From: a virus
Length of the DNA: 28,650 nt
IMG/VR virus record: IMGVR_UViG_3300010885_020133
Span: 1-28,650 of that record
Reading direction: 5' to 3' (one strand)
Position numbers and translations under genes: made by a program. The notes under the pieces were generated by a model that had not been told where the DNA came from, did no database searches, and saw only the letters and a list, made by a program, of their open reading frames with translations. Below are positions 1-28,650 of the stretch, piece by piece. Within the stretch, counting starts at the first letter, position 1; each line of letters opens with the position of its first letter.

Positions 1-2
1 TG

Positions 3-89
3 GGCACCGCTCCAATCTATTTGACTGGGAAAGGAAATAGTATCAGTGAAAACTATATTCTTGGGAACAACTTAAAGGTTTATCACTAA
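3..89 (+). CDS. C-terminal fragment of an unidentified protein (5' end outside window)
   Basis: Reading the + strand from base 3 gives an open frame of 28 residues starting GTAPIYLTGKGN and ending NNLKVYH before a TAA at 87-89. The other two forward frames stop within the first 50 bases. The composition looks protein-like, and the next downstream gene is also on the + strand, so this may be the end of an upstream gene. The fragment is too short to recognise a family, and an open frame of this length can occur by chance. Confidence 0.35.
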   Translation, partial: GTAPIYLTGKGNSISENYILGNNLKVYH

Positions 90-246
90 CCTCTCATACC
101 ATCTTCTCCCTTTGTGCTGATGTTGACCTATGTATGAATCCCGTAGTAAGTCAGAAATTATAGATGCTACTGTTTATCTCCCTCCATCTATACAAATAAA
201 TATAATGAACTTTAGAAAAATCATCAAGTCCATATATTTATTTTAT

Positions 247-678
247 ATGGAAAAAGAATGTAAGATTTGTAAAGTAACAAAACCTCTTAAAGAATATTTC
301 AGTTGTCAGAAATGTGGGGATGGTCATCTTGGAATCTGCAAGGTATGCAAGAAGTCAGGTAAAACCATCAGAGATATGAATCCAAAGAAGCAACCCAAAT
401 TCAACAGAATGTGGTCAAATTTTGACGATAATTTCATGAAGATGAAAGTAGTCACGAAGGATGATTATCGTTCAATGTACGAGTTCCTAAAGGGTTGTGG
501 TTATGATGTATCAAAAGATATTCATCAGCAGTTTATTGATAAGTGGAATGCAACCTCAAATAAGAAACCATTGAAGTATAAAGATAGGGGAAGCAACTCA
601 ATCAATTCTTATTTATGGAACGGTGAAATAAATCCTGCAAACAAAAGATTTAAGGCAAAAGAAAACCCCACCGATTAA
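247..678 (+). CDS. Small putative zinc-binding protein with three CxxC motifs
   Basis: This encodes 143 aa if translation starts at the ATG at 247. In-frame ATGs at 130 and 205 would add 39 or 14 residues, but the extra sequence has no protein-like pattern. The N-terminus has three CxxC pairs (C5/C8, C20/C23, C31/C34 from the 247 start), spaced as in small phage zinc-ribbon proteins that look like degenerate HNH-type knuckles. I see no HNH catalytic histidines, so nuclease activity should not be assumed. The rest is basic and rich in Lys, Asn and Trp, which could suit nucleic-acid binding. It is the only complete + strand gene here and faces the - strand small-gene region, with a terminator hairpin over its 3' end. 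A weak TATATTTA box lies about 10 bp before the start. The specific function is unknown. Confidence 0.6.
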   Translation: MEKECKICKVTKPLKEYFSCQKCGDGHLGICKVCKKSGKTIRDMNPKKQPKFNRMWSNFDDNFMKMKVVTKDDYRSMYEFLKGCGYDVSKDIHQQFIDKWNATSNKKPLKYKDRGSNSINSYLWNGEINPANKRFKAKENPTD

Positions 679-687
679 GGATGGGGT
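655..687 (-). terminator. Rho-independent terminator, - strand, between convergent genes
   Basis: ACCCC (665-669) pairs with GGGGT (683-687), and CC (671-672) with GG (679-680), around a 6-nt loop, with a small A versus AT bulge. On the - strand the stem is followed by TTTTCTTTT. It lies just past the stop of the 708-1106 gene and overlaps the 3' end of the + strand gene. On the + strand the stem is followed only by a pyrimidine stretch, so termination in that direction would be weaker. Confidence 0.65.
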
Positions 688-707
688 CTCTCTATATTTA
701 CTACGGG

Positions 708-1106
708 TTATAGTCCTTTGATTGCTTTTAACATCCATAACACTGCGTAGATTCCGATGATTACACCAACCACTGTTGGCCATACAGAACCTTTTGCCTT
801 AACAGATTTAACTCTCTCTAACTCTGTGTTTGCTTCAGCAACTTGGTCCTTGATTTGAGATTTCAGAATCTTGTACTCGTTCTCTGTGATTGTACCAGCC
901 TTGTAGTAACCTTCTGTCTCATCATCAATCTTAACAAGACCTTCAAGGATTCCCTCATACTTGGTGATTAACTCTTGTTGTTTCTTACTGAAAGAAACTG
1001 TCTCTACTGACTTCTGTGATTGACGAGGTGATGTCACAGCATTTGCGGCTTTACGACCAAGTGTTAAACCGAAACCTCTTACGATTGAATTTGTTAATGT
1101 ACCCAT
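708..1106 (-). CDS. Small membrane protein with a SHOCT-like motif
   Basis: This 132-aa protein has a basic Gly/Arg-rich N-terminus (GFGLTLGRKAAN), a central helical and charged region, and one strong hydrophobic segment near the C-terminus (about residues 108-128, PTVVGVIIGIYAVLWML) followed by a short Lys tail. Around residue 68 the stretch YKAGTITENEYKILKSQI resembles the SHOCT short helical motif (G-x-I-T-x-x-E-[FY]-x-x-L/K), which is often found at the ends of membrane or stress proteins. A single C-terminal membrane anchor with a cytoplasmic coiled region is the most likely topology. It is the last gene of the - strand set before a terminator, and its start has the same ACACTATG context as four small genes upstream. 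The SHOCT assignment comes from pattern reading only; a role in lysis or host-membrane modification is speculative. Confidence 0.7.
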   Translation of the reverse strand: MGTLTNSIVRGFGLTLGRKAANAVTSPRQSQKSVETVSFSKKQQELITKYEGILEGLVKIDDETEGYYKAGTITENEYKILKSQIKDQVAEANTELERVKSVKAKGSVWPTVVGVIIGIYAVLWMLKAIKGL

Positions 1107-1159
1107 AGTGTTTGATGTTCAGTAATGCTGTCCCCCTATTTTATTGTTAAAATATATAA

Positions 1160-1393
1160 TTAAAAATCTATGTTGTTAATAACTTCAGGTGTATCTAATT
1201 GAGAAACCATATAGTCATCAACTTTTTCTGCGTCTGTTTCAAGGTCTATGTAAAGTTGGATAAGTTCTTCTTGATTTTCATCAATTTCTAAACTTTCTAA
1301 TTGTGATACATACTTGTCATAAACCTCATCTGTGACATCAAAAACTTGTACTTGTTCACAATAAACTGTGGATGTAATTGTAATCTGTTTCAT
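1160..1393 (-). CDS. Small, strongly acidic hypothetical protein
   Basis: This 77-aa protein is not recognised. By hand count it has 20 Asp/Glu and only 3 Lys/Arg, so it should be strongly negative. The first 20 residues look like a beta strand (MKQITITSTVYCEQVQVFDV), followed by an amphipathic acidic helical region. Size and charge resemble small phage proteins that mimic DNA or bind host enzymes, but no motif supports a particular target. The start ATG follows the shared leader ending AAAACACT, with a TTACTTTG promoter-like box 17-24 bp upstream, so it may be transcribed independently of the next gene up. Confidence 0.7.
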   Translation of the reverse strand: MKQITITSTVYCEQVQVFDVTDEVYDKYVSQLESLEIDENQEELIQLYIDLETDAEKVDDYMVSQLDTPEVINNIDF

Positions 1394-1409
1394 AGTGTTT
1401 TATTTTTTA

Positions 1410-1441
1410 CAAAGTAAGTTAATTATTCTGAATCCACCAAA
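1410..1441 (-). promoter_or_regulatory. Bacteroidota-type promoter-like element for the 1160-1393 gene
   Basis: On the - strand, TTACTTTG (1410-1417) matches the Bacteroidota -7 consensus TAnnTTTG except for one base, and TTTG (1438-1441) lies 20 bp upstream as a possible -33 element. The stretch between the box and the ATG (TAAAAAATAAAACACT) is the same leader found at other small genes here. It overlaps the end of the upstream coding region. Confidence 0.45.
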
Positions 1442-1662
1442 TCTTTGTGGATACATTCTGCAAGGTCATATTCACTCAATTCAAAATAAGCGGACATGAA
1501 ATCCAAGTTGTAATCTTCATCTGAAACCTCATCTAATTCTGTGTCATTTATCACAAAATTTATGATGTTCATAATTGATTCTTCAGAAAGTTCAAATCCA
1601 AAGCTAGATTCGTATCTCCCGATACAGTATCCTGATAAGTGTAATTTAAGTTGATTTGTCAT
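1423..1662 (-). CDS. Small, strongly acidic hypothetical protein
   Basis: This 79-aa protein has 19 Asp/Glu and 3 Lys/Arg by hand count. Acidic residues concentrate in the second half (DTELDEVSDEDYNLD and onwards), while the first third is mixed (LHLSGYCIGRYESSFGF). There is no signal peptide, membrane segment or cysteine pair. The start lies 6 nt after the stop of the upstream 84-aa gene and lacks a clear TAnnTTTG box (TTACACCG is at the equivalent place), so it is probably co-transcribed and translationally coupled with that gene. I do not recognise a family. Confidence 0.7.
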   Translation of the reverse strand: MTNQLKLHLSGYCIGRYESSFGFELSEESIMNIINFVINDTELDEVSDEDYNLDFMSAYFELSEYDLAECIHKDLVDSE

Positions 1663-1668
1663 GGTCTG

Positions 1669-1923
1669 TTATTTTTTATCGGTGTAACAATCGTTTGTAG
1701 TGTAATCTGACATAGCGGCAACTCCAACTATTGAATAGTAAGTTTTATCATCACCTAACCAATCAATGAAATTGATTTCTCTCTTTTGACAATCAACCTC
1801 AACTGCTGAACCATCGTCAAAATACCAGAAGACAGAATAGTTTTGCTCACTGTGGATTGATTCATTTAAGAATACTGAAACTCGGGATATAACCCATACA
1901 TCTAATTTGTTTTTCATTTTCAT
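1669..1923 (-). CDS. Small hypothetical protein
   Basis: This 84-aa protein starts MKMKNKLDVWVISR. It is rich in aromatic residues (VFWYFDDG, INFIDWLGDD), suggesting a compact beta-rich fold, and ends in a short charged tail (CYTDKK). A second in-frame ATG two codons downstream is possible. A perfect TACCTTTG box is 17-24 bp upstream of the start. It probably forms a two-gene unit with the 79-aa gene that follows after 6 nt. No family is recognised. Confidence 0.7.
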   Translation of the reverse strand: MKMKNKLDVWVISRVSVFLNESIHSEQNYSVFWYFDDGSAVEVDCQKREINFIDWLGDDKTYYSIVGVAAMSDYTTNDCYTDKK

Positions 1924-1939
1924 AATGTGTGATTTTTTA

Positions 1940-1947
1940 CAAAGGTA
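1940..1947 (-). promoter_or_regulatory. TAnnTTTG -7 box for the 1669-1923 gene
   Basis: TACCTTTG on the - strand fits the Bacteroidota -7 consensus exactly and lies inside the repeated leader cassette (TTCCTTACCTTTGTAAAAAA, then a short AT-rich stretch to the ATG). I see no convincing TTG or TTTG at -33, so it is a partial match. Confidence 0.5.
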
Positions 1948-1952
1948 AGGAA

Positions 1953-2261
1953 TTAGTTTGAAAGTGTGAGAAAATTATTTAATTTTTTTCCATCTACTTT
2001 GTAGGTATATGGACGACCCAAGAAGTAATCTAATGTACCCATTTCAGATTCAACTGCAACTAACTTAGCATCTTCATAGACATCTACTAATACTTTGTCA
2101 GGATTTACCCCAACATTCAAACAGTTTTGTTTGTCATCCAATAAAATGTTTTCTACTTCCATAAGACCAAACTTCTCAATCAGTGTTTGGAAATCTGCGG
2201 TTGACATAATCTGATTGATGTCACCTGTTTTGTACTTGAATGTAATTACTAAATTTTCCAT
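1953..2261 (-). CDS. Small hypothetical protein
   Basis: This 102-aa protein starts MENLVITFKYKTGDINQIM. Alternating hydrophobic and polar residues suggest a mixed alpha/beta fold, and it is moderately acidic (about 16 Asp/Glu to 10 Lys/Arg). There is no membrane segment. It has its own promoter cassette with TACCTTTG and TTTG spaced 19 bp apart, the best of the internal promoters, so it may be well expressed. No family is recognised; an accessory or host-takeover role is only inferred from context. Confidence 0.7.
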   Translation of the reverse strand: MENLVITFKYKTGDINQIMSTADFQTLIEKFGLMEVENILLDDKQNCLNVGVNPDKVLVDVYEDAKLVAVESEMGTLDYFLGRPYTYKVDGKKLNNFLTLSN

Positions 2262-2277
2262 AGTGTTTTATTTTTTA

Positions 2278-2308
2278 CAAAGGTAAGGAATTATATATAC
2301 TCTACAAA
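2278..2308 (-). promoter_or_regulatory. Bacteroidota-type promoter (-33 TTTG, 19 bp, TACCTTTG) for the 1953-2261 gene
   Basis: TACCTTTG (2278-2285) matches TAnnTTTG exactly, and TTTG (2305-2308) is 19 bp upstream, the same spacing as in the promoter at 2870-2900. The -33 element lies inside the 3' end of the preceding gene. The 16-nt stretch between box and ATG (TAAAAAATAAAACACT) is identical to that of the 1160-1393 gene. Confidence 0.65.
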
Positions 2309-2560
2309 ATAAACTTCGTTCTCATCCCAAAAATCACAGAAAATATCATAAGAATTTTCAGGGTTGGTCATAATCTTGAAGTCAGGACAATCCTCAATCT
2401 TATAGTCATAATGCTCTTCATCAGTCAATTCTATGACTTGATTGATTAACTCCTCTAATACTTCAGAAGTTAATACTGTATCTGTTCTACCTGCGATTGA
2501 GATACATAGATAAGAAAACAACATATGTTGTCCGTAGTTTAATCTTGTTATAGTTTCCAT
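2291..2560 (-). CDS. Small, strongly acidic hypothetical protein
   Basis: This 89-aa protein has 20 Asp/Glu and 4 Lys/Arg by hand count. The N-terminal 25 residues are hydrophobic and aromatic (GQHMLFSYLCISIAG); the rest is acidic and aromatic (DEEHYDYKIEDCPDF, CDFWDENEVYFVEY). The hydrophobic stretch is short and broken by polar residues, so it is more likely a buried helix than a membrane span. The leader before the ATG (AATTAAAACACT) belongs to the shared cassette, but the box is degenerate (TAACTTCG at 2577-2584), so transcription may rely mainly on the stronger promoter upstream at 2870-2900. No family is recognised. Confidence 0.7.
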   Translation of the reverse strand: METITRLNYGQHMLFSYLCISIAGRTDTVLTSEVLEELINQVIELTDEEHYDYKIEDCPDFKIMTNPENSYDIFCDFWDENEVYFVEYI

Positions 2561-2573
2561 AGTGTTTTAATTT

Positions 2574-2843
2574 TTACGAAGTTACTAAATTATTTTGAAT
2601 ATTCTTAATGAAACCATCAATTTTTTTATTGATTGATTTGCGAGATTCACCATTCAATTCCAAGTAAGTACAAAGAGCGGCAACAGCGTTATTCCATGTC
2701 TTAATGGGTAATTCACATAGAACCTCCTCACCAGCATTTGGAATCCAAAACTGAGCCTGCATATCACCATTGTCAGGAGAATAAAATAATAAATTAATTT
2801 GAGGACCTTTGATTTCTAAACCTTCTAATCGTTCAATGTTCAT
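2574..2843 (-). CDS. Small hypothetical protein, first gene of the small-gene cluster
   Basis: This 89-aa protein starts MNIERLEGLEIKGPQINLLF. It has a likely beta-rich first half (FYSPDNGDMQAQFWIPNAGE) and a helical, Lys/Asn-rich C-terminus. It is roughly neutral, unlike several neighbours. It is the first gene after a strong strand-specific terminator and has the best promoter in the region, so it probably leads a transcript that includes the following genes. Its stop codon lies within the leader of the next gene. No family is recognised. Confidence 0.7.
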   Translation of the reverse strand: MNIERLEGLEIKGPQINLLFYSPDNGDMQAQFWIPNAGEEVLCELPIKTWNNAVAALCTYLELNGESRKSINKKIDGFIKNIQNNLVTS

Positions 2844-2869
2844 AGTGTATATTTTTTATTTGTGTCCCA

Positions 2870-2900
2870 CAAAGATACGGAGAATAAAATTACTGGCAAA
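2870..2900 (-). promoter_or_regulatory. Bacteroidota-type promoter (-33 TTTG, 19 bp, TATCTTTG) for the small-gene cluster
   Basis: On the - strand, TTTG (2897-2900) is followed after 19 bp by TATCTTTG (2870-2877), an exact match to TAnnTTTG. The start codon of the first cluster gene is 27 nt further on. The promoter lies just after a Rho-independent terminator, as expected for a new transcription unit. Confidence 0.7.
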
Positions 2901-2910
2901 ATATTTTATA

Positions 2911-2945
2911 AAATAAAAAACCCCCATCATAGAGAATGACAGGGG
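2911..2945 (-). terminator. Rho-independent terminator, - strand specific
   Basis: The - strand RNA can form a 10-bp stem (CCCCUGUCAU with AUGAUGGGGG, two G-U pairs) around a UCUCU loop, followed by TTTTTTATTT. The two wobble pairs become A-C mismatches in + strand RNA, so the element favours the - strand. It ends the unit whose last gene is at 2998-3216. Confidence 0.85.
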
Positions 2946-2947
2946 TG

Positions 2948-2980
2948 GGTGAGGAAAATAATGGCAGTAACAACCTCACC
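2948..2980 (-). other. 3'-UTR hairpin with a GCCATT..TATTTT-type loop (copy A)
   Basis: GGTGAGG and CCTCACC arms (2948-2954 / 2974-2980) enclose a 19-nt loop. On the - strand the element reads GTGAGG, then TACTGCCATTATTTT. A related arrangement occurs at 3887-3949 (GTGAGG, then TACGCCATTGTTATTTTT). Each lies between the last stop codon of a transcription unit and its terminator, suggesting a shared 3'-UTR or small-RNA element. The function is unknown. Confidence 0.45.
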
Positions 2981-2997
2981 ACTTATATGCTAGAGAA

Positions 2998-3216
2998 TTA
3001 TTTTTTCATCTTAGATTTTGCAGTATCAATATGATTCTGCATCTTCTCAAATCGTGTTAATACTTCTTTGGTTGGACCTTTGGTTGCAAAGTCAACCATC
3101 ACATCTGTTGCTAATGCAATTTCTAATAAGGTTGGGCAGAACCCACATGCTTCAAAATATTTTTGAACAAGGTGTGATTGGTTCTGAAAAATGATTGTTT
3201 CTTCTTTAGTTCTCAT
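2998..3216 (-). CDS. Small hypothetical phage protein
   Basis: This 72-aa, Lys-rich, mostly helical protein contains HLVQKYFEACGFCPTLLEIA followed by an amphipathic helix (EVLTRFEKMQNHIDTAKSKM). The CGFCPT stretch places two cysteines three residues apart; a single CxxC is not enough to claim metal binding. Its start overlaps the end of the 59-aa gene upstream by 11 nt, so the two are probably translationally coupled. It is the last gene before the terminator at 2911-2945. The family is unnamed to me. Confidence 0.7.
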   Translation of the reverse strand: MRTKEETIIFQNQSHLVQKYFEACGFCPTLLEIALATDVMVDFATKGPTKEVLTRFEKMQNHIDTAKSKMKK

Positions 3217-3385
3217 TGTCGTAATCTATTGGGGTTATATCTATTATGTTGTCTTGTCTTATTGCGTCCCATATTCTAATCCAATCCTCTTCGGATGCTG
3301 GTCTTGAATATAGAACCTCATTTGTTTCACCATGTCTCACAGTGATTGTGTCTCTCACATAAGTTATTTGAATGGATGCTGCCAT
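3206..3385 (-). CDS. 59-aa hypothetical protein
   Basis: Reading from the ATG at 3385 gives 59 residues: MAASIQITYVRDTITVRHGE, then a charged helical region (ASEEDWIRIWDAIRQDN) ending DYDNEN. The pattern looks protein-like: two beta strands followed by an amphipathic helix with two Trp. The stop overlaps the start of the next gene by 11 nt, a sign of coupling. This fills what would otherwise be a coding gap between 3216 and 3404. No family is recognised. Confidence 0.65.
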   Translation of the reverse strand: MAASIQITYVRDTITVRHGETNEVLYSRPASEEDWIRIWDAIRQDNIIDITPIDYDNEN

Positions 3386-3403
3386 GTCTACAAATTTAAT
3401 ATT

Positions 3404-3556
3404 TTATTTTGAATCTGCCAACATTTCTTCGTATGCCGCGTACTCTGCTTCTAATTGTCTTTCTCTAACTGTTTTGTAATCAATGTCAAAGTCATCTGGA
3501 AATACATAGTTTTCCTCTAATAATAAATCGTCTAATAATTTTTTAATCTGTCCCAT
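3404..3556 (-). CDS. 50-aa acidic hypothetical protein
   Basis: Reading from the ATG at 3556 gives 50 residues, MGQIKKLLDDLLLEENYVFP and then an acidic helical second half ending YEEMLADSK. It is probably almost entirely alpha-helical. It starts 11 nt after the stop of the 66-aa gene and ends 18 nt before the next start, so it fits a four-gene unit. No function can be suggested. Confidence 0.6.
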   Translation of the reverse strand: MGQIKKLLDDLLLEENYVFPDDFDIDYKTVRERQLEAEYAAYEEMLADSK

Positions 3557-3567
3557 TTTTTTCTTTT

Positions 3568-3768
3568 TTATTTTTTAGTTATTGTAACATTACCCATGTC
3601 TAAAGACCACATAGAACCACCTTCTACCCATTTATTAACTTGATAAATAATTTCTTTGGTACTGAAATATTCATTCCAATTACGGATAGTTAATTTAATT
3701 TGGTCAGCGGTTGATACGATTACTGTTTCTAATGTATCAAAGTTTGTGATTTCGTATGATGTTGTCAT
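3568..3768 (-). CDS. 66-aa hypothetical protein, first gene of a four-gene unit
   Basis: The sequence MTTSYEITNFDTLETVIVST is followed by a helix with Trp (IKLTIRNWNEYF) and a beta-like end (GSMWSLDMGNVTITKK). The soluble, mixed fold is not recognised. A sigma70-like promoter sits about 22-50 bp upstream, and a terminator lies beyond that, so this gene appears to begin a separate transcript that continues through the 50-, 59- and 72-aa genes. Confidence 0.65.
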   Translation of the reverse strand: MTTSYEITNFDTLETVIVSTADQIKLTIRNWNEYFSTKEIIYQVNKWVEGGSMWSLDMGNVTITKK

Positions 3769-3789
3769 GTCCTATTGTTTTATATATAA

Positions 3790-3818
3790 AGTATAGGTGT
3801 AGGTGGGTATAGTGTCAA
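3790..3818 (-). promoter_or_regulatory. Sigma70-like promoter TTGACA-N17-TATACT
   Basis: On the - strand, TTGACA (3813-3818) is a perfect -35 box and TATACT (3790-3795) a five-of-six -10 box, with the optimal 17-bp spacer. It lies directly after a terminator and about 22 bp before the 66-aa gene. It does not match TAnnTTTG, unlike the promoters further left, so it may belong to a different expression class. Confidence 0.6.
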
Positions 3819-3827
3819 GCAAATAAT

Positions 3828-3862
3828 AAAAAAAAGTCAGATTTTTTTAGAACCTGACTTTT
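3828..3862 (-). terminator. Rho-independent terminator after the late gene block
   Basis: AAAAGTCAG and CTGACTTTT (3832-3840 / 3854-3862) form a perfect 9-bp stem around a 13-nt loop. On the - strand it is followed by an uninterrupted run of T continuing into TTATTATTTG. The stem is A/U-flanked, so it could also work in the other direction. It ends the long virion gene block whose last gene is 3989-4966. Confidence 0.85.
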
Positions 3863-3886
3863 AACACATAACGATTTATAAGAAAT

Positions 3887-3949
3887 GAGGGGGCTACTTA
3901 AACAATAGATTAAAATGGGAGTAAAAATAACAATGGCGTAGCACCCCTC
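3887..3949 (-). other. 3'-UTR hairpin with a GCCATT..TATTTT-type loop (copy B)
   Basis: GAGGGGGCTAC (3887-3897) pairs with GTAGC-A-CCCCTC (3938-3949): 11 bp with a single bulged A, enclosing a loop of about 40 nt. On the - strand the upstream arm is followed by GCCATTGTTATTTTTAC, resembling the loop at 2948-2980. It lies between the stop of the 325-aa gene and the terminator at 3828-3862. No coding sequence is seen between 3863 and 3988. Confidence 0.5.
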
Positions 3950-3988
3950 ACAATACTAAATATAATAATAGTATCTTGGTAATCAATA

Positions 3989-4966
3989 TTAATTTGTTAT
4001 TGGACCACCAACAACCCACGCATCACAGGTACGACTTGCGGCACATTTGAAATCATATGCTTCACAATATCCCAAATCCCCTGCTTTGATTGAATCATAT
4101 GGGTCATTACCCACATCACCCAATCCTTGAGCGATGCAATCTAAAATTTCTTTTGTCTGAACGAAGAATGAACAGTTTCCACAACGAGCCTTTTTTGCTT
4201 CATCAGGTGTGGTATTAAACTGGTCTGCTTTTTTTTTCCAATAATCTTCATTAGGAAGATTCGGGTCTAATGGACCGTAGTTTGCTTGGTCAATACACTT
4301 CTGTCTATTTTCAATATTTGTAGGGATGTCTAAAGTTGCTGGTGGACATTCAGCCATCGCAACTGCAACAGGTGCTCCAACAACTGCTGGATTAGAACCA
4401 CCTGATGGTTGTACCACTACTGAAGCGGCACATCTTTTTCTGGCTTCTTCACGAGTTAAAGACGGTTCTTCTTTTAATCTTTTGGCTACACAATCACCAA
4501 TGTTTGTATCCATGTTTTCCATTGCAACAGGTTCAACAATTAACTCACCCATACATAATGAATAGGCTTCCTTGTAATCTTTACCAGCAGCCTTGTAATT
4601 GGACATACAACCCTCAAATTTCACATCAGGATGGTCCTCTGAACCAAACTCCTCAAGACGAGACCAGTACTTGTAATAAGCGTTAAATGCGTTCATACAA
4701 CTATTCAATCTCTCCTTCATGTTAGGGTATTGTGATTTCATCTTTGTATGTGATGAACATCTGCTGATATAAGAACCTCTGTTCTCCGCCTTCTTTGGGG
4801 TAAGAACAAATACTTCTTCTGTTTCTTTACTCATGTTTCTATTTTTTATTTTTTCGTAACAAATAGCAAGTGCCTGTTCTGATGGATATTCATCTGATAT
4901 TGCTTTCTTACATCTTGGTAAGAAGTCATCGGCTTTCTCCCCTTTTTCTGGTGTTGGAATTGGCAT
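3989..4966 (-). CDS. Cys-rich phage protein with repeated RC..CY-type motifs and a C-terminal Cys cluster
   Basis: This 325-aa protein is modular. The N-terminus has the motif MPIPTPEKGEKADDFLPRC, and a related unit follows at about 51-70 (FVLTPKKAENRGSYISRC); units like these recur in phage structural polyproteins. Further cysteines are spread through residues 85-230. The last about 70 residues form a compact cluster (RCGNCSFF, DCIAQGLGD, LGYCEAYDFKCAASRTCDAW, VGGPI). Its C-x2-C ... C ... C ... C ... C spacing resembles a domain in marine and Bacteroidota phage proteins that may bind Fe-S or zinc, somewhat like high-potential iron-sulfur proteins. A Pro/Val/Ala-rich linker separates the halves. 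Its start overlaps the upstream stop by one base (TAATG). It is the last gene of the late block. It is probably virion-associated or an assembly factor; the metal assignment is inference. Confidence 0.65.
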   Translation of the reverse strand: MPIPTPEKGEKADDFLPRCKKAISDEYPSEQALAICYEKIKNRNMSKETEEVFVLTPKKAENRGSYISRCSSHTKMKSQYPNMKERLNSCMNAFNAYYKYWSRLEEFGSEDHPDVKFEGCMSNYKAAGKDYKEAYSLCMGELIVEPVAMENMDTNIGDCVAKRLKEEPSLTREEARKRCAASVVVQPSGGSNPAVVGAPVAVAMAECPPATLDIPTNIENRQKCIDQANYGPLDPNLPNEDYWKKKADQFNTTPDEAKKARCGNCSFFVQTKEILDCIAQGLGDVGNDPYDSIKAGDLGYCEAYDFKCAASRTCDAWVVGGPITN

Positions 4967-5343
4967 TAGTATTTAAGTGTTAAAAGGTATAATGTGTGGT
5001 TCACATGACCCAAGATTTCATCTCTCTTATTTAAGAGGTCTGTATCTCTAACAGGGTCTAAGGCTTTTGATAATTGGAATAAGAAATCCTTGAACTGTGC
5101 AAGGTATACTTTACTATCCATTGTGTTTGGATTGTCAAACTCAATTGAGAATGTCTCACCAAACTCTGGTCTACCGTACTCTGGTTTTCCAATCATTGTC
5201 TCAACAAAGTCATCAATTGAATCATCTAATAGTTCATATAGTTCACCAAGTGCTCTATGAATTGCATCACCATAAGTTGCCCAATGGTTGAATCTAATCT
5301 GTGTTTGACAGTGAACAAAATGTAGTATTATTTCTTCTTTCAT
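4966..5343 (-). CDS. Helical His/Asp/Glu-rich protein, possibly ferritin-like (DUF5856-type)
   Basis: This 125-aa protein appears to be all helical. It contains FVHCQTQIRFNHWATYGDAI, then HRALGELYELLDDSIDDFVE and G, and ends with DEILGHVNHTLYLLTLKY. The regular placement of His, Asp and Glu along several helices (H..T..R..H....Y..AI..AL...Y....D..VE) is typical of small ferritin-like or Dps-like four-helix bundles, and I associate it with the phage and algal-virus family DUF5856. I see no definite di-iron site, so the biochemical role is open. It overlaps both neighbours by one base, so its expression is coupled to the late block. Confidence 0.6.
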   Translation of the reverse strand: MKEEIILHFVHCQTQIRFNHWATYGDAIHRALGELYELLDDSIDDFVETMIGKPEYGRPEFGETFSIEFDNPNTMDSKVYLAQFKDFLFQLSKALDPVRDTDLLNKRDEILGHVNHTLYLLTLKY

Positions 5344-5606
5344 TATTTAACTTTTGTTTTTGAACGGAGAGTTTTATTCTCCTCATGTAACATATCAACC
5401 TTCTTTTCCAAATCTTGAATCTTGATATTCAATGATTCAATTTCTGACTTCAGGTCATCAATTATTCCACGATATAAATTTACAGACAATTCAAGATTCC
5501 TCAACACTTGATTATCTGTTTCAGCATTACTTCTTCTTCTACCTACAAAGAATGAAGCGATTGCTGTTAATGCGTTTGATATGATTAAAATTATTCCTTC
5601 TGTCAT
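5343..5606 (-). CDS. Membrane-anchored coiled-coil protein
   Basis: The likely start is the ATG at 5606, giving 87 aa. An upstream in-frame ATG at 5666 would overlap the preceding gene by 59 nt and add non-conserved-looking residues. Residues 3-20 form one hydrophobic helix (GIILIISNALTAIASFFVGR), followed by a basic RRR and then a long heptad-like coiled coil (LKSEIESLNIKIQDLEKKVD and onwards). An N-terminal membrane helix with a coiled-coil tail is common in Bacteroidota phage proteins near lysis or holin genes, and in spanin-like proteins, but no lysis enzyme is present here. It has one-base overlap with the next gene. The lysis role is a guess; the membrane anchor is well supported. Confidence 0.65.
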   Translation of the reverse strand: MTEGIILIISNALTAIASFFVGRRRSNAETDNQVLRNLELSVNLYRGIIDDLKSEIESLNIKIQDLEKKVDMLHEENKTLRSKTKVK

Positions 5607-5607
5607 A

Positions 5608-6234
5608 TTAGTATAGTCCTCCCCATACACAAGCAAATTCAGGTCCTGAATATATTCCCATACCACTTCTCATAAAACCATTCATCATTGCCGCATTATC
5701 TCCATGTCCATTCGTAAGATGAAGACCACTGAAATAATTTTTCCCCAAGTGAGGAAATAATCCTTGTGTTGATGTAAAATTATAACATAACGGATAAAAG
5801 TTTGAGTTGAAGATAATCTCTTGTCTCATTCTCTCTTGGAAGAATTGAGATGTAGAATCCGCTTTGTTTTGCATAAATTCCATTTCTGAAATTGATACAG
5901 TTTTTTCAGCACCATTCACAATTCCATTATTTTTAATCCTCATAAAAATTGAGGGGAGTGCCAACTTGTAGGAATCCCATATCAATAAAGGCTTACAGAA
6001 ATAATTTAAGAAATTAAAATTTGTAGTATCACCTGAAATTGAACCATCCGCTATTTGTTGTAATAACTGAACATAGTAAGGACGACCTATGATATATTCA
6101 AGGGTCAGTTGTTGACTTAAAGTAACAAATGGTAGAAGAACACTTGAAGTTACATTGGGGTCTATATCTGTAAATGATTTCAAAACATTTTCTGAAATCA
6201 TCAATATATTTTGAGGAACTATTGCTTGTGACAT
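5608..6234 (-). CDS. Head-tail connector-like protein (possibly DUF6712 family)
   Basis: This 208-aa protein lies directly after the portal gene with only one base between them. The N-terminal half resembles the gp6-like/DUF6712 connector pattern: DIDPNVTSSVLLPFVTLSQQ followed by LTLEYIIGRPYYVQLLQQI, similar to the I-x-PF-I..AQ...I-x-x-L-G-x-x-[LF]-Y pattern of connector proteins that dock under the portal. The C-terminus is Gly- and aromatic-rich (SGLHLTNGHGDNAAMM, MGIYSGPEFACVWGGLY) and less typical. The family and the position next to portal support a role in head completion or tail joining. Confidence is moderate because the match was made by eye. Confidence 0.6.
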   Translation of the reverse strand: MSQAIVPQNILMISENVLKSFTDIDPNVTSSVLLPFVTLSQQLTLEYIIGRPYYVQLLQQIADGSISGDTTNFNFLNYFCKPLLIWDSYKLALPSIFMRIKNNGIVNGAEKTVSISEMEFMQNKADSTSQFFQERMRQEIIFNSNFYPLCYNFTSTQGLFPHLGKNYFSGLHLTNGHGDNAAMMNGFMRSGMGIYSGPEFACVWGGLY

Positions 6235-6235
6235 A

Positions 6236-7411
6236 TTATTGAATTGTTTCGTTTGTTTTATCTATTACATCTTTATTCACATCAACTGTTTCAATTGGTG
6301 TTTCATCAGGAACTGTAACCATTTCAAATTGTTTAATATCAATCTCGGCTGGTTGACCATCTCTTAATAACAATAACTTTTCAAATACCTTTTTGATTTC
6401 TTCTTGAATAGGTTTAACAACCAAATTAAAGAAGTGGTCCTGTGCTTCAAGGTGGTCAGGAGTTCCAAGAGCACCTGGTGTTTGAATACCTAATAATTCA
6501 GGTGAACTAATTTGGTGAGATGTTAAGATTGCTTGTTGAACTGAAGCATTCATTTCAATCCACATTTTGTCAGAACCATTTGGTGATATTGTTGTAATCT
6601 CTGGTGCTTCTTCTTTTGAATTTGCAAAGGTCAACATTAATTTTCCAGGGTTGTTGCTTGAAGAATATTTCGCAGTTAGAGTATTAAAGATTTGCTCTCT
6701 CTCCTCAGGTGCGGGAATGCCGCTGTTGAGTGAAACAAACAATGATGGATTTAATCCGTTAATGATATTGGAATGCCAAAAATTATATACCTCAACTTCT
6801 GTTGCAATTGCAGTTGAACCACCCCAATAAGTTGGAGTAGCATAATATTCATTACCTGGTGAATGTGTTGTATAATAGAAAACCTGTGATGGTTCTTCTC
6901 TATTTGGATTAAATGATGGAAGTTTTCTTGGAACAAACTTTTTAGGGAATGCCCAATCTGATGAATAGAAGTAATTGTTTACATGGTCATCTAAATCACT
7001 TCTTTCGGCTCTTAATTTTGATGTATCCATTGAATACATTTCAAATCCTAAATCTCTGTCTCTTCTCCAAACAATATTTACCGAAAATGCCCCATAGAGA
7101 ATAAAATCTAAACAAGCCTTATTCCAAATGTCATAAACGGTGTCACCAAGGCTATTAGCCATTTGTAACCTCTTATCATCCCCATTTCTCAACGATATTT
7201 CTTCTCCCCTAACACCATACCATTTTGACATTACAGAGGCTCTATGAGTCGGAGAACTGTTATATAAACGAATTAACTCTTGGGGTGCAAGGTTGGCGAT
7301 TCCATAATAAATCCAAGGCGTTCTTTGATTTAATTGTGGTTGTTCTTCAATAATTGGTACTCGTGCAACTTGAAAAGAGTGTACGAATAAATCATTTTTT
7401 TGTTCTTCCAT
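6236..7411 (-). CDS. Phage portal protein (PBSX-like)
   Basis: This 391-aa protein is the best-recognised head protein here. Hallmarks in order: an N-terminal region reaching YNSSPTHRASVMSKWYGVRG; a palm-like segment with DFILYGAFSVNIVWRRD; HSNIINGLNPSLFVSLNSGI followed by EEREQIFNTL; KYSSSNNPGKLMLTFAN; and ILTSHQISSPELLGIQTPGA with LG just after. The segments match the phage portal, PBSX family, as found in Bacteroidota phages; the HQISSPELLGI stretch is especially typical. Length is usual for that family. Portal forms the dodecameric vertex through which DNA is packaged and the tail joins. It is separated by about 21 kb from the terminase, unlike the usual adjacency, and is followed directly by a connector-like gene. 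Confidence 0.9.
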   Translation of the reverse strand: MEEQKNDLFVHSFQVARVPIIEEQPQLNQRTPWIYYGIANLAPQELIRLYNSSPTHRASVMSKWYGVRGEEISLRNGDDKRLQMANSLGDTVYDIWNKACLDFILYGAFSVNIVWRRDRDLGFEMYSMDTSKLRAERSDLDDHVNNYFYSSDWAFPKKFVPRKLPSFNPNREEPSQVFYYTTHSPGNEYYATPTYWGGSTAIATEVEVYNFWHSNIINGLNPSLFVSLNSGIPAPEEREQIFNTLTAKYSSSNNPGKLMLTFANSKEEAPEITTISPNGSDKMWIEMNASVQQAILTSHQISSPELLGIQTPGALGTPDHLEAQDHFFNLVVKPIQEEIKKVFEKLLLLRDGQPAEIDIKQFEMVTVPDETPIETVDVNKDVIDKTNETIQ

Positions 7412-7444
7412 ATCTATAAATATACTTTTTGTAGCGAATAATCA

Positions 7445-7867
7445 TTAAGGGTTTATCTCATTGGGTGCAAAGATGTAATTAGAATTAAATTCATTACCCG
7501 AAACATACTCAACATAATAATCATTCGTTGTATTCGCTGATTGAACAATAACTAAAGCCTGACCATTCTCAATAACTCCATCAGATAATAATGGATTAAG
7601 ATTACCAGAACCCTGTGGCTGTTGGTATATACCATAAGTATATAAACCTTCATAAGGAAATTGAATCTTACCAGCACCAGTACCTTCAATGAATTCAAAC
7701 TCATCGTATCTACTTCTATGAACAGATATGTCCGTGCCAATAAACCTCACTTGTCTTTTTGAAAAGATGTGTGTAAATGAAAATAACCATTCAGGATTTG
7801 GTATTGTTGCATTCTGTGATACAGTCACAACAAGAGTATTCCTTTGATTTGTTTTGATTAATAGCAT
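7445..7867 (-). CDS. Minor structural protein of Bacteroidota phages (hypothetical)
   Basis: The start at 7867 (MLLIKTNQRNTLVVTVSQNA) gives 140 aa. An upstream in-frame ATG at 7900 would add 11 residues but lies in the hairpin region. The protein is beta-rich: NPEWLFSFTHIFSKRQVRF, DISVHRSRYDEFEFIEGTG, IQFPYEGLYTYGIYQQPQ. The N....L...V.......NP.[YW]LF.F pattern and the G-x-[WYL]-x-Y-x-[IV]-Y motif are familiar from Bacteroidota phage proteins encoded near capsid and portal. The position between tube-like protein and portal suggests a head-tail or neck component, but its exact role is unknown. Confidence 0.65.
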   Translation of the reverse strand: MLLIKTNQRNTLVVTVSQNATIPNPEWLFSFTHIFSKRQVRFIGTDISVHRSRYDEFEFIEGTGAGKIQFPYEGLYTYGIYQQPQGSGNLNPLLSDGVIENGQALVIVQSANTTNDYYVEYVSGNEFNSNYIFAPNEINP

Positions 7868-7880
7868 ACGAATATAAATA

Positions 7881-7911
7881 TAACACAGGGGGTTATTCAC
7901 CCCCCATGTTA
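7881..7911 (-). terminator. Hairpin between two late genes, possible weak terminator
   Basis: TAACA..GGGGG (7881-7892) pairs with CCCCC..TGTTA (7900-7911), with a 2x2 internal mismatch and a 7-nt loop. On the - strand it is followed by the U-rich stretch TATATTTATATTCG. It sits between the stop of the tube-like gene and the start of the minor structural gene. It could reduce read-through or stabilise the upstream mRNA. Confidence 0.5.
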
Positions 7912-7918
7912 ATTAAAT

Positions 7919-8452
7919 TTAGTTGAAATCCTGAACTGTGATTCCTGTAGCGACAGACGCTAAAGAACCCGCAAGTTGATTCATTGGATTTGGTTCAAGT
8001 GCTTGGAATGTCATATTATAACCATTTTGGTCTCCTAAAGCCTTACCTGTTACTGATGTACCAGCAGAGATAAATGAGCCATAAGTTTGTCCTAAATAGA
8101 AATAATCACCATTATTGTCCTCAATAACAATTGCCAATCTTTGTGATTGTGCAAGTGTCTTAAGAATGTTTCTCTTATCTTGTGCTAATTTAGCAAAGTA
8201 AGTAACCAATTCTTGTGTATAAAATACAGTACCATTTTCCAACGATGCATTTACAGTTTCAGTGAATTGAGAAGAAGTTCTAATCAATTGGAACTCATAG
8301 AAAGTTCCACTTCCTGATATTGCTGTGATAGTATCCCCTGTTGTTTGAGTGATTGACGCAATGTTTGTGTAATCAGTAATCCAAGCGGTTTTTACACCAC
8401 CGACATTATCTCTACAACTTAATTGAATACCAGCCGTTAAATTACAAGCCAT
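7919..8452 (-). CDS. Putative tail tube-like structural protein
   Basis: The start is assigned at 8452 (MACNLTAGIQLSCRDNVGGV), giving 177 aa. The open frame extends to an ATG at 8515, but that codon lies in a hairpin and the extra 21 residues are basic and unlike a virion protein. The MAC..T.GI.L.C.D..GG[IV]K opening is typical of a phage protein in uncultured and Bacteroidota phages that I associate with the tail tube. Two regions follow: FYEFQLIRTSSQFTETVNAS and FAKLAQDKRNILKTLAQSQ, then a beta-rich part with GDYFYLGQTYG. It lies between capsid and portal, separated by hairpins on both sides, as expected for a gene whose product is needed in many copies. A neck or head-decoration role is the main alternative. 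Confidence 0.6.
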   Translation of the reverse strand: MACNLTAGIQLSCRDNVGGVKTAWITDYTNIASITQTTGDTITAISGSGTFYEFQLIRTSSQFTETVNASLENGTVFYTQELVTYFAKLAQDKRNILKTLAQSQRLAIVIEDNNGDYFYLGQTYGSFISAGTSVTGKALGDQNGYNMTFQALEPNPMNQLAGSLASVATGITVQDFN

Positions 8453-8489
8453 GTTGTTATATGATTTATTTATTAGTTTATGTTTTTTA

Positions 8490-8515
8490 ATGGGGAGGCA
8501 ATTCGTCCTCCCCAT
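8490..8515 (-). other. Perfect 9-bp hairpin in the leader of the tube-like gene
   Basis: ATGGGGAGG (8490-8498) and CCTCCCCAT (8507-8515) are perfectly complementary, with an 8-nt loop. On the - strand the following bases are A-rich (TTAAAAAACATAAAC), so it does not have the U-tract of a standard terminator; on the + strand TATTATTTTTAA follows. It lies between capsid and tube-like genes. It may be an mRNA stability or processing element, or a terminator for + strand transcripts. Confidence 0.5.
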
Positions 8516-8534
8516 ATTATTTTTAATTCATCAA

Positions 8535-9509
8535 TTATGATAAACCGTTAGTTACAAAGAATTGCGGGAACGCAATTGATGTACCTAATTTCCAAGCAGC
8601 CATTACTCTCACTTCTTGGAAGTCAACACTGAACCAACTTCTAAATGAATCTTCATCAGATTGTAAGTCAACACCTGCTAAGAAGTATTGTTGAGGTCCT
8701 AATGCGATTAAGTTTGAACCTGCTAAACCTGGAACACCTACTACTCTAAAGTTAGTTTGTGGATGGTAAACTGAATAAACAGAACCTAATTTGTTTTCAC
8801 TTGAATCAATGTAGAAATTGTTCACATTTCTGATTGCTGTGATATAACACTTAAATTGTGCTTGAGACATAAAGATTACGATGTCATCTCTATCGTAGAT
8901 GTCTCTACTCATTGAGTTGATAAGGTTGTCAATTTGAGCAAGAACATTGTTTGCTTTTTCTTGAGCAGAAGTACCTGTAACTGAACATAAAGCAGTTTGA
9001 CCTGTTAATTTAACAACACCCGCAGTGTTTGCTAAAAGTTCTTTATAACCAGAGAAAGTGTTTACTGAAGCACCAGTTGTTGCATTCCATAACAAATCTT
9101 CGTTGTATCTTTTGATTTGCTTAGTTTGTAAGTTGATGATTGCTTCTTCAAATGGAGCGTTCTCGTTGTAAGAACCTGCATTTAAGTATTGTCCTAACCA
9201 AAGGGTGTTCAATTGTTGTAAACATAAAGAAACATTCACCTTTAATGCTTGTACTGTTAATGGAGCAACAGTAAATGTAGTTTGACCACTATTTGACCAA
9301 CCACAGTTTGTACCAGTCTGAACTACTAAAGTTTCAGAAAGTAAGTTTACATTTTGAGTTCCTTTAATACCAGGAATAACATTTACATATTCCATAGTAA
9401 CAGGAGTCAATACCGCTTCGCTGATGATGTCGCTGTTTAATGCATCAACATAAGCAGATAATCCACCCAAATCGTAACTAAAATTCAATTTTGAAAGATT
9501 TTTTTTCAT
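8535..9509 (-). CDS. Major capsid protein
   Basis: This 324-aa protein follows protease and scaffold in transcription order, the classical place for the major capsid protein. The N-terminus is MKKNLSKLNFSYDLGGLSAY, followed by a region containing NVIPGIKGTQNVNLLSETLV, TFTVAPLTVQALKVNVSLC, LQQLNTLWLGQYLNAGSYNE and NLQTKQIKRYNEDLLWNATT. The latter half includes DRDDIVIFMSQAQFKCYITA, VPGLAGSNLIALGPQQYFLA and VDFQEVRVMAAWKLGTSIAF, ending FVTNGLS. The elements (long helix, P-domain-like loop, DDIVIFMS strand, final V.....AAWK-G) fit HK97-fold capsid proteins of Bacteroidota phages. There is no obvious N-terminal delta domain, consistent with a separate scaffold upstream. Confidence 0.82.
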   Translation of the reverse strand: MKKNLSKLNFSYDLGGLSAYVDALNSDIISEAVLTPVTMEYVNVIPGIKGTQNVNLLSETLVVQTGTNCGWSNSGQTTFTVAPLTVQALKVNVSLCLQQLNTLWLGQYLNAGSYNENAPFEEAIINLQTKQIKRYNEDLLWNATTGASVNTFSGYKELLANTAGVVKLTGQTALCSVTGTSAQEKANNVLAQIDNLINSMSRDIYDRDDIVIFMSQAQFKCYITAIRNVNNFYIDSSENKLGSVYSVYHPQTNFRVVGVPGLAGSNLIALGPQQYFLAGVDLQSDEDSFRSWFSVDFQEVRVMAAWKLGTSIAFPQFFVTNGLS

Positions 9510-9528
9510 CTTATTATTTTATTTTGTT

Positions 9529-10572
9529 TTAATTTTTTTGAGACATCGTCTCTCTTAATCTTCTGAATCCTTCTAACTTTGAGTTAGTTGAACTTGAAAA
9601 TTCTTGGTTTATTTGTCTTTTAACTCTATCCCCCGCAGGTTCGTTTGAGAATTTTTTGAACTTAGCCTCAAGGATTTCATTTTTCTTTGAAATCTCATCA
9701 AGTTTAACTTCAATTCTTTTCATTGCTTGAGCAAATGCATCAATGAATCCATCCATCTCATCGGTTTCTGTTTTCATTTCTTCAACATTTTCTCTCTCGG
9801 TAATTTTACCGTCTTTAACAATAACTCTAATTTTTACTTCTTTACCTTCTGAATCTTTCAATTCAACTTGGTGTTCGCCGTCTGGTGCTGAAGTCATTTT
9901 ACCATCTTCTGCAACCACATCAATTTTTTCTCCCACATCAAATGTTGGGGATTCTAATTTAAGGTCACCTGATTTTGCTTCAACGAATTCTCCACCTCTT
10001 GCTTTTTCTGCTGCTTTGGATTGAATTCCTTTGATTTCACCACCTACAACTTGCATAACTTTACCGTCAGCAGTTTCATAGGCTCCGTCAGCGATTGCTG
10101 ATAATGTGCCATCATATCCAACTTTTTTAATTCTTGTACCAACCTCAGTGGATTCTCCACCGATTCTTAATACAGAACCATCTTTAAGTTTAATATCACC
10201 ATCTTCCATTTCAATCTTTGGTTCTTCTGATTCAGCCATAGTTTGGTCTTTGATTTCAGCCTCTTTTTTCTTCTTCTCAAGTTTTGCGTCATCGGTTTCT
10301 TCTTCCTTACCGTATGTTAAGTCGCTCATCTTGATTTTAGAAACTTTGCCTTCTTCATCAACTTCTATTTCAGAACCATCTTCCAATTTGTGAATGCCCG
10401 CTGGTGCAGGAATCATACCTTCATCTGTTGCAACATACAATGTCTTTCCTACTTCCAAAGCGTCACCTTCCATTTTCACCATAATACCTTGTTCGGTTTT
10501 AGCGTCATAGAATTTTTCACTCTTGAAATTAAGGATGTCCATAATTTTTTTAATTGCTTCTTTACTGTTCAT
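9529..10572 (-). CDS. Scaffold-like protein with three beta-repeat units and a C-terminal coiled coil
   Basis: This 347-aa, highly charged protein has three related units at about 33-80, 134-183 and 202-259. Each follows a G-x-x-L/I-x-VG-x-x-[IL]-x-x-V..[DE]G....A..G.[HY]-x-[LV/T]-x-DG....V..G-K[IV] pattern, for example EVGKTLYVATDEG, PAPAGIHKLEDG, EVGTRIKKVGYDG, FDVGEKIDVVAEDGKM and SAPDGEHQVEL. Charged linkers (DDAKLEKKKKEAEIKDQ) separate them. The C-terminal 75 residues form a coiled coil (FAQAMKRIEVKLDEISKKNE) and a basic tail ending ETMSQKN. The position between protease and capsid, the charge and the helical C-terminus indicate a scaffolding protein, as in other Bacteroidota phages; a role for the beta units is unknown. 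Removal by the neighbouring protease is likely. Confidence 0.7.
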   Translation of the reverse strand: MNSKEAIKKIMDILNFKSEKFYDAKTEQGIMVKMEGDALEVGKTLYVATDEGMIPAPAGIHKLEDGSEIEVDEEGKVSKIKMSDLTYGKEEETDDAKLEKKKKEAEIKDQTMAESEEPKIEMEDGDIKLKDGSVLRIGGESTEVGTRIKKVGYDGTLSAIADGAYETADGKVMQVVGGEIKGIQSKAAEKARGGEFVEAKSGDLKLESPTFDVGEKIDVVAEDGKMTSAPDGEHQVELKDSEGKEVKIRVIVKDGKITERENVEEMKTETDEMDGFIDAFAQAMKRIEVKLDEISKKNEILEAKFKKFSNEPAGDRVKRQINQEFSSSTNSKLEGFRRLRETMSQKN

Positions 10573-12169
10573 CTGTAATTGATTTAAGTATTTTACTTAT
10601 TTGGTTTATTTGTTTGTCTTCTTTTGAGAAAACTGATTTCTCCGCAAACAGACCCTCTACTGAGAATCCTGTCAGAGATTTTTCCTTTATCATCTTCCAA
10701 ACTTTATCGTCATGGACCTTCATAGCCACGAACCAAGTTCCTGCTGGAAGTTCAAATCCGAAAAAATGTGATTTATCTAATACAGGGTCTTCACTTACCC
10801 AAGATTCGGTAATGAATACTTTGTCAGAACCTAACTTCAATCCATTGTGTTGAACAGATGTTTCATCGGTTCTTTTTTCTTTTAAGAATTTGTCGGCCAT
10901 CTTCTTAATTGATTCCTTTGAAAAGAATACATAGTATAAGTTTCCTAAGTCATCATATCTGTGAATCATCTTATTCGGCACCATAGCAGCACCTACAACG
11001 ATTCTCTTATCTTCATCAAATGAAAAAACCATCTTTTGTTTTTCCAACGATTTAATTTTTTTTTCTGCCCATGTTAGAGCGGCTTCACCACCCCATGCAT
11101 CATACATCAACTTACCACATCCCTCATCATAAGATTTTGAACTTGTCAAATCAGCCTTATGTCTTGATAGGTAAGAATACATTCTCTTTAATGTATCAAC
11201 TGAAATGTTCTCACCTTTTGCAAGTTGAGATGCTCTTGTTTTACCAACAGCAGTTCCACATGAACCCCATCCGTTTTTCTCTGCCCATTCAACTGCTTTT
11301 TTTGCTGCGTTCTTAACTCCTTCAGGGTAGTCAGAAATGATGTCAGCAAAATCATCTTCGGTCATTTTGATTGGAACACAATTTGGAGAACCATCATCTT
11401 TGAGACCTATTGGTTCATATCCTTCCCAACATGCATCTTCCAATCCTTTTGATTCAGCAAATAAATTACCGTTTCTTGGAACACCTGGTCTCCATGAGTT
11501 CTTACCAGGGTTTGCAACAGTAGCGTCGTTTCTTGTATCAGGTTGTAAATTTGGACCAAGTTTCTGTGTATCTTCCAATCCTCTTGTTGAGTTGGCATTG
11601 TTGATAATCTTACCTTCTTTCTTGTATATCAATCTAACCCATACATGGCGACAGTTGAATGACCCACGCCATAAGAATATATTGTAGAATCCGAACTCTT
11701 CATTCGCCATGTTGTCTGTCAACTCATCAATATCCTCAATTCTATAAACACGATTGGCACTCAACATATCAGAACAGAATTGTCTGTTCTTGTCATCTCT
11801 TGGACCTACATACTTATATCTTATTCTATAATTTTCTTTGTCTAATTCTGATTCACCATTTGGATTTGAGAACTTCTCATTTGCCATCTTATGAACCATT
11901 TGTGGGGTCATTCTTTCAACTCTAATAACTTCCCATCCTTCAGATTCTAATTGACCTGCTGGTTCACCCAATGTTCTTAACTTTGGATGATGGTTACAAA
12001 AATCATCGGATACAATTTTGTATGGAGAATATTCGTCAACAGGTTGTTGAGCATTAAAAGCCATCCATTCTTCCTCATGAGCGGGCTTTGAAACCAATGA
12101 GATGGCTTCAATACCAGCCTCAATGTATTCCTCATCAATAAAAAGTTCAACTATTTTAGTTCCTTTCAT
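10562..12169 (-). CDS. XkdF-type prohead protease with inserted MuF-like and helical domains
   Basis: This 535-aa protein appears to be modular. Residues 1-40 (IEAGIEAISLVSKPAHEEEW, then MAFN) match the N-terminus of the XkdF-like putative serine protease domain, and residues about 383-510 match its remainder: FDEDKRIVVGAAMVPNKMIH, LYYVFFSKESIKKMADKFL, ESWVSEDPVLDKSHFFGFEL, PAGTWFVAMKVHDDKVW and GFSVEGLF. Between them are two other modules. Residues 55-185 (YVGPRDDKNRQFC, YRIEDIDEL, FLWRGSFNCRHVWVRLIY) resemble the MuF/SPP1 gp7-like minor head domain. Residues 268-376 (GTAVGKTRASQLAKGENISV, LKRMYSYLSRH, LMYDAWGGEAALTWAEKKI) are a helical domain common in phage polyproteins, preceded by CWEGYEPIGLKDDGSPNCVP. 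The gene overlaps the scaffold start by 11 nt. It probably matures the prohead; the catalytic residues are not assigned. Confidence 0.8.
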   Translation of the reverse strand: MKGTKIVELFIDEEYIEAGIEAISLVSKPAHEEEWMAFNAQQPVDEYSPYKIVSDDFCNHHPKLRTLGEPAGQLESEGWEVIRVERMTPQMVHKMANEKFSNPNGESELDKENYRIRYKYVGPRDDKNRQFCSDMLSANRVYRIEDIDELTDNMANEEFGFYNIFLWRGSFNCRHVWVRLIYKKEGKIINNANSTRGLEDTQKLGPNLQPDTRNDATVANPGKNSWRPGVPRNGNLFAESKGLEDACWEGYEPIGLKDDGSPNCVPIKMTEDDFADIISDYPEGVKNAAKKAVEWAEKNGWGSCGTAVGKTRASQLAKGENISVDTLKRMYSYLSRHKADLTSSKSYDEGCGKLMYDAWGGEAALTWAEKKIKSLEKQKMVFSFDEDKRIVVGAAMVPNKMIHRYDDLGNLYYVFFSKESIKKMADKFLKEKRTDETSVQHNGLKLGSDKVFITESWVSEDPVLDKSHFFGFELPAGTWFVAMKVHDDKVWKMIKEKSLTGFSVEGLFAEKSVFSKEDKQINQISKILKSITDEQ

Positions 12170-12207
12170 TATTTATAAATATTAAACATTTGTATTTATC
12201 CCACTTT

Positions 12208-14490
12208 TTATATTAAAGAACGAGATTTAATTACTCTATCAAATTGTTGAGTATTAGAAATCTCTGTTGATGATACATAAGTTCTGATTGGAGTTTGACC
12301 TAATGCTGATTGAACTGCTTGTACTAATCTATCTGTCGTATTGTCATTTGACTGTTGTTTTGACACCATTCCACCTGCAGCAAAACCTGGTAGATTTCCC
12401 GCTTCATTGATGGATTGTAGTAATGGTTGGAATAATCTTGTTGAACGAGAATTGATTACAAACTCACCATCGGATAATAATGCTGGTATGGAATCAGAAA
12501 TCTCTCCACCAGGTCCTCTAACCAATCCACCCTGTGCTTTCCCTTGTGGAGTTGCATTAACAGGAATGGCAACCCTTTCTGCTGGTCCTGATGGTTTACC
12601 TTGTGACACTGGTGCTCCACCTGTTTGGGGAGCATTTGGAACTTGAACTGCCACAATCTTTTTAACCGTAGCAATACCTGATGCCACTGCCGCTGCTGCC
12701 GCAATTGCACCGAGTGCTGGTCCGATTACAGGAATACCCGCCAATGATTTGTAAGCCGCAACCGCTGATTGGTATGTATCAATTGTTGCCTTTGCAATTG
12801 CGAATGCTTTACCCGCAACTGTATCTTGTCCTACAATGTTTGATAATTGACCTAACGCATTTCCAATTAACTGAACCTTCTCTTCTGATGATTTAATCTC
12901 AGCCTTGTCAATTTCTTTTCTTGCCTTTGATAAATCCGCTAATCTCTTTGTGTATTCCTGAGCGTTAATTGCACCTGAATCAAATGCTTTTTTGAGGTCA
13001 ATCTGATTTTGGTCTGCCGCTTGTCTTTGTGCCGCATAGTATTCTGAATCAAATCTTTTGAACTCACCATACTTATCCTCAATCTTTGTCTTCTCATTTG
13101 CATATTGAGTGTCTAAAGTTTGAAGTATCGCATCGGAATATTTCTTTCTTAATTCAATTCTTTCATTCTCACTATAATCTGTTGAATTGGTAAGTTCTTG
13201 TTGGAGTTTTGTATATACTTCTAATTGTTGTGCATAGTTGTTTTTACTTGATTCTAATTCAACAAATAAAGCGTCTAATCTTTCCTTCTTTTCTCTTTCT
13301 CTATCTTCTTTGAGTGCTGCTTCAAGTTGTTTTCTATACTTGATTCTTATAGCCTCCTTCTCTGCTTCAGACATTTCAGTAGCACTGATTTCTTCTTGCA
13401 TTCTCGCATCAAGAAGAAACTTTAATTCTTGAGCATTGGTATTCTCTTTATCAATCTCAAGTTGTGCTAAAGCATCAAGTTCTGCAATTCTTTTCTTTCT
13501 TCTTTTTTCTTCGTCAGCGGCTAATGCCTCTTCTAACTTTTTTGCATACTCCGCTTGTAATACTAATTTCTGAGCGTCAGATAATTTTTTATCTTGAAGC
13601 TCAGCCTTATATCTTTCGTCTAATAATTTCTTTAATGCTTCTTTGGAAGTATTCTCCTTATCTGTCTCAAGTTTAATCTTGGCATCAAGGTCTGCTTTAA
13701 GTGCTTCAAGTTGTTGTTTTCTTAATTCTTCTGCCTTCTTTGCAGCATCTTCATTATTCTTCTGTCTTTTCGCTAAATTCTCTTTCTCGGTTTTTGTTAA
13801 TTCCTTTGTACCTGCTTCAAAACGAGCGTAGGCTTGTTCACCCGCTCCAACTGCTTTAGAAATAGAACCAGCCGCTTGTGATACACCTTCTGTGATTGAA
13901 TCCCAATCAAAAGTAAAAATACCTTTTAATGTTTTTCCAATACCAACACCGACTTCTGTGATGAGTGTAAATAAACCAAATAGAACTGAATAGAATATTC
14001 CAATACCTTTTGTTAATGGAGGTAGAACTGCTTCCACCATCTCAATGAATACATCCAATACTGGTTCAAATGCTCTAAATATACCACCAAGAATCTTCTC
14101 AAAACCAATCATCAATGGTTGGAGTTTCTTCATCGCAACCTCTGATTGAGAGAACGCAGCAACTAAACCACCAATGGCAGCAACAACCAATCCAATAATA
14201 GATGCTTTAAGTGCTGTGTTAAAGGATGAGAAGGCAACCTTCATTGAGTTAATACCTTTACCCACCATTCCTAATGGACCACCAGCATTCTCTAATGAGT
14301 CAACCCAATCATCTGTACCTTTTCTGGCACCTGCTAATCGGTCTTTAAGTCCATCAATTTCTCCATAAACTTTTTTCCAATCTTCTGTACCAGCAGGAAG
14401 TTGTTTGAGTGCTTTGGTAAGTTCTCGTAGTTTCTGTTGGGAGTCAGCCGAGTCAATTATTACATCAACTTCAATTTTCTTATTTGCCAT
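12208..14490 (-). CDS. Tail tape measure protein
   Basis: This 760-aa protein sets tail length and carries typical elements. The N-terminus (about 1-70) is helical and contains LTKALKQLPAGTEDWKKVYG. Two hydrophobic regions follow (ALKASIIGLVVAAIGGLVAA at about 93-112; GIGIFYSVLFGLFTLITEVG at about 162-181). Residues about 230-560 are a long charged coiled coil with an internal duplication: LDAKIKLETDKENTSKEALK (268-323) and LDALAQLEIDKENTNAQELK (338-393) are related units with a period of 70 residues. A hydrophobic Ala/Gly segment near 580-625 precedes the conserved end AQGGLVRGPGGEISDSIPAL, LSDGEFVINSRSTRLFQPLL, as in many Bacteroidota phages. Its start overlaps the end of the 55-aa gene. 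At 760 aa the tail is expected to be roughly 100 nm by the usual 0.15 nm per residue rule. Confidence 0.88.
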   Translation of the reverse strand: MANKKIEVDVIIDSADSQQKLRELTKALKQLPAGTEDWKKVYGEIDGLKDRLAGARKGTDDWVDSLENAGGPLGMVGKGINSMKVAFSSFNTALKASIIGLVVAAIGGLVAAFSQSEVAMKKLQPLMIGFEKILGGIFRAFEPVLDVFIEMVEAVLPPLTKGIGIFYSVLFGLFTLITEVGVGIGKTLKGIFTFDWDSITEGVSQAAGSISKAVGAGEQAYARFEAGTKELTKTEKENLAKRQKNNEDAAKKAEELRKQQLEALKADLDAKIKLETDKENTSKEALKKLLDERYKAELQDKKLSDAQKLVLQAEYAKKLEEALAADEEKRRKKRIAELDALAQLEIDKENTNAQELKFLLDARMQEEISATEMSEAEKEAIRIKYRKQLEAALKEDREREKKERLDALFVELESSKNNYAQQLEVYTKLQQELTNSTDYSENERIELRKKYSDAILQTLDTQYANEKTKIEDKYGEFKRFDSEYYAAQRQAADQNQIDLKKAFDSGAINAQEYTKRLADLSKARKEIDKAEIKSSEEKVQLIGNALGQLSNIVGQDTVAGKAFAIAKATIDTYQSAVAAYKSLAGIPVIGPALGAIAAAAAVASGIATVKKIVAVQVPNAPQTGGAPVSQGKPSGPAERVAIPVNATPQGKAQGGLVRGPGGEISDSIPALLSDGEFVINSRSTRLFQPLLQSINEAGNLPGFAAGGMVSKQQSNDNTTDRLVQAVQSALGQTPIRTYVSSTEISNTQQFDRVIKSRSLI

Positions 14491-14647
14491 ACTTCATGTA
14501 TTCTTTTAGAAATGAAATGTGTTCAACATTGTTGACAAGATTTGGCAATCCATCTCTTACATCATTCATTAAAATGTTTAGTTTGCTTGGGAATAAAACC
14601 ATTGCTGGTTTAACCTCTTCTTCATTATAAAATATCTTTATTTCCAT
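14480..14647 (-). CDS. 55-aa hypothetical protein upstream of the tape measure
   Basis: Reading from the ATG at 14647 gives MEIKIFYNEEEVKPAMVLFP and a helical second half (NILMNDVRDGLPNLVNNVEH, then ISFLKEYMKYGK). The stop codon overlaps the tape measure start by 11 nt, a typical sign of coupled genes. The place directly before the tape measure is where tail assembly chaperones are usually encoded, but this protein is much shorter than those and no frameshift extension is visible. No family is recognised. Confidence 0.6.
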   Translation of the reverse strand: MEIKIFYNEEEVKPAMVLFPSKLNILMNDVRDGLPNLVNNVEHISFLKEYMKYGK

Positions 14648-14656
14648 AGTCAATTT

Positions 14657-15838
14657 TTAATTACAACAATCTACAAAAGTACAGTTTACCTGTGCACCAG
14701 TACCAGGAGGTTGAGACCATGCTTGATATGATGGTGAATTACCGACTCCAACAAATACCTTTGGTTTATATTTAGAATAAGGGAATGTACAATCATATGT
14801 TTGACAGTAATACCAATCTATTTGTAAAGGTGACACTGATTTGATTTTAGCCGTACCTGTTCTTGAACAAGAGAATCCATTGTCACTCCAAATCTCACAA
14901 TCATATTGATAATAAACAGGTGTTTTTGTTGGGGTAGGTGTTTGTGTTTTTGTTGCTGTATTAGTAGGTGTTTGTGTATTTGTTGCCGTATTACTTGGAG
15001 TTTGAGTATTAGTTGGTGTTACAGTTGGAGTCACACTTGATGTTGGAGTTGGTGATGCTCCAGGAATTGGAAAACCACACCAAAATATTTGATATTGTCC
15101 ACCACCAACTATATTAACTACTTGTTGACTTGGAACATAAATACCTTGATTTAATGTCCAATTTGGATTTATATTTGTTCTACCAAGATTGGCTGGTTGG
15201 ATATAACCACATACTTCTAAATTAGTATATCCTGATGTTAATAAACAAGCCCCTTGACCTGCTTGACCTTGATTCAAAGCCATGATATAACCTGTTACTC
15301 CACTAAACATTGCATATGGTAAACCAGTTTGTGGTAAATTAGCACATTCAGTTTGGAAAGGTGTTGGATTAGTAACATCCCAATATCTTGGAGTATTATC
15401 CACTTTATAATAAAATCCAACATAAGATTGATAAGTTGCACTTGCATCACTTGAAGCACTAAAATATAAACAATCCGCAACAAAATTAGGTGTCATTGTT
15501 GGAGTTACACTTGGGGTTGCAGTATTGGTAGGTGTTTGTGTATTTGTTGCTGTGTTAGTAGGTGTTTGTGTGGTAGTTAAAGTTGTTGTAGTTGTAGGTG
15601 TTTGTGTGTTAGTTGGAGTTACTGTCGGGGTTGGTGTTGGGGCAATAATCAATGTTTCACAACAAGAGTTGTAAGCACTATAACATAATTGATATAGACC
15701 ATAAGGATAATCTAAATCAACGGTGTAAGGTATTATGTGTGAGCCTAAACTAAAAGTTCCACCTGTTTGTGCTCTAAATTCTATATCGGCAATTAAACCC
15801 GTATAGTTTGGTGATGATAATATTACTTGTGTACCCAT
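14657..15838 (-). CDS. Adhesin-like virion protein with Thr-Pro linkers and Cys-rich domains
   Basis: This 393-aa protein has an N-terminal domain (1-65, MGTQVILSSPNYTGLIADIE, FSLGSHIIPYTVDLDYPYGL, NSCCETLII) of a type common in Bacteroidota phage tail proteins. A Thr-Pro linker follows (about 67-117, TPTNTQTP-like), then a second globular domain (118-260) with several Cys and Tyr, another linker (262-307), and a C-terminal Cys-rich domain (308-393, YDCEIWSDNGFSCSRTG, WYYCQTYDCTFPYSKYKPKV, ending DCCN). Ordered domains joined by extended Thr-Pro stalks are typical of surface fibres and adhesins. No signal peptide is seen. The gene lies 10 nt after the next adhesin gene. Receptor binding is inferred from architecture; no known ligand-binding motif is seen. 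Confidence 0.6.
   Translation of the reverse strand: MGTQVILSSPNYTGLIADIEFRAQTGGTFSLGSHIIPYTVDLDYPYGLYQLCYSAYNSCCETLIIAPTPTPTVTPTNTQTPTTTTTLTTTQTPTNTATNTQTPTNTATPSVTPTMTPNFVADCLYFSASSDASATYQSYVGFYYKVDNTPRYWDVTNPTPFQTECANLPQTGLPYAMFSGVTGYIMALNQGQAGQGACLLTSGYTNLEVCGYIQPANLGRTNINPNWTLNQGIYVPSQQVVNIVGGGQYQIFWCGFPIPGASPTPTSSVTPTVTPTNTQTPSNTATNTQTPTNTATKTQTPTPTKTPVYYQYDCEIWSDNGFSCSRTGTAKIKSVSPLQIDWYYCQTYDCTFPYSKYKPKVFVGVGNSPSYQAWSQPPGTGAQVNCTFVDCCN
14918..15055 (-). repeat. Thr-Pro repeat-coding tract (393-aa protein, linker 2)
   Basis: The tract codes for residues about 262-307, with repeated TPTNTQTP and TATKTQTP units. On the + strand it reads as repeated GTTGGTGTT/GTAGGTGTT-type hexamers, like those at the other Thr-Pro tracts. 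Confidence 0.85.
15488..15640 (-). repeat. Thr-Pro repeat-coding tract (393-aa protein, linker 1)
   Basis: The tract codes for residues about 67-117, with [24 protein letters not shown] and TNTATPSVTPT units. It uses the same vocabulary as the linkers in the neighbouring genes. Confidence 0.85.
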
Positions 15839-15848
15839 AATTTAATTT

Positions 15849-18362
15849 TTACCAACTTGAATAATTCCATTTAGTTTGTAAGTAATTTTCTACTTGAAGA
15901 ATTTGAGATGGTGTTAATACACTATTGTATACAATTACTTCATAGATAGTTCCCTGAGTATCCGCAGAAATATCACTCATTCTAACCCCTCTCATATTCG
16001 CTCCATAACTAAATGTACCTGATGTTGATGATGGAGTTGTTCCGTTTATTGTTCCACCAGCATTACTTGTATATCCACTTATAATCATTAATGATTTAGG
16101 ATATTTAGTTCTTGATGTCCAACTAGCAAATTGTACTTTACCACCGACAACTCTACCTTCAATTACATCAACATTTGTATATTGTGATGAAATACCCTCA
16201 CCATTAGTTGTATCAATTTGGAACTCTAATGCGTTTATATCGTTTGGAGCGTATGATACTATAAATGTTGTATTACCTGATGGTGTTGTTCCTGATGTTG
16301 TACCAGAAAGGTTTATACCTGAACCAGAGAATGTAACACCAGAGAATGGTAATCCATTAGCTCCCGCAACTAATTGTGGTTGTAATGTTGTTCCTGTCTG
16401 TGTTAATATACTTCCTGTTCTACCACTCCAAGTTGTAACATAAGTTTTACCTGCAGATACTCTTGTTGAATAAGTTGAACCTGATGATGCATCAAACCAT
16501 TGGAATAGTGTTGGTATTCTTGCTGGTGAGAATGGTAAGTTTGTCGGTGTAACAGTTGGGGTTGTTGTTGGGTTAGGTGTTCTTGTTGGAGTAGGCGTAT
16601 TAGTTGCAGTTTTAGTCGGAGTTTGTGTTTGAGTTGAGGTTGGGGTTAATGTATTAGTTGGAGTTGGACTTGGTGTTGGTCCCCAGTTAGAATAATTCCA
16701 TTTAGTTTTCAAATAGTTTTCTACATTTGCAATTTCAGTTGAAGTTAATGTTCTATTGTAAACAACAATTTCATAAATCGTACCTTGAGAGTCAGCAGAA
16801 ACATCACTCATTTTAATGTTGGTCATATTGCCACCATAAGTAAATGTACCCGATGTTGATGACGGTACAATACCATTTATTGAACCTCCTCCATTTGATG
16901 TTCCACCACTTACAATCATTAACGATTTAGGGTAATACTGATTTGATGACCATGAACCCCATGATATTTTTCTACCCGCTGTTCTACCTTCAATTACATC
17001 AAAATTCACATATTGAGATGAAATACCTTCACCATTACTAGTATCAATTTGGAATTGTAATGCATTAGCCTCATTAGGTGCGTATGAAACAACAAAGGTA
17101 GTATTTCCCGATGGGGTTGTTCCCGTTGTTGTTCCTGTTAGGTTAATTCCTGTTCCAATAAATGTAACACCAGAGAACGGTAATCCATTAACTCCTTGTA
17201 CTAATTGAGGTTGTAAAGAAGTATTTGGTTGATTAACTATTTGTCCTGTTCTACCTGTCCAAGAAGTAACATAAGTAAATGGCGCAGATACTCTTGTTGA
17301 ATAAGTTGTTCCACTTGAAGCGTCAAACCATACATATAAATCAGCAATTCTTGCTGGTGAGAATGGTAATAATGTTTCTGTTGGTGATGGTGTTAAAGTT
17401 TGAGTTGGTGTATTAGTAGGTGTTGGAGTTCTTGTGGATGTATTAGTTGGTGTTGGAGTTCTTGTGGCTGTATTAGTTGGCGTAGCAGTATTAGTTGATG
17501 TATTAGTTGGTGTTTGTGTTGATGTATTGGTTGGAGTAACAGTTGATGTTGCCGTTGGTGTTGGCGTTTGTAAAATATCATAATTAACATCACAACTTGG
17601 TGCTGGCGTTTGAGTTGGCGTTTGAGTAGTTGTAGAAGTATTCGTTGGTGTTTGAGTTGGTGTAGCTGTTAATGTTGTTGTTGGCGTTGGTGTAGGAGTA
17701 CTAGTTTCAGTTGATGTATTAGTAGGCGTTTGTGTTTGAGTTGAAGTGTTAGTAGGTGTATTAGTAGGCGTTTGTGTTTGAGTTGAAGTATTAGTAGGTG
17801 TATTAGTTGGTGTAACTGTTGGTGTTGGTGTAAATAATAAACAATTTGTTACTGGTGGTGTATAAATAATCCAATCAGGAAAAACAGTTGGTGTACAATT
17901 ACTTGTTCCACACGCATCATGTAATACTTTCGCATAAACAAATTCAGTTGATTTTTGCCCATCAGGAATAACAACAGTTTCAAAATCAGTTCCATTACTC
18001 ACCACAAATGATAAGTCAGGATGTGATGATACTATTATACCTTGAATAGTCGCATAAAATCTAAATACACCATAAACATTAAAAACAGTTGAACCATTCG
18101 GACAAGAGAATGCAATACTGTTGTATGTAAATGATGAAAAATAACAATACTCATAAGGAGTTGTTGTTGGAGTTGGGGTTACAGCAAGGCATGAACCAGA
18201 AATAACCAAACCACACTCATTGAGTAAAGGTAAATCATCATTAAAACAAATTGATTGACCAAGAGTTAAAGTATAATATGCTTCCGTACCTGAACAGGTA
18301 GTCCCTGAAATATATTTGCTTCCACCCGTTGGGTCATTGTGAACATATAAATTACAACTCAT
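15849..18362 (-). CDS. Adhesin-like protein with tandem LamG/concanavalin-like domains and Thr-Pro linkers
   Basis: This 837-aa protein has a small Cys-containing N-terminal domain (1-60), a second domain (70-175) and then long Thr-Pro linkers at about 177-254 and 266-332. Two nearly parallel copies of a beta-sandwich domain follow (333-560 and 609-837), each beginning FSPARI and containing [44 protein letters not shown] and GTIYE..VYN..LT, and ending YL.TKWNYS.W. The domain belongs to the LamG/concanavalin A-like group, as in many secreted adhesins and phage host-binding proteins. A Thr-Pro linker (561-608) separates the copies. It is probably a distal tail or surface-exposed protein that binds polysaccharide; the ligand is unknown. 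Confidence 0.75.
15852..16535 (-). repeat. LamG-like domain duplication, copy 2
   Basis: This codes for residues about 610-837 of the 837-aa protein and aligns along its length with copy 1 at 16683-17366. Most conserved are the opening FSPARI..L..WFDASSG and the closing E..L..KWNYS-W. The copies differ at many positions, so the duplication is not very recent. Confidence 0.85.
16539..16682 (-). repeat. Thr-Pro repeat-coding tract between the LamG-like copies
   Basis: The tract codes for residues about 561-608 ([20 protein letters not shown] and following). It is the spacer joining the two domain copies. Confidence 0.85.
16683..17366 (-). repeat. LamG-like domain duplication, copy 1
   Basis: This codes for residues about 333-560 of the 837-aa protein and is the partner of 15852-16535. 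Confidence 0.85.
17367..17834 (-). repeat. Long Thr-Pro repeat-coding tracts (837-aa protein)
   Basis: Two tracts code for residues about 177-254 and 266-332, separated by the short [13 protein letters not shown]. Units such as [19 protein letters not shown] and [15 protein letters not shown] recur. A direct duplication of [14 protein letters not shown] is visible within the first tract, suggesting expansion by slippage or unequal recombination. Confidence 0.9.
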
Positions 18363-18383
18363 TACTTATAAATATGGTTTTTA

Positions 18384-21300
18384 TTAAGGTATAAAATTAG
18401 TATCAACTGTTAATGATATTGCCTGTGTTGATGGAGCGTCTACTACATAAGTATAATTTATATTGAAACTTGTAATAGATGGACAAGATAAAGTTCCTGC
18501 CGTTCCTTCCAATACACAACCTAAACTATTTCCGATTGTTACAACATCTCCAGCCGCTAATCCTGGTATTGTATAAATTTGAGAACAACTAATTGGTAAA
18601 ATAACACCTGTTGCACCAGGTATGTTTATATTAGAACCATAATTAACGCTATAGAATAATGTTACATTTTGTTGAGTCACGGCAACATCTCTTACATAAA
18701 TCACTAAACTCTTATCTCCCACAGGTGGTGTTGAACTTGGTGTTGCGGTTAATGTTGTTGTAGGAGTCGGTGTTTGATTTGTAGGTGTTGGTGTTGGTCC
18801 TGTACAACATTCTGTAATACTTCCTGTTACAGGTATTACATCAGCATATTCAAATGTTGGACTTCTAAATTCAATACAGTCAGGTGGGAATCCACATTGT
18901 ACATCACTTGAAGCGATGAAGAAATCACCAGTTCCACCAGCAGGTATAAATGTATTTTGTGTTGAACCATCACTATAATGTGCGATTACATTCATATTCA
19001 ATGGCGCTGGTATTTGTGTACCGTTACAACCATCAAAGAATCTTATAAACCAATCTGTGAAACTACTGTAAGTATTCGGACAGAAATAACATTCACCATA
19101 GTATGTTGTACTTCCTTGTATTGTATAACAATATGGATTAGGTGATGGTGTTGGACTTGCAGTTAAACTTGGTGTAACACTAATCGTTGGTGTATTAGAT
19201 GGTGTCAAACTAATTGTTGGAGTTTGAGTTGGCGTTGGGGTAGGTGGAACATAATTACATTCATTACAATCTGTATATGCAGATAATATCTGAACATAAT
19301 TGGTCGGATTGATGAATGATGGTTTAACTTGATATACACATTCTGTTATTGTTGTTGCCGTATTCTGAACCTTATATGAGGTTACACCTGATAATAAATT
19401 TGAATCAGTTGATTTGAATGTATAAGTCGTTCCTGAATCAGAACAAGATAATCCTGTATACCAAAAGAATCTTGGAATACCTGGTTCTTCTTGAACAATA
19501 TCAAATGGAGTTCTACCAGTACATCCACAATCAGGGAATGAGTTTACCAAATTTGATGTATATCCTGATGAAATATAATAATGTTGATAATTATACAATG
19601 GATTATAAGACCCTACTTGAACTTGATGACATCCCAAATAGTTCAATGCGTCATCATATAGTGTTACATAGTTTCCTGCGTAAGCGTATAAGTGATAATT
19701 CAAATCTGAATTACTATGTCTGTTTTCCCCACCAGCACATGGAATTAAATCATAGTATAAAATGTTATGACTTGGATAATCTTTAGTTAGTTTAACCAAT
19801 TCAATATCACATATACTTGGTTCAAGTGCGTTCCAATTCGTAATCTTGTTAATTCTAAAGTATGAGTTGTTGACCAAGATTCTTTCGTTCCATCTTAATT
19901 TCTGAACATCTTGAGGGTATAGATAAATCTTTGTTGAGAAGATTTTGTTTTCTTCAGAAATAATATCGTTTACATAAGGTTTGTAATAAATGTCATATAA
20001 ATCCTCTGAATCAAATACATATTCTGATGGCGTAATGTTTGATTGGTCCTCACCTCTAAAGTTAATGTAGTGTGAGAATCCTGTATATGCGAATGGATAG
20101 GTTGTAAATCTATTTATGTTTTGAAATCTATCTTGCTGACCACCATTCAAATACCATGTCTGATATGTTGATGAAACATTTGCAACTGATGTACAACTTG
20201 ACCCCGATGAATAAAAATAAAATGGTGCTGATGGAAAGTACGGTCCTCCTCTAAATGTTGATATATCATTACATTGTGGGAAGTAAGTAGATTGGGGAAA
20301 TGAACCACTATAATAATTATAATTGGCAACACCATTACAATCTTGCCATTGAATATATCCTGGTCCTGTAATTATAATTTGAATACCTGATTTACAAGTT
20401 GCTCCACTTGTGGTTATTGTGGTTGCAGATAAGAATCCATAATTATCGTTTGGTAAGGTCAATCCCCTATATACAACCTTTGGAAGAATTTTGAAGGGTA
20501 CAAATGTTTGTAAAGTTTCACCTTTAACATCTATCTGTTTCAACTTTGACATTGAAGATAAAGTCAGTAAAGATACATTGGAGTTGTTGATTGTAATATC
20601 AATCGGAGATGAGAAAATATAATCAAACTTTGTTGTCGTGTCTTTATATTCTAATCCTAATTGAAACTTATCTGTTCCAAATATTCTGTTTACTTGTCCT
20701 TTGAAATCTTGGTTTGCATAATCTTGGTCTAACTTAAACTCATATTCCAATGTTCCGTTCAATAAAGCAGATGTAGGATATACAGATTGTAGTTGACTAA
20801 AATCAACTTTGGTTGTCCAATCCAATATTGGTCCTTTACCAATGTAATCTACAATCGGTTCAATGATTAGATTGTTTGGTTTATCAGGATTTGGAACAAC
20901 GATTAAGTTATAGTATTTGTTGATTGATGTAATGAAATCAATCTGTTTGTAGTCATTCGGTGGGAACTCAATATCATAGTTGATGATTGAACCATCAGGA
21001 ATAAATCTTGGACCATTAACAATATTTTGACTATAGTTTTGAACTTGTACTCCAGTACCTTGAAAATAAAACGATAGGGTAGATGTCCCAGTAAATGTGA
21101 ATGGTTGAACAAATGATACTTGTTGTGGTACTCTTTGACAATACTCAGTTGCATATAATAGAGTTGTTGTTATACCATCGGTTACATAAAAGTCAATATA
21201 GTTTGGACCAATATCATAATCACAACGGTATTCAGGATTTATAGTGAATGTAAATTGGAATCTATATGTTCCTGAATAACCTGATTGAATTGTTAAACTA

Positions 21301-22247
21301 CTTGGAGTTGCAATAAATCCTAATGTATTACAAGCAACTTCTTGAGTTGGGTCTGTATATGTTAGAGAAGGTGAAGGTGATAATGAACCTAAATCTCCGT
21401 TGGCATAAGTATAACAAGCAGGAATAGCGTTTCTTGAATAAATTGTCTCATCCACAAACTTTAATGGCATGTAGAAGTTCTTAAAGTAAGATGTGTTAAA
21501 GAAATCAGATTGAACTGTATAACCTGCCTCTCTTATAATCTCCTCATATAATTCTTTGATTTGAATTGCTGGCTTAAAATAATAATCATGTACAGGACTT
21601 CCTGAGAAATCAAAAAACCCTTGTGTTGGAACATATGCTCCATTTGTTGCCTTCGGTGAAAACTGAACCAATGGTGTTACATCATTATTAAGTGTGTTCC
21701 CTGAAATATATTCATAACCAATATTGAATAATCCCCACATGGTTCTACCGTCTTGATAAGAATAGTTTGTTGTACCAGTCAATGGAAATAAGTTCGGGTC
21801 TAATTGTGATTGTAATACAACATCAATAGAATAAGGATGGTTCAAATAGTTAAGGTCCAAATCCCATAAGAACTTATCACCAATATTTGCCATCAAATCC
21901 CCTACCTGATTGTAAAATGTAACCTGATAAATAATCTCACCGTTCAATGTACTCACACCATTCAATCTGATATTACCTTGCATAATCTCATAACCATCCC
22001 ACATCAATACAGCCTCAAACTTATTGTTGGGGTTAAATGTTGTAGGGATTGCATTTAGGTCATAGAAGAAGTTGAATACTTCGTTGTTCTTCTTTGAACC
22101 AGGTAATGAGAATGACTTTGAAAAGTTTGAATTTTTCTTGGTAATGTCCTGTAATTCCGCAAATGATAATGATAGAAATACTGGTTCATTTTTATATAAA
22201 TCCAAGTAAGTATAACCACTATTGATTGTTGTTCTTATTTGTAGCAT
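18384..22247 (-). CDS. Large tail protein with C-terminal Thr-Pro-linked domains
   Basis: This 1287-aa protein is the largest here. Residues 1-150 (INSGYTYLDLYKNEPVFLSL, FAELQDITKKNSNFSKSFSL, PGSKKNNEVFNFFYDLNAIP) form a domain typical of Bacteroidota phage tail proteins at the distal tail or baseplate: a structural protein that declares a small displacement, then S..FS[LI]P.....N. A long central region (150-900) is rich in beta strands and aromatic residues. Residues about 1001-1040 and 1151-1178 are Thr-Pro linkers separating Cys-rich and beta modules, like the following adhesins. It follows the 546-aa protein after 3 nt, so the two are probably partners. It may be the tail hub or central fibre carrying host-binding modules at its end; the hub role is inferred, the structural nature is well supported. 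Confidence 0.65.
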   Translation of the reverse strand: MLQIRTTINSGYTYLDLYKNEPVFLSLSFAELQDITKKNSNFSKSFSLPGSKKNNEVFNFFYDLNAIPTTFNPNNKFEAVLMWDGYEIMQGNIRLNGVSTLNGEIIYQVTFYNQVGDLMANIGDKFLWDLDLNYLNHPYSIDVVLQSQLDPNLFPLTGTTNYSYQDGRTMWGLFNIGYEYISGNTLNNDVTPLVQFSPKATNGAYVPTQGFFDFSGSPVHDYYFKPAIQIKELYEEIIREAGYTVQSDFFNTSYFKNFYMPLKFVDETIYSRNAIPACYTYANGDLGSLSPSPSLTYTDPTQEVACNTLGFIATPSSLTIQSGYSGTYRFQFTFTINPEYRCDYDIGPNYIDFYVTDGITTTLLYATEYCQRVPQQVSFVQPFTFTGTSTLSFYFQGTGVQVQNYSQNIVNGPRFIPDGSIINYDIEFPPNDYKQIDFITSINKYYNLIVVPNPDKPNNLIIEPIVDYIGKGPILDWTTKVDFSQLQSVYPTSALLNGTLEYEFKLDQDYANQDFKGQVNRIFGTDKFQLGLEYKDTTTKFDYIFSSPIDITINNSNVSLLTLSSMSKLKQIDVKGETLQTFVPFKILPKVVYRGLTLPNDNYGFLSATTITTSGATCKSGIQIIITGPGYIQWQDCNGVANYNYYSGSFPQSTYFPQCNDISTFRGGPYFPSAPFYFYSSGSSCTSVANVSSTYQTWYLNGGQQDRFQNINRFTTYPFAYTGFSHYINFRGEDQSNITPSEYVFDSEDLYDIYYKPYVNDIISEENKIFSTKIYLYPQDVQKLRWNERILVNNSYFRINKITNWNALEPSICDIELVKLTKDYPSHNILYYDLIPCAGGENRHSNSDLNYHLYAYAGNYVTLYDDALNYLGCHQVQVGSYNPLYNYQHYYISSGYTSNLVNSFPDCGCTGRTPFDIVQEEPGIPRFFWYTGLSCSDSGTTYTFKSTDSNLLSGVTSYKVQNTATTITECVYQVKPSFINPTNYVQILSAYTDCNECNYVPPTPTPTQTPTISLTPSNTPTISVTPSLTASPTPSPNPYCYTIQGSTTYYGECYFCPNTYSSFTDWFIRFFDGCNGTQIPAPLNMNVIAHYSDGSTQNTFIPAGGTGDFFIASSDVQCGFPPDCIEFRSPTFEYADVIPVTGSITECCTGPTPTPTNQTPTPTTTLTATPSSTPPVGDKSLVIYVRDVAVTQQNVTLFYSVNYGSNINIPGATGVILPISCSQIYTIPGLAAGDVVTIGNSLGCVLEGTAGTLSCPSITSFNINYTYVVDAPSTQAISLTVDTNFIP
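18714..18797 (-). repeat. Thr-Pro repeat-coding tract (1287-aa protein, linker 2)
   Basis: The tract codes for residues about 1151-1178 ([20 protein letters not shown]), using the same unit types as the neighbouring genes. It is shorter than the others. Confidence 0.8.
19128..19247 (-). repeat. Thr-Pro repeat-coding tract (1287-aa protein, linker 1)
   Basis: The tract codes for residues about 1001-1040 ([20 protein letters not shown] and following). ISLTPSNTPT and ISVTPSLTAS are related successive units. Confidence 0.8.
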
Positions 22248-22250
22248 ATG

Positions 22251-23891
22251 TTAGAATGGCATATAGTAATCTCTATATGGAACTTGTTTTAATTCAATTG
22301 TATATTGGAATATTCTTTGATACTTCTGAAGATATTCCTTAACCTCTTTATTTTGAACTGTACATGGAATCAAATATGGATAGATTGCATTTTGATTTGT
22401 ACCAGGAAGCCAATTGTCCATTATCATATAAACATAAGGGGACAATAGTAAATCCTCAACAACTGCCACATCATTCTGATTCATAAATTGTGAATCAACT
22501 GTAACAATCTCTTCTGAATCACCATAGAATACTGTCTCACTTGAATCATATGATTGTCTGTTCCACCAAGAAGTATTTAATGACTTCTGTTGGTTATAAG
22601 TTTTTCTATTTGCGTTATATTTCTTTGTATACTTTTTTGTGAATGTGTATGTATCCCAAATACCTTGTCTGTTCATGAATAGGAACGATACAGGGTCATT
22701 AAAACATTCATCCCCTACCATCTTATACTGAACGATTTCAGACACTCCATTGACATCGTAATCAATTCCTGAACAAGAGTTTGACAAGAAGATTGCAACA
22801 TCAGAATCAGTTCTAACATTGGGGTTTGGTTTGAATATACCATAAGCAATTCTTTGTTGAAGAAATGAATACGGTGCTACGGTTTGAGCGTTTGCTCTTG
22901 CTGTAAAATCTATTGGATTGGTTTGTATTGCATCGTAGTTATACTGACCATTAGTTTGTGACTTCTGTAAGTATGCTATTGCTGATACATTGTCTGTGTT
23001 GTTAAATAAAGGATTTCCCCCATACATAAATCCTACGATGATAGGACATTTGTAATAGTGAGTTCTAAATCTTGTTTGATAAACATTAGAACCAAGAATA
23101 GTCATGGGGATTGTCTCTGTTCCAAAGGTCGACATAAATTGTCCTGTTGAACCAGTAGACATTTCATAGTCATAAACTTTTGTATTGAGATAGTTGTATT
23201 GACCATTCAGGTTTGTTGCTGAATAGTAATACTTCTGTGATAGTTGTTTGTTGTCTTGAACACCAGGATAAATCATCACACCATAAGGTTGGTTAGATGC
23301 GTCATCAATACTAAGTGCTGAACCTGGTGTGTATCCTGTATAAGCAGAATAGTTGATAGGTATTTGTGTGATTGTACCAGCACTGGTTGTGTATTGTACT
23401 CCGAATAAACAACGGTATTCATTTATCTGATAGATGTTTTGAAATCCTTCATAACCACCGTTAAATCCATTGGAGAATGAGATTGTTGATGTTCTATCAT
23501 TAACGATTGTTGCTTGAGAAGTTAATCCTGTCGTGGTTGTTGTTTGTGAATTGGCATATTGAACCAAGTATGGATTCATTATTTCACCACCTGTATTTCC
23601 TGAAACATATCCCCCCAAATTTCTTGGGTTCTGTGATGTTAGGTTATAGACGATGGTCTCAACACTGAAAATACAATTTCCAAATTGATTAGATGGAACT
23701 AATAATCTTCCAACTTTGCCAGAATCTTGAACATTACCTTTATCGTTTCTATAAGGGTTCTTATAAATGTCCACTACCAATCTGATGTCAGTAAATGCGG
23801 AATAGTCACCTAACTCAACATTCCATGTATGGTCCGAGTGAGTTGGGGTTACTCCCAATGGCATTTGTTTTATTTTAATTTCTAAACTCAT
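22251..23891 (-). CDS. Tail structural protein of unknown family
   Basis: This 546-aa protein starts MSLEIKIKQMPLGVTPTHSD and continues with beta-rich sequence containing YSAFTDIRLVVDIYKNPYRN, IFSVETIVYNLTS and GFNGGYEGFQNIYQINEYRC. The C-terminal third is rich in Tyr, Trp and Gln (YNANRKTYNQQKSLNTSWWN, QSYDSSETVFYGDSEEIVTV, DDLLLSPY-like VEDLLLSPYVYMIMDN) and ends IELKQVPYRDYYMPF. The start is preceded by an AGGAG-like stretch very close to the ATG, unusual here. It lies between a gp10-like connector and the 1287-aa tail protein, with 3-4 nt gaps, so a distal-tail or baseplate component is likely. I do not recognise a named family. Confidence 0.6.
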   Translation of the reverse strand: MSLEIKIKQMPLGVTPTHSDHTWNVELGDYSAFTDIRLVVDIYKNPYRNDKGNVQDSGKVGRLLVPSNQFGNCIFSVETIVYNLTSQNPRNLGGYVSGNTGGEIMNPYLVQYANSQTTTTTGLTSQATIVNDRTSTISFSNGFNGGYEGFQNIYQINEYRCLFGVQYTTSAGTITQIPINYSAYTGYTPGSALSIDDASNQPYGVMIYPGVQDNKQLSQKYYYSATNLNGQYNYLNTKVYDYEMSTGSTGQFMSTFGTETIPMTILGSNVYQTRFRTHYYKCPIIVGFMYGGNPLFNNTDNVSAIAYLQKSQTNGQYNYDAIQTNPIDFTARANAQTVAPYSFLQQRIAYGIFKPNPNVRTDSDVAIFLSNSCSGIDYDVNGVSEIVQYKMVGDECFNDPVSFLFMNRQGIWDTYTFTKKYTKKYNANRKTYNQQKSLNTSWWNRQSYDSSETVFYGDSEEIVTVDSQFMNQNDVAVVEDLLLSPYVYMIMDNWLPGTNQNAIYPYLIPCTVQNKEVKEYLQKYQRIFQYTIELKQVPYRDYYMPF

Positions 23892-23895
23892 TCTC

Positions 23896-24507
23896 CTAAG
23901 TTATTTTAACATATTCGCTTGTTGGAATACTTTTAATTGATTCTTCTATTGTTTGCTCAACGAATAGGTTTATATCTTCAGCAACATTCTTGAAGAATTG
24001 CTCTCCCGCTGCTCTCAAATCAGGTGGTAAGTTTCTTGGAAAATCAGCAAACATATTTTCAAGACCACCTAATCCTTTATCATAAATATTGGCAGGCTTA
24101 ATACCAAACTTAAAAATGTTTCTTTGTATAGCAAATGCCATACTTAAATTCCCACCCTTTTTGAATCTACCCTGTTCGTTTCTAAATCTAACACCTCTAA
24201 TCTTAATCCAATCTAATATTGGTTTGATTGGAACTAACTTCTTTCCTGCTTGTCTACCCATGTTGACATAAGGAAAATAATCAGCATAACTTAAAACAGC
24301 AACTGGTCCTTGAGCGGTGTTTGTAACACTACCTTTGATTGAATTATATAACTGACCTGAAGCGACCTTATTACCAACTCCCCTTTGTGTTCCTCCACCT
24401 GTATAACCAGGAGCATAGGGGAATTGTTTTTTTGCTATTTCTTCTTTGATATAGTTTACAAACTTATCAATCAATAACTGTAAAGCCTCTTCTGTTAATT
24501 CGTACAT
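23896..24507 (-). CDS. HK97 gp10-like tail completion / connector protein (putative)
   Basis: This 203-aa protein contains VASGQLYNSIKGSVTNTAQG, then LSYADYFPYVNMGRQAGKKL, VPIKPILDWIKIRGVRFRN and LSMAFAIQRNIFKFGIKPAN. The order G.L..SI ... Y..Y...GR ... P...I..WI..KG ... A..I...I...GI.P is typical of the HK97 gp10-like family and related tail-completion or minor tail proteins of Bacteroidota phages. It lacks a membrane segment, and the last about 40 residues are helical and acidic. In phages this family joins the tail to the head or caps the tail. The gene is separated from its neighbours by 1 and 4 nt, suggesting joint translation. Confidence 0.65.
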   Translation of the reverse strand: MYELTEEALQLLIDKFVNYIKEEIAKKQFPYAPGYTGGGTQRGVGNKVASGQLYNSIKGSVTNTAQGPVAVLSYADYFPYVNMGRQAGKKLVPIKPILDWIKIRGVRFRNEQGRFKKGGNLSMAFAIQRNIFKFGIKPANIYDKGLGGLENMFADFPRNLPPDLRAAGEQFFKNVAEDINLFVEQTIEESIKSIPTSEYVKIT

Positions 24508-24508
24508 A

Positions 24509-25312
24509 TTATCTTATCGTGTGTAATATAAATCCGTAAGTTGGTACTGTTCCCAAGTTGTCTATTGTCGCTCCTTGTATTTGTGCTGCGGTAAATGTTG
24601 ATGGGAAACCTCCTGTTAATGATGAATAATATGTTGCGTTGGTTATACCTGCGTTTGCCTCTTGTGGTTGGTTATAGACATTCGCATTACTTAAAGTTGC
24701 TGTAAATCCTAAAAACAGTCCATTAAACACAAATTGGTTTGCAGATGCAGGAGAACCAGCAGGTCTAAAGGTTGGGTTTGAACCACTATTCTTAATTCTA
24801 TAAAGGAAGAATATTGGACCTCCACCAACTCCACTAAATGAGAATGTTGTTGCAGATGTTTTAATACCTATTGTTGATGGGTCAACAATTCCTGATAGAA
24901 TTAAATCTTTTGGGGCCATACCTCTACCTGTTACAACTTGAGGTGTATAAAACGCCCATTGAAGTATGTCTCCTGTTGTTGTTGCAGTTAAGATATTCAT
25001 TGTGAATGCAGAATAATCTGCTACACCTGCATCAAAAAATAATTGTGAAACGAAACCAGCGTTCTGTATATTGATTGGTACAGTTGCTGCTGCACTCATT
25101 CCATTACCATAAAATTCATTTCTGATATTATAACTGTTTAGAGTAAGAATCCCTCCACCGAATAATTGTCCTTGACCGATTAAAGAACCTGTATTATTTC
25201 CAAGCCCATCAGTAATTGCTTGAGGAGTTGTTGTAACACCAGTTGTTGCGGTGTTTAGATTTAATAATCCAGGATATGTGGATTGTATTGTTTGTCCTGA
25301 TAAATTAGCCAT
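24509..25312 (-). CDS. Tail appendage-like protein (putative fibre or receptor-binding component)
   Basis: This 267-aa, Gly/Ser/Thr/Asn-rich protein starts MANLSGQTIQSTYPGLLNLN, then ITDGLGNNTGSLIGQGQLFG. This opening (I...Y.GLL ... [IV].DG.GN..[GP]L..G) is typical of tail fibres or appendages in Bacteroidota phages, including crAss-like ones, where it attaches the appendage to the virion. The remainder is predicted beta-rich with repeated aromatic and Gly patterns (FSFSGVGGGPIFFLYRIKNS, GSPASANQFVFNGLFLGF) and low charge, as in trimeric fibres or beta-sandwich tips. It has no Thr-Pro linker, unlike its neighbours. Receptor binding is inferred from the opening motif and composition. Confidence 0.55.
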   Translation of the reverse strand: MANLSGQTIQSTYPGLLNLNTATTGVTTTPQAITDGLGNNTGSLIGQGQLFGGGILTLNSYNIRNEFYGNGMSAAATVPINIQNAGFVSQLFFDAGVADYSAFTMNILTATTTGDILQWAFYTPQVVTGRGMAPKDLILSGIVDPSTIGIKTSATTFSFSGVGGGPIFFLYRIKNSGSNPTFRPAGSPASANQFVFNGLFLGFTATLSNANVYNQPQEANAGITNATYYSSLTGGFPSTFTAAQIQGATIDNLGTVPTYGFILHTIR

Positions 25313-25334
25313 ATTAAGTCATTTTAATTTTTAA

Positions 25335-27461
25335 TTATATTGTATTCCATACACCTGTTTCGTTATTCCAATTTGTTGAATTAGTATTCCATTTCTGATT
25401 TGCAGGTCTCGTAACACTTGGTGTTGGTGTTGATGTCGGTGTTCCTGCTGGTCTTGTTGGAGACGGAGTTGGAGTATTTGTTCCTGTTTGTGTATTGGTA
25501 GGAGTTTGAGTTTGTGTCTGTGTATTTGTTGGCGTAGGTGTTGGAGTTCCACTCGCTGTTTGTGTAGGAGTAGAAGTTAATGTTGTAGTTGGAGTTGTTG
25601 TTTGTGTAGGAGTTTGAGTTGGGGTTGGTGTACTTGTTTCTGTACTTGTTGGAGTAGCAGTTAATGTTGTTGTAGTTGTTGGCGTAGGTGTACTTGTCTC
25701 CGTATTTGTTGGAGTCATTGTAGGTGTCTCGCTTGGGGTTTGAGTTGGTGTTTCTGTATTTGTTGGTGTAGGCGTAGCAGTTGATGTCTCCGTATTAGTT
25801 GGAGTCATTGTAGGTGTATTACTTGGTGTTTGTGTATTTGTATTTGTTGGTGTCTGTGTAGGTGTTCCTGTATTTGTAGGTGTAACAGATGCTGTCGGTG
25901 TAATAGTAGGAGTAACAGTAGGAGTTGGAGTTGAGAATGAATCAAATGCTGCATCACATCTGTTAAGAGGTGTCATCACTTGTATCTTAAACTCTGCTGT
26001 CCATCCCCCTAACAAGTCATCATACTTTTCTAAGAATGGAACACATACTGTTGGTGTATCCAAATAGTATTCGTTATTGAAATTACCTAATGAATCAGTC
26101 ACAGATAATCTGAACTGACCGATAATATCATCCATGATTTGATTGGTGTCAGATAGAACATCAATCTGATTGGCTAAATCTCTTTCAATAATATCAGCAA
26201 CAATAACGGTGAATGAATAAACCATATCACCAAAGTTCTGTTCAACCTCACCAGGAACAACATACATCAATGGATAGATTGGGGCATTGAATGAAGTGTT
26301 TTCTTCTTTGTCTCTTGATTCGGTCCAATAGGTAAAGTCCTCAACTGAACCAAACCCAAATGAGTTCAATTGTTTGTGGTGGTCTGCAAGTAATCTAAAG
26401 TCATCATGGAATGTCTTGAAGTTAATACCTGCAAGATGTTGAATAGGTGTACCAGTGAATGGTTCGTAGGCAGCAGAACATCTATCTAAAGATGTCATTG
26501 TCTTAATCTTGAATAGACCATTCCAACCGTTTAATAAGTCATCCATCTTTTCAAGGAATGGGGTACATACAACAGCATCATCAAGATAGTATCTGTCATT
26601 ATAGTTCCCCAAATCTTTTGTTACAGACAATCTAAATTGAGATATTACATCCTGTAAGATTTGTAGTGTATCTGAACTGATGTCAACTTGGTTTGCCAAA
26701 TCTCTTTCAAGTATGTCTGATACAATCACATTCATATTCCATGTCTTGTATCTCAAATCATTGTCAACTTGAGATGGAACAACATATAACAATGGATAGT
26801 ATGGAGCATTGAATGAGGTATTATCTTCTCTGTCTCTTTGTTGTGTCCAATAAGATAATTGATTCACATCCCCCAATCCAAATGAATTAAGTTGTTTGTG
26901 AAGGTTGGCTAATTTTGAAAAGTCATCAGCAACAGATTTGAAGTTAATCTGTTTCGGTGTTGAACTTGGGGTTGGTGATGGTGGTATTGGTGTGGCAGTA
27001 GGAGTTGGACTTAAACCTGGTGTTAAAGTTGGAGTGGGTGTTTGTGTTGGAGTTTTTGTTGGTGTAGGGGTCTCTGTATTAGTTGGAGTGTTTGTCGGTG
27101 TCTCTGTGTTTGTAGGAGTTACAGATGGTGTTACTGCTGCTCCTGTTGCAGTAGGTGTTGGAGTTGGTTGAACATTACAACCATTGAATCCTCCACCTTG
27201 AGGAAATCCACCAATAACATACCAAGTAGCATAATTATTTGGTTGCATTTCATTTGAATAGTATCCATCACCAACAGGGATTGTTAAACCAGCATCAGCA
27301 AACAATTGTTGAGATGTTGTAATACAAGGCCAACAAGTTAGAGGTAAACATGGGTCACACTGACCTGGTGCCACATCAGCATAGATAAGAAAATATGGAC
27401 CAATTTCACATGCATCATTTTGTGTTGATGCTGAAGAAACCAAAAATGATATTACACTCAT
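25335..27461 (-). CDS. Modular virion protein with duplicated central domain and Thr-Pro tails
   Basis: This 708-aa protein has an N-terminal Cys-containing domain (about 1-97; [38 protein letters not shown]), a Thr-Pro linker (97-170), then two related copies of an about 165-residue domain (173-335 and 347-510). Both copies carry [39 protein letters not shown]...LGN and PFLEK.DDLL.GW...FKI. A long Thr-Pro tract follows (511-690), ending with [19 protein letters not shown]. The duplicated domain resembles a phage protein of Bacteroidota phages whose role I cannot name; it could be a tail or neck component. The gene starts inside the stop of the chaperone-like gene (ATGA). The combination of a small-domain protein with adhesin-like stalks is unusual. 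Confidence 0.65.
25392..25931 (-). repeat. Long Thr-Pro repeat-coding tract (708-aa protein, C-terminal)
   Basis: The tract codes for residues about 511-690, the longest in this window, with units such as [35 protein letters not shown] and [21 protein letters not shown] occurs twice. On the + strand it is dominated by GTTGGNGT-type hexamers. Confidence 0.9.
25932..26423 (-). repeat. Duplicated domain of the 708-aa protein, copy 2
   Basis: This codes for residues about 347-510 and aligns with 26457-26945 along its length ([20 protein letters not shown] against [20 protein letters not shown]). The duplication is old enough for many substitutions. Confidence 0.85.
26457..26945 (-). repeat. Duplicated domain of the 708-aa protein, copy 1
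   Basis: This codes for residues about 173-335 and is the partner of 25932-26423. Confidence 0.85.
26952..27173 (-). repeat. Thr-Pro repeat-coding tract (708-aa protein, N-terminal)
   Basis: The tract codes for residues about 97-170, with [19 protein letters not shown] and [13 protein letters not shown] units. On the + strand it is very rich in G and T. Confidence 0.88.
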
Positions 27462-28222
27462 TTAGAAACTAACTTTTTTATTTTGCTCACGAGCGATTTT
27501 ATCCCTTTCGTTATTAAAGTCAATAAGGTAAGAGAGATGATTAAAGGCAGCGACAAGAGGAAGACGAGTAACCTCATCAACTTGCCAGACTTTGTTTTCG
27601 GCGAGGAAAGAAATTGTGTGATAGTATCCCCAAAACTTGCCAAAACTATTCGGGTTTTCATTATCGTCCACATCAATTTGTTCTTGGAATAAAGCAGCAT
27701 AATTTCTTGTAATCCCTTCTCTAAATTTGATAAAAAAAAAAGCGACCCTTCAATATATTTAACTGGTAAATCTTTGAATGATTCAATTCTTTTCTTGAAG
27801 TTAGAATCAGAATATTCTGTTCCATCCTCAATGTATAAATAGGCAGCCAACTCGTTCAAGTTCGCAATTCTATATGACTCATCTTTTTTAAGGAATGTAT
27901 CAATGTCAACAAACTGACCGAATGATATGTTGTGAACATCTACAATCTTGTATTTGATTCCTTTGTGTTCAAACTCTTGTACAAGTTCTTTGGATTCTTT
28001 ATTCAACCATCTGAATAATTGATTACCCACCAAGTTGATTGTACCAGCATCTGTCTTCAATACTTCATCATAAGATAAACCTGTTGCTTGCTGAATCATT
28101 TTGACATACATTTCTTCCTCAGTTAGAATGTCTTTAAGTTTCATAACATCGGACCATGATTCAATCGTTGGTTCAGATAGTTTATACTTTTTTCCTTTGT
28201 GTTCAATTTCGGCTGTAATCAT
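27458..28222 (-). CDS. Tail assembly chaperone-like protein with a T10 frameshift site
   Basis: The zero-frame product is 254 aa. Residues 1-163 look like a well-formed phage chaperone-like protein with two related halves ([40 protein letters not shown]), then [35 protein letters not shown]. At 27732-27741 there is a run of ten T containing the slippery heptamer T TTT TTA (27737-27731) in the correct frame. Beyond it, the zero frame gives a hydrophobic, basic tail ([20 protein letters not shown]). The -1 frame gives 89 further residues ending at 27462, with [40 protein letters not shown] and QNKKVSF, which look much more like ordinary protein. The true product may therefore be the 253-aa frameshift form. 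Either programmed frameshifting or a one-base homopolymer error could explain this. The chaperone label is moderate. Confidence 0.6.
27731..27741 (-). other. T10 homopolymer with U UUU UUA slippery heptamer
   Basis: On the - strand, the sequence reads CTT TTT TTT TTA in the zero frame, so T TTT TTA occupies 27737-27731 in the X XXY YYZ register. This is the same heptamer as in the HIV-1 gag-pol shift and can also allow polymerase slippage. No clear downstream stem is seen within about 40 nt. Confidence 0.6.
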
Positions 28223-28263
28223 AACTTATATTATTAAATATCTTTTATTGGGGTTTCTCATTT

Positions 28264-28650
28264 TTAATAAACGAAGACACCAGTGTTTCTCATCTGTTTC
28301 ATTTGAAGAACATATCTTATCGCATCAATGATGTGGTTGTTTCTATCTTCAGGTTCATCAAGGTTATTACCGTTCTTATCATTCTTCCATACATAAGAGT
28401 TTAATTCTTCCAATAAGTTCTTTGAGTTGTTGTTGATAAAGAAGTTTGTTCTTTTGATTTGGTCAATCCCTGACAGGATGGTGTCCTTCTTTACTGGCTT
28501 TGCATTTATCCCATTTCTTGACATCTCCGATATTGCTTGGGGGTTTGCACTATCACAGATAAAATCATCCGTTAAATTCAATCCTAAGTCCTTTATCTTG
28601 TAAATAAAGTCAGGGATGGTTACATTCCTCAGGTATAACAATTCCTCACA
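28264..28650 (-). CDS. Terminase large subunit, C-terminal nuclease part (5' end outside window)
   Basis: The frame is open to the right edge (CEELLYLRNVTIPDF at the start), giving at least 128 residues; the ATPase half lies outside the window. Features of the RNase H-like nuclease domain are visible: FICDSANPQAISEMSRNGIN, with the conserved Asp in a D-x-A context, AKPVKKDTILSGIDQIKR, then NLLEELNSYVWKND and the C-terminal acidic motif EDRNNHIIDAIRYVLQMKQM. The D-x-A, K-x-x-I-x-x-GI and H-x-[IA]-DAIRY pattern is typical of TerL proteins. The enzyme cuts concatemeric DNA during packaging into the prohead and works with the portal, which in this genome is encoded about 21 kb away. No small terminase gene is within the window. 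Confidence 0.88.
   Translation of the reverse strand, partial: CEELLYLRNVTIPDFIYKIKDLGLNLTDDFICDSANPQAISEMSRNGINAKPVKKDTILSGIDQIKRTNFFINNNSKNLLEELNSYVWKNDKNGNNLDEPEDRNNHIIDAIRYVLQMKQMRNTGVFVY

Follow-up and report, generated by a model that had tools for sequence, protein, structure and literature searches.

Putative host-type promoters repeated before unrelated small genes in an uncultured phage, probably of Bacteroidota

The material analysed here is a record of an uncultured virus, 28,650 bases of which form the stretch referred to below as the window, and all of the cassette features described lie on its minus strand. The structural genes occupy the minus strand too; at the right edge of the window there is a terminase-like C-terminal domain (Terminase_3C, Pfam), and 7411-6236 has a weak phage-portal match (Pfam). 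Proteins of the structural region, encoded within 14657-18362 and 25335-27461, carry long Thr-Pro repeats. Small genes intervene between the structural genes and the cassette unit, which occupies 2946-662, also on the minus strand, and has terminators at both ends (2946-2920 and 690-662). The features of the unit, together with one further box upstream of it, are given below, where genes are called by the position of their start and L-numbers denote contigs of relatives.

3391-3398, minus strand: sixth box, TAAATTTG, 22.5 bits, 5 nt before the 3385 gene and within the preceding operon
2920-2946, minus strand: intrinsic terminator closing the upstream operon (11-pair stem, 5-nt loop, T-run), with the head promoter directly after it
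2870-2901, minus strand: putative head promoter, TTTTG (2901-2897), 19 nt, box TATCTTTG (2877-2870)
2844-2869, minus strand: 26-nt stretch from box to ATG of the 2843 gene, predicted 22-nt 5' UTR
2574-2843, minus strand: small gene, 89 aa, homologues in L097 (57%) and L103 (42%)
2561-2584, minus strand: cassette 2, box TAACTTCG (2584-2577) and 16-nt leader TAAAAATTAAAACACT, 18.5 bits
2291-2560, minus strand: small gene, 89 aa, with a copy in L025 that is 94% identical in amino acids and has another leader
2262-2308, minus strand: cassette 3, TTTG (2308-2305), 19 nt, box TACCTTTG (2285-2278) and leader TAAAAAATAAAACACT, 29.2 bits
1953-2261, minus strand: small gene, 102 aa, homologue search empty
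1924-1947, minus strand: cassette 4, box TACCTTTG (1947-1940) and leader TAAAAAATCACACATT, 21.7 bits
1669-1923, minus strand: small gene, 84 aa, distant homologues in L099 and L057 with other leaders in front
1423-1678, minus strand: small gene (1662-1423) with partial leader TAAAAAATAACAGACC, which has 3 mismatches to the leader
1394-1417, minus strand: cassette 5, box TTACTTTG (1417-1410) and leader TAAAAAATAAAACACT, 21.3 bits
1160-1393, minus strand: small gene, 77 aa, homologue search empty
1107-1136, minus strand: a different, terminal leader, GGGGGACAG-N5-CTGAACATCAAACACT, without a box
708-1106, minus strand: last gene of the unit, 132 aa, homologues in L086, L025 and L101
662-690, minus strand: intrinsic terminator at the unit's end, 11-pair stem and then a T-rich tail

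No significant family was found for the small proteins of the window in PHROGs and Pfam, a peptide-pattern search for relatives of the 2843 protein confirmed none, an Rfam scan of positions 1-5000 gave no match, and the RNA folds of the leaders are not more stable than those of shuffles. The homologues of the 2843 gene in L097 and L103 occupy an internal position and have short leaders in front. Outside the unit, a convergent gene on the plus strand (130-678) with a CxxC...CxxC motif is found at the same place in many relatives, and the 3768 operon has a promoter of another class at 3818-3790, TTGACA-17-TATACT; in relatives, CTTGAC...TATAnTTT is conserved in front of the operon that corresponds to it.

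When TACCTTTGTAAAAAATAAAACACTATG was searched with up to 3 mismatches, it was found at four sites, which are the starts of the 1393, 1923, 2261 and 2560 genes, compared with zero in 100 dinucleotide shuffles, and these four starts are also where the members of a 45-nt direct-repeat family lie. A sequence-only reading of this DNA had placed a nearly identical leader before the 2843 gene as well; there, the leader is a longer one of a different type (26 nt). The shorter string ACACTATG has 5 copies, compared with 1.3 expected, and all are at gene starts (1106, 1393, 2261, 2560 and 2843), so that its reported presence at 1106 holds, although that gene, with a GGGGGACAG...CTGAACA leader and no box, does not belong to the cassette set. 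The claim that two genes have TTTG exactly 19 nt before TAnnTTTG is correct (2308-2278 and 2900-2870). Over the whole window, however, the strict pattern TTTG-N17-21-TAnnTTTG occurs 3 times against 1.9 expected, which is not above chance, and the case therefore rests on an extended model and on the relatives. A position model of the region from -26 to +8 relative to the box, built from relatives and not from the window, gives six matches in the window with 18.5-29.2 bits, all on the minus strand and 5-26 nt upstream of the start of an ORF, and the highest score after these is 9.9; 20 shuffles gave a mean of 0.3 sites with at least 14 bits, and one of them reached 20.1. All five genes that had been listed as having a cassette (1393, 1923, 2261, 2560 and 2843) are scored by the model, which adds the sixth site at 3398-3391, beyond the range then considered. 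This site is near-leaderless, and its counterpart in L065 has exactly 4 nt. No recognisable box precedes the 1662 gene, and the promoter model gives no match there.

Promoters of the primary sigma factor of Bacteroidota, sigma-ABfr, have the form TTTG / TAnnTTTG, with the box at -12 to -5 relative to the transcript start (PMC6847099, PMC9723704). In the window, TAnnTTTG is exact at 2877-2870, 2285-2278, 1947-1940 and 3398-3391 and has one mismatch at 2584-2577 and 1417-1410, and a -33 TTTG at about 19 nt is exact at two sites only, the others being degenerate, and weak at 1947 and 2584. Among 82 seed sites from the relatives and the window, selected on TAHHTTYG and a nearby ATG only, TTTTG emerges without having been selected at the -33 position of sigma-A promoters, and the fourth position of the box is C in 82%. 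Across relatives, the spacing from TTTG to box peaks at 19-20, with 25 and 22 cases against at most 8 at each other spacing. Box, -33 element, spacing and start-site geometry are the same as in sigma-ABfr promoters, as is translation without a Shine-Dalgarno sequence and with favourable A at -3, -6 and -12 (PMC6847099, PMC9723704). That the window sequences fit host sigma-A promoters of Bacteroidota (TTTG / TAnnTTTG, spacing 19-20) is well supported by sequence, and the same evidence favours the individual promoters proposed earlier for these genes. Unlike those promoters, the phage cassettes are repeated before single genes, and those of many relatives have an extended form that in host chromosomes is mainly found before tRNA genes. 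In four isolated Bacteroidota phages (P12024L, 6H, 11b and B124-14) no dense run of per-gene cassettes was found, although some single sigma-A-like sites before genes provide a likeness. Sigma-70 region 2, ERF, YqaJ and RecT were sought in the partial records of 14 relatives and none was found.

Relatives were gathered by searches with the capsid, the portal and the 4966 protein, which gave more than 150 contigs. The only named match of the portal is to the Nonlabens phages P12024, at 26% identity, and the major capsid protein has no relative in the named-phage collection or in bacterial genomes; the host is probably a member of the Bacteroidota. Pattern scans brought up the arrangement in other viral contigs as well, among them records of 97 and 109 kb, and in total at least three cassettes are present on each of 25 non-redundant uncultured contigs; the exact long leader has no match in viral contigs. 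The small genes that lie between the conserved 4966/3556 genes and the convergent 130-678 gene differ among the relatives, and most of them are likewise preceded by a promoter and leader of this type. The window shares its head promoter with L086, L099, L101, L103, L104, L107 and L108, yet the first genes after it have no detectable homology among the window and these 7 relatives; the order of terminator and then promoter is also found in relatives. Among 161 cassette genes there is no homologous pair within a contig (E <= 1e-3), and homologous genes in different phages often lie behind different leaders, although in some pairs promoter and gene have moved together. Thus gene and leader are only loosely linked, and the earlier suggestion that genes were copied together with their control region is not supported in that form.

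Two further observations concern the DNA near the cassettes of relatives. Immediately before the head promoter, L099 (14406), L104 (12795), L103 (12684) and L101 (8014) have an exact DnaA box, TGTGGATAA, which the window lacks; there are 40 such boxes in 1.53 Mb, compared with 11 for a letter-reversed control. In L103 (10432-12281) and L064 (13779-15628) the operon before the cassettes contains a DUF3440/PAPS-reductase gene followed by a ParB_N-like gene, an IbrA/IbrB-like pair.

The extended form of the promoter consists of TTTGGYAG..TCARAATAAT and the box. Many relatives carry it exactly, and the window copies are variants of it, the closest (1417-1410 and 3398-3391) having at least 2 mismatches by eye. 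Written as TTTGGYAGWNTCARAATAATNNNTAHCTTTG, it has one match in 257 billion bases of bacterial genomes, which is a Parabacteroides tRNA promoter, and 33 viral loci, some of which overlap on the same contig and several of which were fetched with a wider form of the pattern. A slightly wider form, with up to 3 mismatches allowed, has 21 chromosomal loci listed in Bacteroidota, and at 16 of the 21, by a hand count from coordinates, a tRNA gene follows within about 70 nt on the same strand; three of the five remaining loci are at contig ends. In Bacteroidota chromosomes, the extended promoter is thus nearly confined to the front of tRNA genes, a comparison that draws mainly on Parabacteroides and its family. 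When tRNA loci were drawn independently, 10 of 37 upstream regions have at least 10 bits with the phage model, compared with 21 in 257,309 other positions, and tRNA regions are at about thirty times the background rate. A scan of 198 genomes across the phylum gave no further matches at 2 mismatches, and hosts beyond the Parabacteroides family therefore seldom have the extended form.

We hypothesise that the unit is a set of individually promoted, exchangeable accessory genes in a phage probably of Bacteroidota, and we give this a probability of roughly three in four. The arrangement is best read as a new variant of a known theme of phage regulatory cassettes, in which the host-type promoter is itself ordinary and its use for exchangeable accessory genes is unusual. 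The host primary sigma factor would read the unit from the fixed head promoter (2900-2870) and from further promoters gene by gene, and since two genes of the unit (1662 and 1106) have no box, some read-through from upstream is likely. Each internal promoter would produce a very short, A-rich leader (a predicted 12-nt 5' UTR), with initiation that needs no Shine-Dalgarno sequence and has A at -3, -6 to -8 and -12. These promoters would be the stringent sigma-A consensus form that hosts use mainly for tRNA genes, and for that reason would probably be strong and active once the phage DNA enters. The repeats would supply short homologies for exchange, and with a start signal at every gene, whether brought along or already in place, unrelated genes could insert, leave or be swapped without breaking the operon. 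A more far-reaching version, to which we give rather less than an even chance, is that of a plug-in array, in which tRNA-type promoters with short or absent leaders serve both as start signals and as recombination seams, any frame joined at its ATG is expressed at once, and the wording of leaders is homogenised within a lineage by recombination between copies.

Convergence, that is independent selection for a sigma-A promoter and an A-rich start with no copying or exchange, would be compatible with the promoter part of this hypothesis and opposed to its exchange part. It would explain why all of the parts match known host rules and why tRNA promoters reach the same form. Leaders within the closest clade also agree with it, since their likeness is no greater inside one phage than from one phage to another (p = 0.32), so that phage-specific wording holds between lineages only. 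Against convergence, over all contigs the leaders of unrelated genes on the same contig have a likeness of 0.25 compared with 0.09 for those of unrelated genes on different contigs, which exceeds 2000 label shuffles, and there is wording specific to lineages, such as TAAACACACTTAAA in L215, L222 and L223. Sequence blocks also break at the elements. The 2560 gene and its copy in L025 are about 90% identical in DNA starting at the ATG and close to background upstream of it; at the other end the identity continues past the next promoter and ends in the leader there. With contig pairs counted in both directions, 19 of 46 ends of homologous blocks on the 5' side fall in a promoter or leader, where 4.6 would be expected, as do 27 of 60 on the 3' side, where 6.3 would be. 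On the 5' side the excess is found at other gene starts too (9 against 4.0, compared with 13 against 4.6 at cassettes), whereas on the 3' side only cassettes show it (27 against 6.2, compared with 5 against 5.1 at other gene starts). The excess on the 3' side is partly expected even with no recombination there, because like promoters may let alignments run on and then stop. Blocks that end at promoters suggest exchange at the repeats, part of which such carry-over of the alignment could explain, and we regard convergence as unlikely, if by no means negligible.

From the published position of the box, with which the transcript start of the 2843 gene was also predicted (PMC6847099, PMC9723704), a distance of 16 nt between box and ATG would give a 12-nt 5' UTR, AAAUAAAACACU, 26 nt would give 22, and 4 nt a leaderless mRNA. 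Distances in the 161 cassettes have a sharp peak at exactly 4 nt (21 cases on 14 contigs, not all independent, as some are homologous between contigs), with 0-3 cassettes at each neighbouring distance, and a broad range from 11 to 35. The 4-nt mode is as expected if transcription begins at the AUG itself, and thus if the promoter works. Contigs with boxes exactly 4 nt from the ATG are L192, L204, L205, L211, L219 and nine others, with examples such as TTTG-TGGT-ATG and TTTG-AACT-ATG, which predict runs of leaderless mRNAs. The frequency of A in 127 leaders is 0.79, 0.69 and 0.88 at -3, -6 and -12, and 0 of 29 starts in the window are Shine-Dalgarno-like, which agrees with the A-rich initiation suggested before; A-rich starts of a like kind, with no Shine-Dalgarno sequence, are known from Flavobacterium johnsoniae (PMC6847099).

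If the repeats were translation leaders only, one transcript would run from the 2870 head promoter and the boxes would be remnants or chance. This would be consistent with the ATG-proximal part being most alike among the window copies, with the chance-level count of strict promoter matches and with the boxless but leader-like start of the 1662 gene. However, a leader that acts in translation would not be expected to keep the -33 element, its spacing of 19-20, the C at the fourth position of the box or the 4-nt mode, all of which belong to transcription, and across phages it is the leader parts that vary and the box that is kept; we consider this explanation improbable.

The leaders could instead bind a regulator of the phage by which the whole set is switched on together, lineage wording then representing the specificities of regulators. 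The part between box and ATG is indeed worded by lineage, and the subcluster-specific inverted repeats of mycobacteriophage ESAS are an analogue (PMC3203893). A second shared leader before unrelated genes also agrees with a regulator. This leader, GGGGACAG-N-CTGAACA before the ATG, is found in the window (1136-1107) and in L086, L025, L101, L034, L097, L098 and L103; in relatives this type, the GGGGGACAG-type leader of the 1106 gene, precedes four unrelated gene families, mostly near the unit's end, and may be an operator or an RNA element. Yet the cassette leader, a low-complexity and A-rich sequence, shows no dyad, and PHROGs and Pfam revealed no regulator among the small genes of the window, so we think a common regulator a poor prospect. 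Tandem duplication of gene and promoter with later divergence of the coding part, although it would suit the similar gene sizes (77-102 aa) and the like leaders in a row, is rejected as highly improbable, as is a tandem gene array, given the lack of within-contig homologous pairs and the rows of leaders before clearly unrelated genes in relatives.

Repeated elements of related design, the promoter early stem-loops (PeSLs) of T4-type phages, have reportedly been described by Arbiol in 2010 and Comeau in 2014 (as cited in PMC4503421). PeSLs are repeated host-type promoters beside small variable genes and are thought to allow shuffling, with each promoter copy joined to a stem-loop terminator, in regions of high gene turnover of T4-type myoviruses. 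By comparison, the head element is PeSL-like in having a terminator and then a promoter, but the internal copies have no stem-loop, the head copy alone following a terminator. High turnover is shared, since the region between the conserved g4966/g3556 and p130 is variable. The phage type is unrelated, the portal matching the Nonlabens phages only, the sigma consensus is another one, and the cassette repeat includes the leader and ATG context. In cluster K mycobacteriophages, start-associated sequences (SAS) are short repeats upstream of the starts of many unrelated non-structural genes, with a 13-bp sequence, GGGATAGGAGCCC, that has a Shine-Dalgarno core before the ATG and a proposed role in translation (PMC3203893). 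The cassettes resemble SAS as short repeats before unrelated genes with lineage-specific variants of an extended form; they are not SAS, as they have a putative promoter in place of the Shine-Dalgarno core. An earlier description of such an arrangement in Bacteroidota phages was not found in the literature, our coverage of which was incomplete.

The hypothesis addresses the question of how orphan genes can be acquired and expressed by phages while operons stay intact. A promoter with its start context would mark each gene start and be conserved by position, not by the gene behind it. This may provide a simple signature for accessory genes, possibly for host takeover or anti-defence, in uncultured phages of Bacteroidota, as well as a set of candidates for strong promoters and for leaderless starts that Bacteroidota genetics could use, and it would offer a model, open to test, of how genes are exchanged at regulatory repeats.
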